Of a stretch of DNA of 64,000 nt, positions 1-64,000 are shown in pieces. Location: positions 23,165 to 87,164 of the forward strand of contig ONNQ01000011.1 in the NCBI GenBank assembly GCA_900319245.1, written 5' to 3'. Made by a program: the position numbers and the translations under genes. How positions within the stretch are numbered: position 1 is the stretch's first letter; each line of letters starts with the position of its first letter. This DNA is from an uncultured Lachnospiraceae bacterium (GTDB lineage: Bacteria; Bacillota; Clostridia; Lachnospirales; Lachnospiraceae). Below the pieces are notes generated by a model. That model saw nothing but the letters and a program-made list of their open reading frames with translations. It did not search any database and was not told the DNA's origin.

Positions 1-3000
1 CGATCTCTTCTCCCGTAGGTGTAACAGTTACGTTCAGAGTGATCTCTGTCGTGTCATACGTAAAGTATGTCTGACCGTCATTGACCTCGGTGATCGTGTA
101 GGTGAAGCCATTCTCAAGATCCTCGGCCCAGTTGACTGTGACGATGATCACGTTGTTCTTGGCATCATATACGGTGCCAGGGGTTGCCTGGTAGTCCACA
201 ATGTATCTGAATGTAGGATACTTGATGGTCTTTCCGGTGTAGTCCTCATTGATCATGTCAGAGCTCTTGACTCTTGCGATCTCATGGCTGCCTCTCTGAT
301 CCGGGATCTTCTCGCTGATGACGAACTCAAATTCTTCGTCCTCAGGCAGGCGGTATGTGAGCTCCTTGGAGCCGCTGATACTCTTCTCGCCCCTTGCCTT
401 GTAGTAGTTCGTGAACTCAGCGCCGGTGTCTGTTTCCACTGCAACTCCCAGCTTGGCTACGCCTGGCTCGAGCTCGTCTTTGGTCACAACCACAGATACT
501 TTGATGGTATCCACTGTTGTGCCGTCATAAGTGATTCCGGGCTCGCTGCCGATAACCTCTTTCACTTTGTACTCAGCTGTCAGGTCTTTCTCAAGATCTT
601 CCTTGCTGGCGTAGGTCTTGATGATCTCGGTCAGGTTTCCGTCCTCATCTGTTTTTGTCGTCAGTCCCAGATTGTCTGCATCCGGATCTACAACATATCT
701 GAAAACAGGATAGTAAACTACGCCGAATGCATCATTGACTACCGTTCCAAGGACTTTTCCGGCCTTATCCGTGATCTCAAACGTGAACTCTTTATCCTGA
801 AGCTCACGGCCATACAGGAATTTAACTGCTTTTCCTGTACCTTCGCCTCTTGCTCTGTAGGTGTTAATGAAGTTCGCATTCTTCTCAGGTTTCACCTCTA
901 CATTCACGTCGAGTTTACCCTGATCATCTTCGTTGAGAGAGACTGTTGCTGTCACTGTGTATTCAGTAGTGTCATACGTAATACCAGCTGCATTGCCAGT
1001 TTCCTCAGTCACCGTGAATACATAATCCTTAGGCTCATACTCTACAGGATCAGCAGTAGCATCTTTTACATTGATGATGTTTTCAAGATCTGCTGCCTTC
1101 ACCACGATCGATTCGTGGTTCTCATTCTCCCAGTTGGGAAGCATGACGGTTCCCGGCTCAAGAGAGCTGTCGACCACAAACTTCAGACTGGGATACTTGA
1201 TCTGGTTTCCGGTGTTGGTGAGTGTAAACTCTTTGTCTCCGATCTTGATCTTGAAGGTGAATACAGTTTCGTCGTCACCTTCCTTGATCTCGCGGCCTCT
1301 GAGGGTCTTGGTTCCGCTGAACGTTCCTTCTCCCTTTGCATCATAGAAGTTCTTAAACGCATTCTTGAACTTGTATTTTGCAAGGATCGCTTCGATCAGA
1401 CTGCCAAAATCATCCTCGACCTTGACGTTGATCGTGCCGTCTTTGTTGTCATGGAGTGTGACCTTGATTCCGTAAACGTTCTCATCATACGTCACGCCGC
1501 CGGCGTTTCCTTTCACTTCGCTGACAGTGTATTTGTAAACAGTATCTTTTACAAATCCATGGTCATCTCTGTCCATGTTGTCCAGCGTGTAGGTGATCTT
1601 GTCAAAGGTGATCGCATTCTTGACGTTCTTCTTCTCCTGCAGGGTGTTGCCCTGCTCATCCTTGAGCCGGAACGTAAACTCGCCGCTGTTCAGGATTCTT
1701 CCGAGCAGAGTCTTTTCTGCAGTGAGCTCCATAGCGCCCGTTGCTTCATACTCGTTCTTGAAATCATTACCTATCGGCTTGTTGATCGTTACATCCAGTC
1801 TGGACTGGTCGTTCAGGTTCACAGCTACGTTGACTGTCAGATCAATGACTGTCGTATCGTAGGTTACGCCCTTATAGATGAACTTTCCGTCAGTTGTTTC
1901 ATCTGCACCCTCAGGAATGACTTCGCTGATCGTGTACTTGTACGGACTCTCAATATCCTCAACCTTCTGTACGTTGACGGTGATCGTGTTGCTCTCTTCG
2001 TCATACGTAGTTCCTGCTTCTTTGTTGGCGTCTACTGTGTACTTGAAAGTAGGATAATCGATCGTCTTCATGTTCTGCCCGTCATTGAGCTCATCCGTGT
2101 TCTTGACGGTAGCGATGACTGTATCGCCTTCCTTGATCTCAAACTCGAATTCTTCATTATCGGGCAGACGGTTTGTAAGTTCCTTAAATCCGCTGGGCTT
2201 AGCCTGTCCTGCTGCAGTATAAGTGTTGGTAAATTTCTTTCCTTCTTCTGCTTCTGCAGTGACTTTCAGCTTGGATTCATCATCCGGGTCAACCTCAGGT
2301 GTAACCTTGATAGTCTGTGTCGTAGACGTATCATATGTGATACCTGCTTCGGACTGCTCAATCTCTTTTACCGTATAAGAAGTTGCTTCCAGATCCTCAA
2401 CTTTGTTTACGGTAATGATGACAGCTGTCAGCTGACCGTTTGCAGTTTCCAGCTTTCTTCCGGCTGTCGCCTTGGGATCAACGATATATTTGAATGTAGG
2501 ATACTGGATCTTTCCATTCAGGTCATTAGCAACTCTTCCGATCGGATTGACGCTATCGCTCTCATCGAAAATCGCAAACCAGAACTCGCTGTCTTTCAGC
2601 TTACGGCCTTCAAGGATCTTCTTGCCTTCGGCAGTATCCTGGCCCTCTGCGCCATACGTATTGACGAAACTAAGCGCATCTGCATCAGTCAGTGTGACTT
2701 CAATTTCCGTATTGCTGCCCTCTTTCATCTTGGCTGTCGCAGTAAAGGTCTTGCGGTCTTCCGGATACAGAGGATAAACAATACCGGGGCTCGGATTGTC
2801 TTTGTTCTCCATCACCGTGAACTCATAAGGTCCTTTAAGTTTCTGCGGGCTTCTGACAGTAATGGTAACTAAAGTCGTATCAGTCTCACTGTCAACTGTG
2901 ACGCCTTCGGTTCCGCCTGCATCCAGGACAAATTTGATCGTAGGATACTTGATCTTTCCGCCGGCTTCATTTGTGACGTGTCCGATCACCTTAGTGCCGT

Positions 3001-6000
3001 AATAGAGATCAAATGTGAATTCTCCTTCTTTCAGTGTTCTTCCGTTCAGGACCTTCGTGCCCTTAGGCGTCGCCTCTCCTTCTGCTTCCATAGGAGTGTT
3101 GATAAAGTCAAATTTCTCTGCCGTCTTTTCCAGATTGACATCCAGCTTAGACTCATCTTTGCTGTTCATCGCAACTGTTGCGGTCACTCCATAGCTTGCA
3201 TCGGAATACTGGATGCCGTCTCTGACCTCGCCGCCGTGCAGCTCGTTGAATTTGAACTTAAATTCTTTGGGCGTTTTGCCGTCTTCCTTCAGGAAGTCTT
3301 CGTAATTGCGGTAGGTAATAACGATCTCTTTCACATAGCCGCTGTTGCCGGTGACAACCTTCATTCCAAGCTCGTCATCCGTTGCAGTCGGTTTGACCAC
3401 TGCCTTAATGGTCGGGAACTGGATTGCTGCTCCTACGTTGCCTGCAGTCGCTGCTGCGTGTGTCACCTTTCCAATAAGCGTCTCACCATCTGTCATATCA
3501 TAGACGTTGAACTCGTAGGTTCCTGCCGCAAGCTCCTGCTCGTCATTCTCGACGATCTTGTCACCTGTCAGCGTCGCCTCTCCGTCAGCCTTATAGACGT
3601 TGACAAACGTGAAATTGGAGAAGAAATCGGTAATAACATTGCCATTCTTCAGAACTTTGATCTGAAGTTCTCCATTGTCGAGGTCTGTCACACGGACAGT
3701 TACAGGATACTCAGTTCCATCATATGTGACACCTTTGATCGGGGTCTTTGTGTCCTCTTTAATTGTGTACTGATAATCCACATAGCGGTGTCCGTCTCCG
3801 TCTGTCTTGTTCATGACATCGGGATCAATGTGGACCGTGTAGGTGTCATTTTCTTTGACTACCTTTGTCGTATCCTTGTATCCGGCTTCATCGCTTTCAT
3901 CAAGGACATAGTCGATCTGAGGGAATACGATATCGCAGTCATATACATTTTCAGCCGCGTTCTTCGCAGATACTACGGTATTATCCGCGTCGTTCAGAGC
4001 CGCTTCAAATGTAAACTCTTCTACTCTGAGTTTTCTGCCCTTGATGGTCTTCTTGGCGCCAAGCACCAGGCTTCCCTCAGCATTGTACTCATTCGAAATA
4101 TTTGCAAAATAGACATCGTTCTCGCCGGCGGTTACAACCTTACCATCGATCTTGACCTCTACATCGAGAGTATCATCCTCATCGTTACTGGTGACTTTGA
4201 CTTCCACTGTATGCTCGGTCGTATCATACGTAACGCCGTCCTTGTCGCCCGGTTCTTCTTTGATCGTGTACTTGAATGTAGTAGGTTCATAACCGGTAAT
4301 AACGCCATTAGCATCTCTGATCGGAGTAAGGTCAGTGGTTCTGAACACGATCTCTCCGAATCTGACCTTGCCGTTTGCATCATTTGCCTTTGTGACCGGT
4401 GCCGTAGGAGCAGGCTCACTATCACTTGCTGCCTTTCCTGTCGGTGCACCGTCTATGCCGGTCAGCGTAAACTCGTAGTCCCCAGCTGCAACATCTACAT
4501 TGCTTCCGATCAGCTCTTTAAGTGCGCCGAGCTCAACTTTGCCCTCATAAGGTTTATCCTTAACGCCAACTGCTGTAGACGGCAGGAAGATAAACTGGCT
4601 AGGGTCAGCCGTTTCTCCCTTCGTACGATTTGCAAGTCTTACCTGTACGATGTAGTTGATCAGCTCATATCCGGGAGGGGCCACAACTTCTTTCAGGGCC
4701 CATACTTTATCCTTATTGGCATAGATATGGCCTGTTTTTTCAACACCGTCTTCATCCGTATAGGAGTAATCCTGGATTATGCAAATGCCGTTTGCACCGG
4801 TTGTATAGGTTCCCATGCAGTTCCTGCCTGCTTCCGCATCAGCAACGCTGCCATAGAGCTCAAACTGTGCACCCGCAAGAGTCACATTGCTCTTTACTCT
4901 ATCCGTTTTACGCAGCTTGATGTAATCGACACTCGCATCACCAAGGCTCTCCGGCACGAACTCAGGATTGGGTCTGACCCACTTGTTGTTCATCTGCATT
5001 TTGTTCCAGACTTCCATAGTGTGGTGCAGATCATCCGCTGTGTAGAGGATTTCTGCATGATACGTCATTTCGTATCGCTTACCATTGTCGATCTTGAATG
5101 TGATTACATTACCCGACATATTATAATCAACTGTTGTTTCGACCAGCTGATCATTTTCATCATAGGTGTAGAATTTAATAGTAGACTCATCAACATACTG
5201 GTTGTCAGAGAACTCATCCTTACAGTCGACCTGTGTCTGGTTCTGATCTCCCATCCACTTGGCCTCTGGATTCATAACAATCCTATACACCGCATAGTTG
5301 ACTACCTGATCCGGATTAGCAGGATCAAAGAAGCTCTTCTTCTCAGCATCGTAGTTTTCAGCCTCTTTATGCAGCATCTCATACCTGTAGTTGTATTCTA
5401 CCGGTGTCTTCTGCGTGGTCCAATCACTCAGGGGAAGTTCCTTGTACTGAATGTTATTGTTGAAAGACTTAACAACTTCTGTAGATTCTTCACCTGCCTC
5501 GTCCTGATCATCAGAGAGGTTCAGAAGGCCGAGGGAATCTGCATCCTTGGGCATCAGGTAGAAGGTCAGTGTGTGATGCGGTGTTGTAGTCTCACTCACG
5601 CCTTCGATCTTGATCGTGGAACCGTCTGTTCCATTCTCGGAGATTGTGACAGTAACGCCATTCGCGTTTCCGTTTGTGTCCACCGGGATCAGCTTGTTTG
5701 CATCGGCATCGCCCACATACTGGGCTGCCTCTGCTGCTGTCAGTGTTTTGAAATACTCAGGTCTGATACCAAGATCAGAATCTCCGAACAGAACATCGTA
5801 GGTATCCTTGATCTCGGTCGTTCCATTCGTGGTCGTTGCAACAGAGAGGTTGGAAATATCCAGCGTGAACTTCCAGATGGGGTATTCCAAGCCGCCAATT
5901 CCGGTAGTCTTTGTCGGATATCCACCCCCACGCTTTACAACCGTAAGCGGAGGTACATCCGCATATGTATTGGTAACCAATACATTCGTATTGTCTTTTG

Positions 6001-9000
6001 TGACATTAAAGTCTGCTTCAAGACCGTTTGTCTTGTCCGTGCCCACTGTGATTGTGGTCGTGCGGACCAGGCCATAGAACGGGTTGGCCTGATCGTCGCC
6101 TTCGTGCAGCACTTCCTCCTTGATGTGGTAGGTTCCTGCGGGAAGGTTCTCAAAGGTCATGGTTCCGACCTTGCCGGTGCTGTTCTTGACCATGTCAAAA
6201 TAGGTGAACACACCGATTTCATTGCCGTCGGCATCCTTAAGGACATTGCCGTCAGGATCTGTCACTGTGAACTTGAACTCTTTCTGCTGCTCTTCAGTCA
6301 GGTTACCGGTATACGAGATACTCTTGGTAACGACCAGTTTGCCGGCTTCCTTGTACTCATTCGTAAAGTCAACTGTAGACGAAGTAAACTTGTCAACATG
6401 TGCAAAAACGCCTGTTGTCTCATCATAGTCTGCAGTCTGTGCGTTTACTTTGACCGTCGTAGTTCTTTCATAACCTGCAATGTCAGCACTCTCAATAATG
6501 GTGTAATCGGCAGGTGCGTCAACCAGGATCTTATACCCGGGCTCGCCTGCAGCCTTGATCTGTGCATATGTGATTGTAGCAATAGTCGCTCCTGTGCTGT
6601 CTTTGACAGTGAAAGCAACCGCTGCCTTCTGCTCAGGGGTCAGCTTATTGATCGCTTCATCGTCGATAAAGGACTTTTTGAAGATGAGCGCGCCGACTTC
6701 CTTATAACTGTTGATCAGTTCAACGTGCAGTGTCTTTTTATCCTCCACTGCTCCGGATACACCCGCCGCGTCGTCATACGCCGTTTCTGCGTCGGTGCCC
6801 ACTTTAACAGTTGTCGTTCTCTCGTAATACTGATCCTCGTAATCTGCCCCTGTCTCTTTGACCGTGTAGGTACCGGTAGGCAGGTTGTTGATAGTCCATT
6901 TACCGTCAGTAAACTCATCATAAGTCTTAGTGGCAGTATATCCATCCGGACCAGTCACAGTGAAAGTCATCTTGGACAGGTCGCAGTCGCTATTCAGAGG
7001 ATCTCCCGCAAAGGTCTTAATAATTTCCAGATTTCCGAGCTTGCGTGTATAGGTGTTCTCAAAGGCAATTTCTTTCTCACTCTTGATTTCGACCACAATA
7101 TTACCGTCTGGTCTTGTTATGGTCGTGCAGTTATAGATCGAAGTAATACTCTCTGCGTTCGTCTCCTTAACAATATAGACACCGGTGGGAACCTTTTCGA
7201 ATTTCTTCTGGCCGTCTGTCATATCAAAATAGGAGAAAGTTGTAGGTTCAAAAATAATCCTATTGCCTTCTTTAGGAGTTCCATCTGCGTTGATGTTTGA
7301 ATCCCTATAGCCGGTCACTGTAAATTGGATAGCCTTTTTCTGGTCATCCGTCAGGTTTTCATCTTTGAGTTGGGAATTCTTTCCGAATGTCTTTTTGACA
7401 ATCAGATTGCCGTAACCCATATATCCATTAGTAACATCAATGCCTATACTGGTACCACCAGCGACAACTGTGAAGGTTACCTGATGCGTTTTACTCGATA
7501 CTGTGCCACCCTTAATCGATCCAGAGACATAGAACAAAACAGAAGCTGTGTAGTCGTCCACATCATAGTTTGTCTCTACAATCGTATATGTGCCAGGCTC
7601 AAGCTTAATGTTAGAAGCAGGCAAGACACCAGCCTGTCTTTCGGCTTCAGTTATGCTGCTCGCATCATACGCATATGTGCCGACAGGTGTACCGGTCGCA
7701 GAGCTTCCTTTATAGATAACGAAACGAATACTCTTTTTAACAAGATTCTCAACCCGTTTCTGTTCCTTGTCGAACTCGACAGGATCTGCGATAGATTGTC
7801 CGTCGAGGATGACGGTCTTCGTAATTCCTACGCCTACGCCGACCTTAGAATACCTGTTCCAGAAATAAATGTAGGATCTGTTGCCATGTGTGACTTCTTT
7901 CGATGCCGAAGTATGACCATATGTGCGATTGATCTCGCTCTCTTCGTCCACAATCTGACTCCAGACGTCTTTATCGCCATGCGTGTAGACATCTTGCTTG
8001 TATTCATCGCCGCTCTCTACGACCTGGTAGTGGCCGACGGGAAGGTCGATACCAGCTTCCATCTCAGCCAGCGTAAACTCACTCTTTCCATTAACTGTGA
8101 CTTCCACGTTACCATGATCAACGTCTATGATCTTAAAACGGAGTTTGCCGCGAAGTTCAGTTTTCTCAACGTCAGTAAGTCCAGTAATAGTCTTATCAAT
8201 CATCAGCTTACCGCTGTTGACATAGTTGTTGTTAAAGACAGCTGTATGCTCCTGCCCTTTCGCACTCACGGTTGCGCTCGTCGGATTGTCGCTAGCGCTG
8301 CCATCCAGGGCGACTGTAGTTGTCCTGATATACTTATCGAGATCCGCATTAACCTCTGTGATCTTATATGCGGTGCTGCTCACAGGGACCTCAACAGAAT
8401 ACTCTCCATTAGCGTCCAAGTCAGACAGTTTTACCTTATAGGAGTTGGTACCATTCGAAATCGTGAACAGAACAGTATCCGGATCACTAAACTTAGCCTT
8501 AAATGCTGCCAGAGATTTAATATCTCCTGAGAGGGTCTTCTTCACCTTGATCGTACCCTTGTCCTGGCTGTAGTCATTGTTGACCGTTATTTCAGCTGTC
8601 TCGCCGAATATCACTTTCGATGTACCAGGCGTAGAAGTACCTCTGCCGGAAACGTCACCGTCATAGGTTGTTACGCGGGTGAAATTCGTGAAATCCGCAT
8701 TTCCGCCCTCAGTGACGGTATAGTTGCCGATGGGAAGATTATCGATTGTACAAACTCCGTCGGCTCCAGTTCCAAAATTCGTGCTATTGATCGTGACCGT
8801 TTTGGTATATCCGTTGGGTCCTGTGATCGTCACAGTGGCTTTGGACCTCTTCTCGCGGAAGTTTTTGTAGTTCTTGTCACCCGTGACCTTTTTAATGATC
8901 TTCAGTGATCCGACCTTTGTATAGACATTCTTGTAGGTCGTTTGCGCGGTCTCTCCGTCTGTGACAGACGCAGTGGTCTGTAGCGTAGTAGACGCAGTCG

Positions 9001-11083
9001 CTTCGCCATTGATAAAGGTCTCTACCTTTGTGCCGTTTCCGCTGGCTACACCATTTTCTTTGATCGTATAGGTGCCAACTGGAAGATCGCTGATAGTAAT
9101 AGATCCGCTCGCGATTTCGGCATATGTGACCGTACGGGAATAGTTATTGGGTCCGGTAATGGTGAAGGTTACATCTTTCTTTAATGCATCTGTCACACCA
9201 TCGCCGTCAAATTCTTTGGTCAGCTTCAGAGCGCCTTTCTTCTGTCTGTAATTATTTGTAAAGAGGGCTTCCGAATTTTTATCCTTCTCTACAGCGATAT
9301 CACCGCCGATATTGCCTGTGCCGCTATTCTGACCATCCACTGTAAACGAATAAGTAGCGGATGTGCATTCATAACCATCAACATTTCCAGCGTTTTCAAC
9401 CACATGATACTTACCTACAGGCAACTCGCTCAGGGTAAGCGCTCCACCCGCTTTGTAGATATCTTCATAGGTATAAACATGTCTGTAATTATTAGGGCCT
9501 GTGACAGTGAATGTAATCTTCTCCCGCTGCGCCTTAGTCATATTGTTGCTGTTCAGCGCAGAACCGTTAGCAAAATTCTTCTTAAGGACAAGATTTCCAC
9601 TGTCCTGCACATAGATATTCTTCAGATGGAAAGTTCTCTCATCGCTGGCAGGGATAGGCTGAGTCACCTCTGTTACAGATGAAGAACTGAGAGTATAATC
9701 AGGGATTTTCAGGGTAGAAGTCTCCCTGACTGTATATGTTCCCTTAACAAGACCTTTAAACTCTTTTTTCGCCTGGTTGTTTCCCTGATCTACCATGTCG
9801 GCATAGGTAAATTCAGGAATCACATTTCCATCCTTATCCTTTGCCCTGGCGCCGTTGGAATCAAAGATAGCAAAGACCATCTTCTCTTTTTCGGCTGCTG
9901 TCAAAACATGGTCGCCATTGATTTGGTTTTCCTTGATGACATTAATGCCGACAGTAAGATCGACAGGAATTAACGTATCATCGTCAAACTCAAAATCGTC
10001 GCCATCCCCATTAACCATCATCTGAAGACTAATTGTAAGTCTGGCGTTCTCCGCGATGCAAAGTGCGTCATAAGATTCTTCCGGCTCATGGTTCCACTCA
10101 TACACAATCACATCGGGCACGCTAGGGTCATCACTCTGCTCAATCCTAAACCTTGTAGTCAGATATAACCGTTTATCGGTTCCAGTTGCCTCATCTGTAA
10201 CTATAACACTGACTGTGGAATCGCCATAGAGAGGCGGCACCGCTTTGGCTCCGTTAGGCAGTTTATAGCGGAGGGTATCCATACTAAACTGAATACCTTC
10301 CTCTTTTTCATGGAACTCCAATTTCAAATTGAACAGGTCACCAGCATGAAGGGGTTCGGTAATAGCAGAACCGTCAGGATGTGTTATGGTGACACTCATA
10401 TTCTGCCCAAACTCATTTAATGAGCTCTTCTCGCGGCCGGTTACGGTTTCCGAGGGCTGAGGGGACTTCAGCGCATCCTTCTTGGCGCTCTCGACTTCCT
10501 CGGTCTCCTCCTCATCGGCGTTCTCCTCGGGAGTCGTCTCCTCCTCGGGAGCGATCTCTTCAGACTTGCCTTGGTCGGGGTCCTCGTCATCATCGCCGTC
10601 TTCATCCTCAGTCTTATTGACTTCGGGTGTTGTAGGCTCCGGCTCGGTCTCTGCCTCCTTAACCGTTACATGAACGGTAGGCATATTACTATAAGAAAGA
10701 CTGCTGTCGTCGAACGAAGCCGTAAGGGCATACGTTCCGGCAGTACTTCCGTCATAGTCTCCATGCCAGGAAACAGATTTGTCTACTGTCTCCTCAGAAA
10801 CCGCCGGTGCTGTCTCCTCGGTGGAGCCTTCAGCCGATGTGACCGTCTCTAAAACAACGGACAGCGAAGAAGGCAGACCGATCTCGTCCTTGGACGTACC
10901 GTTGTCTACCTCGTATTCGGTCTGAATACCGCCGATCGATTTGACAGTTGTTGTAGATGCAGCATGAACCACCAGTGATTCGTACGGCAGCATGGTAACC
11001 GTTACAAGAACGATCATGATCTGCGCAAGGATCCGGTCTCTCAAGCTGTATCTGCTTCCTGCTTTTCGATTCCTCTTTTCCAT
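1..11083 (-). CDS. Giant multidomain surface adhesin with Cna-B/pilin-type repeats (partial, C-terminus outside window)
   Basis: The frame is open from ATG 11083 (AGGAGGAGG 4 bases upstream) to the window edge, 3,694 codons without a stop. Residues 1-42 form a signal peptide with a basic start, a hydrophobic stretch and a likely cut after VHA. Residues about 142-212 are an acidic Glu/Asp/Pro linker. About 11 Cna-B-like repeats follow, starting near residues 366, 498, 618, 727, 847, 960, 1085, 1225, 1347, 1465 and 1582, with a first-strand Lys (e.g. LVLKK, LEIIKTF) and a GTYTVKE motif. Residues about 1714-2050 are unlike the repeats. Near 2055-2160 lies a SpaA-like domain (LRKTD, LKEVVAPPGYEL). 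From about 2175 to the edge there are ten Spy0128/FctA-like pilin domains (GRxLxxGEFTF, GVTYD, FxNxY). In these families Lys-Asn isopeptide bonds stiffen the stalk, so a cell-wall-anchored adhesin is inferred. The anchor signal cannot be seen. Residue numbers are approximate. Confidence 0.93.
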   Translation of the reverse strand, partial: MEKRNRKAGSRYSLRDRILAQIMIVLVTVTMLPYESLVVHAASTTTVKSIGGIQTEYEVDNGTSKDEIGLPSSLSVVLETVTSAEGSTEETAPAVSEETVDKSVSWHGDYDGSTAGTYALTASFDDSSLSYSNMPTVHVTVKEAETEPEPTTPEVNKTEDEDGDDDEDPDQGKSEEIAPEEETTPEENADEEETEEVESAKKDALKSPQPSETVTGREKSSLNEFGQNMSVTITHPDGSAITEPLHAGDLFNLKLEFHEKEEGIQFSMDTLRYKLPNGAKAVPPLYGDSTVSVIVTDEATGTDKRLYLTTRFRIEQSDDPSVPDVIVYEWNHEPEESYDALCIAENARLTISLQMMVNGDGDDFEFDDDTLIPVDLTVGINVIKENQINGDHVLTAAEKEKMVFAIFDSNGARAKDKDGNVIPEFTYADMVDQGNNQAKKEFKGLVKGTYTVRETSTLKIPDYTLSSSSVTEVTQPIPASDERTFHLKNIYVQDSGNLVLKKNFANGSALNSNNMTKAQREKITFTVTGPNNYRHVYTYEDIYKAGGALTLSELPVGKYHVVENAGNVDGYECTSATYSFTVDGQNSGTGNIGGDIAVEKDKNSEALFTNNYRQKKGALKLTKEFDGDGVTDALKKDVTFTITGPNNYSRTVTYAEIASGSITISDLPVGTYTIKENGVASGNGTKVETFINGEATASTTLQTTASVTDGETAQTTYKNVYTKVGSLKIIKKVTGDKNYKNFREKRSKATVTITGPNGYTKTVTINSTNFGTGADGVCTIDNLPIGNYTVTEGGNADFTNFTRVTTYDGDVSGRGTSTPGTSKVIFGETAEITVNNDYSQDKGTIKVKKTLSGDIKSLAAFKAKFSDPDTVLFTISNGTNSYKVKLSDLDANGEYSVEVPVSSTAYKITEVNADLDKYIRTTTVALDGSASDNPTSATVSAKGQEHTAVFNNNYVNSGKLMIDKTITGLTDVEKTELRGKLRFKIIDVDHGNVEVTVNGKSEFTLAEMEAGIDLPVGHYQVVESGDEYKQDVYTHGDKDVWSQIVDEESEINRTYGHTSASKEVTHGNRSYIYFWNRYSKVGVGVGITKTVILDGQSIADPVEFDKEQKRVENLVKKSIRFVIYKGSSATGTPVGTYAYDASSITEAERQAGVLPASNIKLEPGTYTIVETNYDVDDYTASVLFYVSGSIKGGTVSSKTHQVTFTVVAGGTSIGIDVTNGYMGYGNLIVKKTFGKNSQLKDENLTDDQKKAIQFTVTGYRDSNINADGTPKEGNRIIFEPTTFSYFDMTDGQKKFEKVPTGVYIVKETNAESITSIYNCTTITRPDGNIVVEIKSEKEIAFENTYTRKLGNLEIIKTFAGDPLNSDCDLSKMTFTVTGPDGYTATKTYDEFTDGKWTINNLPTGTYTVKETGADYEDQYYERTTTVKVGTDAETAYDDAAGVSGAVEDKKTLHVELINSYKEVGALIFKKSFIDDEAINKLTPEQKAAVAFTVKDSTGATIATITYAQIKAAGEPGYKILVDAPADYTIIESADIAGYERTTTVKVNAQTADYDETTGVFAHVDKFTSSTVDFTNEYKEAGKLVVTKSISYTGNLTEEQQKEFKFTVTDPDGNVLKDADGNEIGVFTYFDMVKNSTGKVGTMTFENLPAGTYHIKEEVLHEGDDQANPFYGLVRTTTITVGTDKTNGLEADFNVTKDNTNVLVTNTYADVPPLTVVKRGGGYPTKTTGIGGLEYPIWKFTLDISNLSVATTTNGTTEIKDTYDVLFGDSDLGIRPEYFKTLTAAEAAQYVGDADANKLIPVDTNGNANGVTVTISENGTDGSTIKIEGVSETTTPHHTLTFYLMPKDADSLGLLNLSDDQDEAGEESTEVVKSFNNNIQYKELPLSDWTTQKTPVEYNYRYEMLHKEAENYDAEKKSFFDPANPDQVVNYAVYRIVMNPEAKWMGDQNQTQVDCKDEFSDNQYVDESTIKFYTYDENDQLVETTVDYNMSGNVITFKIDNGKRYEMTYHAEILYTADDLHHTMEVWNKMQMNNKWVRPNPEFVPESLGDASVDYIKLRKTDRVKSNVTLAGAQFELYGSVADAEAGRNCMGTYTTGANGICIIQDYSYTDEDGVEKTGHIYANKDKVWALKEVVAPPGYELINYIVQVRLANRTKGETADPSQFIFLPSTAVGVKDKPYEGKVELGALKELIGSNVDVAAGDYEFTLTGIDGAPTGKAASDSEPAPTAPVTKANDANGKVRFGEIVFRTTDLTPIRDANGVITGYEPTTFKYTIKEEPGDKDGVTYDTTEHTVEVKVTSNDEDDTLDVEVKIDGKVVTAGENDVYFANISNEYNAEGSLVLGAKKTIKGRKLRVEEFTFEAALNDADNTVVSAKNAAENVYDCDIVFPQIDYVLDESDEAGYKDTTKVVKENDTYTVHIDPDVMNKTDGDGHRYVDYQYTIKEDTKTPIKGVTYDGTEYPVTVRVTDLDNGELQIKVLKNGNVITDFFSNFTFVNVYKADGEATLTGDKIVENDEQELAAGTYEFNVYDMTDGETLIGKVTHAAATAGNVGAAIQFPTIKAVVKPTATDDELGMKVVTGNSGYVKEIVITYRNYEDFLKEDGKTPKEFKFKFNELHGGEVRDGIQYSDASYGVTATVAMNSKDESKLDVNLEKTAEKFDFINTPMEAEGEATPKGTKVLNGRTLKEGEFTFDLYYGTKVIGHVTNEAGGKIKYPTIKFVLDAGGTEGVTVDSETDTTLVTITVRSPQKLKGPYEFTVMENKDNPSPGIVYPLYPEDRKTFTATAKMKEGSNTEIEVTLTDADALSFVNTYGAEGQDTAEGKKILEGRKLKDSEFWFAIFDESDSVNPIGRVANDLNGKIQYPTFKYIVDPKATAGRKLETANGQLTAVIITVNKVEDLEATSYTVKEIEQSEAGITYDTSTTQTIKVTPEVDPDDESKLKVTAEAEEGKKFTNTYTAAGQAKPSGFKELTNRLPDNEEFEFEIKEGDTVIATVKNTDELNDGQNMKTIDYPTFKYTVDANKEAGTTYDEESNTITVNVQKVEDIESPYKYTISEVIPEGADETTDGKFIYKGVTYDTTVIDLTVNVAVNLNDQSRLDVTINKPIGNDFKNEYEATGAMELTAEKTLLGRILNSGEFTFRLKDEQGNTLQEKKNVKNAITFDKITYTLDNMDRDDHGFVKDTVYKYTVSEVKGNAGGVTYDENVYGIKVTLHDNKDGTINVKVEDDFGSLIEAILAKYKFKNAFKNFYDAKGEGTFSGTKTLRGREIKEGDDETVFTFKIKIGDKEFTLTNTGNQIKYPSLKFVVDSSLEPGTVMLPNWENENHESIVVKAADLENIINVKDATADPVEYEPKDYVFTVTEETGNAAGITYDTTEYTVTATVSLNEDDQGKLDVNVEVKPEKNANFINTYRARGEGTGKAVKFLYGRELQDKEFTFEITDKAGKVLGTVVNDAFGVVYYPVFRYVVDPDADNLGLTTKTDEDGNLTEIIKTYASKEDLEKDLTAEYKVKEVIGSEPGITYDGTTVDTIKVSVVVTKDELEPGVAKLGVAVETDTGAEFTNYYKARGEKSISGSKELTYRLPEDEEFEFVISEKIPDQRGSHEIARVKSSDMINEDYTGKTIKYPTFRYIVDYQATPGTVYDAKNNVIIVTVNWAEDLENGFTYTITEVNDGQTYFTYDTTEITLNVTVTPTGEEI

Positions 11084-11529
11084 GTTTCCTCCTCCTTTGC
11101 GTTCCCCCGCAAAAGATTTGCCAGTACAACAGTTACTAAAATCTATTAAAAATGTGGTTAACATTTCTCCACATTTTTTACGAATAATGTCAAAATAGAG
11201 CCTATTATCCCCACTCCCTTCGAAGGTTTTCGGGAATAATGCTCTGCAAAAGAAAATCACGCTGAATGTGTGACAAAAAAGTTAAGTCCCATAAAATAAA
11301 TTTAACATTTTTCTGCAAGATGTCAACGGTAACCGTTAAATAAACAGTCTGAAAATTATGCTTGGGCCAAAAACCGCCCAGGCAGAGTATTTTCAATGTC
11401 GGTCAACCATCAACGGCAATTATATATGATACATATTTTAATTGATAATTACAATATTCATATAACTATTACCGTAATTGTTGTCCCTTTTTTGGCCTGA
11501 TCAGCGCACTTTGCTTTCACAGATCGTCT
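11084..11529. other. AT-rich intergenic region upstream of the giant adhesin
   Basis: About 445 bases without a convincing gene. It must hold the adhesin promoter. The best candidate on the minus strand is TTGACA at 11326-11321 followed about 16-17 bases later by a weak AT-rich -10 near 11304-11298. The TTGACA overlaps a palindrome, AACGGT-A-ACCGTT, at 11325-11337, which could be an operator. A second TTGACA lies at 11194-11189. An imperfect hairpin (GCCTGGGC/GCCCAAGC) sits at about 11359-11382. The long AT-rich leader resembles those of regulated surface protein genes, but no site is certain. Confidence 0.4.
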
Positions 11530-12513
11530 TCAGTGCACTTCGCAGGTACTGAGGAGCACTCTCACCGCTGCCTCGTATTCAGTTCTTCTGGTTGCCCTGC
11601 GGATCTCCTTGAGGCATTTGGCCCCGTCCGGAAAGAGATTTCCCATATAAAACCACAGTTCTTTCATGTGACTGAGCACCACTGCGTCCCCTGGGAGGGT
11701 CTCCTGAAAGCGCTTATAGAGCGCGTCATGGAAGGCGCCGAGCTCCTCGGCCGTTACTTTGGCACCGCCGCGGCACTGCCGAACCAGCGACGGGTCCGCC
11801 AGAAGGCCTCGCCCGATCATGATGCTGTCCATACTTCTGCCCACTTTGGCGCAGGTTTCCGTAATCTCTGCGGCGTCACGCGGAGTTTTGATATCCCCGT
11901 TATAGACAACAGGATTGGTGCTCTCTCGAAGGACCAGAAGAAAGGCCTCGCGGTCCGCTTTGCCCCTGTAGAGGTCCTTCTGGGAACGCGGATGCACGAT
12001 GAGTTCGCTGAGGGGATAGCGGTTATAGATGTGAATAAGGCCCTCTGCCTCGTCGGTGCTGTCGGTTCCCAGCCTTGTTTTGACCGAGATTGCGACCTGG
12101 GGGCGGCCCGTTTCTCTCCTGGAGAGCCCTTCAAAGACGCCATCCAGATAGGCGTCCAGTTCATTGGTGTACTTGAGGAGGCCGGAGCCCTTCTTTTTCT
12201 TCGCTACCGTGGGCATAGGGCAGCCCAGGTTGAGGTTGATCTCTTCATAGCCCAAGGCTGCCATCTCTTCGATGGCCCAAAGAGTCTCGTCCGCCTTGTT
12301 GGAGAGGATCTGCGGCACGGCGTGAAGGCCTGTATTGTTGGCGGGGTCCATATCCTGCTTCTCTTTATTCTTAAAATGCTTGGTGTAGTTGGGCGCCGCG
12401 AAGGGGATATAATAGCGGTCGACGCCGGGGAAAAACGCATGATGCGTCGTCCTGTATACGTAGCCTGTGATCCCTTCCAGCGGGGCAAAATAGTACTGCA
12501 TGCCGTTCTCCAT
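11530..12513 (-). CDS. tRNA-dihydrouridine synthase family protein
   Basis: 327 residues, a flavin enzyme family that reduces specific uridines in tRNA. The start at ATG 12513 is chosen because AGGAG lies 7 bases upstream; a longer frame upstream lacks a ribosome site. Family signatures are visible: YFAPLEGITGYVYR at the N-terminus (FMN-binding strand), INLNLGCPMP with the catalytic Cys (about residue 100), SVKTRLG, and PVVYNGDI and MIGRGLLADP in the distal phosphate-binding strands. Length agrees with DusB-like enzymes. It stands alone on the minus strand. Which Dus subtype it is cannot be told by eye. Confidence 0.9.
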   Translation of the reverse strand: MENGMQYYFAPLEGITGYVYRTTHHAFFPGVDRYYIPFAAPNYTKHFKNKEKQDMDPANNTGLHAVPQILSNKADETLWAIEEMAALGYEEINLNLGCPMPTVAKKKKGSGLLKYTNELDAYLDGVFEGLSRRETGRPQVAISVKTRLGTDSTDEAEGLIHIYNRYPLSELIVHPRSQKDLYRGKADREAFLLVLRESTNPVVYNGDIKTPRDAAEITETCAKVGRSMDSIMIGRGLLADPSLVRQCRGGAKVTAEELGAFHDALYKRFQETLPGDAVVLSHMKELWFYMGNLFPDGAKCLKEIRRATRRTEYEAAVRVLLSTCEVH

Positions 12514-12588
12514 TTCATGCTCCTCTTTTCTTATAGCGGTACTGTCTATTGTAACACTTGAAGGCGGCATCCTCCATGCAGATTTTTA

Positions 12589-12617
12589 TTTACAAATCAT
12601 ATGCTTGCGTCTATAAT
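12589..12617 (+). promoter_or_regulatory. Sigma-70/SigA promoter of tRNA-Leu
   Basis: TTTACA at 12589-12594 and a perfect TATAAT at 12612-12617 are separated by exactly 17 bases. The tRNA begins 36 bases after the -10 box, so transcription should start near 12624 with a short leader. Confidence 0.8.
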
Positions 12618-12653
12618 TGACATGTTAAGTCGTGGCACATCGTCACACAGTAA

Positions 12654-12737
12654 GCCGGCGTGTCGGAATTGGCAGACGAGACAGACTCAAAATCTGTTGT
12701 CCGTGAGGGCGTGTGGGTCCGAGTCCCACCGCCGGCA
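12654..12737 (+). tRNA. tRNA-Leu (anticodon CAA)
   Basis: 84 bases. The acceptor stem GCCGGCG pairs with CGCCGGC at the 3' end, followed by discriminator A; CCA is not encoded. The anticodon stem ACAGA/TCTGT encloses the loop CTCAAAA, giving anticodon CAA, which reads UUG. A long variable arm and the T-arm GTGGG-TCCGAGT-CCCAC fit a class II leucine tRNA. It has its own promoter at 12589-12617 and is followed by a hairpin terminator. Confidence 0.95.
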
Positions 12738-12750
12738 GTATTATAATAAG

Positions 12751-12779
12751 AAAACCCGCGCATGATTGCGCGGGTTTTT
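12751..12779 (+). terminator. Rho-independent terminator after tRNA-Leu
   Basis: The stem AAACCCGCGC/GCGCGGGTTT with loop ATGATT is followed by a T run. The A-rich 5' side means it could also end the convergent hydroxylase operon, whose last gene stops at 12822. Confidence 0.85.
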
Positions 12780-12821
12780 CTGGGTGCAGCGGAGCGCCTC
12801 TGGCGCTGTGCGGGAGCTTTT

Positions 12822-15230
12822 TTACTCATGTTTCTGCGCTCCTTTCTCCTTAAATGCCATACAGATCTGTTCCGGTGTGATCGGCAGCTCATAGAACCGC
12901 TTTCCTGTGGCCTGATAGATTGCCTCCTGGATCGCGGGTCCCGGCGTATTGATGACTACTTCACCAATGGATTTGGCGCCAAAGGGCCCTCTCTCCTCAT
13001 AACTGCTCACCAGCTCGACCTCGATGTGACCGATATCCTGCCTTGTAGGAATTCTGTACTGCATCAGGCTGTTCTCAATCGGTTTTCCTCTGTCGTTGTA
13101 GGTGATGCTCTCCGTCAGTGCCATGCCGATTCCCTGCAGGATGCCGCCTTCCGCCTGTACCTTGGCAAGGTTGGAATTGAGCGGTGTTCCGCAGTCCACG
13201 GCGCTGACATAACGGCGGACCTTGGTCTCTCCTGTCGCCTTATCGATTTCAAGCTCGACCGCGCCTACCATAAAGGGCGGCGGCGAAGTGGGCGAGCTAT
13301 TGGTCTCTGTGACTTCCAGCGCCAGGTTATTGGATACCTGCGTGCCGTAGCCAATCTGCTCGAGAGATATACTGTTCTTGCCTTCTCCGTACACTTTATT
13401 TCCGTCAAAATACAGTTCGTTCACATTCTGTCCCAACATCTGGGATGCCTTCTCGAGAATCAGCTCACGCAGCTGCCGCGCCGCTTTTTCGACCGCTTTT
13501 CCTGTGACATAGGCGGTACTGGAGGCATAGGATCCCGAATCGTAAGGAGAAATATCTGTATCTGCCTCAAAAACCACAATGCGGTCGGGGCTGCAATCCA
13601 GCACTTCTGCCGCCACCTGGGCCAGCGTAGTGTCGCTGCCGGTTCCCATGTCCGCAGAGCCGACGGTCAATGTATAATAGCCGTCATCTTCCAGCTTGAT
13701 TCTCGCGCTGCCTACGTCTACGCCAGAAATGCCGGATCCCTGCATGGACATTCCTATGCCGTAGGCCAGTATTTTGCCATTACCAAGATCTTTGACAGGG
13801 GCGTTTTCCTCCCATCCGATCCGTCTCTTGACATCAGAAAGACACCTGTCGAGGGCGCAGCTCTCCGTCGCTTCCCCGTAGTAAGAGGCCATTCTCTGGC
13901 CCTCGCGGACCATGTTCTTCTCACGCAGCCACACCGGGTCTACACCCAGCTCCTGGGCCAGCTCATTGACTGCCGATTCCACGGCAAAAATACCCTGCGT
14001 CGCGCCATAACCTCTGTAGGCGCCGGAGGACATGTGGTTGGTATAGACCACATCGTCCACGAAGCGATAGGCCTCCGCACTGCCGTACAGGGAGATAGAT
14101 TTGTGACCTGACAGGCCGACTGTCGTCGGTCCGTGCTCGCCATAAGCTCCCGTATTGGACAAAGTATAGAGGTCAATGCCACGGATCAATCCATCTTTCA
14201 TGGCGCCGATCCGTACGTGCATCTGCATTTGGTGTCTGGGCGAGGAGGCTGTCAGGGACTCCTCTCTGGTGAAGTTCAGCATGCTGGGCTTCTTGGTCAT
14301 CCAGGTGACAAATGCCGGATAGACTTCCGAGATGGCAGTCTGCTTGGCACCAAATCCACCGCCAATCCTGGGCTTTCTTACCCGGATCATTCTCTGCGGG
14401 ATGTGCAGCGCATTGGATACGATCCTTCGAACGTGGAAAACAATCTGCGTAGACGATGTAATATCCAATCGACCGAATTGGTCAATGGTGCAAAACGTGC
14501 GGAAAGTCTCCATCATGGCCTGCTGACAAGCCTGGGTCCTATATGTACGATCCACTACGACATCGCAATCATCCAGCACTGCATCAATATCGCCCTCGCT
14601 GAATTCCTCGTGGGATACAAGGTTTCGCCTGGCATCTCCGCACACCTGCACCATAGGGAGCCAGTTCTCCTCGGGATGCACGATCACCGGGTTGTCCAGC
14701 GCCTTAGTGAAGTCCAGAACAGCCTCCATGACCTTATATTTGACCTTGATCAGGCGCATCGCCTTCATACAGGTCTTCTCGTCTTCTCCAGCGATGATTG
14801 CGACAGGGTCTCCTGCAAAGCGAACATGCCGATCCAGCACCAGTCTGTCGTAAGGACTGAACTCCGGATAGGTCTGTCCCGCCTGCGTGTATCGTTGACC
14901 ATCTTGGCCAACATCTTCCCAGGTGAAAATTGCCTCGATTCCCTTCACTTTCATGGCCGCCGATGTATCGATTTCTTCCACGAAAGCATTTGCGTGGGGC
15001 GAACGCAGGAGCTTGACCGTAAGGCAGTCCTGAGGAACCAGATCATTGGTATATTTGGCCTGACCTAAGAGCAGCTGCATTGCATCCTTCTTGCGGATAG
15101 GCTTTCCCACCGCATGCAGCATCGAAGTGCGATTCTCGATCTCTACGCGGGCTTTCTCCTGCTCCTCGGGGGTTCTTGCGCCGAATACTCTCTCCGGCAT
15201 CTGTGTGCTTGTCATTTTCTCATTACTCAT
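12822..15230 (-). CDS. Xanthine dehydrogenase-like molybdenum hydroxylase, molybdopterin-binding subunit
   Basis: 802 residues, the large catalytic subunit of a xanthine-oxidase-family hydroxylase. The start at ATG 15230 overlaps the previous gene's stop as ATGA, with GGAG 9 bases upstream; a GTG five codons earlier is less likely. Visible family motifs are GGGFGAKQ (about residue 310), the RGYGATQG region that binds the cofactor, QGSGISGVDVG, GSADMGTGSDT, and GPFGAKSIGE near the C-terminus, which contains the catalytic Glu. It is the last gene of a six-gene operon with the 2Fe-2S and FAD subunits, SelD and a DUF3343 protein. Together with YqeB, YqeC and MocA nearby, this suggests a selenium-dependent molybdenum hydroxylase with labile selenium at the Mo centre. 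The substrate (purine or other heterocycle) cannot be read from the sequence. Confidence 0.93.
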   Translation of the reverse strand: MSNEKMTSTQMPERVFGARTPEEQEKARVEIENRTSMLHAVGKPIRKKDAMQLLLGQAKYTNDLVPQDCLTVKLLRSPHANAFVEEIDTSAAMKVKGIEAIFTWEDVGQDGQRYTQAGQTYPEFSPYDRLVLDRHVRFAGDPVAIIAGEDEKTCMKAMRLIKVKYKVMEAVLDFTKALDNPVIVHPEENWLPMVQVCGDARRNLVSHEEFSEGDIDAVLDDCDVVVDRTYRTQACQQAMMETFRTFCTIDQFGRLDITSSTQIVFHVRRIVSNALHIPQRMIRVRKPRIGGGFGAKQTAISEVYPAFVTWMTKKPSMLNFTREESLTASSPRHQMQMHVRIGAMKDGLIRGIDLYTLSNTGAYGEHGPTTVGLSGHKSISLYGSAEAYRFVDDVVYTNHMSSGAYRGYGATQGIFAVESAVNELAQELGVDPVWLREKNMVREGQRMASYYGEATESCALDRCLSDVKRRIGWEENAPVKDLGNGKILAYGIGMSMQGSGISGVDVGSARIKLEDDGYYTLTVGSADMGTGSDTTLAQVAAEVLDCSPDRIVVFEADTDISPYDSGSYASSTAYVTGKAVEKAARQLRELILEKASQMLGQNVNELYFDGNKVYGEGKNSISLEQIGYGTQVSNNLALEVTETNSSPTSPPPFMVGAVELEIDKATGETKVRRYVSAVDCGTPLNSNLAKVQAEGGILQGIGMALTESITYNDRGKPIENSLMQYRIPTRQDIGHIEVELVSSYEERGPFGAKSIGEVVINTPGPAIQEAIYQATGKRFYELPITPEQICMAFKEKGAQKHE

Positions 15231-15685
15231 TGGCTCTTTCTCCACTCGAGGAAACGCATAATGCCCCGCTGCTGTCCCTCGTATCCGCTGCAGCGACAGA
15301 GATTACCTGCCAGATACTCTCTGACTTCCTCTTCCGTCGGATCCGGATTCTCTCTAAAGAGGGCAATGGCGTTCATCACCGTCCCCGGATTGCAGAATCC
15401 GCACTGGTCTGCACCCTGATCCGCTATAAATCCCGCGAAATCATAGGCTTCTTCCCTGAGTCCTTCCAGCGTAGTCACATTTCTCCCCTGTGCCCGGGCT
15501 GCCGGCACCGAGCAGGACAAAACCGGCACATCGTCCAGGAAGACGGTGCACAGACCACAGCACGAAGTCTCGCAGCCGCATTTGACGCTCAGACATCCCT
15601 GGTCTCTGACAAATGTAAGGAGGCTTGTATCGTCCGCCACATGTCCGGAAACCGGCTTACCGTTTAATTTCATCTGTATTTCCAT
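15227..15685 (-). CDS. Molybdenum hydroxylase 2Fe-2S subunit
   Basis: 152 residues, the electron-transfer subunit with two [2Fe-2S] clusters. The N-terminal plant-ferredoxin-type domain has KCGCETSCCGLC, in which the spacing of cluster Cys is kept although the usual GxCG context reads SCCG. The C-terminal helical domain has QCGFCNPG and NLCRCSGY. AAAGGAG lies 6 bases before ATG 15685. The stop overlaps the start of the molybdenum subunit by 4 bases (ATGA), implying coupled translation. Length is typical of separate CoxS/XdhC-type small subunits. Confidence 0.95.
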   Translation of the reverse strand: MEIQMKLNGKPVSGHVADDTSLLTFVRDQGCLSVKCGCETSCCGLCTVFLDDVPVLSCSVPAARAQGRNVTTLEGLREEAYDFAGFIADQGADQCGFCNPGTVMNAIALFRENPDPTEEEVREYLAGNLCRCSGYEGQQRGIMRFLEWRKSQ

Positions 15686-15701
15686 AGCCGTCTCCTTTCT
15701 G

Positions 15702-16532
15702 TCACTGGCAGCGGGCGGATTCTTCGCCGCTCTTGTTCATCAGCTTGCGTATGGATCTCTCCAGCAGGACGCCCATGAGGTGGGTGCGGTACTCTGCACT
15801 GCCGCGCATGTTTGTGCCGGTCTCGATGTTTTGGCACATTGCGGTGATGATCTCGCCCATACTGTTCTCTGTGACGAGTCCTTGCTCCATTTCTGCGCGA
15901 ACCGCGATGCCTGGTCTTGCACCGACAGCAAATCGCCACTCTCCGTTATCGAGCTTCGCTGCCGCCTCGGTCAGCATAGGAAAGTCCGTCGCCGTTCTTC
16001 TCACAGAGCGATAGTCAAAGGTGGCTTGCTCCTTGCGCACAATAATGCGGGTGAGAACGGCGCCCTTGGGCTGATCCTGACCAGCCTGGACGAAGTCATC
16101 GAGCGTCATGGTCTCGGTTCCTTCTTCCGGCCCGCAGTAGAGTTCTACGGTCGTCTCCATCGCCAGAAACAGTGTGATCACGTCCGAAAAGCCAAATCTC
16201 CCCCAGATGCTTCCTCCGACAGTCGCGCCGTTGCGGAACTGAACGCCGACAATGTGGCGAAGAGCCTCTTTCACCGCACCGTTTGTATAGCGGACAAATG
16301 GTTCCCAGGTTTCCAGCCTTCTAAGCGGAACCATGGCTCCGATGCGAAAAGCGTCCTCTGTCTCCTCGATCTGATCAAGGCCTAGGCCGCACAGGTCAAT
16401 CAGCGTACCAATCTGACCATTGCCCATGCGCATCCACATCGTGCCTGCTGCCAGTCGGGCACTTTTCTTCTTGTTGAGGGTCCAGGCTTCTTCCAGGCTC
16501 CCTGGCCGCTCGTACTTGTTAAATGTCAGCAT
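15702..16532 (-). CDS. Molybdenum hydroxylase FAD-binding subunit
   Basis: 276 residues, the FAD-binding medium subunit (CoxM/XdhB type) that passes electrons between the Fe-S clusters and the final acceptor. The start at ATG 16532 follows AGGAG by 5 bases. Visible features are YERPGSLEEAW at the N-terminus, LAAGTMWM where the family has an AGGT flavin-contact loop, the conserved RNGATVGGSIWGRFGFSD segment near the middle, and a FAD_binding_5/CO dehydrogenase flavoprotein C-terminal domain. It is 16 bases upstream of the Fe-S subunit and 23 bases downstream of selD in the same operon. Confidence 0.92.
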   Translation of the reverse strand: MLTFNKYERPGSLEEAWTLNKKKSARLAAGTMWMRMGNGQIGTLIDLCGLGLDQIEETEDAFRIGAMVPLRRLETWEPFVRYTNGAVKEALRHIVGVQFRNGATVGGSIWGRFGFSDVITLFLAMETTVELYCGPEEGTETMTLDDFVQAGQDQPKGAVLTRIIVRKEQATFDYRSVRRTATDFPMLTEAAAKLDNGEWRFAVGARPGIAVRAEMEQGLVTENSMGEIITAMCQNIETGTNMRGSAEYRTHLMGVLLERSIRKLMNKSGEESARCQ

Positions 16533-16555
16533 AGAATCTCCTTTATATAACAAGC

Positions 16556-17722
16556 TTATACCAGCAGTATCCTTTTTCCGCCTTCATAGGGACCGACTGT
16601 CCCAATTACAGCACATTTCATGCCCTCATTACCGAGCTGTTTCTCTGCTTCCTTAAGGTCGCTTAACAGCTGCTGTGCATCCTCGGGGTCCACCGCCATC
16701 AGGAGACCTCCCGATGTCTGCGGGTCGTAGAGCAGATCCTGCATGGTTTGCATCCACTGCTGCGACCGCATGGGTACCTTGTGATCCACTCCGCCAGCCG
16801 ACTCCAGCGCCTCCTGTGACCACAGGGGTACCTTGTAATCCGCCCCATCGCGGTCCGTCCCTTCGCCCACTTGGACTTGGTCCTGTGCGAAATGCCGGTT
16901 GCGGTACATGCCCGCCGGCAGGATGCCCATCTCGGCAAACTCCCAGGCCTCCGGGATCACCTGCGCCTGCGCTGCCTGTAAATCCACATGAATCTGCACA
17001 TCACTGCCCGATGCCATCTCCAGCATGTGTCCCAGCATGCCGAATCCGGTCACGTCCGTGCAAGCGTGCACCCTATAGCGCACCATCACGTCCCTCGCGG
17101 CCCGGTTCAGCGTCATCATAATCTGCTCCATCCGCTCCGTGAGCGCCGCATCGCACATCTCCGCCTTGGCCGCCGTCGTCAGAACACCGATTCCCAAGGG
17201 CTTGGTATAGATCAACACATCCCCTGCCTTAGCCCCCGAGTTGGTCAAAATCCTGTCCGGATGCACGAATCCTGTGACTGCCAGGCCGTATTTTGGCTCT
17301 TTGTCGTAAATGCTGTGGCCGCCTGTGATCATGGCGCCTGCTTCGTACACCTTGGCGTAGCCGCCCCGCAGGATCTCGTGGACATGTGTCTTGTCCATGT
17401 CCTCGGGCACCATCATGATATTGAGGGCCAGCTTGGGCTCCCCGCCCATGGCGTAGACGTCGGACAGCGCATTAGCTGCCGCGATTGCACCGAATCTGTA
17501 GGGATCGTCCGCAATCGGTGGGAAGAAGTCGACGGTCTGCACGATGGCCAGCTCGTCGCTGATCTTATATACCGAGGCATCGTCACTCTTGTCAAACCCC
17601 ACTAAAAGCCGTGGATCTTTGCGCACCTGCAGATCGCCCAGCAGGGCCTGAAGCTCACCGGCGCCGACCTTGGCACCGCAGCCGGCACATTCCGTGAGTT
17701 TGGTCAGTTTGATTGAATTCAT
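16556..17722 (-). CDS. selD: Selenide, water dikinase
   Basis: 388 residues. SelD makes selenophosphate from selenide and ATP. The N-terminal motif ECAGCGAK keeps the catalytic Cys and Lys of the family, with Ala where E. coli has a second, dispensable Cys. QTVDFFPPI, GAIAAANALSDVYAMGG and LLYDPQTSGG are classic. Between RNRHFA and the last of these there is an extra stretch of about 35 residues containing two copies of a (Y/H)KVP(L/M)xSQ module; the DNA copies are 16757-16786 and 16811-16840. It starts 3 bases after the DUF3343 gene, with an RBS in that gene's end. No selA, selB or selC is seen in the window, which fits a SelD serving the molybdenum hydroxylase rather than selenocysteine. 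Confidence 0.95.
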   Translation of the reverse strand: MNSIKLTKLTECAGCGAKVGAGELQALLGDLQVRKDPRLLVGFDKSDDASVYKISDELAIVQTVDFFPPIADDPYRFGAIAAANALSDVYAMGGEPKLALNIMMVPEDMDKTHVHEILRGGYAKVYEAGAMITGGHSIYDKEPKYGLAVTGFVHPDRILTNSGAKAGDVLIYTKPLGIGVLTTAAKAEMCDAALTERMEQIMMTLNRAARDVMVRYRVHACTDVTGFGMLGHMLEMASGSDVQIHVDLQAAQAQVIPEAWEFAEMGILPAGMYRNRHFAQDQVQVGEGTDRDGADYKVPLWSQEALESAGGVDHKVPMRSQQWMQTMQDLLYDPQTSGGLLMAVDPEDAQQLLSDLKEAEKQLGNEGMKCAVIGTVGPYEGGKRILLV

Positions 17723-17725
17723 CGT

Positions 17726-18064
17726 TTACTCTTTTCCTCGCACTTCATACATCATGACTTCATGCACGCCGGCGATCGTGAAGTTTCCTTCGGAAGCCGC
17801 TGTGAAAGCCTGCAGTGTCCCCGGCGCAATGATCCACGCAAGGCCGCAGTCCGCCCGGATCGTTCCTGGAAGGGGAATGATCCTGCCTGCGATTCCGCGC
17901 GCCCGGCAGACAGATTCTGCCACCATCGCATCCGCTGTGGTCGGGAAGGAGGCAACTTGGTGGAGGGTTTTGCGGCGGCGGGGTCGCCGACTACCTGCGG
18001 TGACATCTGCAGAGGCCGCTTCTGAACTGTTCCTGGCTGTCGTATTCTCTGGCTGTCCGCTCAT
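17726..18064 (-). CDS. DUF3343 domain protein (putative Se/S carrier-like)
   Basis: 112 residues. The start at ATG 18064 overlaps the MATE transporter stop as ATGA. The C-terminal 75 residues match the DUF3343 family: FPTTADAMVAE, GIAGRIIPLPGTIRADCGLAW with its conserved Cys, and a short end. The first 35 residues (Ser/Ala-rich, then RRPRRRK) are an unusual extension, since the family is usually near 80 residues. DUF3343 proteins are often found beside SelD and molybdenum hydroxylase genes; a carrier role for selenium or sulfur is inferred from that context and from the single Cys. Confidence 0.75.
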   Translation of the reverse strand: MSGQPENTTARNSSEAASADVTAGSRRPRRRKTLHQVASFPTTADAMVAESVCRARGIAGRIIPLPGTIRADCGLAWIIAPGTLQAFTAASEGNFTIAGVHEVMMYEVRGKE

Positions 18065-19446
18065 TGGGCGCCTCCATACAGCCGGTCGATCTCCGACACC
18101 TGGTCCTCGTCGGGCGTCTCCTTCATAAATTGCGCCACAAACGGGATGCAAGTCAGCGTCGTGAGCATGTCCGCAACCATCTGCGCACACTCGATACCGG
18201 TCAATCCCAGAAACAGGGGCAAAACAATGAGCGCCGGAATGTAATAGAGTCCGCTGCGCAGCATAGCCATAAACGAAGCTTCTTTACTGCGGCCGATGCT
18301 TTGGAACATCATGTTGGACGATACACTGAACGGCTGCATCACAACCGCGATACATTGAAAGCGCAGCGCACGGCTGCCAATCTCCACAACCTGCGGATCG
18401 TCGCGGAATATTTGTACTATTGGTGCGGGAAACAGGAAGCCGGCGATGGCGAGAATGCCTAGGACGGCGGTTCCTATTTTGACCGTGAAGAAGAAACTGT
18501 CGCGCAGTCTTTTGAACTTGCGCGCGCCATAGTTATAAGCGGAAACCGGCTGAAAGCCCTGCCCGAGGCCGATCATGGCCGATCCGATGAACATGACAAT
18601 TCGCCCGACGATCGCCATGGCCGCAATGGCCGCGTCGCCGTAAGGCATTGCGCAGTGGTTGAGAGTAATGGTCGAAATGCTGTTGAGCATCTGCCGGATC
18701 AGGCTCGGGAAACCCACGCGCATAATGGACAGCGTGACTTCCGGATCATTGGAGCGGCAGCGCAGCGACAGGCGGCTGATGGTCCGCTTGCTAAACACCA
18801 TGTACAACAAAATGCCAAAGCTGATATACTGCGAAATCGCAGTCGACAGCCCCGCACCGTCGATGCCCAGCCCCAGGCCGAACATCAGAATGGGATCCCC
18901 AATCATATTGAGGACGCCGCCCGTCACCAGTCCAAACATGGCCAAAACAGCACGCCCCTCATAGCGCATCACGTTATTGAGCACGCAACTTCCCACCAGC
19001 GCCGGCCCTGAGATCAGGATATAGAAGCCGTAGTTCTTGGAAAACGGCAAAATCGTATCCGTGCTTCCCATGAGCCGCATTAGGGGCTCCAGCCCAACCA
19101 GACACACCGCGCTGACAACCACGCTGATGACCATTGCATGAAAGAAAGCTGTCGAAAACAGCCGATCCGCTGTGTCCCGGTCGCCCTCTCCCAGCCGTAT
19201 GCTGATCTGGCTTCCTGCGCCGTGTCCCATCATAAAGCCAAAAGCCTGAAAAATTGACTGCACGCCCAGCACAACGCCAATCGCGGCGCTGGCGCTGGTC
19301 CCCAGCTTGCCCACAAAATAGGCGTCCACCAGGTTGTAAATCATTGTGATCATCATGCTGAAGATCGTTGGCACGGCCAGCCGTGGGATCAGCTTCTCCA
19401 CGGGCGTCATGACTAGTTTTCTGTATTGCTGTTGCTCTTTGCTCAT
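18061..19446 (-). CDS. MATE family efflux transporter
   Basis: 461 residues with about 12 hydrophobic segments in two pseudo-symmetric halves, as in Na+/H+-driven multidrug and metabolite exporters. The N-terminal half has the family run TIFSMMITMIYNLVDAYFVG, and the second half has GLGQGFQPVSAYNYGA. ATG 19446 has only a weak AGG upstream. It is the first gene of the run leading to DUF3343, selD and the hydroxylase, coupled by an ATGA overlap, so it may export a product or inhibitor of that pathway. The substrate is unknown. Confidence 0.92.
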   Translation of the reverse strand: MSKEQQQYRKLVMTPVEKLIPRLAVPTIFSMMITMIYNLVDAYFVGKLGTSASAAIGVVLGVQSIFQAFGFMMGHGAGSQISIRLGEGDRDTADRLFSTAFFHAMVISVVVSAVCLVGLEPLMRLMGSTDTILPFSKNYGFYILISGPALVGSCVLNNVMRYEGRAVLAMFGLVTGGVLNMIGDPILMFGLGLGIDGAGLSTAISQYISFGILLYMVFSKRTISRLSLRCRSNDPEVTLSIMRVGFPSLIRQMLNSISTITLNHCAMPYGDAAIAAMAIVGRIVMFIGSAMIGLGQGFQPVSAYNYGARKFKRLRDSFFFTVKIGTAVLGILAIAGFLFPAPIVQIFRDDPQVVEIGSRALRFQCIAVVMQPFSVSSNMMFQSIGRSKEASFMAMLRSGLYYIPALIVLPLFLGLTGIECAQMVADMLTTLTCIPFVAQFMKETPDEDQVSEIDRLYGGAQ

Positions 19447-19566
19447 TTTTATTTTGTTACCTGCTTGTTATTTTTTCTAAACTAGTTGTATTCCTTCATT
19501 TTTGTGGTGGTTATGCTTTGTTTTTGCCTTGGTTTGTCTTGGTTTGTCTTAACTACCCGCCTTGTT

Positions 19567-19940
19567 TGGGCACAGACGAGAACTTTTCAGATTTAGTTCC
19601 AATTGATTTCTTGCTCTTTTGCTACTTTTAGGTACAGGCTGAGATTTTTCTTCATTCAGCTCCCAATGCCTGCTTCTCTTTCGTGACGTTTGGGCACAGA
19701 AACTCTTTCTCAGAAAAAAGTTCCAAAAAGCTTAGCTTGCTTTGGAGACTATTTCTCGAAAATCCTTGTGTGTACCCAAAACGGCCAGTAGGCCTCCAGA
19801 ATTATGGAGACCATCTTGTCAAAATACATCTTCTGTGCCCAAAATGTCCAAAATCCATTGGAACTTTTTTTAAAAAAATAGCTTCTGTACCCAGTCCATC
19901 TCTATGGCTCCATTTTTAGAAAAAAGAGCTTCTGTACCTA
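19567..19940. repeat. Inverted intergenic repeat array 1 (3 + 4 units, about 62 bp period)
   Basis: In the gap between the MATE gene and the cysteine desulfurase, TGGGCACAG-type boxes start at 19567, 19629 (TAGGTACAG) and 19691, exactly 62 bp apart. They are followed by boxes in the opposite orientation at 19771 (TGTACCCA), 19833 (CTGTGCCCA), 19885 (CTGTACCCA) and 19932 (CTGTACCTA). Each left unit has a second block (TTxAGxTCC) 25-26 bp inside. The design matches the arrays at 58430 and 59813, but the rest of the sequence has diverged. No gene is seen in 19447-20024. Confidence 0.75.
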
Positions 19941-20024
19941 ACAAATCACCAATGCAGCTACCCTCAATAACCAAACCTCTGCTTTTCCCAGTTAAGCCCA
20001 CAGGTCGACCTGCGTTCGCCCGCT

Positions 20025-21461
20025 TCAAATCGATTCCGCAATCTCCCGCAGCGCCCGCGCGGCAGTCTCCACTTCCTCCGGGGTGTTGAACAGCCCAAAG
20101 GAGAATCGCACCGCGCCACTCTTCTCTGTGCCAAGCGCCCTGTGCATCCGCGGCGCACAGTGTGCGCCAGCCCGCACCGCAATTCCATACTCTTGTGCCA
20201 AAAGATCGGCCAACTCCCAGGACTCCAGCCCCGCAAGATTCAAAGCCACAATCGGCATGCTCTCACTTCCGATTCCTGGTCCGTATATCTCAATTCCCGG
20301 AATGTCCGACACCGCCTCGATGAACCGATCTCGCAAAGCAAGTTCCTTAGCATGAATAGCAACTGGTCCTTGCAAATCAAGCTTCATACCATGAATAGCT
20401 CCCGGTCCCTGCGATACAAGCTCCATACCATGAATAGCTCCCGGTCCTTGCAAAGCATCTCCATCCTTCCACTCCTGAATGAACTCCACCGCTGCGGAAA
20501 GTCCCGCAATCCCGTGCCCATTCAGCGTCCCTGCTTCCAGATGAGCCGGATAAGCCTCCGGCTGCCTCTCTTCATAGGAAGAAACACCGGTCCCGCCCGT
20601 CACGAGCGGCACTACATCGATTCCTGGCGACACACACAAGCCGCCGGTTCCCTGCGGCCCGAGCAAGCTTTTGTGCCCGGTGAAGCAGAGCACGTCGATT
20701 CCCATTGCCTCCATGTCAATCGGATACGCGCCCGCAGTCTGCGCCGCGTCCACGATCAGCACCGCACCGCTCCGATGCGCCGCCTGTGCCACTCTGCGGA
20801 TGTCCACCAGCGCCCCGGTCAAGTTGGAGGCGTGTGTGCACACGACCAGATCCACCTCCGGCGTGCAGAGCGCCTCCAACTCCTCATACCGAAGCCGCCC
20901 AGTCCGGTCCACCCCCGCAAACCGCAGCTCCGCGCCACACTCGTCCCGCAATCTATAAAGCGGCCGCAGCACACTATTATGCTCCATCTCCGTTGTCAAA
21001 ACAGTGAGCACCCGACATCCGTCGCAATGTTCCCCAGCTGCCAACCGGCCCGCACCCGCCGGCTTTCTCTCCATGATCTCTGCAGCCACGCCATAAATCG
21101 CCATATTCAGCGCCTGCGTTGCACCCGACGCAAAGACCACCCTCTCCGGATGGGAAAATCCAAACAGAGAAGCCAGTCTCCTTCGCGCCTCCATGATTGT
21201 CCGGTCCGCTCCCAGGTCGCGCTCCGCGTTGCCGCGCGACGCATTGCCAAGAGACCCCAGGGCCTCCACCACCGCCTGCGCGACGCAGGGCGGCTTCTGC
21301 AGAGAAGTCGCCGCCGTATTGAGGTAGATAGACTTCTTAGCGGAAGTCGCCACTGTATTGGGATGTACAGACTTCTTAGCGGAAGTCGCCACTGTATTGG
21401 GATGTACAGACTTCTTAGCGAAAGTCGCCGCCGTATTGAGATAAATGGGTTGGTGGGTCAT
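20025..21461 (-). CDS. Cysteine desulfurase family aminotransferase (class V), with two internal tandem repeats
   Basis: 478 residues from ATG 21461, which overlaps the yedF stop as ATGA. It is a PLP enzyme that takes S (or Se) from cysteine/selenocysteine. The PLP-binding Lys lies in FTGHKSLLGPQGTGG, the active Cys in RAGAHCAPRMH, and the cofactor-contacting strand is LIVDAAQTAG. It resembles the group associated with YedF and SelD (TIGR01977-type). The usual N-terminal motif (YLDNAATS) appears as IYLNTAATS after three extra 13-residue copies encoded by 39-bp units in 21292-21447. A different 13-residue, 39-bp repeat (QGPGAIHGM type, three copies) lies at about 20338-20454 between the two domains. 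Without these inserts it would have normal length, so it is probably functional. Confidence 0.9.
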   Translation of the reverse strand: MTHQPIYLNTAATFAKKSVHPNTVATSAKKSVHPNTVATSAKKSIYLNTAATSLQKPPCVAQAVVEALGSLGNASRGNAERDLGADRTIMEARRRLASLFGFSHPERVVFASGATQALNMAIYGVAAEIMERKPAGAGRLAAGEHCDGCRVLTVLTTEMEHNSVLRPLYRLRDECGAELRFAGVDRTGRLRYEELEALCTPEVDLVVCTHASNLTGALVDIRRVAQAAHRSGAVLIVDAAQTAGAYPIDMEAMGIDVLCFTGHKSLLGPQGTGGLCVSPGIDVVPLVTGGTGVSSYEERQPEAYPAHLEAGTLNGHGIAGLSAAVEFIQEWKDGDALQGPGAIHGMELVSQGPGAIHGMKLDLQGPVAIHAKELALRDRFIEAVSDIPGIEIYGPGIGSESMPIVALNLAGLESWELADLLAQEYGIAVRAGAHCAPRMHRALGTEKSGAVRFSFGLFNTPEEVETAARALREIAESI

Positions 21462-22315
21462 ATTTTGACCACGTTGCCGGCCTCGGCCATGGTCTGCGCG
21501 ATCACGTACATGTTTGTGATGCCGCCCACGCGCAGCTTGTCCTTGAGGCCATAGAAATCCAGACATGTGCCGCAGCTGAGGATCTCCACGCCCTGCGCTT
21601 CCAGCGCCTTGAGGTCCTCGATGGACTCGCTGCCCTCGGTCGTCATGCGCACGCCGCCGTTGAAGAAAAGCACGGTCTGCGGCAGCGCGTCCAGCTGGGT
21701 GAGGGAATAGAGGAAGCTCTTCATCAAAATTTTGCCCAGTTTGGGATCGCCGTTCCCCATCTCGGCGGAACCAATCGCAACGATCACCGGGCCGCGGGCG
21801 GGCGCTGCGCAAATCTGCTGAGCCTGCTCTTCAGCAGACAGGCTACTCTGTGCGCCGCCAGAAAGAGCCGCGCCACTCTGCGCTCCGCCCGAAAGAGCCG
21901 CACCACTCTGCGCTCCGCCTGTAGCAACTGCGCCAGAAAGAGCCGCGCCACTCTGCGCTCCGCCTGTAGCAACTGCACCAGAAAGAGCCGCGCCACTCTG
22001 CGCTCCGCCTGTAGCAACTGCGCCAGAAAGCCCCGCGCCACTCTGCGCTCCGCCTGTAGCAACTGCGCCAGAAAGCCCCGCGCCGCTCTGTGCCGCCGGC
22101 GCCCCTGCCGGCACGATCTCCACGATCCAGCAGCTGCCGTCCGCCTTCACATCCGCTGCCGCGCCCTTTTTCTGCGCCATTCTCTTAAGGTTCTCAACTG
22201 CCGCCTCGTTGTCCACCTGCACCTGCAGCGTCTCGCCGGCCTGCAGCGCATCCAGCGCGCGAATGGCCAGAATCACAGGCTGCGGACAGGGTTTTCCCTT
22301 CGCGTCTATAAACAT
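21458..22315 (-). CDS. yedF: Selenium metabolism protein YedF (TusA domain plus DsrE-like domain) with long Ala/Gly/Ser repeat linker
   Basis: 285 residues from ATG 22315 (GAGGAG 8 bases upstream). Residues 1-75 are a TusA/SirA domain with the sulfur-carrier Cys in GKPCPQPV. The C-terminal domain has PVIVAIGSAEMGNGD and EILSCGTCLDFYGLKDKL, the signature of selenium-associated YedF. The two are joined by about 85 residues of repeats: roughly four AVATGGAQSGA(A/G)LSG units of 15 residues (45 bp), then shortened GAQSGAALSG units, in DNA about 21842-22096. In other YedF proteins this linker is short. The gene is translationally coupled to the cysteine desulfurase, which suggests sulfur or selenium relay from desulfurase to YedF and then to SelD or the hydroxylase. 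Confidence 0.92.
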   Translation of the reverse strand: MFIDAKGKPCPQPVILAIRALDALQAGETLQVQVDNEAAVENLKRMAQKKGAAADVKADGSCWIVEIVPAGAPAAQSGAGLSGAVATGGAQSGAGLSGAVATGGAQSGAALSGAVATGGAQSGAALSGAVATGGAQSGAALSGGAQSGAALSGGAQSSLSAEEQAQQICAAPARGPVIVAIGSAEMGNGDPKLGKILMKSFLYSLTQLDALPQTVLFFNGGVRMTTEGSESIEDLKALEAQGVEILSCGTCLDFYGLKDKLRVGGITNMYVIAQTMAEAGNVVKI

Positions 22316-22477
22316 AATGCTTGCTCCTCTGCTGTCAACTATATTGTATGGCCAAGCCGTGCGCACCTTGGGACGTGCGTCTTGCACGTGCTTACGGTGT
22401 CCACTCGCCACATTCGTGTTACAATGACTCTACAGAGTTATTATATTCATGTACGATACATCGTGCATAGCAATTTT

Positions 22478-22491
22478 TTGACAAGCTTGTC
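22478..22491. promoter_or_regulatory. TTGACA box within a 12-bp palindrome upstream of yqeC
   Basis: In the 272-bp divergent region between yedF and yqeC, TTGACA at 22478-22483 overlaps the perfect palindrome GACAAG/CTTGTC (22480-22491). A -10 at the correct spacing is weak, so the promoter is uncertain; an operator is possible. Confidence 0.35.
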
Positions 22492-22587
22492 TCACATTAC
22501 CTCTATACGATTGGTCAAAATACTCCCACCACAACATTTGTACCAATCCCGTTCCCTGGCCTGTGAAATTGCCTGTGAGGTGCTCCC

Positions 22588-23556
22588 ATGACAAACGACG
22601 ATAAACGAACATTGACCGCACAGGGCGGCCAACCTTTCTATTATGAACTTGCGCATGCGGCGCAGTCCTCTTTGCAGCCCGCCTCCTTGGCGGACGCACT
22701 CGGCGTGCGCCCCGGCATCACGGCCATCATCGGCAGCGGCGGCAAAACATCGCTCCTCCGCTCACTTTCCCGCGACCTGTCTCACGAACTGCCCAGCGAG
22801 GTGTCCCGCGAGATGTCTCACGAACTGCCCAGCGAGGTGTCTCGCGAGATGCCCTGCGAGATGCCCTGCGAACAGGCCCGGCAACTCTCTCACGGATCCT
22901 CCCACAGCCGATCGGGCCGCGGCAGCCGCATTCTTCTGACAACCACCACACACATCCTGCCATTTCAGGATCTGCCGTGTCTGCGGGTCTCATCGGAAGA
23001 GACTTCTTCCTGGGTGCGGGAGCAGCTTGCCGAATTTGATGTATCTGTGAAGGAAGTCTGTTTTGGAAGTGGGCTTTTACCAGAGAATAGTGACTCCCGT
23101 TTATCTTTCAACCCCAAACTCTCCGCGCCGGGATTTCCCCTGTATGAGCTGCTGCCTGCGGCGGACTATATTTTGACAGAGGCGGATGGGGCCCGGCATC
23201 ACTATATGAAGGCGCACGCGCACTACGAGCCGGTGATTCCGGATCGGTGCGGGCGGACGATTCTGGTCATAGGGGCGCAGGGATTCGGGATGAAAGTGGC
23301 GGAGGCGGTGCACCGGCCGGAGCTTTTCTGCCGGTTGACCGGAACGCAGCCAGGCGACATCGTGACGCCGGCCCTCTATGCAGAGTTCCTGCGACGGGAA
23401 GTGGAAGGTGGACTCGCTTTCGACTGTATCCTCATGAATGGGGTCAGTTGCGAGCAAAGACGTGATTGCGCGGCAGAATTTGCCGCAGAATTTACAGAAA
23501 AAATGGCAGGCCAATTCAGCGGGCCCGTCGTCCTGGCGGCGCTCCCGCTGGCGTGA
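22588..23556 (+). CDS. yqeC: Selenium-dependent hydroxylase accessory protein YqeC
   Basis: 322 residues from ATG 22588 (GAGGTG upstream), transcribed divergently from yedF. YqeC occurs with SelD-dependent molybdenum hydroxylases; its chemistry is unproven. Seen here: a P-loop-like IGSGGKTSLL near residue 50, LLTTTTHI, ILTEADGARHHYMKAHAHYEPVIP (strongly conserved in the family), and VIGAQGFGM. Directly after the P-loop there is a foreign repeat of about 40 residues, (S/C)RE(M)SHELPSEV units of 12 residues from 36-bp DNA units at about 22770-22872. Convergent with the small membrane gene at 23746. Confidence 0.9.
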   Translation: MTNDDKRTLTAQGGQPFYYELAHAAQSSLQPASLADALGVRPGITAIIGSGGKTSLLRSLSRDLSHELPSEVSREMSHELPSEVSREMPCEMPCEQARQLSHGSSHSRSGRGSRILLTTTTHILPFQDLPCLRVSSEETSSWVREQLAEFDVSVKEVCFGSGLLPENSDSRLSFNPKLSAPGFPLYELLPAADYILTEADGARHHYMKAHAHYEPVIPDRCGRTILVIGAQGFGMKVAEAVHRPELFCRLTGTQPGDIVTPALYAEFLRREVEGGLAFDCILMNGVSCEQRRDCAAEFAAEFTEKMAGQFSGPVVLAALPLA

Positions 23557-23745
23557 CCCATTCTCCTACAAGGTCATTTCATCTCGATCGTGATCTGCAG
23601 CATTGCCTTTTCCTCCTCGCTTTCTGAATCCTCAATTTCCTGTGTTGTATACGTACCTGCGGACACACTCTCTTCTCCTTCTGCCTCCTGCTGCATGGCC
23701 TCCATTCCTTGTCGATATATCAAGCAATAATGGCCGTTTATAGAT

Positions 23746-23973
23746 TCACACGACTCTGCCTGCCAGGGCAGCAATTCCTGCGATGCCGATGATCACAATC
23801 AGCGGCAGGAAGGCAAGTGCCATGCCGAATGCTGCAACTGAAAGGACGCCGAGCAGCACATAACCGATGATTCCAAACACGATGCCGAGCATCTTGCCCA
23901 CTATTTTGAACAGGAATCCGGTCACTTTAAAAAGCACAAACATCATTAAAACAAGAATCATAATTTCCATCAT
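23746..23973 (-). CDS. Small hydrophobic membrane protein
   Basis: 75 residues with two or three membrane segments covering nearly the whole chain and a Gly-rich middle (IGKMLGIVFGIIG type). AAGGAGG lies 8 bases before the paired ATGATG start at 23973, so translation is well supported. It sits 38 bases downstream of mocA on the same strand and may belong to the mocA-yqeB unit. No named family is recognised. Confidence 0.6.
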   Translation of the reverse strand: MMEIMILVLMMFVLFKVTGFLFKIVGKMLGIVFGIIGYVLLGVLSVAAFGMALAFLPLIVIIGIAGIAALAGRVV

Positions 23974-24011
23974 TATTGAGTCCTCCTTGACTATCTATTC
24001 ATAGACTTTTG

Positions 24012-24824
24012 TCAAATTCTTCTGCGATCACAGGGTCGCCCTATGATCGCTCCCTCGCACACTGCCTCCAATTCTGCCAGTGCCTCTGGCGTGTCCACGT
24101 CCATCAGCTCGTACGGGCTGCCGGCTTCCACAACCAGCACTTGCATTCCCGCGCCTCGCGCGGCTTCGTCTCGCAGCAAACTCGCACCGCCCCGGTTTCC
24201 TTCTAGCGCGCAAAGTGCGTCGAACATCGCTGCCGGGAACAAGATCGGATTTCCGCCCTCCTGCTTCCATCCCAACCTGCAGACTACGCATTTTCCAGCG
24301 TTCTCATTGCCAAAACACTGCTCTTTAGCACTTCCTTGGGCCTGCTTCCAAGCTTTTTCCCAAACTTGCAGCATCTTTCTTACAGACTCCTCTGTCAGAA
24401 GCGGCTGATCGCCCGCCACGAACAGGCAGGCATCCGGATTGTGCTGATTGTCCGTCTCATTCAAATTGCCCGATTTGTCCAGATTGCTCTGCACATCACG
24501 GCCAATCAGGCCATTCGAAGCGCCCCTGCTTCCAGCTGTCACCGCACACAGCCCTGCGCGAATTGTATCGCTGCGCAGCGCGCCGTCGTGCCGCACGCAG
24601 GGAATCTGCAAGTTCCTGCACAAGGCTTCCACCGCCGGCCAGCGGGTCACGACCACCATCTCACAGAATTCTTCTGCGGGGAGGACCTGCAAAACCCGCG
24701 CCAATACAGCCATCCCACCGAGCGGTGCAAGAAGCTTGCCGCCCCTCTGCGGGCCGAATCGCTTTCCCTCGCCCGAAGCCATGACGACGCATGCAATTTG
24801 AGGGTTCTTCTCGCTCATCTTCAT
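24012..24824 (-). CDS. mocA: Molybdenum cofactor cytidylyltransferase-like nucleotidyltransferase (MocA/MobA family)
   Basis: 270 residues. The start at 24824 shares one base with the yqeB stop (TGATG). A GT-A fold nucleotidyltransferase that would attach CMP (or GMP) to molybdopterin for the hydroxylase. VVMASGEGKRFGPQRGGKLLAPLGG is the nucleotide-binding N-terminus with its Lys (given as several short blocks: MASGEGKRFG and KLLAPLGG). DACLFVAGDQPLLT holds the metal-binding Asp, GGNPILFP the substrate loop, and DVDTPEAL the C-terminal Asp. About 25 residues between RAGL and CLFVAGDQP (Asn/Asp-rich) look inserted. Cytidylyl specificity is inferred from the SDMH context. Confidence 0.88.
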   Translation of the reverse strand: MKMSEKNPQIACVVMASGEGKRFGPQRGGKLLAPLGGMAVLARVLQVLPAEEFCEMVVVTRWPAVEALCRNLQIPCVRHDGALRSDTIRAGLCAVTAGSRGASNGLIGRDVQSNLDKSGNLNETDNQHNPDACLFVAGDQPLLTEESVRKMLQVWEKAWKQAQGSAKEQCFGNENAGKCVVCRLGWKQEGGNPILFPAAMFDALCALEGNRGGASLLRDEAARGAGMQVLVVEAGSPYELMDVDTPEALAELEAVCEGAIIGRPCDRRRI

Positions 24825-25768
24825 CACCTGCGAAGCCTTCCGCTTCTCCACGCCTCAATCGCCATCAAAACACTGTTCCCTATACTTCTCGACTTATCCG
24901 AAATTGTAAAGCAGTTCTGCCGCTGATCCGGCCTGGGATCAATATCCGCCGCCTTCATGTGCACAGGAACGATCGTCCCGTCTCGAAGAATGCCCCGAAG
25001 GATGCCGGTCAGCGTCGCCTCTACCGGCACACGCTCTCCTTTTTCTGTCTCTACGAACGCGATCACATCGCCTTTGTTCACGCTGTCGCCAATTGCGCGA
25101 ACACATCTGAAAACGCCGGCCGTTGTCGTATGCATAACCCGGTCCGCCGCATGGCCGGCAATGGATCCCGGCACACCAGTATTGGGAAGTGCGCTTCCCG
25201 AGAGAATCAGCCGGCCCAGGTTGTGGCCGCGCATGGTCTCAATGACCACGTCCACGTCTGCGATGCTTCTCGCTGACATGCTTTCTGCTGCCGCCTCCGC
25301 GTTTTCCGGCTCGGCGCTTCCCAGCTCCGAACTCCCTGGCTCCGCGCTGTCTGCTTCCGCGCTTCCCGCAACAAATCCCGGTCCCAGCGCAATCGTAAGC
25401 GGTGCCATATCATGGTGCGTACCAAGATTTCTTTTGGCAAGGATCGCGTCCACGACGACCGTCGGCTGCAAAGTCCGAATAAATGATCCATCGGGGTCGA
25501 CCATAACAGCCACTTTGCCGGAACTGATGATCTGCAGAGCCTCTTCCGTACTGTTCGCCAGGATTCCTTCCATGCCTTCAACCACAGCGCTTCCATCATA
25601 TACGGCTTCGCTGATCGCAACTGCGTGGCGAATTGCCGTCGGCTGCGCGACCTCCAGCGCAATCACCGGATAGCCCGCCATCCACAGGGCGTAGATCACG
25701 CCGGTCGCCAGATCGCCCGCACCTCTCACAATAATCAACGAGTCTTCATTTTTAGTGCCATTTCCCAT
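24824..25768 (-). CDS. yqeB: Selenium-dependent molybdenum cofactor biosynthesis protein YqeB
   Basis: 314 residues from ATG 25768 (GGGAG upstream). YqeB is a marker of selenium-dependent molybdenum hydroxylase systems; a role in cofactor maturation is accepted from context. Recognisable: IVRGAGDLATGVIYALW at the N-terminus (Rossmann-like), QPTAIRHAVAISEAVYDG, VDAILAKRNLGT, ALGPGFVAG and the C-terminal half with PVEATLTGILRGILRDG. After GPGFVAG there is an Ala/Glu/Ser-rich insert (AEPGSSELGSAEPENAEA type, DNA about 25287-25375) in a place where the family is compact. Coupled to mocA. Confidence 0.92.
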   Translation of the reverse strand: MGNGTKNEDSLIIVRGAGDLATGVIYALWMAGYPVIALEVAQPTAIRHAVAISEAVYDGSAVVEGMEGILANSTEEALQIISSGKVAVMVDPDGSFIRTLQPTVVVDAILAKRNLGTHHDMAPLTIALGPGFVAGSAEADSAEPGSSELGSAEPENAEAAAESMSARSIADVDVVIETMRGHNLGRLILSGSALPNTGVPGSIAGHAADRVMHTTTAGVFRCVRAIGDSVNKGDVIAFVETEKGERVPVEATLTGILRGILRDGTIVPVHMKAADIDPRPDQRQNCFTISDKSRSIGNSVLMAIEAWRSGRLRR

Positions 25769-25820
25769 CTCTGTCTCCCGCTTCGATCACAGGGTCGCTC
25801 TGTGAGTTCACCCTGTGCGT

Positions 25821-26546
25821 TCACTGCCTTCCAAAACCGATCAGGTCCTTCACCACCTCCGACGCGATCAGAAGGCCTGCGGCCGACGGCGTGAACGCCG
25901 AACTGCCCGGCACGTCCTTGCGGCCGGCCTCCGGGTCGGCCTCGATCCGGCCGAGCGGCTTCATGGGCTCTTCTTTGGAATAGACCACTTTGAGTTTTCG
26001 CACGCCGCGCTTTTTGAGCTCCCGCCGCATGACTCTCGCAAGCGGGTCCACCGACGTCTTGTAGATGTCCGCCACCTCGAATTTGGACGGGTCGAGCTTG
26101 TTGCCCGCGCCCATGCTGCTGATCACGGGGACGCCCGCCTGCTGCGCGCGCAGGATGATCTCGATTTTGGCCGTGACCGTGTCCACCGCGTCCACGACGT
26201 AATCGTACCGGCTAAAATCGAACTGGTCCGCCGTCTCGGGCAGGAAAAAGCACTTGCGCAGCGTCACCTGCGCCTCCGGATTGATGTCCGCGATCCGCTC
26301 CGCCATCGCCTCGGTCTTGTCCCGGCCGATGGTCTTCCAGGTCGCGATGATCTGCCGGTTCAGGTTCGTGACGCTGACCACGTCCCGGTCCACGAGCTCG
26401 AACGCCCCGACGCCGCTCCGCGCGAGCGCCTCCGCCACATAGCCGCCGACCCCGCCGACGCCAAAAATCACCACCCTGCTGCCCCACAGCTTCTCCATCG
26501 CATCCGCGCCGAGCAGCAGCTCCGTCCGTGTAAACTGATTCTCCAC
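25821..26546 (-). CDS. tcdA: tRNA threonylcarbamoyladenosine dehydratase (TcdA, E1-like)
   Basis: 241 residues starting at GTG 26546, supported by AGGAGG 8 bases upstream. An ATP-dependent E1-like enzyme that cyclises t6A at position 37 of ANN-decoding tRNAs. Motifs: FGVGGVGGYVAEALARSG (nucleotide-binding glycine loop), DRDVVSVTNLNRQ, VVDAVDTVTAK, SSMGAGNKLDP and DPLARVMRRELKKRG, typical of TcdA rather than MoeB or ThiF. Length is normal. Probably unrelated in function to the selenium genes next to it. Confidence 0.93.
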   Translation of the reverse strand: MENQFTRTELLLGADAMEKLWGSRVVIFGVGGVGGYVAEALARSGVGAFELVDRDVVSVTNLNRQIIATWKTIGRDKTEAMAERIADINPEAQVTLRKCFFLPETADQFDFSRYDYVVDAVDTVTAKIEIILRAQQAGVPVISSMGAGNKLDPSKFEVADIYKTSVDPLARVMRRELKKRGVRKLKVVYSKEEPMKPLGRIEADPEAGRKDVPGSSAFTPSAAGLLIASEVVKDLIGFGRQ

Positions 26547-26803
26547 TGTACAATCCTCCTGGCCGCTGTGCACTCATAGAATGAAACGTAATTGATTCAT
26601 CAAAATTACATTTGTTTGCATATCGTTCTCCGCCATTGTAGCATGTTTTCGCGCACGGATGCACAACCATGTGGTATACTGGTTGCAGCAAATACCGGCA
26701 TCGCACAGCTATGATGCGTGCTGCGGGCGACAAACAGCAGTTTTGAATTGACGTAAAACCAGACCACATTGCATTACGAACACCTTAGGAGGTTTTACTG
26801 AAC

Positions 26804-27826
26804 ATGCGAAAACATGCTGTTATTTTTATGCTTATAATGTCTCTCATCGCTGCGTGCCTGCTCGCAGGGTGCGCTGGCCGCGGCGATTCTTCCCACACGC
26901 CGTCTTCACAGGGCGAACCCTCTTCCGAGGAGGCGTCAGGCGAATCGAACGGTGCATCAACCACCCCGTCATCCGGAGCGCCGTCCGGCGAAGTATCCAA
27001 CGAATCCGCTGTGAGCGATTGGGGCACGGCCGGCAATTATGACGCCTCCACCACGTCCAATGCCTCCGCCGCCTCCACCTTCAGCCAGGTTCTGGTCGAC
27101 CGGGAGGATCTGTATTTTGCCATCCGGGATGTGAAGGAGGACAGCGTTCTCGGCTACAGCTGGCAGGTCTATGTGGAGAATCGCACGGCCAAAAATCTGA
27201 TGTTTTCTTTTGAGAAGGTGGCCGTCAACGGCGTCATGTGCGACCCCTATTGGGCTGAAGTCATCGCGGCCGGCAAGAAAGGCAACTGCGAGATCATCTG
27301 GCTCCAGGATTCTCTCACGCAGCGGCAGATTGCGGACATTCGCAAGGTCGAATTCACGCTGAACATCTATAACGACGACGATTATACCGAAGCGCCGCTC
27401 ATGCACGACCCATTTACGGTCTACCCGACTGGGCATGACACCTCCTCTTTCACGCCCGACAGGCGCACCCCCGCTGCGTCGGACCACGTCCTTGTCGACA
27501 ACGACGATTGCACGGTCACCGTGACGAGTTTTGACCCTGGCAACAGCTGGGGCTATGTCATGCATCTCTACATCGTCAACAAGACCGACCAGGATCTGGT
27601 TTTCAGTGCGCAGAACATGTCGCTGAACGATACGGCGTGCGACGCCTACTGGGCGGAGATCGTCACGGCCGGCAACGCCGCCTATTCCGCCGTCCTGTGG
27701 GACAAGGGCCTGCTCGCAGAGAATGCGATCACAGAGGTCCGGGAAATCACCTTCCCGCTTTGTGTCTTTTCGGATCAAAACATCGCCGAACCTCTCGTCG
27801 ACGAGACCTTCCGCCTCGCTCCGTGA
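26804..27826 (+). CDS. Lipoprotein with two tandem related domains
   Basis: 340 residues, ATG 26804 with AGGAGG 11 bases upstream. The signal sequence ends in the lipobox LLAGC, so it should be a membrane-anchored lipoprotein. A Ser/Gly/Glu-rich linker covers residues about 25-95. Two homologous domains of about 110 residues follow; each has DPYWAE/DAYWAE, a V(N/L)G/ND(V/T)xCD stretch, and IAE/ITEVRxxxF(T/P)LxI(Y/F) near its end. The repeat within one chain suggests an internal duplication. Function is unknown; a similar fold is common in secreted proteins of gut Firmicutes. Confidence 0.75.
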   Translation: MRKHAVIFMLIMSLIAACLLAGCAGRGDSSHTPSSQGEPSSEEASGESNGASTTPSSGAPSGEVSNESAVSDWGTAGNYDASTTSNASAASTFSQVLVDREDLYFAIRDVKEDSVLGYSWQVYVENRTAKNLMFSFEKVAVNGVMCDPYWAEVIAAGKKGNCEIIWLQDSLTQRQIADIRKVEFTLNIYNDDDYTEAPLMHDPFTVYPTGHDTSSFTPDRRTPAASDHVLVDNDDCTVTVTSFDPGNSWGYVMHLYIVNKTDQDLVFSAQNMSLNDTACDAYWAEIVTAGNAAYSAVLWDKGLLAENAITEVREITFPLCVFSDQNIAEPLVDETFRLAP

Positions 27827-27994
27827 CTTCGCAATTTTCAACGGCGGCTAACCTGTGGTATGATAGTGCCAACATCGAAGGGGCCCCGCATCAAAGGCCG
27901 TATGACAGTTCGACCATTTGGAGTATTTTGACATAGAGGACAGTCGTTGGAGGAACGAAAGCAGGTCGTTCGCTCCGAAATGAGAGGAGAAAAA

Positions 27995-28528
27995 ATGAAA
28001 AAGATTCTGGTTGTCATCGATATGCAGAATGATTTTATTGACGGCGCGCTGGGCACGCCCGAGGCGGTTGCCATCGTGGAAAATGTGAAGGCCAAGATCC
28101 GCAGCTATCCCAAGGAGAACGTGTTCGCGACGCGCGATACGCACCACAAGTATTATATGGATACGCAGGAAGGCCGCAACCTGCCGGTGCCCCACTGCAT
28201 CCGCGGGACAGACGGCTGGGAGATTCGCCCCGAGATCGCCGCGCTCATTTTCCCCGATCACGTCGTTGACAAACCTACCTTTGGCAGCACCCAGCTGGCC
28301 AAGCTGATGGAGATTCTGGAGCGCCGCGAGGAGGATGGAATCGAGATCGAGCTGGTCGGTCTCTGCACCGATATCTGCGTCGTTTCCAACGCGCTCCTGC
28401 TCAAGGCCTCCATGCCGGAGACGCCGATTTCCTGCGATGCGTCCTGCTGCGCCGGCGTCACGCCCGCCAAGCACGAAGCGGCGCTGGAGACCATGCGCTC
28501 CTGCCAGATCAAGATTCTGAACGCTTGA
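27995..28528 (+). CDS. Isochorismatase-family cysteine hydrolase (nicotinamidase-like)
   Basis: 177 residues from ATG 27995 (AGGAG 4-5 bases upstream); a longer upstream frame lacks a ribosome site. The catalytic triad of the family is present: Asp in VVIDMQNDFID, Lys in VVDKPTFGS, and Cys in LVGLCTDICV. The conserved cis-peptide region precedes the Cys. DTHHKYYMDTQEGR fits the metal-binding area of nicotinamidases, so amide hydrolysis of nicotinamide or a similar small molecule is plausible. Followed by a strong terminator. Confidence 0.88.
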   Translation: MKKILVVIDMQNDFIDGALGTPEAVAIVENVKAKIRSYPKENVFATRDTHHKYYMDTQEGRNLPVPHCIRGTDGWEIRPEIAALIFPDHVVDKPTFGSTQLAKLMEILERREEDGIEIELVGLCTDICVVSNALLLKASMPETPISCDASCCAGVTPAKHEAALETMRSCQIKILNA

Positions 28529-28565
28529 TCCGGCTGCGCGATTCCAACAACACACAACAACGAAA

Positions 28566-28595
28566 AAAACCGACTGTAGGGAGCAGTCGGTTTTC
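28566..28595 (+). terminator. Rho-independent terminator after the cysteine hydrolase
   Basis: Stem AACCGACTG/CAGTCGGTT with loop TAGGGAG, then TT-rich sequence. The A run on the 5' side allows some activity in the other direction, but no minus-strand gene ends here. Confidence 0.85.
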
Positions 28596-28758
28596 TTCAT
28601 AGGGGATGTTTAATATTTAGGGGGGTAATTTATGAATGAAGCTTTGTATTGCTTACATGATGAATATACCATCCGCCATCTTTGTGCAATAGATAATTTT
28701 TTGACAAAGTTTCGGTCTTTTTTGACTTTTTGTTATTTTTATAGCAATTTTTTTGTTC

Positions 28759-28787
28759 TTGCGCTCCCCGCTGCAAGATGGTAAAAT
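28759..28787 (+). promoter_or_regulatory. Promoter of the AraC-type regulator
   Basis: TTGCGC (28759-28764), a 17-base spacer and TAAAAT (28782-28787) with an extended TGG just before the -10. It lies 25 bases upstream of the start codon at 28813. Confidence 0.55.
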
Positions 28788-28812
28788 GCGACAAATAACG
28801 AAAGGAATACAT

Positions 28813-29664
28813 ATGCCGGATAATCATTATAAGCAGAATTATGACATTCACGAGCAGGGAATCCTGATCGAATACAAGACAACCGGAGACTATCTCTCCG
28901 CCCATTGGCACGATTCCCTGGAGCTCGTCTATATTTTGAACGGGAACGCGGACTTCTTCCTGGAGGGAACCGAGCACAAGCTGGTGCCCGGCGAGTTCAT
29001 TGTGACCGACGCTAACCAGATCCACGAGGCACGCTGCGCCCACACCTACATGATGATCGTCCTTCGCTACGACGACGACCTGATCCAGCGGCTCATGGGC
29101 AACAAGCGCAATTTCCAGATCATCTGCAGCCGTGCGGAGCTGACCGACGAACTGGTCCCCGCCTACCTGGAGATCTGCGAGTGCCTCAAGAAGCTGGCGC
29201 CGCTGCACGTCAAGCAGCCCAAGGGCTATCTGATTGCCGAGCAGTCGATCGCGCTGGACATCCTCTACCGGCTGATCAAGGATTTCTCGATCCCGCTCTA
29301 CAAGGAGGATCTGCCGGAGCCCAGCCGCAACCAGCTCCGCATCAAGGAGATCGTCTCCTACATCGACAAGCACTACATGGAGTCCTTGTCTCTTGAGCAG
29401 ATCGCGGACGTTTTTGGCCTCAACAGCGACTACTTCAGCCGCATGTTCCGTCAAAACATTGGCATCCCCTTCACGCAGCATGTCAACCACGTGCGCCTCA
29501 CGCACATCTACCACGACATCTGCACGACGGACGAGCCCGTCCTGGAGATCCTGGACAAGCACGGCTTCACCAATTACAAGCTGTTCAGCCGCATGTTCAA
29601 GGAAATGTATGGCGACACGCCCCGCGAGATCCGGCGCCGCGCAAGGCTCGAGCAGATGGCGTAG
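28813..29664 (+). CDS. AraC/XylS-family transcriptional regulator
   Basis: 283 residues from ATG 28813 (AAAGGA 6 bases upstream). The N-terminal cupin sensor domain includes SAHWHDSLELVYILNG and a GEFIVTDANQIHE strand, as in regulators that respond to sugars or other small ligands. The C-terminal 100 residues hold two helix-turn-helix units: LSLEQIADVFGLNSDYFSRMFR and the second with VLEILDKHGFTNYKLFSRMFK and GDTPREIRR (motifs shown in parts). The target genes are not evident; the neighbours on both sides are unrelated. Confidence 0.9.
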   Translation: MPDNHYKQNYDIHEQGILIEYKTTGDYLSAHWHDSLELVYILNGNADFFLEGTEHKLVPGEFIVTDANQIHEARCAHTYMMIVLRYDDDLIQRLMGNKRNFQIICSRAELTDELVPAYLEICECLKKLAPLHVKQPKGYLIAEQSIALDILYRLIKDFSIPLYKEDLPEPSRNQLRIKEIVSYIDKHYMESLSLEQIADVFGLNSDYFSRMFRQNIGIPFTQHVNHVRLTHIYHDICTTDEPVLEILDKHGFTNYKLFSRMFKEMYGDTPREIRRRARLEQMA

Positions 29665-29796
29665 TCCGAGCGGTCGGACACAGGGAGGCCTGTTTGGTTG
29701 CCCAACCGCCACGAGAAACCAAGCAGCAACAAAAGGCTGCCGCACCCGCCAAGGATGAACTCCTTTGCGAAATGCGGCAGCCCTTATTATGTCTCG

Positions 29797-30294
29797 TTAA
29801 AAATGATACTCCCCATCAAAGAATCCGTTCAGGAAGGCCTGCGCCAGCGACTTGTCCCGGATGTTGGCGCGCGCCTCTTCGATGCTGAACCACTTGTAGG
29901 CGTCAACCTCCGTGTTGGGGTGGGCCTCCTGCTCCTCCACGATCGCCGTGAAATTCAGCATCAGCGTGTTGGAGGGGGCAAAATAGTGACTTCTGTTGAA
30001 ATGGCACTCCAAAACCTTCAGGTCAATCTCCTCTTTGATTTCCCGGCGGACGGCGTCCTCCGCGTCCTCTCCCTTATTGACATAGCCGGCGACGAGGATG
30101 TAGGAGTCCCTGCCATACTGCTTGATCAGAAGGACCTTGTCGAGTTCCTTGTTCATGACGATCATGCTGACCGCTGTGTTGTAAACGGGAAAGCGGAACT
30201 CCGCGCAGCTAGGACAATACGGGACCATTCCCTCCCCCATCAAATATTTCTCGTCCAGTTTGTGGCCGCAGTGCATACAATATCTCATTTCCAT
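29797..30294 (-). CDS. Zinc-ribbon NUDIX hydrolase
   Basis: 165 residues; ATG 30294 follows a GGGGGA-like site. The N-terminus has a zinc ribbon, CMHCGHKL then YCPSCAE, as in NADH pyrophosphatase-like enzymes. The Nudix box is GYVNKGEDAEDAVRREIKEE, with the metal-binding REIKEE intact but Asp where the consensus has Gly two residues later. It likely cleaves nucleoside diphosphate-linked compounds such as NADH or ADP-ribose. Alone on the minus strand, with a terminator hairpin just upstream at 30312-30338. Confidence 0.85.
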   Translation of the reverse strand: MEMRYCMHCGHKLDEKYLMGEGMVPYCPSCAEFRFPVYNTAVSMIVMNKELDKVLLIKQYGRDSYILVAGYVNKGEDAEDAVRREIKEEIDLKVLECHFNRSHYFAPSNTLMLNFTAIVEEQEAHPNTEVDAYKWFSIEEARANIRDKSLAQAFLNGFFDGEYHF

Positions 30295-30311
30295 ATTTCC
30301 GATCCCCCTAT

Positions 30312-30338
30312 AAAAAAAGAGCGTAATACGCTCTTTTT
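30312..30338. terminator. Short hairpin with A/T flanks (bidirectional terminator)
   Basis: A run of A, stem GAGCGT/ACGCTC with a 3-base loop, and a run of T. It sits just downstream of the small minus-strand gene at 30355-30540 and ends its transcript before the NUDIX gene. Confidence 0.7.
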
Positions 30339-30354
30339 CAGGCAATTCCGTCCA

Positions 30355-30540
30355 CTATTTCCCGTCTTCTGATGTTCTGGGACGCAGACTCTGACGAATG
30401 CTCCCCACGATTGCAGTAACACTGATATGTTTCTTGAACAGCTTTCGGGAATCGTGACCGGCTTTCTCCAAGGTGCTGGCTGTTTTTCCGGCATCCGTTG
30501 CCGCAGTCCCCTCGAAGCTATAGAGTTCTGTATACATCAT
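30355..30540 (-). CDS. Small hypothetical protein (61 residues)
   Basis: A short basic protein with a Thr/Ala-rich start and a Ser/Arg-rich end (SIRQSLRPRTSEDG). GGAGG lies 9 bases before a doubled ATG at 30540/30537, and a clear terminator follows 17 bases after the stop. These two signals, not protein similarity, support it as a gene. No family is recognised and no membrane segment is seen. Confidence 0.55.
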   Translation of the reverse strand: MMYTELYSFEGTAATDAGKTASTLEKAGHDSRKLFKKHISVTAIVGSIRQSLRPRTSEDGK

Positions 30541-30626
30541 GTTACATTTCCTCCGGTTAGCAGTTACCTTTTAGCTGTGTATTATCATAACATTTTTGTA
30601 ACAATTTGTAAATATTTTTAAATAAT

Positions 30627-31208
30627 TTATTTTTGCGTAATTACGGTGCAGAACGAAAACAGTTCCTGCCCGGCCGGCAGCTCATGAATGTGGCTGATCC
30701 AACCGTCCGCCGTCCGCAGCATCAGCTTTCCGTCCTTGAAGCGATACCCATAACAGAGCAGGTGATGGCTCCCGTACACCGGATGTCCGTGCATCTCCAT
30801 ATACAGGATCGCGCCGCGGTCCAGTTCCCTGCAAATGCGCTTGCCAGTCGCCAGAAAGGGGCCCCGCACCTTGTAGCCACGAAGGCCATATGCCCGCAAA
30901 CAGGCGGTGATCAGAAACGGCGCCAGCAGATCCGACGTGCCCCCAAACCGCTTGAAGAGGTCGGCGTTCAGATACATCAAGCGCTTTCCGCCCATCCGCG
31001 CGATCTTCGTAAAGACGGCTTCCGGCTTTTCCTGGATCGGTCTCCCCTCTCTCTGTGCCAAAGTATAGAGAAGGCTGGTAATCGCCGTCGGCCCGCAGTG
31101 ACGTCGATAGCTGCGATCCAGTTTCGCGAACTGTCCTGTGGTGAAGCTGTAAGCTTCCTGGCGCCACGTGTCGGCTCCACGATGTTTTGACTCATCTACA
31201 TTCATCAT
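30627..31208 (-). CDS. C39-like papain-fold protein (peptidase family or relative)
   Basis: 193 residues if it starts at ATG 31208; an earlier start at 31244 would lie inside a hairpin and has no ribosome site, and the SD at 31208 is also weak. The N-terminal CGPTAITSLLYTL gives the nucleophile Cys, GSHHLLCYGYRF the His, and RTADGW a third polar residue, the order seen in the C39-like/BtrH papain fold. No signal peptide is seen, so it may be cytoplasmic. Substrate unknown. Confidence 0.65.
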   Translation of the reverse strand: MMNVDESKHRGADTWRQEAYSFTTGQFAKLDRSYRRHCGPTAITSLLYTLAQREGRPIQEKPEAVFTKIARMGGKRLMYLNADLFKRFGGTSDLLAPFLITACLRAYGLRGYKVRGPFLATGKRICRELDRGAILYMEMHGHPVYGSHHLLCYGYRFKDGKLMLRTADGWISHIHELPAGQELFSFCTVITQK

Positions 31209-31210
31209 AT

Positions 31211-31243
31211 TTATAGAAACGACAGGCCGTCCCAAAGCTGGCA
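31211..31243 (-). terminator. Hairpin after the 3D-domain gene (weak terminator)
   Basis: On the minus strand AGGCCGT and ACGGCCT pair, with two more GC pairs after one mismatch, around a loop AGCTTT; only a short T-rich stretch follows. It separates the gene ending at 31267 from the C39-like gene. Confidence 0.45.
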
Positions 31244-31266
31244 CGGCCTATGCATACGTATTTGAT

Positions 31267-32343
31267 TTACCAGGTCACTGCAATGTCAAGCTGGTGGGGA
31301 TTGCCTGATGCAAATCCGCCCGTGTCGACAACAATGCAGGTGCCCAAGCTGCACTCCACGAGGGAGCCGAAAGGATGGACGCCCAGATTGGCGGCGCACA
31401 TGATATAGTCGCCGAACATCTTGCAGCCGTCATTTCGTACCCACACATCGTAGTAATATCCTCTGCGGTTCATGTTTCTCACACAGCCGCTCATATTGAG
31501 GTTGTAGTAGGTCTCCTTGCCGGAAGGGCCGTACACGGATCCTTTGCTGCGGCTGAGGACAGGGCCGTTCCAGTTCAGGCTCCTGGTCTGCTGGGCCAGT
31601 TCCTCTCTGCGGCTGTCCTTGAGGGCCTGGGCCCACTCTTCGCCGGCTTCGGTCGTCTTCTCGACGATCGCCTCTTCCTGCTCCTGTCTGCTCTGCGCTT
31701 CCGTCTCTTCCTTGCGGATATCATCCGCCTTCAGGGCCTCGATCTCCGCGCGCTCTCTGACGATCACTGCGCTGTCGATGTATCCAATCTCACCGCCTAC
31801 GGTCACTTCCCAGTACTTGAGATCGTTGCTGCCGGTCAGATGGACCGTTGCGTACTTGTCGATCGATGCGATGTCCTCGGCTTCGTCTGCGGGCTCCGCC
31901 TTGACGGCGACCGCCTGCGACACATACACGACCGCGTCTTCCTTGGTGAATGCATACGTGCTGTCAAACGCCGCATTGATCGTGCTCTTATTCATATCCG
32001 CATCGCCTGGATTCGCAGGCGCCTGGATCGCTTCTTCCGCAACGCCGGCGACGTCGTCCGCTGCCTGCTCCGCGTCTGTGATCTTCTCAAGATCTGTCAC
32101 GCCTACGTCCGCGCTGTCAATGGCCTGCGCGACTTCCGGTGCGATCACATTTCCGGCGGCGTCCGTCGGTACACTCTCTTCTTCCTCCTGCGGAGCCGCG
32201 AACTCGGTCTCGGCAGGGACTGCTTCTATCACACTTGCGCCCTCCGCGGCTGTCTCGGTCGCGCTGGCCTGCATACCGAACGTTGCGCCGGATGCTGCCA
32301 GAATTGCCAGGGACAGACAGACGGAAAGTATCTGTTTTCTCAT
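31267..32343 (-). CDS. Secreted SH3 and 3D (Asp-Asp-Asp) domain cell-wall protein
   Basis: 358 residues, ATG 32343 with GGAGG 4 bases upstream. Residues 1-28 are a signal peptide ending near ASA. An Ala/Glu-rich low-complexity region covers about 30-130. A bacterial SH3 domain follows (about 140-205; VYVSQAVAVKAEP, KYWEVTVGGEIGYID). A Glu/Arg-rich coiled region (205-260) leads to a C-terminal 3D domain (about 265-358) with GDYIMCAANLGVHPFGSL, IVVDTGGF and LDIAVTW, the three conserved acidic positions of the double-psi barrel fold found in lytic transglycosylases and Rpf/YocH-like proteins. A cell-wall hydrolase or wall-binding role is inferred. Confidence 0.85.
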   Translation of the reverse strand: MRKQILSVCLSLAILAASGATFGMQASATETAAEGASVIEAVPAETEFAAPQEEEESVPTDAAGNVIAPEVAQAIDSADVGVTDLEKITDAEQAADDVAGVAEEAIQAPANPGDADMNKSTINAAFDSTYAFTKEDAVVYVSQAVAVKAEPADEAEDIASIDKYATVHLTGSNDLKYWEVTVGGEIGYIDSAVIVRERAEIEALKADDIRKEETEAQSRQEQEEAIVEKTTEAGEEWAQALKDSRREELAQQTRSLNWNGPVLSRSKGSVYGPSGKETYYNLNMSGCVRNMNRRGYYYDVWVRNDGCKMFGDYIMCAANLGVHPFGSLVECSLGTCIVVDTGGFASGNPHQLDIAVTW

Positions 32344-32458
32344 AAATCCTCCAATTGTCTAGACTCTTCACGTTCTTTCGTAAAAACAGTGCTATTTTAT
32401 CATGCAGATAAAAAAAATGTAGGATTAATGATTTTCTTTATACTTTTTAATAAAAACT

Positions 32459-33382
32459 TTAGAATTGGGCCCTGTTTTGGCCGCTTTCCGCGCCCTTTGC
32501 GGTGTCTAAATGGACGTCCACCTGCGGGAACGGGATTGTAATACCGTTTGCGTCATACGCCAGTTTGACGTTTTCCAGGACGTACCACTTGGCCGCGAGG
32601 AACTCCGATCCCTTGACCCATCCGAAGCCTTCAATGCCGACCGAACTGTCTCCGAGGCTGCTCACATGGACATTGACGCCCTTCTCCGGAAGGAAGCCCG
32701 GACTGCTCTTGTAGACCCCTTCCATGATCTCCTTGGCCCTGCGGATGTCCGAGTCATAGCTGATGCCCACCACCGTGTCCAGTCTTCTCTCGGCCATGGC
32801 GGATGCGTCGAACACAGCTGCATTGGAGAGCTCGCCGTTGGGGATGGTCAGCTTGCGGTTGTCGATCGTCGTCAGCGTCGTGTAGACCAGCCCGATGGCC
32901 TGGACCGTTCCATCGCCATAAGGCGTACTCACAAAGTCGCCCACCTTGAAGGGTTTCATGAGCAGGATCAAAATACCGCCGGCCACGTTGGACAAGCTCC
33001 CCTGCAGGGACATACTGATTGCTAAACCTCCGGCGCCGAGAATGGTGACGATCGACGCCGTATTGACGCCGAGCTGCCCCACGATCATGAAGACCAAAAG
33101 CGTGTAGAGCAGCATGCGGGCCGCCGCCTGCAGGAACTTGTTGACGCCGATATCCATCTCCACATGGGACAGGAATTTGTTCAGGATCTTGAGAAGAAGG
33201 CTGATCAGCTTGCGCCCCACCAAAAAGATGATGATCGACACGATAATATTAAAGACCAGCTTCTGCACGGACGGCGCCGCGTTCTCAATCAGCTTTTCCA
33301 ATGCGCTCGGATTGATAGCCGACGTGTCGATGGAGGATGCGTCGATGGGCTCGACCCATCCTTGCAGCAATAATAAGTTCAT
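32459..33382 (-). CDS. Small-conductance mechanosensitive channel (MscS family)
   Basis: 307 residues, ATG 33382 (AAAGGA upstream). Membrane segments lie in residues about 35-60, 75-95 and 100-140. The pore helix reads ILGAGGLAISMSLQGSLSNV, followed by AGGILILLMKPFKVGDFV, the MscS signature. The beta domain (LTIPNGELSNAAV) and the alpha/beta C-terminal domain follow. It opens under membrane tension and releases solutes during osmotic down-shock. Monocistronic. The C-terminal tail (AKGAESGQNRAQF) is not conserved. Confidence 0.95.
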   Translation of the reverse strand: MNLLLLQGWVEPIDASSIDTSAINPSALEKLIENAAPSVQKLVFNIIVSIIIFLVGRKLISLLLKILNKFLSHVEMDIGVNKFLQAAARMLLYTLLVFMIVGQLGVNTASIVTILGAGGLAISMSLQGSLSNVAGGILILLMKPFKVGDFVSTPYGDGTVQAIGLVYTTLTTIDNRKLTIPNGELSNAAVFDASAMAERRLDTVVGISYDSDIRRAKEIMEGVYKSSPGFLPEKGVNVHVSSLGDSSVGIEGFGWVKGSEFLAAKWYVLENVKLAYDANGITIPFPQVDVHLDTAKGAESGQNRAQF

Positions 33383-33475
33383 AGAAGCGTTTCCTTTCTG
33401 ATATTCTACCCGCGGGCGACTTCGTCGGCCGGGGTTTTACGCGCCTTTTCGATAATCCAGTCTGCTATTCCCGCC

Positions 33476-34291
33476 TTATCCGTTCCAGTTTCCTTCACTG
33501 TCAAAACTAAAGCTGAGCTGCTGCTCCTGCGGCTCCGACTGCGGTTCCTCCGGCACGGGCAGCGCTCTCCGGATCCGGAAGTTCTCCTCGTGAAGCGGCG
33601 TAAAGTCTTTCTTTAAATAAATCAGATACGCGTCTTCCGGGATGTCGTATTTGCCCAGAAGATTGGCGATCATTTTCTTTAAATAGCGCGCGCTGACGTG
33701 GGTCTCGACGTAGAGATCCGCATCCGGTATTTTGGCAGGGGTGTCCAGCCCGACGCCGTCTCTGGAAAAGTAGGGCCTTTTTCTGCCCTGCAGGTCCGGG
33801 TCGGATTCCAGGCTCGCGAACAGCATCGGATTCATGCGGTTGAGCAGCGCACAGGTCTGCAAAAGCATCTGCTTCCAGCTGTCCACCTCGAATTTCTGAT
33901 CGTACAGGGAAAAGGCAGACGGCTTCTTGTTGGTGAGCACCGTCCCCAGGCTGTAGGGAATCGTCTCATCCACGCGATAGGCGTCATAATCAATGCGCTC
34001 CTGCGCATTCCGCTCTCTCTGCGCCCGCAGAAGATCCTGCTCCTGGCTGAACTGCTCCCGGCAGGCCTGCACGCTCTCCAGCTCCCGGCGGATGCCCCGA
34101 TAGATCCTGCGGTATTCCTTGAGCTGCTCCGGATCCTTGTCCTTGCGGTACTTTTCCTTCTCGATCTCCATCATGACGGCCGCCCCGGTCTCCTCGAGAA
34201 GGCCGGTCAGGCGCTCCAACTCCCGGGAGAGCTTCTCTGCGTTTCGCGGAAATGCCCGGTAGAGATTCGACGCAATACGTTCCAGTTCCAT
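33476..34291 (-). CDS. Hypothetical protein with N-terminal coiled coil
   Basis: 271 residues, ATG 34291 with GGGAGG 5 bases upstream. Residues 1-105 are helical and charged (LSRELERLTGLLEE, YRGIRRELESV) and probably form a coiled coil. The rest is globular: NKKPSAFSLYDQKFEVDSWK, RKRPYFS, and ETHVSARYLKKMIANLLGKY look conserved in style. The last 20 residues are Pro/Gln/Ser-rich (PQSEPQEQQLSFSF). No membrane segment or signal peptide. The family is not recognised and no function is offered. Confidence 0.7.
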   Translation of the reverse strand: MELERIASNLYRAFPRNAEKLSRELERLTGLLEETGAAVMMEIEKEKYRKDKDPEQLKEYRRIYRGIRRELESVQACREQFSQEQDLLRAQRERNAQERIDYDAYRVDETIPYSLGTVLTNKKPSAFSLYDQKFEVDSWKQMLLQTCALLNRMNPMLFASLESDPDLQGRKRPYFSRDGVGLDTPAKIPDADLYVETHVSARYLKKMIANLLGKYDIPEDAYLIYLKKDFTPLHEENFRIRRALPVPEEPQSEPQEQQLSFSFDSEGNWNG

Positions 34292-34373
34292 TCTGACCTC
34301 CCTGTCAAAACATGCAACAATCCCTCATTTTTGGCACGATTTTATTGTACAACAGATTAATTTCCGACGAAAC

Positions 34374-34413
34374 AAAAAATCCGCCCGGAAGCCGCTTGTG
34401 TGCTTCCGGACGG
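34374..34413 (-). terminator. Strong Rho-independent terminator after the hybrid kinase
   Basis: On the minus strand a 12-bp stem, CCGTCCGGAAGC/GCTTCCGGGCGG with one wobble, and a 9-base loop are followed by a run of six T. Confidence 0.92.
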
Positions 34414-34451
34414 GGTGATTTCGTATTTTGGCACGTTGGCCTTCGTTCTGA

Positions 34452-36518
34452 TCAACGACCGCTGCGCAGTCTGTAGATCTCCCGATTGAGTTCCTTGATG
34501 TTGAGAGGCTTGGGAATGTGGGCGTTCATACCGCAGGCGAAGGAGCGCTCGACGTCCTCCTCCATGGTATCCGCCGTCATGGCGAGAATCGGGATGCCTG
34601 CGGCGTCCTCTCTCTCCAGTCCGCGGATCTCCGCCGTTGCCGCATAGCCATCCATCAGCGGCATGCGAATATCCATCAGGATCATATCGTAGTAGCCGGG
34701 TCTGGAGTTTCTGAACATGGCGACAGCCGCCTTGCCGTTGCCGGCGATCTCGCACCGCGCGCCTTCCACTTCCAGAAGCTCCTTGAGGACGTCCGCATTG
34801 ATCTTGTTGTCCTCCGCGACAAGGAAGCGCAGTCCGCCGAGCGGATTGGTCGCAACTTCCTCCACGCCTGCATCCATTCTGTCCTTCGTGATGCTCATCT
34901 CTTCCACAATGCTGCGGAAAGTGGAGAAGAAGAAGGGCTTGGGCATAATGGCCGCAATGCCGGCCTTGTGCACGTTCTGTGTGAAGTGCTCCGCCTTGTC
35001 CGACATCAGGATGATCGACGGCGCCTTACTCCAGGGCATGGCGAGAATCTCATCTGCGAGTTCCCAATAACCCTTGTCCTGTATATCGCGGTCAAAGAGA
35101 AGGAGATTGAATGTGTGCTCCTCCACAATGGACTGCTCGACCAGCTGAAGCGCGCCATACGCACTAGCTGTATATTCCGCGTCAAGGCCGGTGTTGCGAA
35201 GCAGTTCGCAAATTCTTGCGGCCTCATTCATATTCTCTCCGACAACCAACACCCGGTCGATGCCGCGATCGCTCCAGAAATGATCCTCCGCGCCACCCAC
35301 CGTCTGCAGTCGCAGACCGATGAAGAAGGTCGATCCCTGATCCGGCGCGCTCTGTACGGAGATCGTGCCGCCCATCTGGGCGACGAATTTTCTTGTCATG
35401 GCAATGCCGATTCCGGAACCGTGCATGCCGGGTATTTTGTCAAACCGTCCGACGTTCTCAAACAGCCTTTTCTGCAGCTCGCTGCTCATACCGATGCCGT
35501 TATCGCGAACCTCAAATGAAATATCTCTGTAACCGGGCTCATCGTCTCTGCCATAGACAGAGAGGGAAATCTCCCCGCCTTCCGGCGTATACTGAATCGC
35601 ATTGTCGAGCAGATTCATGAGGGATTCCGTGATACGGACTCTGTCGCCCAGGAAAATATCATGTTCGATACCGTGCGTTGTGACTTCAAAGCGCTGGTGT
35701 TTGAGCTGTGCTTTGCTGCGAATGACATCGGCGATCTCTTCGATTGTCTGGCCCAGCGCAAACTCGCGGTGATCCGCCTCCACACTGCCGCTCTCTGTGC
35801 CGCTCACATCAATGATCTGGTTGATCACGACCAGCAGGTCCTGGCAGGACATGCCGATCCGGTGCGCGTATTCCATGACCTTGGCCGAATTGTCCGCATT
35901 CTTCATAAGAAGCATGACAAAGCCGGCAATGGAATTCAGCGGCGTCCGCAGATCGTGGCTCATTCCCTTGAGCATTCGATTGTGGACAGCGACGATCCCG
36001 GAGTACAGGATCTCATGCAGGCGGCTGTTATCCGCGGTCCCATCTTCGGAGTCCAGATATACCGTAAGAAACCGATCCGTCCCGTGGATTCCTTCGATGC
36101 GCGCGACGCTTCTCTGATACGCTCTGGCTCTTCCTGTCCTGCGGTCGATGCACTCCACTTCCGAGCGGATGATCATCCACTGATTCTCAGGATCTTCCGC
36201 GCCGCTCTTTTTGATAGCGTCTTCCTGCGCCGCAAACATCTCGCTGCTGGGAATCTCTCCGGACGCCGGTCCCAGCTCACGCATATCGCTCATGACCAGC
36301 TCTCTGGGCAGTCCCAACACCTCTTCCACGTTCGGGGAGACATACACCGCGCTGCGGCTTCCGCCGTCCGAAAGAAGCAGCAGGTTTTTGGTGCCATACA
36401 CCATTGTGTCGTACAGTCTGGCTGTCGCCTGCAGTTCCTCACTCGCTTCCGTAAAGCGCTGCTTCAATATTTGGTTTTCACGGATAATGTCCCGGATTTC
36501 TTCCTCAGTATATTGCAT
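34452..36518 (-). CDS. Cytoplasmic PAS hybrid sensor histidine kinase with two receiver domains
   Basis: 688 residues from ATG 36518 (GAGGGAG 6 bases upstream). Order: short coiled start; PAS-like domain (about 30-160); HisKA with the phosphorylated His in MLKGMSHDLRTPLN (about 195); HATPase with NLLDNAIQY (N box), DNGIGM (G1) and GSGIGIAMTRK (G2); receiver 1 (about 430-550) and receiver 2 (about 565-685). Receiver 2 is complete (VAEDNKINADV, LMDIRMPLMDGYA, PKP). Receiver 1 has GE in place of the usual acidic pair (VVGENMNEA) but keeps a candidate Asp in LLFDRDI and the PKP Lys, so it may be partly degenerate. No membrane segment or output domain is seen; the partner must be elsewhere. Its promoter carries a palindrome (36577-36591). 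Confidence 0.93.
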   Translation of the reverse strand: MQYTEEEIRDIIRENQILKQRFTEASEELQATARLYDTMVYGTKNLLLLSDGGSRSAVYVSPNVEEVLGLPRELVMSDMRELGPASGEIPSSEMFAAQEDAIKKSGAEDPENQWMIIRSEVECIDRRTGRARAYQRSVARIEGIHGTDRFLTVYLDSEDGTADNSRLHEILYSGIVAVHNRMLKGMSHDLRTPLNSIAGFVMLLMKNADNSAKVMEYAHRIGMSCQDLLVVINQIIDVSGTESGSVEADHREFALGQTIEEIADVIRSKAQLKHQRFEVTTHGIEHDIFLGDRVRITESLMNLLDNAIQYTPEGGEISLSVYGRDDEPGYRDISFEVRDNGIGMSSELQKRLFENVGRFDKIPGMHGSGIGIAMTRKFVAQMGGTISVQSAPDQGSTFFIGLRLQTVGGAEDHFWSDRGIDRVLVVGENMNEAARICELLRNTGLDAEYTASAYGALQLVEQSIVEEHTFNLLLFDRDIQDKGYWELADEILAMPWSKAPSIILMSDKAEHFTQNVHKAGIAAIMPKPFFFSTFRSIVEEMSITKDRMDAGVEEVATNPLGGLRFLVAEDNKINADVLKELLEVEGARCEIAGNGKAAVAMFRNSRPGYYDMILMDIRMPLMDGYAATAEIRGLEREDAAGIPILAMTADTMEEDVERSFACGMNAHIPKPLNIKELNREIYRLRSGR

Positions 36519-36563
36519 GAAACACTCCCTCAGTAAGTGAAGTACCTGTTTACAATCCACACT

Positions 36564-36592
36564 ATTGTATCCCAAATGTATTCTGAATACAA
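36564..36592 (-). promoter_or_regulatory. Promoter of the hybrid kinase gene with overlapping palindrome
   Basis: On the minus strand TTGTAT (36592-36587), 17 bases, TACAAT (36569-36564). The -35 box lies inside a perfect 15-bp palindrome with central base, TGTATTC-T-GAATACA at 36577-36591, a likely repressor or autoregulation site. Confidence 0.65.
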
Positions 36593-36630
36593 TTCCTTTA
36601 CAGACCCATTTAGTCTGAAAACCCTTTGTT

Positions 36631-37233
36631 TTAGCGCATAATCCCCGTTCTGGCCGCATACTTGCGGACGGCCATCGTCATCGCGCCGCCAATACCGTAC
36701 TCCTCGATTGCGATGGCGTGCATCTGCGCGACCGCTTTCCGGGCCCGCACCACGTCTCCCGCCTGTGCCGCCGCTGTCGCAACCCGTTCAAAACAGTGAA
36801 TCCCATACGGGTTATGAATTCCGATCAGCCGATCTGTCCGCTCCACCAGCTTTTCAAAAAGCGGCAGCGCCTTCGCCGCTTCTCCTGCCCTCAGCATCGA
36901 ATTGGCATACCGGTACAAAATATAGAGATACAGGGGCATATACGTATCTTCCATGGCATAAACCGCGAAGTCGTATAGGTCCTTGTAGATCGGCGTCACG
37001 TCAGACGGGGCCTGCTCCAATTTCTGTATTCTGTCCATGACTTCTTCGATCGAGCTCTCGAATTCAAAGAGCCAGCGGTCCTTGCGGATACCCGCCGCCT
37101 CATCCTTGCGCGCTCTCTCAATCACAAGTGCTGCTGCTTTGCGCACGTTCGTTAATGACAGCGGTTCCTGGTCGAGGAGTCGCCGGAGCTCTCTTTGTCT
37201 GTATGCTTTCTTCATGCGGTCATAGAGTTTCAT
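36631..37233 (-). CDS. TPR-like helical protein
   Basis: 200 residues; ATG 37233 follows GAGGG by 4 bases. The chain is almost wholly helical. Residues about 85-165 look like tetratricopeptide-type helix pairs (YILYRYANSMLRAGEAAKAL, LFEKLVERTDRL, and AATAAAQAGDVVRARKAV in style). The family is not named. A protein-binding adaptor role is the usual guess for such folds. It lies upstream of the hybrid kinase on the same strand, 112 bases apart, but that kinase has its own promoter. Confidence 0.7.
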   Translation of the reverse strand: MKLYDRMKKAYRQRELRRLLDQEPLSLTNVRKAAALVIERARKDEAAGIRKDRWLFEFESSIEEVMDRIQKLEQAPSDVTPIYKDLYDFAVYAMEDTYMPLYLYILYRYANSMLRAGEAAKALPLFEKLVERTDRLIGIHNPYGIHCFERVATAAAQAGDVVRARKAVAQMHAIAIEEYGIGGAMTMAVRKYAARTGIMR

Positions 37234-37362
37234 GACGCCCTCTTTCATCTCTTTTTTGACTCGTATATATGCTTCCGGAATGAAGAAAAGACTGCAGGTA
37301 AAACGGATCACCTGCAGTCCAGTTGCTGTTTGTTACTGTTCGCTTTTCGTCTTCGTGAGCAT

Positions 37363-37800
37363 TCAGCTCTCTTTCTGCAGATCCGAAATCCAGCTCTCGC
37401 AATACTGAATTTCCTTCCTGAGCCTGGCCTGTTGATTGTCCAGATCCAGCATCTTCCGGCAGCTCTCTGTTGCCTCTATGTCATCCACGGTCACACAGCC
37501 GCTGGCGATGACAAAAGGAAGCTTCTGTTTGCGGATTCCCCGCGCATATTCTATGGTGAGAACTGCGTCCTGCTGGCCATTGACCTTGCCCTGTCCGTAT
37601 TGCGAGTGCTCAACCGTTCTTCCCTCCAGATTCGGAAGGACCATCGCATCTCTTGCTTCTGTGACTTCTGTAAGTTTCCCGCGCAGCTCGTCAATTTGGA
37701 ATGTCAGCTTTTTAATCTGGATCTTCTTTTGTTCTTCCCTCTGCTGCTTTGTCGTTGCTCTTCTACGCCTTACATTGATGCCCGTTACTCTTTGCGCCAT
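37363..37800 (-). CDS. Hypothetical coiled-coil protein with a small beta domain
   Basis: 145 residues, ATG 37800 with AAAGG upstream. Residues 1-50 are basic then helical (RRRRATTKQQREEQKK; LTFQIDELRGKL). The middle, about 58-105, looks like a small beta barrel (GRTVEHSQYGQGKV, AVLTIEYARG). A final helix pair covers 110-145. It resembles short proteins with an RNA- or DNA-binding barrel next to a coiled coil, but no family is recognised. Confidence 0.6.
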   Translation of the reverse strand: MAQRVTGINVRRRRATTKQQREEQKKIQIKKLTFQIDELRGKLTEVTEARDAMVLPNLEGRTVEHSQYGQGKVNGQQDAVLTIEYARGIRKQKLPFVIASGCVTVDDIEATESCRKMLDLDNQQARLRKEIQYCESWISDLQKES

Positions 37801-38078
37801 TCACTACCACCTTTCTTCGTATAGCTGACCTACCGGCCCAAGGCGCGCAGATACGCTTACTTCCATCACTTTTTATATATCTATTTTATCATAAAAGGCA
37901 AAACCAGGTCAAAAACGAATTGCCATTTTGTAAATATAACGTAAAGAAATTTTGTCTATATTTCCGATAATTTTCATATTTCCATAACATTTTTATCGCT
38001 TTACCATGCTATACTTTGCATACATCATGACTGGCATACAGTTGGCCGGCCTACCCAACAATCTTGAGAGGACAATCT

Positions 38079-39188
38079 ATGAACAAAACACCCATTGCGG
38101 CCGCCATGCTGGTTGCTATGTGTACGGCATCTGTCCTGTTTGCCTATGCCGAACCCGCAGCGCAGTCAGTGCCGCAGGAAGATGACGGCATACACTACTG
38201 CAGGACGCATCTTGCGGAGGAGGAGCAGCTGATTTATGATGCGCTGCTTGCATGCACGCTTTCAGAGGATCCGACGCAAGCGGGCGATGAAATTCGCATT
38301 TCCATGGACCCTGCCAGCGACGAATTCAGAGCCTCTTTCAGACGATGCTATAACGCGCTGGTTTTTGACCACCCTGAACTCTTCTGGTTAAGCGTGGGCG
38401 ACAGCGCGTTCCAATACATGTACCGCAGAAAGCTCTTTGATCATGAGATCTTCCAGGTCACCTTCCAGCTCGCAGAGGCCTTTCCGGACAAGGACAAGCA
38501 AATGAAAGAACTGGACAGCGCCGCAGACGAGCTGCTCGCCGGCATCGACCCGGACCTGTCTCCGGCCCAAAAATCGCTTGCCATCCACGACGCGCTCATC
38601 GCACTGGTCACCTATGACAAGGAAACCGCTTCCACCATGGAAAAGGATCTTGCGCACACTGCCTACGGCGCACTCGTCGCCAATAGCAGCGGCGAGGCCA
38701 ACACCGCCGTGTGCGACGGCTATTCCTTCGCCTACGAATATCTGCTGCAGAAGGCCGGCATCCGCAGTACCGTGATCGCAGGCATAGCCGGAGAAACCGA
38801 AGAGACCGCCGGCAGCCATTCCTGGAATCTGGTGGAATTGTCCGGCGCGTGGTACGAAGTGGATCCCACTTGGAATGACATCTCCGCCGAGGAGGCGCTG
38901 GACTCTACGCAGGAATATAGCGCCATCGCCGAGGAAGCCATGCGCAACAAGTGGTACACCGACCGGCTCACACACTATCTATTCAATGTGACGACCGAGC
39001 AGATTTCTGATTTTGAACCGGACCAGTACTATCGCTACACCAACGACCGGGGATGGGTAACCTTCCTGGGCGACTCCGTCCACATCCGCCACACCGATGC
39101 GGACTCGGAGGAGACCGGCGACTACATGACGCCGCTGGCGCCGGTTGCGGAGGGAACTGAGTTTCGTTATGAGGCGCTGCGGGAGTAG
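38079..39188 (+). CDS. Secreted transglutaminase-like (papain-fold) protein
   Basis: 369 residues from ATG 38079 (GAGAGGA 6 bases upstream). Residues 1-25 are a signal peptide ending in AYA. The transglutaminase core is at about 185-280: Cys in NTAVCDGYSFAYEYLL, His in GSHSWNLVEL, and Asp in WYEVDPTWND, the classic Cys-His-Asp order. The N-terminal 150 residues are helical and unrecognised. Such proteins occur outside the membrane in Clostridia and act on peptides or wall proteins; the substrate is unknown. Confidence 0.85.
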   Translation: MNKTPIAAAMLVAMCTASVLFAYAEPAAQSVPQEDDGIHYCRTHLAEEEQLIYDALLACTLSEDPTQAGDEIRISMDPASDEFRASFRRCYNALVFDHPELFWLSVGDSAFQYMYRRKLFDHEIFQVTFQLAEAFPDKDKQMKELDSAADELLAGIDPDLSPAQKSLAIHDALIALVTYDKETASTMEKDLAHTAYGALVANSSGEANTAVCDGYSFAYEYLLQKAGIRSTVIAGIAGETEETAGSHSWNLVELSGAWYEVDPTWNDISAEEALDSTQEYSAIAEEAMRNKWYTDRLTHYLFNVTTEQISDFEPDQYYRYTNDRGWVTFLGDSVHIRHTDADSEETGDYMTPLAPVAEGTEFRYEALRE

Positions 39189-39230
39189 ATGCAGTCAGAG
39201 CTTTCTTTAGGCTCCGCTCAGAACCAAATA

Positions 39231-39259
39231 AAAAAATGAAGCCCGGGACCCCGGGCTTC
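39231..39259. terminator. Convergent terminator, 9-10 bp perfect stem
   Basis: GAAGCCCGGG and CCGGGCTTC pair around a 3-base loop. The T run lies on the minus-strand side (A run at 39231-39236), so it mainly ends the gene at 39295-39726 and may also stop the transglutaminase gene. Confidence 0.85.
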
Positions 39260-39294
39260 ACCAATATGTTCGTTCAGAATACCTTCTTCACCGC

Positions 39295-39726
39295 TTATTC
39301 AGCAGCCTCTTCTTTCTCTTCCTCGGCAGGTGCCTCAGCTGCCTCTTCGGCAGGCTCCTCAGCCGGCGCTTCCTCTGCGGGCGCCTCAGCTGCTTCCTCG
39401 CCAGCCTCCTCTTCGACCTTTTTAAGTCTCTCAGAAACCAGCTTCTCTGCGTTTGCGAGCTGCTCTTTGATCTTCGCAAGTTCCTCGGAAGACATCTTGG
39501 AAACCCTCTCGCTGATCTCGTCAATGTCGATGCCTCTCTTGCCCATGCTCTCCTTGAAGCTGCGCTGCAGATCACTGCTCAGGTCTTTGCCCTGCTCCAC
39601 TGTGATCTCGCCCTTCTTGACGAGCTCGCCAATGATCTCCTGGCCCTTTTCTGCAGAATATGCAACTGCGCCTACGCCTGCCAGAATGATTGTCTTGATT
39701 CCATCACCAAACTTAAAATCTGCCAT
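39295..39726 (-). CDS. Phasin-like helical protein with acidic Ala/Glu/Pro tail
   Basis: 143 residues, ATG 39726 with AAGGAGG 5 bases upstream. Residues 1-90 are amphipathic helices: LAGVGAVAYSAEKGQEIIGELVKKGEIT and SSDLQRSFKESMGKRG in style, like poly-hydroxyalkanoate phasin-type or ClpB-adaptor-type small proteins in Firmicutes. Residues about 105-143 are a simple-sequence tail of EEAAEAPAEE units, consistent with the coding-repeat habit seen elsewhere in the window. Binding to lipid or granules is only a family-level inference. Confidence 0.7.
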   Translation of the reverse strand: MADFKFGDGIKTIILAGVGAVAYSAEKGQEIIGELVKKGEITVEQGKDLSSDLQRSFKESMGKRGIDIDEISERVSKMSSEELAKIKEQLANAEKLVSERLKKVEEEAGEEAAEAPAEEAPAEEPAEEAAEAPAEEEKEEAAE

Positions 39727-39950
39727 TTCATCCTCCTTATTTTTATGGAACTTTCCCCTAATGATTTGTTCAGAGCTGTCCCATTATGCTCGAGTTCCTT
39801 GCAGCACTGCGCTGTTGTTGTTTCTCTTATAGTTTATTATTCTATTCTATTTCGTGTTTTCCTTGTGACAGCTTTCTTAAGAATTCCTAAAACGATTCTA
39901 AAATGATCTGTTCCTGTAAAGTCTGCTATGTGTTCCACTGTGCCAAAACA

Positions 39951-40751
39951 TCATTTTGCCGGCACCGCACCGAGGTATTCCTCCAGCGTCACGCCCTTTT
40001 TCATGATCTCCTCGGCGGCTTCCGCGCCGACATAGCGGTAGTGCCAGGGTTCTCCTTTGACGCCGGTGATCTGCGACTTGCTGTTGGGATAGCGCTTGAT
40101 GAAGCCGTATTTCCAGCAGTTCTCATCCAGCCAGGACCAGACTTCATTGGCCGACGCATTGTCGCCCTCTTCGCTGGAGATGTCCACACAGATGCCGAGC
40201 TCATGCTCGCTTGTACCAGGGGCGGCTTCCCACTGCAGCGCAAGCTTTTCCGCTTCCTCCTTGCTCTTTCCGTATCCCATGTATTCGCTGATCTTATTCT
40301 TGAGGCGGCTTTCCTGCTCGCTGCTGGTCCGGTAGCCCTGCACAACGCGGGGTGACAGCCCGTTTGCCCGCATATCATCGAACATGTCCTGCAGATCCTG
40401 GTAGATCCGACTGTCCACGCTCTGCCCGTATCGAAGTTCTGTCAGTTCTCCGTCGAACGTCTTCTCAATGGGATGGTCATGATTGACCAGTACCAATTTC
40501 CAATCCGACGACTGCTTGAAGCCCACCGCATGTTTCCCACTGGCCGTGTCTTCATCCATGCCGGCGTTCGCTGTACCCGAAAGCGTGATCTGCGGCAGGT
40601 CAAACCCGTAGAAAATCTGGTTGACGCGGAACGCAACCCCGATCACGAGCACGATGATGAGCAGTGCTGCCAGAATTTCTCCTCTATATGTGCGGCGCTC
40701 GTTTTTATAGCCATCGCCGTCCTTTTTCAAGTCTTTGTCCCTGTCTGCCAT
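39951..40751 (-). CDS. M15-family D-Ala-D-Ala carboxypeptidase (VanY/DdcY-like)
   Basis: 266 residues from ATG 40751 (AAAGGA 7 bases upstream). An N-terminal membrane anchor at about 27-45 follows a charged stretch. The peptidase domain has RVVQGYRTSSEQ, SEHELGICVDIS (zinc His and Asp) and PWHYRYVG (zinc His), the M15 signature. It should trim D-Ala from peptidoglycan stems outside the membrane. No van genes are nearby, so ordinary wall maturation is more likely than glycopeptide resistance. Confidence 0.93.
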   Translation of the reverse strand: MADRDKDLKKDGDGYKNERRTYRGEILAALLIIVLVIGVAFRVNQIFYGFDLPQITLSGTANAGMDEDTASGKHAVGFKQSSDWKLVLVNHDHPIEKTFDGELTELRYGQSVDSRIYQDLQDMFDDMRANGLSPRVVQGYRTSSEQESRLKNKISEYMGYGKSKEEAEKLALQWEAAPGTSEHELGICVDISSEEGDNASANEVWSWLDENCWKYGFIKRYPNSKSQITGVKGEPWHYRYVGAEAAEEIMKKGVTLEEYLGAVPAK

Positions 40752-40869
40752 CAACGCGTCCTTTGCAGAGTGTGTTAACCGTGTTTTACGTATAATTTCT
40801 CTAATTTTAAGAAACTGTTACATTTTCAGTATACTCTGTTTCACAAAAATTGCAAAGCAAAACAAGGAA

Positions 40870-40907
40870 AGAAAAGGCTGTCGATCCCCCATGAAGATGA
40901 CAGCCTT
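40870..40907 (-). terminator. Terminator after the phosphoribosyltransferase-like gene
   Basis: Minus-strand stem AAGGCTGTC/GACAGCCTT with a 16-base loop, followed by TTTTCTTT. Confidence 0.75.
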
Positions 40908-40952
40908 GCAGTAATTCTATATGTATGAAGTTGGCCGCATGAGGCCTGGCGC

Positions 40953-41594
40953 CTAATGCAGCTTGGAATAGCCGAAGCTGTTGCAGATTGCGTCAATCGG
41001 TACGTGGTTCTTGCAGAGCTTGCACTCGGATGCCGGGTAGGAACGATAATCAGGCAGATCAGCGATCTTATACAGAGAGTGAATCTGCTGTCCGAAGATC
41101 TTCTGCGGCACTGCGAAGATTGCCGTAATGCCTACAACAGTTCCACCATAATAATCAATACTCTCACCTGCGCGGAGGATCGTCTGGCCGGTTGTCGCGG
41201 AAGCGAGCAGCAGCAGGACATGCTTGCCCTTGATCATCATCTCTGAGTTCTCGCGGAAGATCATCTGGCCGCGATTATCAAATTCGGGGGAATAGACGTA
41301 AATCGTCTTGTGCGCGTTCATGGACATGACGCCCGCCTGGGTCAGCTCATCTGCAAGATATGCGCCGATGACTTCCATTCCATCCATGCAGACGATCGTA
41401 TCGACAATCGTTGTCGCCGCATAGGTACTTGCCATGGCACGCGCCGCCGCCTTAGCCTCGCTCTGTCTGGTCCGCATTGTTGTCATGTCAATGTAGTAGT
41501 TGATGTGAGAGTTCGGTGTTACAAAATGTCCGGGGATGACCTTCATGATGACATCCGGGAACTTTCTCGACCTCATCTTTGTGTAAGTCTGCAT
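40953..41594 (-). CDS. Phosphoribosyltransferase-like protein (orotate PRTase-type)
   Basis: 213 residues; ATG 41594 has GGAGG 5 bases upstream. The type I PRTase fold is suggested by TTIVDTIVCMDGMEVIGAYLA and by LLLLASATTGQTILRAGE, where the PRPP-binding loop normally sits (the acidic pair of the usual loop is missing). The C-terminus has ECKLCKNHVPIDAICNSFG, a Cys pair that could bind metal. Often annotated as orotate phosphoribosyltransferase in Clostridia, but without pyr genes next to it a salvage or regulatory role is equally possible. Confidence 0.7.
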   Translation of the reverse strand: MQTYTKMRSRKFPDVIMKVIPGHFVTPNSHINYYIDMTTMRTRQSEAKAAARAMASTYAATTIVDTIVCMDGMEVIGAYLADELTQAGVMSMNAHKTIYVYSPEFDNRGQMIFRENSEMMIKGKHVLLLLASATTGQTILRAGESIDYYGGTVVGITAIFAVPQKIFGQQIHSLYKIADLPDYRSYPASECKLCKNHVPIDAICNSFGYSKLH

Positions 41595-42011
41595 ATGCAC
41601 CTCCGATCTGCAGCTACGCCTGTAAAAGCGTCTCCGCATTGACAATTCTTGCGTTTCATACGCATATTATACTATGTTTTTGCATCTTTTGCACAAAATT
41701 TGCGCAAAATCCATCCAATTTTCAGCCAAAATATTCAAACCGTTATTTCTTCTTTTTTTTCGAAAACTTTATAAGTTTTTCATTCTTTCTAAATAGTTTT
41801 ATAACAACTATCGTGTATAGTATTACTTGTAAACAGAGAGAAACATTTCCCCCTCTTTAATAACTCTCAATGTTTAACAAGATTTACATTTCCCCCTTTC
41901 AAAAAAGCCCTTCGCGTAGCGAAGGGCTTTTGCGTTGTCTATATTTTTCTTCGCGCCGAAGCGCTTTGCGCTGCGGCACACGAGGCGAATCGTAGATGCA
42001 CCGATGCGCTC
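41595..42011. other. Intergenic region between two minus-strand genes
   Basis: About 415 bases without a gene. 41640-41880 is AT-rich and should hold the phosphoribosyltransferase promoter. A terminator for the amino-acid transport operon lies at 41901-41932. Nothing else is recognised. Confidence 0.5.
41901..41932. terminator. Terminator of the amino-acid transport/epimerase operon
   Basis: AAAAGCCCTTCGC and GCGAAGGGCTTTT pair around a 3-base loop; on the minus strand it ends in TTTTTT. Confidence 0.92.
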
Positions 42012-42788
42012 TCAGTCTTCCAGCTCCATCTCCACCGGTGCTTCCAGCGTCAGCTTACCGCCCACGGTGCCGGCAAACCGTCCCTGCCGCTTGGCAATGT
42101 TGACGATGATCGTTCCGCCGGGCTCGTCAAAGCTATAGCTGTGGAAGCCGTCTTCCTTGTCTCTTGTCATGAACCAGGCTGCCGCCAGTGAGCCGCTTCC
42201 GCAGGAGGACTCGCAGCAGACGGTGTCGGTACCGGCGACGTAAACGACCGGCGTCAAGCTGTCGTCATTGACAAACTGCACGCCGAAAGCGCTGTAGTTT
42301 CCGCCGAACTTTTCGATCATGCGGCGTGCGAACGCCTCGTCGAATTCCTTTTCCTTGCAGATCATGTGGGTGATTCCTCTGGAAACCACCATGGGATAGA
42401 GGTTCTCAGCGTCCTCTCCCGCCATCTCCAGTTTCTCCGGCATCGGCATCTGCGCCGCGCTGGTCTCCCTGTCGAGATCACAGATCACTTCCAGCTTGTC
42501 CCTTGTGCCGGACATCTCAATCTTACAGTGGTCGACTCCTTTTTCCTTGCACAGAAGATATCCAAAGGATCTGGCTGCATTGCCGCAGAATTCACCGCCG
42601 GCCATCTCCAGTCTTCCGGCAGAGTCGCCGTAGCGGGGCCTTGTCTCGAACCCCACCTGCTCGGCCTTCAGGGCCGGGTCGGCCATGATCGCCGCTGCCA
42701 CTCTGGCCCGCTCCGCCTTGGGAACGCCATATCGCACAATTGCCGTCCTGTTTCCTGCCGGATCGGCCATCACTACTGTCCACTTCAT
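42012..42788 (-). CDS. Diaminopimelate epimerase-fold amino-acid epimerase (DapF/CntK-like)
   Basis: 258 residues; ATG 42788 is chosen with GGAGGAGG 10 bases upstream, 19 bases after the ATPase gene. A cofactor-independent two-Cys racemase: first Cys in GGEFCGNAARSFGYLL, second in ESSCGSGSLAAAW, both in the DapF arrangement. The N-terminus (VVMADPAGNRTAIV) lacks the GNDF of true DapF. It forms one operon with a polar amino-acid ABC importer, so it may epimerise the imported amino acid, as CntK does with histidine, rather than make meso-diaminopimelate. The substrate is not decided by sequence. Confidence 0.8.
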   Translation of the reverse strand: MKWTVVMADPAGNRTAIVRYGVPKAERARVAAAIMADPALKAEQVGFETRPRYGDSAGRLEMAGGEFCGNAARSFGYLLCKEKGVDHCKIEMSGTRDKLEVICDLDRETSAAQMPMPEKLEMAGEDAENLYPMVVSRGITHMICKEKEFDEAFARRMIEKFGGNYSAFGVQFVNDDSLTPVVYVAGTDTVCCESSCGSGSLAAAWFMTRDKEDGFHSYSFDEPGGTIIVNIAKRQGRFAGTVGGKLTLEAPVEMELED

Positions 42789-42807
42789 TGCTGTTTTGCC
42801 TCCTCCA

Positions 42808-43575
42808 TCAGCCATTTTCGGCAAATCTTGCAAGAAATCTCTTCGTTCTCTCCTCGGTCGGATTCGAGATCACGTCCTCGGGACGCCCCTCTTCCACAAT
42901 ATAGCCGCCGTCCATGAAGATGACCCTGTCCGCCACGTCTCTCGCAAACGCCATCTCATGCGTGACGATGACCATGGTCATGTGCTCCTGGGCCAGCTGG
43001 CGGATGACCTTCAGGATCTCTCCCGTCAGCTCAGGATCAAGAGCCGACGTCGGCTCGTCAAAAAAGAGAATGTCCGGATTCATGCACAGCGCTCTCGCGA
43101 TCGCGACTCGCTGCTGCTGACCGCCGGAAAGCTGCTGGGGGTAATAGTGCTCCTTGCCCTCGAGGCCCATCTTCTTGATGAGCGACATGGCTTCCTTGGT
43201 AACTTCCGTCTTGTTTCTCTTTTGCACATGGATCGGCGCGTCACAGAGGTTCTTGAGCACATCATAGTGCGGGAACAGGTTGAACTGCTGGAACACAAGG
43301 CCGTAATAGCTCTTGATCTTGCGCAGCGCAGACGCCGGCGCATAGACAGACTTGCCGTCCGCGTCGTTCGAAGCCGCTTTCTCTCCGTGGTAAGTCAACT
43401 CGCCGCTGTCCATTGTCTCGAGCATGGTCGCACAGCGAAGCAGCGTCGACTTGCCGCTGCCGGAAGGGCCGATGATGGCCACGACTTCGCCCTTGTCCAC
43501 AGAGACCGTGATATCGTTGAGGACCTTCAGATCGCCAAAAGATTTACTTACATTTTTGATCTCAAATAAACTCAT
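42808..43575 (-). CDS. Polar amino-acid ABC transporter ATP-binding protein (GlnQ type)
   Basis: 255 residues; ATG 43575 has GGAGG 8 bases upstream. Walker [11 protein letters not shown]-loop FQQFNLFPH, signature [15 protein letters not shown], Walker [15 protein letters not shown] and switch His in [10 protein letters not shown] are all present, with PAAT-family character. An insert after the A-loop ([15 protein letters not shown]) is slightly longer than usual. Energises uptake together with the permease and binding protein upstream. Confidence 0.95.
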
Positions 43576-43589
43576 ATCCGCTGCCTCCG

Positions 43590-44240
43590 TCAATTGTAGT
43601 AGCTCAGGGCCTTCTCAATGCGGTCCATTACAATCGTGACGACCAGATTGAAGATGTAATAGAATACACCCGCCACAAAGAGCGGCATCAGGCTGGACAT
43701 CGCAGCAGACACCTGTTTAGCATACGTGAACATTTCCTGATACGCAAGTACAAATGAAAGGGAGGTATCCTTGACCAGCGTGATCACTTCGTTGGTGACC
43801 GGCGGGATCGTGCGCTTGATCATCTGCGGGAAGATGATCTTGAGGAAGGTCTGTACTTTGGTATAGCCAAGAACCGTGGCTGCCTCTGTCTGCCCCACCG
43901 GGATGCTCTGGATACCCGCGCGGAAAATCTCCGCGAAGTAGGCCGCGTAGTTGATGGAGAATCCGATCAGTGTCGCATACAGTCTCCAGTTGGTGGAGAG
44001 CTTGATGCCGAACGCGTAATAGGGTCCGTAGAATACCACGATCAGCTGCAGCATCAGCGGGGTTCCTCGAAGGACGGAGATGATTCCCTGGATCAGCAGT
44101 GAAAGCGGTTTGAATTTACTCATTCTTCCAAGCGCCACAAGTACGCCGAGCGGCATGGAAAAAAGAAGTGTGCAGAAGAAAATGAGCAGCGTGGCCCCAA
44201 ATCCGGAAGCAATTTGCTGAATGACACTGATAAGGCTCAT
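43590..44240 (-). CDS. Polar amino-acid ABC transporter permease
   Basis: 216 residues; ATG 44240 follows AAAGGGA. HisM/GlnP-type with five membrane segments, the [11 protein letters not shown] type start of the family ([11 protein letters not shown]), and the EAA loop [20 protein letters not shown]. Separated from the binding-protein gene upstream by 243 bases that contain a hairpin, and from the ATPase gene by 14 bases. Confidence 0.95.
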
Positions 44241-44365
44241 GGTTTCCCTTTCGTTTGTGGTATGCGGCCCGCCGTCTTCACTTTTCATAGCGGACGGGGC
44301 ATGTTTTGGCTAACAATAGGCTGCGCAATTGGCCGGGACCAACTGTAAATCGGATAAGAAAGACC

Positions 44366-44393
44366 GCCTGTGCCCCTTTGTGGAGCGCAGGCG
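44366..44393 (-). terminator. Hairpin between binding-protein and permease genes (attenuator-like)
   Basis: On the minus strand GCCTG-x-GCTCC pairs with GGGGC-x-CAGGC around the loop ACAAA, followed by a T-rich stretch. It would let more binding protein than permease be made, as is usual for ABC importers. Confidence 0.55.
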
Positions 44394-44483
44394 ATCAAAC
44401 GTACCTTTGTATGACCCCTTACACATCGTGCACGAGACGCTTCTTCGTGCGTCTTGCCTCGGGATCCTGCGTGTACAGCCGGA

Positions 44484-45389
44484 TTACTTCTCGGTGATCA
44501 GCATATCGGGCAGGTTGTCGTCAGCATAGTTCTCAGCGATCTTCATGACTGTGCCGTCTGCCAGCATCTCGTCATAGGTCTCCTGCACCTGGTCTCTGAG
44601 AGTTTCGTTGCCGAGCTTGAAAGCGATCGCATACTGCTCTGCTGCGATGGGCTCCTCAAGGATGCGGAACTTGTCGGGGTTGTTTCTCATCTGATACTGG
44701 GCAACGCCGATATCAACTGCGATCGCGTCCACAGCGCCTGCCTGCATATCTGTGAAGCAGGTGTTGTAGCTGGGGTTCTTCTGCAGATCTGCGAAGGTGG
44801 CCGTGAGGTCTGCGAGCTCTTCGCTCTCCAGCGCAGTCTGTGCGGAGGACTCGGTCTGTGTAATGACGACCTTGCCGGCAAGATCTGCCAGTGTCTGGAT
44901 GTCGGAATCCGCAAGAACAGCCATCACGATAGAGTTGTTGACATAGGGATCGGACCATGTGTAATCCGCTTCACGGCCTGTGTAAGTCATGCCGTTCCAG
45001 ATGCAGTCGATGGTTCCGCTGTCGATCTCCGCGTCCTTGTTGTCCCAGTTGATGGGCTGCTTAACGAGTGTCCAGCCGCGGCGGTTGCAAAGCTCCTGTG
45101 CCAGCTCCAGATCAAATCCGGTGTAGTCGCCGGTTGCCTCATCGAGGTAGCCGTAAGGCGGGTACTCGGCGTCAAAACCGACTACAAATGTGGTATCGTC
45201 GTTGGCTTCTGCCGTGGCTGCATCCGCTTCCGCCTCTGCTGCGTCCGCTTCCTCTGCGGGCTCTTCCTGTACTTCCTCTTCCGCTGCGCTGTCATTGCTG
45301 CTTGTGGATGCCGCTGTGGATCCGCCGCAGGCTGCGAGTGAAACGGCCATCACGCCTGTGAGAAGCATTGCTGCTAACTTTTTCATCAT
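44484..45389 (-). CDS. Amino-acid ABC transporter substrate-binding lipoprotein
   Basis: 301 residues; ATG 45389 (a second ATG follows) with AAGGAGG 8 bases upstream. Lipobox LAACGG near residue 20, then a Ser/Glu/Ala-rich linker (about 22-60), then an SBP_bac_3 domain: VVGFDAEYPPYGYLDEATG, GFDLELAQELC, DCIWNGMTYTGREADY. It should bind a polar amino acid (the family includes Gln, Cys, His and others). First gene of the transport operon. Confidence 0.95.
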   Translation of the reverse strand: MMKKLAAMLLTGVMAVSLAACGGSTAASTSSNDSAAEEEVQEEPAEEADAAEAEADAATAEANDDTTFVVGFDAEYPPYGYLDEATGDYTGFDLELAQELCNRRGWTLVKQPINWDNKDAEIDSGTIDCIWNGMTYTGREADYTWSDPYVNNSIVMAVLADSDIQTLADLAGKVVITQTESSAQTALESEELADLTATFADLQKNPSYNTCFTDMQAGAVDAIAVDIGVAQYQMRNNPDKFRILEEPIAAEQYAIAFKLGNETLRDQVQETYDEMLADGTVMKIAENYADDNLPDMLITEK

Positions 45390-45551
45390 GTTACGATCCT
45401 CCTTATTGAAGCGCACTGCGCTGTGCCCCGTAAGAAGAAATCCGCAGGCGCGGTTTCTCCGGGTTTTCAATGATAGCAGGCGGCGTTCCGTCTCGCACTT
45501 GAACGAATCAGCGAGATAGCGAACTAAAGCGCCGCACACTGTAGTATATTA

Positions 45552-48500
45552 TCATGCTAAAGTGCGTTTGTAAACACCGTATCCCACCCGAATTATCGCA
45601 ATCAGGGCCAAAAAAGCGACCGCCTGCAGAATTCCGCTCCGATACAGGTGCACAAGCAGGTTGGTGCTGACAAGGATCCGTACCGTCCCCTCCATTCCTT
45701 GGATCGCTTCACTGCGGTTCCCTGCGCCGTCTTCCGCTTCCACCTGTATTGTCTGCCATTTGGGATTGGCCTCCACCGTAATGGGGACTTCGGTGTGATT
45801 GTGCATCAGGATTGCCTGCAGTTCTTCTTTCTCATAGTGCTGTTCAAAAATCAGATTTCCCCGGTCGTCCACGCTCCGCACAGTAAGGCGCTTGACCTCT
45901 ATGTTGTCGGTTGGAAGAAGGCCGATCCGGATCTCATCCGCAATAAATCGATGCTTCGTGAGGTCTACGCCTGTGATCCGAACCGTGGGCGGCGTCCTGT
46001 CAACGGCCCATGCGGGCGAGTAGCCCGCCTCCGCGAGGCTCCCTTGATCGTTTCCGGCACCCGGTCCCCCGAACCGAAATCGTCCGGGGCTCCGGTTGGT
46101 CCCCTCCGAGGCGTCCTGGGACTGCAGCAGAAGCTTATAGATTCCTTCTTCCCTGAAGGCAGATGGATCGATGCGGTACGTATATTTCATGCCTTCTGTA
46201 TTTTGACGCGCCGACACCGTATAGTCCTGTCCGTCCACAAGCGTCCTTGCAATTCCGTTCCTATACAGTGTGACCTGCCAGGAGGTGAGCGGCGACACGT
46301 TGTACTCTGTGACGATCAAAGGCGCACTTGCATCGGTATAGTAGTCTCTGAGAATTGCCAAAGTGCCTGCGTCCTCTGTGACGTCGTACACGGATCCGAA
46401 TCGATTCACGCAGAGATTTCTGCGGGCATAGCTGCGGTTTCCGGCCAGATCGCAAACTGTCCCCACCAGCACGCAGATCCCGTCCATCTCCTCCGTCCGC
46501 GGCAGATCCGGCAGGGAGATTTTGCAATCGAGACCCACCGGATTGTCACCGGCGCTGCGCATGCGCACGGCTCTTCCGCCCGCTGTCAGGTTATACCACT
46601 GCGCCATGCTTCCCTGATACGAGGGGTTTTCGTCTTCAAAGCGCAGGACCGGCGCGATGCTATCCCTGTAGGCGCCCATCTCCTTGACCCTGGCACGATC
46701 CCAGTAGAGCCGCGGCGCCTGTGTATCAATGACAAATCCAGGCTCCGTCACAGGCGCAGCCGCATTGCCCGCAAGGTCCGTACACATGCAGCGAAGCTGC
46801 CACATACCGTCCTCGTCAAAAGGCACTGTCATTTCATAGGTATCCCCTCTCTCCCTGTCCGCGCTGCCTTCGCTGCCAATCCGGTGAAAGTCTCTCGAAA
46901 AGGGCAAAATGCGGGCCCACCGCGCGTCAAAGGAGAGGTCCGTAATGCGAACCGTCGCGTTCCTTGCGCGGTTATAATACTTGCCGTTTCGCACATCCGT
47001 GTTGTCCCAGATTACCTCGATGCGGGGCGGCGTTCGATCCACTGTAAACGCGCGCGGTGCTTTGCCCTCATACGTGACAACAGCAGCGTTCCCCAGTGCA
47101 TCGCTCCCCTCGACGTCCAGTGTGTAGGCTCCGTCCTTTGCAAAAATGACCGTCGTACTCCAGACGTCCTCGTCTCCGGACGCCGCCTTTCCCTTTTTAT
47201 GGCTCCAAGTACCGACTTGCGCTGACGGAGCCTTGATCTTCAGAAGATCCGGACTAAAATTCCGCTCGTACACCTGGATCATGGCTTTCCGCCCTGTGTC
47301 AAAATACCGCCCATTCCGCACGTCATTGTTTGTATAGCACACCGTCACGCGCGGCCTTGTCGAGTCAATTCCCAATCGGCATACCCCGCCGCTTGCGGGA
47401 TCCGACCGGTTTCCCGCATTGTCCACCGCTGTGACAGTCACTCGAATGTCATTGCTCTCCCACTGGCCACCTGCCGGAATCGTGATGATCCCTTCATAGT
47501 GATATTTGGGCACCTGTTCCATCGATGCATCTGCCGTGGGGTCATCCGCGCGGTACAACGCAACATACTCCTGTACGGTTTCTCCTGCCACTTGAATCGT
47601 ATAGGAAACCTCATTGAGTCCAGACCCGCTCCTGTCCGCTTCCGGATCCTCTGCCTCCACTTCCAGCTTCACGCCATGCTGATAAAGCGGTCGCCCGTCC
47701 GGGGTCCGCATGGTCACTTCCGAAGTCGCCCGCACCGAACAAGACGGCGCGTCGAGGTCCACCCGGGGCAAGTGGGTGTCCAAATAGAAATTCACCGTTC
47801 TCTGCAGGGCCGATGATACATTGCCCGCCCGGTCCTCGAACACGGCCTGCTCGATCCGAAAGATCTGCTCTCCACGGATTGGCACACGTTCGCCGCACTG
47901 GAAGCGGTATTTTGACCCATCCGGCGCTGCGCCGTTCCTTCTTCCTGCCGTGCTCAGAATCCGGCACGCCGCACTGACGGGGGACGGATCTTCTGCCCCA
48001 AACGTGATATAGGCCTCCGTCTCTCTTCTGTAGGGCATGAAGCCTTCCCGCTCTGTCACCCACTTTACGCCGTGCTGCGTGAGGCGGCAGTACGTGGTTC
48101 CGTTTCCATCGGCAATCATGATCCTGCCCGACGGCGCCTCCGTGTCGACCACTTTGCGGCCGGTCTCATAGCGCCCCTTCTTCTGATCCGCGCAGACAAA
48201 CCCATACAGTGCGTCCTGCTCCTTCTCATCCTGCATGATCAGCGGATTCCCGGCCTTGTCCCGGCCCTCGATGCCGAATCGATACACGCCGTCGGGTATC
48301 TCGAATACGTCCGGCTTGCTTGCATCGCCTGGCGCGTTTGGGTCGCCCAGAAGCAGTGTGCATGAAGCGAGGAGCGTTTGCGCCTGTTTGTTATCTGTTG
48401 GATGCAGCTGCTTTACGTGCAGTCCGCGCTCCTTCTTCCACTCGGGCCAAACCTCCTCGCAGCACGTATTCTCCGGCACCGGTTCAAACGCTTTATAAAA

Positions 48501-49949
48501 GGTAATTCCACCTTCATCCAGATGCAGATCTTCAACGGTGTATTCTATATGAATGGATGGTTTTCCGTCCGGATAATAGACCGCATGATTCCCATAATAC
48601 AGAATCTGATTATCTTCGTCCTCACCGGCAGGATGCCCGGTCGGGCGGCTCAGCGATGCTGTGAGAAGAGGGCCCACGGTGTCTCGCACTGTTTTGACAA
48701 CGGGCGTACTGGCAGACGCATCTGCCTGCCCGGTGGCAGGGGCCGTCAGGGTATAGGTCGGCTTCAATGCCCACGCCGCGCGATCTGCTGCTCCGCCTTC
48801 CGATACATGGATCCCGGTTTCGAACACAACCCTTACGGTCATCGGATTGCCGGCCCGGTCTTTGCCACAGGCGGCCCACTCCGCCGTTCCGTCCTCGCGC
48901 ACGTGGACAGCCTGCCCCGGCAGCGCGTGCACGGTCGTCGCCTCCTCTTCTCCCTCCTTCGTAAACTGCATGCAAAGCGTGGACGCGTCCGCGTCCATCG
49001 GTATTTCCTGATTCCCGCAAAAGTCCTTCACATAGAGCGCCGCCGACACATCCTTGCCAAAATACCCCTCCGGCCGCTCCTCCTCATAGAGATACCCTTG
49101 CGCCTTGCTCCGAATTCGAATCTCCCCCACCGGCGGCGTCTGGTCCAACACAAACCGATATTCCACCGTTTCCTTGTTTCCCGCTTTATCGGTGGCTTCT
49201 GCCACGACAAGAATATCCCCGTCCGAAAGCGCCGCGACCTCCTGCGTGTCGATGGACAAAACTACCTCGTTCTCCCGATCCGTTCCTTCGCTATGTGGCG
49301 CATTCCCTTCTGCATCCGTTCCTTCTCTCCGCAGTGTATTGCCTTGCGAGTCCGTCACGACCACCGCATACGAAGAAATGCCGGCATCGTTCTCCCGGCC
49401 TTCCGCCATCTTGATCCGAATCCCCGCATTGTCACCCCGGCAGTAGACCATGCCTTCGCTGTCCCTGCCGGCCGACGCATCCATTTCTATTGAGATAACA
49501 GGCGCCCGAAGGTCCAGGTTTTCGGGTTCTTCGCCGCCTGTTGTTTGCCCCTGTCCTGCGGGTTCTCCACTGCTTTCCGGTTCTACAGGAGCGGCATGTT
49601 CAGTGTCCGCGGAAGGCTCTCCCTCCATACGAATCGGTGCAGTGGCGCCTTCCGATGCCGTTTCCTCCTTCGTTTCTTTTCGCGCCATTCTTGCAACTAA
49701 TCCGGCTCCCATAGGGATTTCCGCCGCGTGTGCGCTCTGCCCGATCACGAGAAGCCAGATCAGCGCCGCCACCGCTGTGAGAATGATGGTCCTTCGCCCG
49801 CTTTCCTTTGCCCACTCGCCGGACAGCCGTGTAATTAGTTTCTCCCTAAGCAAAAGAATCGCAGCGGACACCGCTGCCGCCAGCGCCGTGACCAGACACA
49901 GCGCTGCCATAACCTTACTAATCTCTCCCCATATAACCCAAAACTCCAT
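45552..49949 (-). CDS. Large membrane-anchored multi-Ig-like domain protein
   Basis: 1,465 residues, ATG 49949 with GGAG 5 bases upstream. Two N-terminal hydrophobic segments (about 10-35 and 54-72), a very long extracytoplasmic part, and one C-terminal membrane helix (about 1442-1460) with a short basic tail. The ectodomain is built from Ig-like/beta-sandwich repeats, many marked by DKAGN or DxAGN turns (TDKAGNKE, KDRAGNPM, CDLAGN, VDNAGNRS, EDGAGNRS) and by two close copies of xDVRNGxYxxxxRxAxIxVxExxF at about 860-1000. It is 90 bases downstream of a Ser/Thr kinase on the same strand. A role as sensor or surface scaffold regulated by the kinase is inference. Confidence 0.88.
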   Translation of the reverse strand: MEFWVIWGEISKVMAALCLVTALAAAVSAAILLLREKLITRLSGEWAKESGRRTIILTAVAALIWLLVIGQSAHAAEIPMGAGLVARMARKETKEETASEGATAPIRMEGEPSADTEHAAPVEPESSGEPAGQGQTTGGEEPENLDLRAPVISIEMDASAGRDSEGMVYCRGDNAGIRIKMAEGRENDAGISSYAVVVTDSQGNTLRREGTDAEGNAPHSEGTDRENEVVLSIDTQEVAALSDGDILVVAEATDKAGNKETVEYRFVLDQTPPVGEIRIRSKAQGYLYEEERPEGYFGKDVSAALYVKDFCGNQEIPMDADASTLCMQFTKEGEEEATTVHALPGQAVHVREDGTAEWAACGKDRAGNPMTVRVVFETGIHVSEGGAADRAAWALKPTYTLTAPATGQADASASTPVVKTVRDTVGPLLTASLSRPTGHPAGEDEDNQILYYGNHAVYYPDGKPSIHIEYTVEDLHLDEGGITFYKAFEPVPENTCCEEVWPEWKKERGLHVKQLHPTDNKQAQTLLASCTLLLGDPNAPGDASKPDVFEIPDGVYRFGIEGRDKAGNPLIMQDEKEQDALYGFVCADQKKGRYETGRKVVDTEAPSGRIMIADGNGTTYCRLTQHGVKWVTEREGFMPYRRETEAYITFGAEDPSPVSAACRILSTAGRRNGAAPDGSKYRFQCGERVPIRGEQIFRIEQAVFEDRAGNVSSALQRTVNFYLDTHLPRVDLDAPSCSVRATSEVTMRTPDGRPLYQHGVKLEVEAEDPEADRSGSGLNEVSYTIQVAGETVQEYVALYRADDPTADASMEQVPKYHYEGIITIPAGGQWESNDIRVTVTAVDNAGNRSDPASGGVCRLGIDSTRPRVTVCYTNNDVRNGRYFDTGRKAMIQVYERNFSPDLLKIKAPSAQVGTWSHKKGKAASGDEDVWSTTVIFAKDGAYTLDVEGSDALGNAAVVTYEGKAPRAFTVDRTPPRIEVIWDNTDVRNGKYYNRARNATVRITDLSFDARWARILPFSRDFHRIGSEGSADRERGDTYEMTVPFDEDGMWQLRCMCTDLAGNAAAPVTEPGFVIDTQAPRLYWDRARVKEMGAYRDSIAPVLRFEDENPSYQGSMAQWYNLTAGGRAVRMRSAGDNPVGLDCKISLPDLPRTEEMDGICVLVGTVCDLAGNRSYARRNLCVNRFGSVYDVTEDAGTLAILRDYYTDASAPLIVTEYNVSPLTSWQVTLYRNGIARTLVDGQDYTVSARQNTEGMKYTYRIDPSAFREEGIYKLLLQSQDASEGTNRSPGRFRFGGPGAGNDQGSLAEAGYSPAWAVDRTPPTVRITGVDLTKHRFIADEIRIGLLPTDNIEVKRLTVRSVDDRGNLIFEQHYEKEELQAILMHNHTEVPITVEANPKWQTIQVEAEDGAGNRSEAIQGMEGTVRILVSTNLLVHLYRSGILQAVAFLALIAIIRVGYGVYKRTLA

Positions 49950-50039
49950 GCATACTCCAGTTCCGCCTCTCCGGTGCGTTCCTGTTTTGACCCTATTCCA
50001 TAATCCCCTGCTCGCATTCCATCCGCCGCGCGGATTCTA

Positions 50040-51869
50040 TCATTTTCTGCACACGGCAGTCATATCGATCGCCTCCCGCAGTCCTTTTACGAGTTCTTCC
50101 TGCGCATGCAGGCGTCCTTCTTCGAATGGTTCGCACAGCGTCCGGGCTTCCGCGAGCACTTTGCGCGCCATGTCTGTCTCCTGCTGGGTCGCTGTGTTTT
50201 GACCCGCATTGCGTTCATTCACCGCGCGGCTTTGCCAGCCATTCTCTTCCACCGTCGCCGGCACTTCGCGCAGCGCAAGTTCACTAAGCGCCATCCGGCT
50301 CACCGCCAGGGCAAAGTCCCATTCGTCCGTCCGCGCCGCTTCTTTCCGCGCGAGCACCTGCATCCCGTACCACGCAGAAATCCGCTCCTCGCCGGGTGTT
50401 CCGCTGAGCATCTCTTGCAGCGCCTTCGCCATGTTCCTCTCTCCAAGCGGAACGCCGGCCGCCACGGCGTTGTCGACGGCCTGCCTTGCCGCCTCCGTCC
50501 CGCCGTCATAAAAGGCCCAGTACCTCTTTCCGATTGCCAGCTCCAACCGGGCATACTGCGCCGGCGCGTTCTCCCGCATCTGTGCCAGAAAGTCCTCCTC
50601 GAAGAGCAGATCCTCAAACTGCTCCCTCTCTGCCTGCGTAATGACCCCATCCGCCGACACATCGGTCAAAAAAGCGATATACCCTTCCGCATCCTCCGGT
50701 CGCATCCGAATTGCTTGCCGGTAGTTCTCTGTTTTGACATCGCGCTCTTGCGCCGCCGCTCCTTCCCGAATGAACATGTGATAGCGGGCCATCCCTGCGC
50801 CGGCCGCCGAGACGCTGAACATGCCCGAACAGCACAAAAAGAGCACCGCGGACGCCGTGAGGACCAAAAACTTGTGCCACATCCGCTCGCTGAGGGCTTC
50901 CGGCTTGGTGCTGTCCGGCTGCGCCGCGCGTTCCGCCCTGTTGCATGCGTCCAATACTTTGCGGAGGGCTCTCTCCAGTTCCGCGCAGGAGGAGAAACGC
51001 AAATCGGGTGCCACACTGCAGCAGCGGCGCAGGACCTTGTCCATCTCCCGGTAGAGCCCCAGGTCCTGCGGATTGGCCTGCCGATTCATGTGCCTTGCCA
51101 TGAAGCCAGGTTCGGAATCGCGGGCCAACTCATCCGGCATCTGCGCCGCCACCAGCCCAAGACCGGTCTCCAGGGGATGCCTGCCCGTCAGCATATGGTG
51201 CAAAACCGCACCGATCCCATAGATGTCCGTCCTCACGTCGGACTGCTCCCATCCCCCGTACTGCTCAGGCGCCGCGTAGCCCTCCGTGCCCAGCATCTTC
51301 GTGTCCCGCGCGGCATCCTCCTTAAAAGTGCGGCAGGCCCCGTAATCAATCAGCACATAGCTGCCATCCATCCTCTTCAAAACATTGGCCGGCTTAAAGT
51401 CCCTATAAATCAGCGGCGGATTCATTTCATGAAGCTTTTTAAGAATTGCACAAAAAGAAAGCCCCGCCTCCGCTGCCTCGCGGACCGTGAAAACTTTTCC
51501 ATCCTCCAGTATCTTCTGCAGCGACTCGCCCTCGATGTATTCCATGAGGAAGCCTGTAGACGCAGCTTCTCCTCCACTGACTTCCTTGAGGAAGCCTGAT
51601 AGCGCAGTTTCCCCAAGCATCCCGTAAAAAGCCGGAATCCCTGTTTGTTCCTTACCAAGGGTTTCGAGGATGGCCGCCTCTTTGCGGATATCCATTTCGG
51701 TAATGGCGACTTCCTCACACATATTTTGTTTTAACACCTTCATCGCGTATCGCTCGCCGGACACTCGGTCCTGCACCAGGTACACGATACTGCTTCCACC
51801 ACGTCCAATCTCATGCAACAGCACAAGCCGTGCCGGCTTGACCGTGCAGATTTTCACGTTCTCATTCAA
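50040..51869 (-). CDS. Membrane Ser/Thr protein kinase with extracytoplasmic helical domain
   Basis: 609 residues starting at TTG 51869, with AAGGAG 10 bases upstream; no ATG fits. The kinase domain (about 15-290) has the glycine loop GRGGSSIVYLV, the ATP Lys in YAMKVLK (about 44), the catalytic loop YRDFKPANVL (Tyr for His of HRD), the metal loop IDYGA (DYG for DFG) and APEQYGG. A membrane helix follows at about 331-352, then a helical TPR-like extracytoplasmic part. Before MEYIEGES the chain has a 14-residue tandem duplication, GE(T/A)A(L/S)(S/T)GFL(K/M)E, from two 42-bp units at 51529-51612. Operon partner of the Ig-like protein. Confidence 0.92.
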   Translation of the reverse strand: MNENVKICTVKPARLVLLHEIGRGGSSIVYLVQDRVSGERYAMKVLKQNMCEEVAITEMDIRKEAAILETLGKEQTGIPAFYGMLGETALSGFLKEVSGGEAASTGFLMEYIEGESLQKILEDGKVFTVREAAEAGLSFCAILKKLHEMNPPLIYRDFKPANVLKRMDGSYVLIDYGACRTFKEDAARDTKMLGTEGYAAPEQYGGWEQSDVRTDIYGIGAVLHHMLTGRHPLETGLGLVAAQMPDELARDSEPGFMARHMNRQANPQDLGLYREMDKVLRRCCSVAPDLRFSSCAELERALRKVLDACNRAERAAQPDSTKPEALSERMWHKFLVLTASAVLFLCCSGMFSVSAAGAGMARYHMFIREGAAAQERDVKTENYRQAIRMRPEDAEGYIAFLTDVSADGVITQAEREQFEDLLFEEDFLAQMRENAPAQYARLELAIGKRYWAFYDGGTEAARQAVDNAVAAGVPLGERNMAKALQEMLSGTPGEERISAWYGMQVLARKEAARTDEWDFALAVSRMALSELALREVPATVEENGWQSRAVNERNAGQNTATQQETDMARKVLAEARTLCEPFEEGRLHAQEELVKGLREAIDMTAVCRK

Positions 51870-52041
51870 TTGTGATCATCTCCTTGAAAACTTCCCGCGA
51901 ACTGCGGTTGATCGAAAGCTGGAATAATTCATTAAGATTCATCGGCAAAGAGAAAACTGCCGATCAGATATGCTTATTATCAGACATGTGTGTCTGCACA
52001 GTCAAGGTGGATATTACACCGTAGTTAGGGCGTGGGAATGC

Positions 52042-53241
52042 TCACCCCTTCAACAACTGCATCCCCACGTCAAACGGCCTTCCCTCCACGCACTCGTAGA
52101 GCCAGTAGGCCATGGTCACGTCATCCTGCGTCCGCAGGGTGAATTCCGGCTGCCGCACAGCGGTGTGGATTGTGCCGCCCTTGTACATGGAGAGCGGCCT
52201 GTGCCAGTCATAGAGGAAGAAGTGGAAGTCCGGCGTCAGGTTCTGCAGATCGGCGATCATTTTCTTCATCTGCCGGTAGTATTCCTCCTGCATCTGGGAA
52301 TCTGTCCCGTAGATTTTGTTGGTCACGTCGTTGTAGAAGGCGCTGAGCAGGTAGTCTCGGATGGATCCGGCATAGAGGTATTTGAAACGGCTTCCTTTGC
52401 GCACCACGACGCCTCTGTACCAATCTACCGTTACATTTCTGCCGGAGACGCCCATCCACAGCTCCCGTCTTGCCTTCCAGACGTCCCGCAGTGTACGCTT
52501 CCAGCCTCTATAAAGAAGCTGCGCGCTGTCCGAGAACAGTGTCACATCCTGGCAAGCCGGATAAAACTCGCCCACAACTTGCTCTGCGAGCGCCGGCACG
52601 GCGAACGCGCCTGCGCTCTCTCCTGCGATCAGGAGCTTGTCAGCTGTGGGGAACAGTGTTTTGCCAATGCGCATGGCTGCCATGAAGTTCTTGTAGCCGT
52701 GGAAATGAAGAATGGCTTCTTCCCCGGTCTTCTGGCCGTCCGCCGCGTTTCCCTCGACCACGTGATAGGGAAAGCGGCAGTCGCCGACGTGCATATCGCC
52801 CGTCGCGTATGTGATGATCAGGAAATTCCAGTCGTCGAAGGGGTTGTCCGCGCCGTTTTTGGTGATGCCCACATTGATATTCATGACCTGCGTGAATAGG
52901 CGCAGGTTGTTCCAATAGTAGTTGGGAAGCCACGCCGCGACGCTGCCGCCGTTGACCGGTCTCGCCGCCATGTATTCGTTGATCGCGATTCCGCCGCCGG
53001 AGAAGAACACGCACAGCTTCTGGCAGGTCCCTTTGCGCACGTAAATATGATACTCGGAGCCGTCTCCGCATCGTCCCTCGGGGACCGGCACCTGGTACCA
53101 CACTTTTTCCTCGGGCGCACCATTGAGGACCGGCGCCTCCTGCTCGAGTGCGTAGATCCCCTTCGCAATCGACTCCTCCACCAGGTTTCCGATGCGGACC
53201 ATCCAGTTTTTCGTATCAATTCTATCCTTGACAGATGCCAT
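52042..53241 (-). CDS. Pectin acetylesterase-like alpha/beta hydrolase
   Basis: 399 residues from ATG 53241 (AAGGAG 4 bases upstream). It resembles the pectin acetylesterase/Notum family: FFSGGGIAIN for the oxyanion turn, the nucleophile Ser in LIAGESAGAFAVP, then FSDSAQLL and a late His in GGTIHTA. No signal peptide is seen, so it probably acts in the cytoplasm or on internal intermediates, unlike plant pectin acetylesterases. It lies downstream of a condensation-type acyltransferase, which suggests linked acyl addition and removal on a small molecule or lipid. Confidence 0.8.
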   Translation of the reverse strand: MASVKDRIDTKNWMVRIGNLVEESIAKGIYALEQEAPVLNGAPEEKVWYQVPVPEGRCGDGSEYHIYVRKGTCQKLCVFFSGGGIAINEYMAARPVNGGSVAAWLPNYYWNNLRLFTQVMNINVGITKNGADNPFDDWNFLIITYATGDMHVGDCRFPYHVVEGNAADGQKTGEEAILHFHGYKNFMAAMRIGKTLFPTADKLLIAGESAGAFAVPALAEQVVGEFYPACQDVTLFSDSAQLLYRGWKRTLRDVWKARRELWMGVSGRNVTVDWYRGVVVRKGSRFKYLYAGSIRDYLLSAFYNDVTNKIYGTDSQMQEEYYRQMKKMIADLQNLTPDFHFFLYDWHRPLSMYKGGTIHTAVRQPEFTLRTQDDVTMAYWLYECVEGRPFDVGMQLLKG

Positions 53242-53340
53242 GTCGCTCCTTACGTTCGTATGTTCCGGCGGCTGTTTCAAGGCCCCCGCCCAACTTCATG
53301 TCCGCCAGAGCGGCCGCTCCAAGCCGCCCGGCCCAACAAT

Positions 53341-54000
53341 TTACAAATTAAACAGTTTCTCCGCCGCACTCACAAGGTCCCGGAAGCGGAAGATCACGCC
53401 CGCACAGACCATGATCAGAAGGATCGTCATGGAGAGGACGGCCGGCAGGATCACGGGATTAGCCCCCGTCAGCACCGGGATGATCTGCAGCAGCGAAAGT
53501 ACTGACGTCACAAATAAGTAAATGACGTACTCCTCGAGCCGCAGGCTCGCGCCTTTGCCGATGCTGATCGTCATGAGCACCAGAAAAACAAAGCCGATTG
53601 GAAGCACAAAGGCGACCGACCACCCGCGCCAGCCGGTGAGCGAATCGATGAGAAGACAGCCCGCCATGACAAGGTAGGTCTCGATGGTGAATGTTTTGAT
53701 TAGGTTGTTGCGATAGTAGACGCCGACCATCAGATCGCCCCAGGCGATCAGGACGCCCAGGACCGCGAACGGCACCCAGGCCAGCGTAAAGCCATACAGA
53801 ATCTCCAGCGCCAGCATGATGATAAAGGAAGACAGGGCGCAGAAGGTCGCTGCTTTGACGATCGACATGTGGGACACCCGGCGCTTCTCAAGGACGGGGA
53901 ATCCGCCCGGCTCCGGCTCGCCTGTGAGCCTTCCACCGCACAGGGGGCAGCCTGATTTATCGCCCTTGATACTGATTCTGCATTTGGGACAATACTGCAT
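53341..54000 (-). CDS. Zinc-ribbon membrane protein (DUF6320-like)
   Basis: 219 residues, starting at ATG 54000 that shares a base with the acyltransferase stop (TAATG). The N-terminus has a zinc ribbon (QYCPKCRISI, SGCPLCGG), then about six membrane segments from residue 50 to 200. It is found with an acyltransferase and the esterase-like protein in one coupled run, so it may present a substrate at the membrane. The family assignment is from general appearance. Confidence 0.7.
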   Translation of the reverse strand: MQYCPKCRISIKGDKSGCPLCGGRLTGEPEPGGFPVLEKRRVSHMSIVKAATFCALSSFIIMLALEILYGFTLAWVPFAVLGVLIAWGDLMVGVYYRNNLIKTFTIETYLVMAGCLLIDSLTGWRGWSVAFVLPIGFVFLVLMTISIGKGASLRLEEYVIYLFVTSVLSLLQIIPVLTGANPVILPAVLSMTILLIMVCAGVIFRFRDLVSAAEKLFNL

Positions 54001-55283
54001 TAGGCTTCCTCCTTCTTTGCGGGTTCGTTGTCAAAATCATTGCTCTCCAGTTCCACATCGATGCCCATATCGACCATATCGCGGAAGAAATTACGCATGA
54101 CCGGATGCTCCACGAAAGCGGACGCCACGCCAAAAACCAGCAAGTCCTTGTAGGAACACAGACACACCTGCACTTCCGGCGCCGCCATAAAGCAGCTGAA
54201 TTTGTGGATGTGCGGCTCCATTTCCGCCGGCACGCTGATCTTGCCGACATTGGAAATTGTGCCCGTGATCCCCTTCTGCATATGCGCGTTGATTGCGGAG
54301 ATGACGAGATTCTTGATCGTAAGGGGCACTACTTTGACAGCGATGTTGTGCTCGAGCGCCGCGTAGGAATTCATGGTCAGCTCCACCTGGTCCTGGCGCA
54401 GTTGGCGGACGAAGGATTCCTTGACCACGCCGATGATGCTCTCCACTGTCCCGTCGTAATTCGCCGGATCATACGCCACGTTGATGACGCCAAAAAAGTT
54501 GCGCGCCGTATCCGACGGGAAGTAATTGCGCAGGTTGACGGGAACGCTCAGCACAATCGGCAGCCTCCGGTCCCTGACGGACATCTCCTCCAGGATCGCT
54601 TTGATGAAAAGCGCCGTGCTCAGCTCCGCCACCGTGCAGCCGCGCTCCCTGGCCGCCTTGAGGAATTTTGGCACAGAAACAGTGCCCTCCAGAAGGTGAT
54701 TCTGCAGGTTCTCGTCCTTTTCGCCGCGCAGATGGTAGGCCCTCTTGGGCGCGACCTTGGCCTCCTCGGGCTTTTCCTTAGCCTTCTGGTAATACTTGCC
54801 GAACGCGTCGCCCTGCCGGTCCCCGCCGGACGCCCGGCTGGTCTCGGTCGCGAGCTCCTCGATCTGGTATTTGACGCCCAGATACTCGGTCAGAATGGCC
54901 TTCAGAAACTCAAAGGCCCCGGTCCCATCTGTCAAAACATGGAACATCTCCAGGTTGATCCTGTTGCGGTAATAGCTGACCCTGTAGAGAAGATCGCGCC
55001 TGCCCTCGCGGTAGATCGTATCCAGCGCCGGCTTGTTGTCCGGGGTCACTTCTGCATCGAGGTTGCTCTGGTCCAGATAGTACCAGAAAAGGCCCTTTTT
55101 CAAGATGCTTCCAAAATGGGGAAAGTCCCTGGCCGCGACCGACACCGCACTCTGCAGCGTGTCGGGGTCCACATCTTCCTTCAGTTCACAAGTGATCCGG
55201 AACACGCGGGTATCGGCGCCGCCTGCCGTGGACGGGACTATTTTGGCCGCATTATCCAGTTGATACCATTTTGACTGTGCCAT
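54000..55283 (-). CDS. Condensation-domain-like acyltransferase (alcohol O-acetyltransferase type)
   Basis: 427 residues, ATG 55283 with AAAGGAG upstream. The fold is that of chloramphenicol acetyltransferase/condensation enzymes: the HxxxDG catalytic motif is FHVLTDGTGAFEFL (about 115), and the second half has VPVNLRNYFPSDTARNFFG and the bridge-region SNVGKISVP. No carrier-protein or adenylation domain is attached, so it transfers an acyl group from a soluble donor such as acyl-CoA. 23 bases after the NUDIX gene, translationally coupled to the zinc-ribbon membrane protein. Confidence 0.85.
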   Translation of the reverse strand: MAQSKWYQLDNAAKIVPSTAGGADTRVFRITCELKEDVDPDTLQSAVSVAARDFPHFGSILKKGLFWYYLDQSNLDAEVTPDNKPALDTIYREGRRDLLYRVSYYRNRINLEMFHVLTDGTGAFEFLKAILTEYLGVKYQIEELATETSRASGGDRQGDAFGKYYQKAKEKPEEAKVAPKRAYHLRGEKDENLQNHLLEGTVSVPKFLKAARERGCTVAELSTALFIKAILEEMSVRDRRLPIVLSVPVNLRNYFPSDTARNFFGVINVAYDPANYDGTVESIIGVVKESFVRQLRQDQVELTMNSYAALEHNIAVKVVPLTIKNLVISAINAHMQKGITGTISNVGKISVPAEMEPHIHKFSCFMAAPEVQVCLCSYKDLLVFGVASAFVEHPVMRNFFRDMVDMGIDVELESNDFDNEPAKKEEA

Positions 55284-55306
55284 TTCCTGCTCCTTTGCAC
55301 ATCAAG

Positions 55307-55915
55307 TTACTTCTCAAGAAAATGGAAGGGATCCTCGTCCACAAGGAAGTGCATGAGCTGGTATGCACACATGATCGCAACCCGCTCCTCCTTGAGGATG
55401 CGTCTGACTTCGTCGCGGTCTGCCAGGACGATTTCCAGCTCCTCGCTGTCCTCCAGGAAGCGGTCGCTGATCTGGCCCTCGCTGTAACCGTAAACGGTGG
55501 CGCAGGACTCGTCGGTCATGCCGACGGTCGTAAAGCGGGGCTCCTCGAACATGTTGTCGACTTCGATCGGCTTGAAAGTAAGGCCCGTCTCCTCGTGCAT
55601 CTCACGGATCGCCGCCTCGCGGTAGTTCTCGCCTCTCTCGACAAGACCGGCCGGGAATTCGTACACAAATCCGCCGATGGGATAGCGGTACTGGCGGATC
55701 AGGACGACTTTGTCCTTCTTGGGGCCATAAATGCTGTAGATGATGACGCCGTCGGGGTGATTTTCGCCGGTGCGGATCTTGAGCTCCGCCTCGGTGCGCG
55801 CCCTGGACGCGACATAATAATGGGACGCGCGCCCGCTCTTATGGGTCACGTCGAGGTCATAGAGATTGACAAACCGGTTTTCCGTCTTCTGTGTGATCTT
55901 GTTAATGGTGGCCAT
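55307..55915 (-). CDS. NUDIX hydrolase, ADP-ribose pyrophosphatase type
   Basis: 202 residues from ATG 55915 (AAGGAGG 11 bases upstream). Complete Nudix box GLVERGENYREAAIREMHEE followed by TGL. IRQYRYPIGGFVYEFPAG upstream of the box is typical of ADP-ribose and nucleotide-sugar pyrophosphatases. It should hydrolyse ADP-ribose-like compounds with Mg2+. Sits between the helicase and acyltransferase genes on the same strand. Confidence 0.92.
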   Translation of the reverse strand: MATINKITQKTENRFVNLYDLDVTHKSGRASHYYVASRARTEAELKIRTGENHPDGVIIYSIYGPKKDKVVLIRQYRYPIGGFVYEFPAGLVERGENYREAAIREMHEETGLTFKPIEVDNMFEEPRFTTVGMTDESCATVYGYSEGQISDRFLEDSEELEIVLADRDEVRRILKEERVAIMCAYQLMHFLVDEDPFHFLEK

Positions 55916-55989
55916 GCTCTTTTTATCCTCCTTGTTTACGTGAACGCCCTGCCGCCTTCGCTTTGCGCGGAAGGCACGGGTATCTATAA

Positions 55990-58248
55990 TCATTTCAATA
56001 AACTTGTCAGTTCTCCGTCCGCCAGGATACTCAGTCTCCTGGTTGCTCTCGAAACGGCTGTGTAAAGCCGGTGTCTTGCCATAAGATTGTCCGGATAGGT
56101 CGCCTGGTCCGCATCCGGCAGGATCACGCCGTCAAACTCCAGTCCTTTGACCAGATCCAGCGTGATCAGGAACACGCCGCTGTGCGGAAGCGCCTGATTT
56201 CGGTGAATGACCTCCGGCGCCTCGTCGCCGAGGATCTGCCTGACCTTTTCCAGACTCGCCCGGTTCGCGCAGATCACGGCGGTCAGGCCTTGTTCGTCCT
56301 CCGCATTTGCGCTCGCCGCATGCACCAACAGCCGCAGCCGTCTCGCGTAGTCCTCGCCGGATTCGCACGCCATGACCACCGGCGCGGTGCCCGGCCTCTG
56401 CACGGACGATGTGACGATCCGCTTCTCGCGCGGCAAGAGCCCCGTGAAGATCTCCGTGATCTCGGGCGACGACCGGTAGCTTGTGAGCAGCGGCAGTTCT
56501 TTGGTCTGCCGTCCGTCCTCGCCGAACAGTTCATGGATTTTGGCAAAAGACACGGTCCCCGGCCGGATCGCCTGGAACTCATCGCCCAGCATCATGAACT
56601 TCGCCCTGCCAAAATACCGCCTCAGCACCATCAGCTGCGCCGCCGTATAGTCCTGCACCTCGTCGATCATGACATAGCGCACATTTTTGTCGCCCATGCC
56701 CGTGAGCAGCATCTTGAGCCAGATCCACTCCGCCGACGTCAGTCTCTTCTTGTGCAGAATCCTGCATCCGATCTTCTCAACGTCAATAAAGCCGAAGCGA
56801 TGGATTGTGCTGAACGCGCCGCCGTACTGATTCGTGATCCGGTTCTGCTCTTTCCGGTCCGTCTCTCTCTCGCTCTCTCCCCAGCTTCCGCCTTTGTTCG
56901 CCCCCTGATTTCCGTAGGGGTCCATGCTGTTGAAGGAGGCGGCGCCTTGATTGCCGCCTGCGCCGTCTTCACTTCCGCCCCATGCATCATTGCCATCTGC
57001 GCGGTCGCGGTCGTCGCGCTCCATGCGGCGGATCTTGATTTTGGCAATTTCAGAGAGCTTGTCGGAGAGGATATTGAGGAGGCGCGGGCCTGCCTCGATG
57101 CCGCTCAGTTCCGCCGCCGCATTCAGAATTTCTCTGCGGCTGAGAACACACCGCCCCTTCTGCATGACGGGGCAGATTTCGTCCTCCTGTAGGCGAAGCG
57201 TCTTCAGCGCGCGCTCCATCTTGCGGAGGTCCGCTTCTTTGGCAGATTCGCCCGGGCCCTTGTCCGGCGCGTTCGCAATGTGCAGGAAGTCCCGCCACGT
57301 GATCGTCCGGGGATTCTCCTCGCCCAGGTCCGGCAGCACCTGATCGATGTACTGGCGGAACACCGGGTTGATGGTGAGCAGGTAAACCTGCTCCGGCCGC
57401 AGATTCTCCCTCTGCCGGTAGAACAGGTACGCAATCCTCTGCAGGAGCACCGACGTCTTGCCGCTGCCCGCGATTCCGTTGACCAGAAGAACCGGCACAT
57501 CCTCGCTCCGGATGACCGCATTCTGCTCCTTCTGGATGGTCGCCGTGATCGCCTTCATCTTGTCCGTCCGGCGGCTGGCCAGCGACTGCAGAAGCATCGG
57601 ATCCTCGATCGCCACCTGCGTGTCAAAGAAAGAGAACAACCTGTCCTCCTCCAAATTGTACTGCCTGCGCAGCTGCAGATCCACGTCGACGCGGTTCCCG
57701 TTCACCATGTAGAATGTCTTGCCGTTCTGCTGATTGTAATACGTTTCCGCGATGGGCGACCTCCAGTCGATCACCAGATGCTCATAGGCGTTCTCCGCGA
57801 TGCCGGCGCTGCCGATGTAGTAGTCCTCGGGCGCCTCCTCCGGGTCAAACTGCAGCTTCACCCTGGCAAAATACGGCGCCTTGCGCAGTCTTTTGACCCT
57901 GCCCAGCTTCTCCTGCGCCGCGTCCTGCTCGATATTGTACTGATCGATCGAGTGGCTCATGGCCTCGAACTCGATGTACGTCTCCATCGAATCCGTATCG
58001 CTGTCAAAATTCAGCGACAGATTGCTGCGGATATCCTGCTTCTCCTTGGCCGCTTTCTCATTGATCGCTTCGATCTTCTCTTCCAGCGCAGCCTCCATCG
58101 CGCACAGCTTGCCATGCGTCATGGTCAGATGCGCTTGCTCGCTATTCAGCACGCGCGCCTGCTCGCCATCAAATATCTTGTTTTGTAATGTATCTTGTTC
58201 GTTCTGCAAAGTATTCTGTTCTTTCTTTAATGTACCCTTTTCGTTCAA
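55990..58248 (-). CDS. HelD-like superfamily 1 helicase (RNA polymerase recycling type)
   Basis: 752 residues from TTG 58248 (GGAG 6 bases upstream). N-terminal coiled arm (residues 1-130), starting with EQNTLQN-EQDTLQN, a 7-residue duplication. Then YIGSAGI and VIDWRSPIAETYY, typical of HelD. Walker A NGIAGSGKTSVLLQR lies near 260, DEVQDYTAAQL (motif II) near 530, and PDADQATYPDN in the C-terminal RecA domain. HelD frees stalled RNA polymerase from DNA. Between the domains a Gly/Asn/Ser-rich stretch of about 60 residues (GGNQGAASFNS, GNQGANKGGSWG; DNA about 56820-57010) looks inserted. Confidence 0.9.
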   Translation of the reverse strand: MNEKGTLKKEQNTLQNEQDTLQNKIFDGEQARVLNSEQAHLTMTHGKLCAMEAALEEKIEAINEKAAKEKQDIRSNLSLNFDSDTDSMETYIEFEAMSHSIDQYNIEQDAAQEKLGRVKRLRKAPYFARVKLQFDPEEAPEDYYIGSAGIAENAYEHLVIDWRSPIAETYYNQQNGKTFYMVNGNRVDVDLQLRRQYNLEEDRLFSFFDTQVAIEDPMLLQSLASRRTDKMKAITATIQKEQNAVIRSEDVPVLLVNGIAGSGKTSVLLQRIAYLFYRQRENLRPEQVYLLTINPVFRQYIDQVLPDLGEENPRTITWRDFLHIANAPDKGPGESAKEADLRKMERALKTLRLQEDEICPVMQKGRCVLSRREILNAAAELSGIEAGPRLLNILSDKLSEIAKIKIRRMERDDRDRADGNDAWGGSEDGAGGNQGAASFNSMDPYGNQGANKGGSWGESERETDRKEQNRITNQYGGAFSTIHRFGFIDVEKIGCRILHKKRLTSAEWIWLKMLLTGMGDKNVRYVMIDEVQDYTAAQLMVLRRYFGRAKFMMLGDEFQAIRPGTVSFAKIHELFGEDGRQTKELPLLTSYRSSPEITEIFTGLLPREKRIVTSSVQRPGTAPVVMACESGEDYARRLRLLVHAASANAEDEQGLTAVICANRASLEKVRQILGDEAPEVIHRNQALPHSGVFLITLDLVKGLEFDGVILPDADQATYPDNLMARHRLYTAVSRATRRLSILADGELTSLLK

Positions 58249-58950
58249 ATGTAGCTCCGATTTCTTTTAAGAATTGTTTGAATCGCCACCATAATACTTA
58301 AGTATACTATAAAAATGCAAGGCGAGGGTTGCTTGTAGCCCATTTTTGATCTATTACCTCTGTATGTCTTTGATTCTTCTTTATGATTACTACTTCTGTA
58401 GGAACTTGCTCCTTCTTCCGTGCTGCGATTGGGCACACGTGAGCTTTTCGCTTGATTTGTTCCCCTTAGACTTTCGCTCGATTTGAAGTGTCTGGGCACA
58501 CGACCTGCTTTCTCTTAATTTGTTCCCCACGGCTTTTCGCTCGGTTGGAGGCTTTTGGGCACACGAGATGGTTTGTTTGATTTGTTCTCCTTGAAATCTG
58601 AAGATGAAGGAGTCTCAATTCTAAAAAACAATCCCTGTACCCAATCATCACAGATGCACCAAATATCCAGGGAGAACAATTCTGAGAAATCCTTCCCTGT
58701 GCCCAAAGACCAGAAAACGCGCGAAAGCCCGTGGGGTACAAATCAAGCAAAACCTCATCCTGTGCCCAATACCGCATCAAACAAGAAAATAACAAGTCCG
58801 TTCGTCTTGCCGCATTCTCCATATCGCTATATTATTTTTGAACAGTCCATTCAACCAATGGCTCTCGCCGCATTCAACCGGCACCATTCGGAACGGACTG
58901 CTACTAGATTCTAATTTCATTTCTATCTCCACTCGGAGGAAAGGAGTCCT
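58249..58950. other. Non-coding region upstream of the nuclease-like gene
   Basis: 702 bases with no convincing gene. It contains repeat array 2 (58430-58768) and then about 180 AT-rich bases that must carry the promoter of the gene at 58951. Short open frames here follow the repeat units and are not considered genes. Confidence 0.6.
58430..58768. repeat. Inverted intergenic repeat array 2 (3 + 3 units, 62-63 bp)
   Basis: TGGGCACAC starts at 58430, 58493 and 58556 (period 63), each with TTTGTTC(C/T)CC 25-26 bp inside. Reverse-orientation boxes CTGTACCCA/CTGTGCCCA begin at 58635, 58697 and 58760 (62 and 63 bp), with GG(A/G)GAACAA at the matching distance. Almost the entire stretch recurs at 59813-60152 with a constant offset of 1,383-1,384 bp. 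Transcripts would self-pair mainly through the conserved blocks. Confidence 0.85.
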
Positions 58951-59787
58951 ATGACATTACAAAGCATAATTGAAGACATGAGAGAATCTTTGATTCAGGA
59001 AAAGCGCAAACTGGAAACTCTTCTTCGAGAAGCGCCGATCGGCAAACTCATCTACAGCAAAAACACGGCCAATGGAAAAACCTACTACAAATGGTATGTT
59101 TCCGTGACTGATCAAGAAGGCAGAAGGAAAAAGATCTACATTTCCCGCAAGAACAGAAATCTTGCAAAAGAGCTTGCTCGAAAAAGACTACGCACCAAAC
59201 GTCACCAGGATATCATCTGTCAGTTGAAAGCAATGGATGCTTTTTTGGCCAAAAACAAGCAGAATTCTGCTCTCAATGATCTTCTCAATACGCCTCTGCT
59301 AGTTAATCTTCTAGAAGAAGATGAACCCAATCCTTCTGCAGAATTATCGGAAGAATTGAAAAAATGGGCCCAGGAAGAATACGAAACCAATCCTGCCTTC
59401 CCAGAAGGTAGAAATGTTCAGACTGTCGATAATATCAAGGTGCGCTCAAAATCTGAAGCTCTCATCGTGATGCTTCTCTCTACGATGAATATCCCCTATC
59501 GCTATGAATGCAAGCTAGAAATTGGAGGCCATGTCTATTATCCTGACTTTACAATCCGCCATCCTATAACTGGGCAAATCTATTATTGGGAACACGTTGG
59601 AGGACTTCATATGCAGGAATATCGTTCTGATTTTCTCCAGAAGTTGCGCGTTTACATCAATAACGGGATTATTCCTGATTACAACTTAATTATGACGTTT
59701 GAAAGTGAAGGCCATCCTTTTGATATAACGATTGCGCGGGACAAAATCAGGGAATTCTTTTCTTGTGAAGTTGGCGCATTGTATTGA
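58951..59787 (+). CDS. Predicted PD-(D/E)XK nuclease-like protein
   Basis: 278 residues; GGAGG and AAAGGAG precede ATG 58951. The first 105 residues are helical and basic, with an inner segment GKTYYKWYVSVTDQEGRRKKIYIS that looks like a small beta unit. Residues about 165-240 look like a PD-(D/E)XK core: VRSKSEALIVMLLSTMNIPYRYECKL, GHVYYPDFTI with the Asp, and IYYWEHVGG with the Glu, although the usual Lys after the Glu is replaced (EHVG). It may be an active or degenerate nuclease fold. The codons are more A/T-rich than neighbouring genes, and the gene sits between two near-identical repeat arrays, which suggests horizontal origin or a mobile module. Confidence 0.72.
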   Translation: MTLQSIIEDMRESLIQEKRKLETLLREAPIGKLIYSKNTANGKTYYKWYVSVTDQEGRRKKIYISRKNRNLAKELARKRLRTKRHQDIICQLKAMDAFLAKNKQNSALNDLLNTPLLVNLLEEDEPNPSAELSEELKKWAQEEYETNPAFPEGRNVQTVDNIKVRSKSEALIVMLLSTMNIPYRYECKLEIGGHVYYPDFTIRHPITGQIYYWEHVGGLHMQEYRSDFLQKLRVYINNGIIPDYNLIMTFESEGHPFDITIARDKIREFFSCEVGALY

Positions 59788-59812
59788 TTTGGTACTTTCA
59801 TACTAGGGCGAT

Positions 59813-60152
59813 TGGGCACACGTGAGCTTTTCGCTTGATTTGTTCCCCTTAGGTTTTCACTCAATTTGAAGCGTTTGGGCACACGACCAGCTTTCTCTTA
59901 ATTTGTTCCCAACGAATTTTCGCTCAGTTTAAGGCGTTTGGGCACACGAGATGGTTTTGTTTGATTTGTTCTCCTTGAGAGCTGAAGATGAAGGAGTCTC
60001 AATTCAAAAAAGAAGTCCCTGTGCCCAATCTACACAGATGCACCAAATATCCATGGGGAACAATTCTGAAAAATCCTTCTCTGTGCCCAATCAGCACAGA
60101 TGCACCAAACATCCATGGAGAACAATACCGAGAAATTCCCCACCTGTGCCCA
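59813..60152. repeat. Inverted intergenic repeat array 3 (3 + 3 units, direct copy of array 2)
   Basis: TGGGCACAC at 59813, 59876 and 59939 (period 63) and CTGTGCCCA at 60019, 60081 and 60144 (62 and 63 bp). TTTGTTCCCC lies 26 bp inside the first unit. The order, spacing and most bases match array 2; the six boxes are all displaced by 1,383 or 1,384 bp, so the copies differ by one net indel. It ends about 60 bp before the MocR-type operator palindrome. Confidence 0.85.
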
Positions 60153-60212
60153 ATCTCTCAAAACGCTTTTTCACTAGCCATGCGAATAGCGCGTTTGATC
60201 ATATCGATTTTC

Positions 60213-60226
60213 TCACAATATTGTGA
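60213..60226. promoter_or_regulatory. 14-bp palindrome upstream of the MocR-like gene
   Basis: TCACAAT/ATTGTGA is a perfect palindrome 45 bases before the start codon, next to a possible -10 (TATAAC at about 60232). GntR-type regulators bind such sites, so it may be the autoregulatory operator. Confidence 0.45.
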
Positions 60227-60270
60227 TACCATATAACCAGAACCCCTCACTAACTCACAAGGAGGTCCCC

Positions 60271-61548
60271 ATGCCCCAATACAACATAGATCCCGGGCTG
60301 AAGCAGCCCGCCTACCTGCAGCTTTATCACCAAATCCGTGACGATATCACGAGCGGTGTCTGCCCCTACGACATGAAGCTTCCTTCCAAACGATTTCTGG
60401 CCGCAGAAACCGGCACCAGCGTGATCACGGTCCAGCATGCATATGATCTTCTGGCCGATGAGGGGTATATTAGGTCCCGCGAGCGCAGCGGCTATTATGT
60501 CAGCTACAGAGAAAATGAGTTGTTTCCGGTGGCGCCCGCCTTTTCCGCATCCCCAAGTGCAGCCCATATTCCCGGCGCCACCCCTAATGCGCCTGATCAT
60601 AGCTCCAATATCCATGAAATCTCCGCACACCACGACTCATCCAGCCTCCATGGCAGTTCCAGCCTCCACGGTATTTCCGACCTCCACGGTAATTCCAGCC
60701 TCCATGGTAGTTCCGACCTCCACGAGCTCTCCGACATCCCGATCCGCGGTCCCATTCTGACGCCGGAACAGGAGCAGTTTCCATTCTCGGTGCTTGCCAA
60801 AACAGCGCGCAGGGTTTTGACAGAGCATGGAGAAAAGCTTCTGCAGCGATCGCCTAACAGCGGCACAATGTTTCTGCGCGAGGCTATCGCCCAGTATCTG
60901 GCAAGAAGCCGCCGGATCATTGTTTCGCCCGAGCAGATCGTCATCGGTTCCGGTTCCGAGTATCTCTACAATCTGATCGTACAGATGCTGGGGAGGGAGC
61001 GGACTTTCGCGCTGGAGGATCCGTCCTATGAGAAGATCCGGCTTGTCTACGAGGCGAGCGGCGTGCAGTGCGAGATGCTGCCCATGGACCGGGAGGGCGT
61101 CAAGCTCAGTGCGCTGCACAAGACTTCCGCATCGGTCCTTCACGTCACGCCCTTCAACAGTTATCCCAGCGGGATCACGGCTTCGGCCTCCCGCCGCGCG
61201 GGGTACATCCGATGGGCGTCCAAGGAGAATCGGTTTATTATTGAAGATGATTTTGACTCCGAGTTTTCCATGTCGACCAAAGCCGAAGACACGCTCTTCT
61301 CCCTGGAGCCGCAGCGGAGCGTCATCTACATGAACACCTTCACGCGCACGATCTCGCCCGCCGTCCGCGTGGGCTACATGGTTCTGCCCGCGCAGCTCAG
61401 CGCCGCAATGCAGGATACCATCTCCTTTTATTCCTGCACGGTCCCCGTTTTCACGCAGCACCTGCTCGCGGAGGTCATTCGGAGCGGCGACTTCGAGCGC
61501 CACATCAACCGCGTGCGCCGCAGACGCCGCCAGGCCGCCGACCAGTGA
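60271..61548 (+). CDS. MocR/GntR-type PLP-fold regulator, truncated and lacking the PLP lysine
   Basis: 425 residues from ATG 60271 (AAGGAGG 5 bases upstream). Residues 1-75 are a GntR winged helix (YHQIRDDITSG, LPSKRFLA, RSGYYVSY). The rest is an aminotransferase-like domain: QIVIGSGSEYLYNLIVQM, TPFNSYPSG and IIEDDFDSEF. The cofactor Lys (TFSKT in relatives) is Arg 359 in NTFTRTISP, codon CGC at 61345. The chain ends at HINRVRRRRRQAADQ, about 80 residues short of the usual length, so the C-terminal subdomain is missing. Between the two domains there are five 18-bp units (60643-60732) coding (S/D)LHG(S/N)S-type hexapeptides. It may be a PLP-independent repressor or a decaying gene. Confidence 0.8.
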   Translation: MPQYNIDPGLKQPAYLQLYHQIRDDITSGVCPYDMKLPSKRFLAAETGTSVITVQHAYDLLADEGYIRSRERSGYYVSYRENELFPVAPAFSASPSAAHIPGATPNAPDHSSNIHEISAHHDSSSLHGSSSLHGISDLHGNSSLHGSSDLHELSDIPIRGPILTPEQEQFPFSVLAKTARRVLTEHGEKLLQRSPNSGTMFLREAIAQYLARSRRIIVSPEQIVIGSGSEYLYNLIVQMLGRERTFALEDPSYEKIRLVYEASGVQCEMLPMDREGVKLSALHKTSASVLHVTPFNSYPSGITASASRRAGYIRWASKENRFIIEDDFDSEFSMSTKAEDTLFSLEPQRSVIYMNTFTRTISPAVRVGYMVLPAQLSAAMQDTISFYSCTVPVFTQHLLAEVIRSGDFERHINRVRRRRRQAADQ

Positions 61549-61579
61549 GCGCCGGAGTGATCGCATTTTTTTCGTTTTT

Positions 61580-61608
61580 TTTCGCAGATTTGTAAATTGT
61601 GTTATGAT
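61580..61608 (+). promoter_or_regulatory. Promoter of argC
   Basis: TATGAT (61603-61608) with an extended TG, 17 bases after a weak TTTCGC (61580-61585). It lies 54 bases before the start codon. Confidence 0.45.
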
Positions 61609-61661
61609 ATGCATCAGCAAACGAATGACGGAACTACCTTTCACAAGAAATGAGGAATACT

Positions 61662-62600
61662 ATGAGCAAGACAAAAGTATACATCGACGGGCAGAGTGGA
61701 ACGACCGGACTGCAGATTTTTGACAGGATTGGGGCCAGAGATGATCTGGAGCTGATGCGGATCGACGAGGACAAGCGGCACGACAACGAGGAGCGCCGCA
61801 AGTTCCTGAACGCCGCGGATATTGTGTTCCTGTGCCTTCCCGACGCAGGCGCGCGCGAGGCCGTCTCTCTGATTGACAATCCGAATGTGCGCGTCATCGA
61901 CGCCTCCACGGCGCACCGCACTGCCGACGGCTGGACCTACGGTTTCCCGGAGCTCAGTGCTGAGCAGCGCGCGGCGATCGCGTCAAGTCACAGAGTTGCC
62001 AACCCGGGCTGCCACGCGACCGGCTTTATCTCCTGCGCGGCACCCCTGATCCGCATGGGCATCGTTCCCGCTGACTACCCGCTCACCTGCTTCTCTCTGA
62101 CCGGCTACTCCGGCGGCGGCAAAAAAATGATCGCCAACTACGAAGCTGAGGACAAGGCCCAGGCCCTCTTTGCGCCTGGCATTTACGGTCTGACGCTGCA
62201 GCACAAGCACATTCCCGAGATGGTCAAGGTGTGCGGCCTGAAATCCTCCCCTGTTTTCCTCCCTGTTGTGGATGACTATTACAAGGGAATGGCAACAACG
62301 ATCATGCTGCACAACCGCCTGCTTCCCGGCGCGCCTTCCGCGCAGGATATCTGCGAGAAGCTGCAGGAATACTACAGAAACGCTCATTTCGTTTCCGTCA
62401 TGCCTTTTGGCTCAAACGGCCCGACAATTTACGCCAACGAACTGGCCGGCACTAACCAGCTGCGGATCGTTGTCTGCGGCCACGAGGAGCAGACCAGCGT
62501 CACTGCTCTTTTCGACAACCTCGGCAAAGGAGCTTCCGGCGCAGCTGTCCAGAACATGAATATCATGCTCGGCATCGACGAAGCAACGGGACTTGTATAA
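61662..62600 (+). CDS. argC: N-acetyl-gamma-glutamyl-phosphate reductase (short type)
   Basis: 312 residues from ATG 61662 (GAGGAA upstream). Third step of arginine synthesis: reduces N-acetylglutamyl phosphate to the semialdehyde with NADPH. YIDGQSGTTGLQI (NADP-binding start), FLCLPDAGAREAV, the active Cys in VANPGCHATGF and the substrate loop LTGYSGGGKKMI are those of the compact bacterial ArgC class. No other arg gene is in the window; it has its own promoter and terminator. Confidence 0.95.
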   Translation: MSKTKVYIDGQSGTTGLQIFDRIGARDDLELMRIDEDKRHDNEERRKFLNAADIVFLCLPDAGAREAVSLIDNPNVRVIDASTAHRTADGWTYGFPELSAEQRAAIASSHRVANPGCHATGFISCAAPLIRMGIVPADYPLTCFSLTGYSGGGKKMIANYEAEDKAQALFAPGIYGLTLQHKHIPEMVKVCGLKSSPVFLPVVDDYYKGMATTIMLHNRLLPGAPSAQDICEKLQEYYRNAHFVSVMPFGSNGPTIYANELAGTNQLRIVVCGHEEQTSVTALFDNLGKGASGAAVQNMNIMLGIDEATGLV

Positions 62601-62627
62601 CTTACAGAACTTGTATTATGTAAATAG

Positions 62628-62668
62628 CAACAGCCGCACTAAGGAGAAATTCTTAGTGCGGCTGTTTT
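62628..62668. terminator. Bidirectional terminator between argC and the BspA-like gene
   Basis: A 15-bp stem, AACAGCCGCACTAAG/CTTAGTGCGGCTGTT, with an 8-base loop and T runs on both strands, between two convergent genes. Confidence 0.92.
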
Positions 62669-62677
62669 AATACCCGT

Positions 62678-64000
62678 TTATCTCTTTACTGTCGTCGCCT
62701 TCGCAGCGCTCCATGAAGAATAGTAATTTACCTTGCTCACAGTCTTATATGTACGGATTCGTACGTAATATTTCTTTCCGCCGGTGAGCTTTGTGATCGT
62801 CTTGGAGGTTGCGGATGCTCCTTTCACGGTTACGGTCTTTTTGTTCTTGGTGAACTTGCTGTCTGTCGCATACTGGATCTGGTATCCTGTCGTCTGCGTC
62901 GCCTGCTTCTTCCACTTGACTGTCATCTTTTTGGAAGCCGGTGTCAGCGAAACCAGCGCTGTTCCCTTGGGGTTGATCTTGAAGGAAACCGTCTTGGTGC
63001 CGGAGTAGTTCCCCTTCATTGTGACAGTGATCTTGTATGCGCCCGGATTCTTTCGTCCGCTTGAATACGTTACCGTGTAGTTGGACGCAGCCAGTTTCGT
63101 ACTTCCATTCTTCACCGTGACGGCAGGTTTTCTGACTTTACCATTATAGACAAATGCGGTCGGAGACAGCGTGACTGCCGGCGTGATCGTCTTAGGAGCA
63201 ATCTTGTATTTTTTGGACGCCATTCCGCTGTAGCTGCCCTTCAGATCTACAGTCACTCTATACATGCCGGCATTGATGCTGGTTTCCGGCCATGTCACGG
63301 TATAATCTTTACCTTCCGTAAGCGTCGTCTCGCCGTCTTTCACAGTTACAACAGGCATCTGTGTTTTGCCGGAGTAGGTGAAAGTGGACTGGGAGAAAAT
63401 AATGGTCGGTATAATCTCATGAACTACCGCTGCGCTATACCAGCCGGGGGCGCTGCCGTCGTAGTCGGAAAGGTTTGCATAAGTCGGTGCATTCGCAGAC
63501 GCTCCATCCAGCGTTGAATACCTCGTCCAGTTTCCGTTAGGCGGGTTCTGGGTGAAGATCGACTTTTCGCCCAGTGCAAGGGTATCAAGCTTATTGACCC
63601 GGCTGAATATGCTTTTCATACTGACTACATTTTCTGTGTTAAAACTGCTTACATTCAGCTTTTTCAATTCCGTGCAGACACTGAACATGGAATTCATATT
63701 CGTTACGTTCGATGTGTCAAAGTTTGAAAGGTCAAGTTCTGTCATAATATCGCAGCCGCTAAACATGCTGTTCATATTTGTTACATTTTCTGTATTAAAA
63801 TTACTGACGTTGAGTTCTGCCAGTTTACTGCAGCTCATAAACATGCTTTCCATATCTGTTACTTTCGATGTATCAAAACCCGAAACATCAAGTTCTGTCA
63901 GATTATTGCACCATGTGAACATAGAACTCATGTCCGTCACTTTCGATGTATCAAAGCCCGAAAGATCAAGTCCGGTCAGCTGATCGCACTTGCAGAACAT
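62678..64000 (-). CDS. BspA-like surface protein with DUF285 repeats, Ig-like and Fn3-like domains (partial, N-terminus outside window)
   Basis: 440 residues are visible; the Met at 64000 is probably internal. It starts with at least five 26-residue BspA/DUF285 repeats (LTxLDxSxFDTSKVTDMxSMF), a leucine-rich-repeat-like surface fold in gut bacteria. After an 80-residue linker come two similar MBG/Ig-like domains of about 80 residues (TFTYSGKTQMPVVTVKDG; AFVYNGKVRKPAVTVKNG), then a Fn3-like domain (VSLTPASKKMTVKW, YYVRIRTY) to the end. No LPxTG or membrane anchor at the C-terminus. Probably a secreted or non-covalently attached adhesin. Confidence 0.9.
   Translation of the reverse strand: MFCKCDQLTGLDLSGFDTSKVTDMSSMFTWCNNLTELDVSGFDTSKVTDMESMFMSCSKLAELNVSNFNTENVTNMNSMFSGCDIMTELDLSNFDTSNVTNMNSMFSVCTELKKLNVSSFNTENVVSMKSIFSRVNKLDTLALGEKSIFTQNPPNGNWTRYSTLDGASANAPTYANLSDYDGSAPGWYSAAVVHEIIPTIIFSQSTFTYSGKTQMPVVTVKDGETTLTEGKDYTVTWPETSINAGMYRVTVDLKGSYSGMASKKYKIAPKTITPAVTLSPTAFVYNGKVRKPAVTVKNGSTKLAASNYTVTYSSGRKNPGAYKITVTMKGNYSGTKTVSFKINPKGTALVSLTPASKKMTVKWKKQATQTTGYQIQYATDSKFTKNKKTVTVKGASATSKTITKLTGGKKYYVRIRTYKTVSKVNYYSSWSAAKATTVKR

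Follow-up and report, generated by a model that had tools for sequence, protein, structure and literature searches.

The window, by which we mean the whole stretch of 64,000 nucleotides analysed here from an uncultured Lachnospiraceae bacterium (contig ONNQ01000011.1), contains a nuclease gene (58951..59787, + strand) encoding a protein of 278 aa with a C-terminal PD-(D/E)XK-like domain. Its ATG is preceded by the Shine-Dalgarno-like GGAGGAAAGGAG (58935..58946, + strand), as read from the sequence. The sequence immediately 5' of the start also matches paralogues of 49-56% identity. To the left of the insertion site lies a gene which, judging from its sequence, we take to be a UvrD-like helicase (55990..58248, - strand), and to the right presumably a MocR/GntR-like regulator, named in the same way (60271..61548, + strand). 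The G+C content of the nuclease gene is 0.409, compared with 0.587 for the helicase gene, 0.585 for the MocR gene and 0.536 for the window, which bears out the higher A/T content noted in a preliminary description of this DNA.

The gene is framed by array U (58425..58770), with A-boxes at 58429, 58492 and 58555 (+) and at 58636, 58698 and 58761 (-), and array D (59808..60154), with A-boxes at 59812, 59875 and 59938 (+) and at 60020, 60082 and 60145 (-), neither array being assigned to a strand. They are direct, collinear copies with six A-boxes each, as the preliminary description had stated, and show 91% identity in the left part (offset 1383), 79% in the right part (offset 1384) and 85% over the full array length. 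The A-box is TTGGGCACA or differs from it by one change, and the boxes are spaced 62-63 bp apart in each half of array U. Since a B-box (TTGTTCCCC, at most one mismatch) follows 10 of the 12 A-boxes of both arrays, each array consists of 3+3 inward-facing units. Outside arrays U and D, the whole window contains no A-B unit (0.04 expected from first-order Markov sequence). The Rfam scan gave no match to the arrays, the sole match being one tRNA. The further array mentioned in the preliminary description, solitary array 1 (19566..19941, no strand assigned), is present as well; it belongs to the same box family, has looser boxes than U and D and is intergenic, without a nuclease gene.

The assignment of the C-terminal domain to the PD-(D/E)XK fold, suggested earlier, has moderate support. 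The PADLOC model HEAT_CxxC_PDDEXK matches the nuclease with an E-value of 5.9e-5 and is found in 22 of 26 family members, and a PHROG endonuclease matches at E 5.3e-4; Foldseek on the full-protein model (pLDDT 85.9, pTM 0.53) gave weak matches (best SSO0001 at E 0.011; no E-value of 0.001 or lower). Pfam, NCBIfam and the PDB sequences held no credible match to the nuclease family, the few weak ones being uninformative or below curated cut-offs, and Pfam gave the 278-aa protein no match at E ≤ 1, hence no transposase model. The nuclease core, residues 161-251 (59431..59703, + strand), was delimited in an alignment of 26 members, taken from the 30 gene loci L009-L038 with L022, L030, L032 and L035 omitted. 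Invariant in all 26 are V164, R165, S166, K167, E169, Y185, E186, P198, D199, E214, H215 and G217. Among these, E169, P198 D199 and E214 reproduce the conserved acidic/PD/E pattern of the superfamily, and P198, D199 and E214 form the putative active site; the usual lysine is absent from its usual place after E214, where EH.G is found instead. The N-terminal part, residues 20-96 (59008..59238, + strand), has a predicted beta-beta-beta-alpha fold (pLDDT 91.3). Since its model found no match in the PDB (best E 0.09), a role in DNA binding is something we infer, and we regard it as a candidate DNA-binding region.

The nuclease gene is under purifying selection, with dN/dS of 0.06-0.12 in 9/10 orthologue pairs, the values for four pairs with G000 being rough because dS exceeds 1.8. 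Nine viral contigs match over the C-terminal part of the nuclease, seven of them within open frames of 1114-1173 aa and the others within frames of 747 and 1016 aa; a viral origin was rejected, as no small stand-alone copy occurs among these nine. A phylum tree computed by a quick method (76 rows: 75 of 80 named loci plus the window) has less than 80% support at 35 of 73 inner branches and is therefore too weak for a claim of horizontal transfer.

The nuclease gene is associated with arrays across the family. After removal of identical cores, 131 loci were counted, near-identical rows remaining among them, and 120 of these had both flanks of at least 400 bp. Arrays lie within 800 bp of the gene at 90/120 loci, on both sides at 28, on one side at 62 and on neither at 30. 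The array-gene-array arrangement, which the preliminary description had treated as the unit, is thus not the general rule; the proposed count of genes between two arrays comes to these 28, and what stands is an array nearby in 90. Self-repeats of at least 80 bp occur near the gene (≤800 bp) at 90/120 loci versus 20/263 control windows at least 1600 bp away (Fisher test per window, p 6e-27). With intergenic gaps as the control, an array is found in 54/103 near versus 12/79 far gaps (p 2e-7), whereas with only gaps of 300 bp or more counted there is a modest enrichment (46/84 versus 8/30, p 0.010).

No recurrent neighbour genes were found among ORFs of at least 150 aa within 3 kb at 80 loci (L039-L118), the commonest cluster occurring at six. 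Between arrays U and D, the nuclease gene is the only long ORF, in agreement with the earlier remark that no transposase is visible. An IS or Tn7-type transposon was rejected, as neither the DNA between the arrays of the window nor a recurrent neighbour at the 80 loci offers a transposase gene. The proposed system is widespread in Lachnospiraceae of gut and rumen and occurs as well in Treponema and a Fibrobacter MAG; our searches of the open-access PMC literature brought up no equivalent and no description of the nuclease family with its arrays.

The family is multicopy and the contents of its sites turn over between genomes, as might be expected of anti-phage defence or self-immunity, where the nuclease would attack foreign DNA and the arrays would act as regulators, decoys or self markers. 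The C-terminal domain also matches the C-terminus of the phage-defence candidate PDC-S68 of PADLOC in 26/26 members, and the two nuclease domains are homologous (E 4.7e-26). PDC-S68 is, however, a predicted system only, and the shared part makes up a single domain of its roughly 1200 aa, as opposed to 278 aa here. With no recurrent neighbours and the dispersal of the arrays left unexplained, we consider a defence function very improbable.

The periods of the arrays follow the helical repeat of DNA. Taking the smallest TRF period of 40-135 bp per locus, the array period deviates by no more than 2 bp from a multiple of 10.5 bp at 57/61 loci; taking one period of 50-90 bp per locus at 52 loci and then removing shared repeats, this holds for 40/41 non-redundant arrays (0.44 expected). 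The periods cluster at 52-54, 61-65, 71-75 and 84-86 bp. A wider and weaker test of k-mer lags in 48 clusters, many of them weak, gave R 0.42 (p 2e-4) with a best period of 10.25, and the distances between inverted boxes showed no significant phasing (p 0.12). As phasing is likewise seen in arrays distant from the gene (9/12), it cannot be called special to gene-adjacent ones. Spacing by whole helical turns suggests a protein bound to double-stranded DNA on a single side of the helix.

Two 9-mers in inverted orientation that agree in at least 8 positions are present in 23/41 array consensuses versus 6.4% of shuffles. In 110 units anchored on the A-box, whose conservation there is by construction, a B-box with at most one mismatch was found in 72, mostly 27-28 nt on, and beyond the A-box the B-box and a T-tract between A and B are conserved. 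Such units, with dyad boxes and variable stretches beside a nuclease, could also suggest arrays that are transcribed and processed into RNAs guiding or regulating the nuclease, a possibility raised in the preliminary description, and in several other lineages the arrays run one way. However, 19 of the 21 arrays of the window's type chosen for orientation scoring run forward then reverse, the arrays belong to no Rfam family, and periods following the 10.5-bp turn of double-stranded DNA would be pointless for RNA. Mainly on account of this phasing, the RNA explanation was rejected as extremely unlikely; for a CRISPR or other RNA-guided array in particular, there is neither an Rfam match in the arrays nor an effector family for the protein.

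The box sequences differ between lineages, and within the genus the box pair of the window is distributed with its cognate nuclease. The mean shared fraction of recurrent 8-mers is 0.002-0.026 below 70% protein identity, 0.27 at 70-90% (12 pairs) and 0.69 above 90% (11 pairs). The exact box pair occurs in 5/7 genus genomes with a type-1 nuclease and in 0/54 without it, the type being defined by at least 63% identity, a cut chosen after the hits were seen, and the 5/7 test ignoring shared ancestry; the other two type-1 genomes have boxes with one change. Gene-free solitary arrays with the exact pair also occur; arrays placed at random without the gene, with no site of insertion, had been named beforehand as evidence against a joint unit. 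Among the genomes with neither the type-1 nuclease nor the exact pair are G445, whose MocR is the closest to that of the window (89%), and G003, with 82-97% identity to carriers at the compared sites. G436 and G451 have the nuclease, but the exact pair and both examined solitary arrays are absent. G024 has 13 exact units, but a single exact A-box and a single changed one were all that was seen beside its nuclease.

Box specificity by nuclease type has exceptions. In G003 and G032, a paralogue of 49% identity (L034, L197) has adjacent A-boxes TTGGGCACA, the exact A-B pair being absent. G445 contains array-like matches of 67-79% identity to type-1 arrays as well as related TTTAGGTACA boxes, and a G445 array has the boxes TTTAGGTA..TCTCCAAC; the second pattern is also present in G000 and G007.

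Related genomes differ at matched sites, some carrying the cassette or a solitary array and others lacking it. In the orthologues of G013, G032, G436 and G451, near-identical boxes flank the nuclease gene on both sides, and cassette-free alleles were identified in relatives, which upholds the mobile-cassette part of the earlier proposal, in which the arrays would act as recombination ends. At the helicase|MocR site, seven genomes have a nuclease of one of three types and four have none, the arrays of its type-2 loci being weak or absent, and the YgiQ|YfcE site contains the type-1 cassette in four genomes but not in four others; empty sites of the kind sought at the outset are therefore available at two positions. 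Two solitary arrays are carried by some genomes and missing from others between flanks of 82-95% identity, and the solitary-array locus L002 of G000 has matches in relatives. Junctions aligned with empty sites revealed no unambiguous target-site duplication, a feature the preliminary description had proposed to look for. Apart from orthologous pairs, most comparisons between solitary arrays give an identity of 0.53-0.67, which means that the majority did not arise by recent copying from one another.

The retention of boxes despite this divergence, the intergenic position of all examined solitary arrays and the low dN/dS would suit a system serving the host, in which a domesticated nuclease-fold protein uses the arrays as operators or chromosome-organising sites, dispersed long ago and kept by selection on the boxes; cooperative binding without cutting would suit the helical phasing. 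However, relatives differ by the presence or absence of whole cassettes and arrays, one site can be occupied by different array or nuclease types, and the putative active site is invariant in every aligned member, and we judge this explanation unlikely.

Movement could instead be passive, the arrays being direct repeats and the cassette moving by ordinary homologous recombination of its flanks, with the nuclease uninvolved and the solitary arrays being remnants after inter-array recombination deleted the gene, like solo LTRs. In favour, identity is 0.78-0.86 within the array pair of one cassette, compared with 0.54-0.63 between cassette arrays of G000 and those of G013/G032/G451, and one solitary array of G013/G032 shares 0.65-0.71 identity with cassette arrays of its group. 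In G451, a cassette like that of G032 lies between flanks like those of G003, the outcome expected from an exchange of flanks. Most compared solitary arrays, however, resemble cassette arrays no more than each other, and neither the tracking of nuclease type by the box pair nor the phasing is explained in this way. Purely passive movement thus appears rather improbable.

We give about even credence to the feature being a two-part genetic element resembling REPtrons but built on an unrelated nuclease. Such an element would comprise a single-gene PD-(D/E)XK-like endonuclease and its own array of short boxes, often with an inverted pair per unit and whole-turn spacing, which would adjoin the gene and also lie scattered alone through the genome. 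The protein would bind in an ordered row to its cognate boxes on one helix face, and its nuclease domain would make breaks whose repair, together with homologous recombination, may copy or exchange arrays and occasionally the entire array-gene-array cassette.

Several known systems share parts of this organisation. Tn7-type elements combine TnsA, a PD-(D/E)XK-type nuclease, with ordered end repeats bound by TnsB; a nuclease of this type and ordered repeated sites at the element ends are likewise predicted here, but no recurrent neighbour offers a TnsB candidate and whole arrays stand alone. MITEs and solo repeat elements are short, non-coding elements with inverted repeats that some genomes carry and others lack at matched sites. 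The arrays share this but differ in their inner structure, each arm having several tandem units, in the absence of a clear target duplication and in an arrayed nuclease without a recurrent neighbour gene. Free-standing PD-(D/E)XK homing endonucleases are encoded by stand-alone genes with occupied and empty sites and flank exchange, all of which are seen here; unlike them, the element carries box arrays, has solitary arrays elsewhere, and places one nuclease type at differing sites between genomes.

The closest resemblance is to REPtrons, which are tnpA-REP (RAYT) genes with REP/BIME/REPIN repeats (PMC8266576, PMC3116915). In both cases, cognate palindromic repeats adjoin the gene and are dispersed in intergenic DNA, inverted pairs form tandem clusters, the repeat type matches the enzyme type, and enzyme presence correlates with the repeats. 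The differences are a PD-(D/E)XK-like nuclease in place of an HUH/Y1 transposase, and units phased to the double helix without GTAG-led hairpins of 20-50 nt: the 9-bp boxes start 27-28 nt apart, and the 110 A-box-anchored units contain no conserved GTAG column run. Furthermore, matched sites occur with and without the gene cassette itself, whereas for tnpA-REP there is, according to PMC8266576, no evidence of mobility. If the interpretation is true, the pairing of a nuclease with its own dispersed palindromic repeats, as in RAYT/REP, evolved twice, the second time on the basis of an unrelated enzyme, and the repeat arrays adjoining many such genes in Lachnospiraceae would be accounted for. Many natural protein-box pairs would then allow one to learn how a compact nuclease family shifts its DNA specificity, and the long-standing question of the spread of REP-like repeats would become directly testable with paired sets of arrays and proteins. 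Somewhat more tentatively, and short of even confidence, we propose a previously undescribed class of mobile system, in which a one-gene PD-(D/E)XK nuclease would recognise, in double-stranded DNA, its own arrays of dyad boxes set in phase with the helix, drive their genomic dispersal and shift its box specificity with divergence, as an independently evolved double-stranded-DNA counterpart of RAYT/REP.

On re-examination of the window, the layout given in the preliminary description, two arrays with a gene between them, was borne out: an upstream array (58425-58770) and a downstream array (59808-60154) enclose a plus-strand gene (58951-59787) for a 278-residue nuclease-like protein, together referred to here as the cassette. 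Each array contains three forward and three reverse copies of a short A-box, which reads TTGGGCACA or differs by one change and is spaced at 62-63 bp in each half, so that the array is an inverted repeat with its A-boxes outward. The B-box TTGTTCCCC follows 10 of the 12 A-boxes with at most one mismatch, and the 10 A-B units observed in the window compare with 0.04 expected by chance. When 110 units of this array type were aligned, anchored on the A-box alone, the B-box was conserved beyond the anchor (up to 1.38 bits per column), as was a T-tract between the boxes (up to 1.29 bits); allowing one mismatch, 72 units had the B-box, its start for the most part 27-28 nt on from the A-box. Strict forward-then-reverse orientation was kept in 19 of 21 scored arrays of the window's type, the others being one-sided at that stringency and mixed. 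A solitary array, that is, boxes without a nuclease gene, belonging to this box family lies at 19566-19941 of the window between two minus-strand ORFs, with A-boxes TTGGGCACA/TTAGGTACA at 62-bp spacing.

The protein has no match in Pfam or NCBIfam, and none of its relatives has a credible one. Over its last 120 residues it resembles the C-terminal end of PDC-S68, a defence candidate (E 4.7e-26; all 26 aligned members), with weaker matches to the PADLOC model HEAT_CxxC_PD-DEXK (22 of 26 members) and to a PHROG endonuclease (7 of 26), and the invariant residues include R165-S166-K167, E169, Y185-E186, P198-D199 and E214-H215. PDB matches to the AlphaFold2 model (pLDDT 85.9, pTM 0.53) are weak, with none at E ≤0.001; several of them are SSO0001, DrdV, R2, Cdn1 and MunI, which we take to be PD-(D/E)XK enzymes sharing that fold. 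The N-terminal part, modelled separately, is predicted as beta-beta-beta-alpha (pLDDT 91.3), a fold for which the PDB search returned no match. The gene is maintained: dN/dS is 0.06-0.12 in nine of ten pairs among five orthologues, the ratios of the four pairs with genome G000 being rough at dS >1.8, and 0.27 in the tenth pair, which is 99.8% identical.

Relatives of the nuclease occur in at least 84 of 392 genomes of the order (E ≤1e-10), with at least 6-7 in one genome at the most, both counts being lower bounds because about six candidates per genome were scored. Butyrivibrio, Pseudobutyrivibrio, Eubacterium, Treponema and a Fibrobacter MAG are among the named records (best 80 of 563). In nine viral contigs (L220-L228) the same nuclease domain lies inside long open frames of 747-1173 aa, with repeats within 800 bp downstream in three.

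Gene and arrays were shown statistically to be one system. With an array scored as a self-repeat of at least 80 bp within 800 bp of the gene, 90 of 120 loci with both flanks ≥400 bp had one, upstream in 69 and downstream in 49, as opposed to 20 of 263 control windows taken 1600 bp or more from the gene. The framing of the gene by two arrays, as seen in the window, extends to part of the family only, with arrays on both sides at 28 of the 120 loci and none at 30, two of which have a repeat common to both flanks. Under a stricter control based on intergenic gaps at 80 named loci, repeats were found in 54/103 gaps near the gene vs 12/79 far from it, and in 46/84 vs 8/30 when only gaps of at least 300 bp were counted (p 0.010). 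No cluster of neighbouring genes recurred in more than six of these 80 loci.

The array periods show no smooth spread and cluster at 52-54, 61-65, 71-75 and 84-86 bp. When each of 61 loci was represented by its smallest period (40-135 bp), 57 of the periods differed by no more than 2 bp from a multiple of 10.5 (chance 0.44), and the Rayleigh statistic is maximal at 10.5 (R 0.71). After removal of shared-sequence arrays, 40 of 41 were phased (periods 50-90 bp), and a cruder k-mer test on 48 clusters, many of them weak, gave R 0.42 (p 2e-4) with a best period of 10.25. Arrays far from the gene are phased too (9/12), so that either these belong to the same kind and stand alone, or gene-adjacent arrays are not peculiar in their phasing. 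An inverted box pair matching at ≥8 of 9 positions is present in 23 of 41 array consensuses vs 6.4% of shuffles; the distance within the pair is not significantly phased in these consensuses. We infer, as the simplest meaning of the phasing, that copies of a protein occupy one face of the DNA double helix, one after another. An RNA-based role of the arrays would not call for the helical phasing of the periods, as an RNA has no need for such spacing.

The exact pair TGGGCACA-N16-19-TTGTTCCCC occurs in 5 of 61 genomes of the genus (G000, 17; G024, 13; G013, G032 and G035, 5 each), and the backward control pattern in none of the 61. These five and G436 and G451 carry a type-1 nuclease (63-76% identical), the identity cut having been chosen after the hits were seen. 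In G436 and G451 the cassettes have type-1 boxes with one change, and the exact pair is absent though the nuclease is present. The pair is thus found in 5/7 type-1 carriers vs 0/54 others (p 3.5e-6, ancestry ignored). G024 has 13 genomic units, but the approximately 370 bp upstream of its gene hold one exact and one changed A-box and no A-B unit. G445, with the MocR closest to that of the window (89%), lacks the exact pair; between the same neighbouring genes as in the window it has a nuclease approximately 50% identical, flanked on either side by TTTAGGTA..TCTCCAAC boxes. The match between box and nuclease type is blurred by this pattern (five units in G445, two in G000, one in G007), by array-like matches in G445 with 67-79% identity to type-1 arrays, and by a 49% identical paralogue at L034 (G003:C68) and L197 (G032:C29), which has the A-box TTGGGCACA on both sides, a second box differing from the B-box, and no exact A-B pair; judging from this paralogue, the A-box may be slower to change than the B-box. 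Other paralogues (48-56% identical) have different recurrent words, or few. The mean shared fraction of recurrent 8-mers is 0.002-0.026 below 70% protein identity, 0.27 at 70-90% (12 pairs) and 0.69 above 90% (11 pairs), some of the close pairs having a common site by descent.

Arrays and cassette are both present or absent at matched sites. Site 1, between the UvrD-like helicase gene and the MocR/GntR-like regulator gene that neighbour the window's cassette, was classed in genomes with close matches to both genes, leaving out G007 (rearranged), G024 and G035 (separate contigs). The anchors are 1843-2443 bp apart with a nuclease (G000, G445, G013, G032, G436, G451, G003) and 486-579 bp apart without one (G435, G444, G022, G447). 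Three nuclease types occur there: the window type, the G445 type, and type 2 (56% identical) in G013, G032, G436, G451 and G003, at whose loci arrays are weak or absent. Site 2, between genes that from their sequences are presumably YgiQ and YfcE, holds a type-1 cassette in G013, G032, G436 and G451 (2220-2285 bp); it is missing in G003 (307 bp), G000 (425 bp), G445 (438 bp) and G444 (620 bp), so that the empty sites which the preliminary description had proposed to look for do exist in related genomes. In G451, as judged by eye, a G032-like cassette lies inside G003-like outer flanks, a mosaic such as flank recombination would give. The site 2 anchors are 3258 bp apart in G435 (L217, G435:C12:162000-167600). 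In G035, a second, frameshifted type-1 copy with boxes on both sides lies beside the helicase gene (L035, G035:C17), and another contig has an apparently intact copy beside MocR. The MocR-like gene contains in-frame 18-bp repeats at window 60640-60711, and in several relatives its match is split in two at about this position. A minus-strand ORF (62678-64000) that reaches the window end has repeated LDLSGFDTSKVTDM-type units, which we take to be a surface-protein repeat type.

G032 and G013 share a solitary array of approximately 410 bp; in its place G003 and G451 have 12 bp, and G436 has the flanks in direct contact. Another measures approximately 495 bp in G013 and is also present in G032; the corresponding interval of G003 and G451 is approximately 45 bp long, and in G436 (L212, G436:C86) the site has an array with different boxes, TTAGGTACAG vs TTGGGCACA, as judged by eye. 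At the compared junctions, a target duplication was not clearly seen. All 14 solitary arrays that were inspected are intergenic, with small ORFs (123-194 aa) overlapping four of them. Outside orthologous pairs they are mutually 0.53-0.67 identical, so that most are either old or of separate construction; an array of G013/G032 is nearer its own group's cassette arrays (0.65-0.71). Within a single cassette the upstream and downstream arrays are 0.78-0.86 identical, whereas between the cassette arrays of G000 and those of the G013/G032/G451 group the figure is 0.54-0.63. This likeness within a cassette suggests gene conversion or renewed duplication, and is compatible with a solo-LTR-like origin of the solitary arrays, which would also fit. 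A separate dispersed repeat of approximately 45-55 bp (L177 1402-1450, G013:C65) is found at several places in relatives, including G003, a genome without the type-1 nuclease.

In the mechanism we propose, the boxes would be bound by the nuclease protein, as their distribution and phasing suggest, the same protein would cut DNA, judging from its conserved residues, and this cutting may drive the spread of arrays and cassette. Points against this proposal are the divergence of the solitary arrays from one another, the greater likeness of the two arrays within a cassette, the absence of the exact pair from G436 and G451, and the sparse boxes upstream of the G024 gene. No description of the nuclease family with arrays came up in searches of the open-access literature. 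Closest by logic are the REPtrons, in which a gene has cognate palindromic repeats adjoining it and dispersed (PMC8266576, PMC3116915), just as the boxes here stand beside the gene and scattered. However, the enzyme of REPtrons is an HUH enzyme and their repeat a GTAG-led palindrome, and since the nuclease-array system has neither of these two defining features, it is not a member. Unlike REPtrons as portrayed in these papers, its gene cassette is itself present or absent at matched sites. The working logic of the system has a precedent in REPtrons, whereas its parts are without one.
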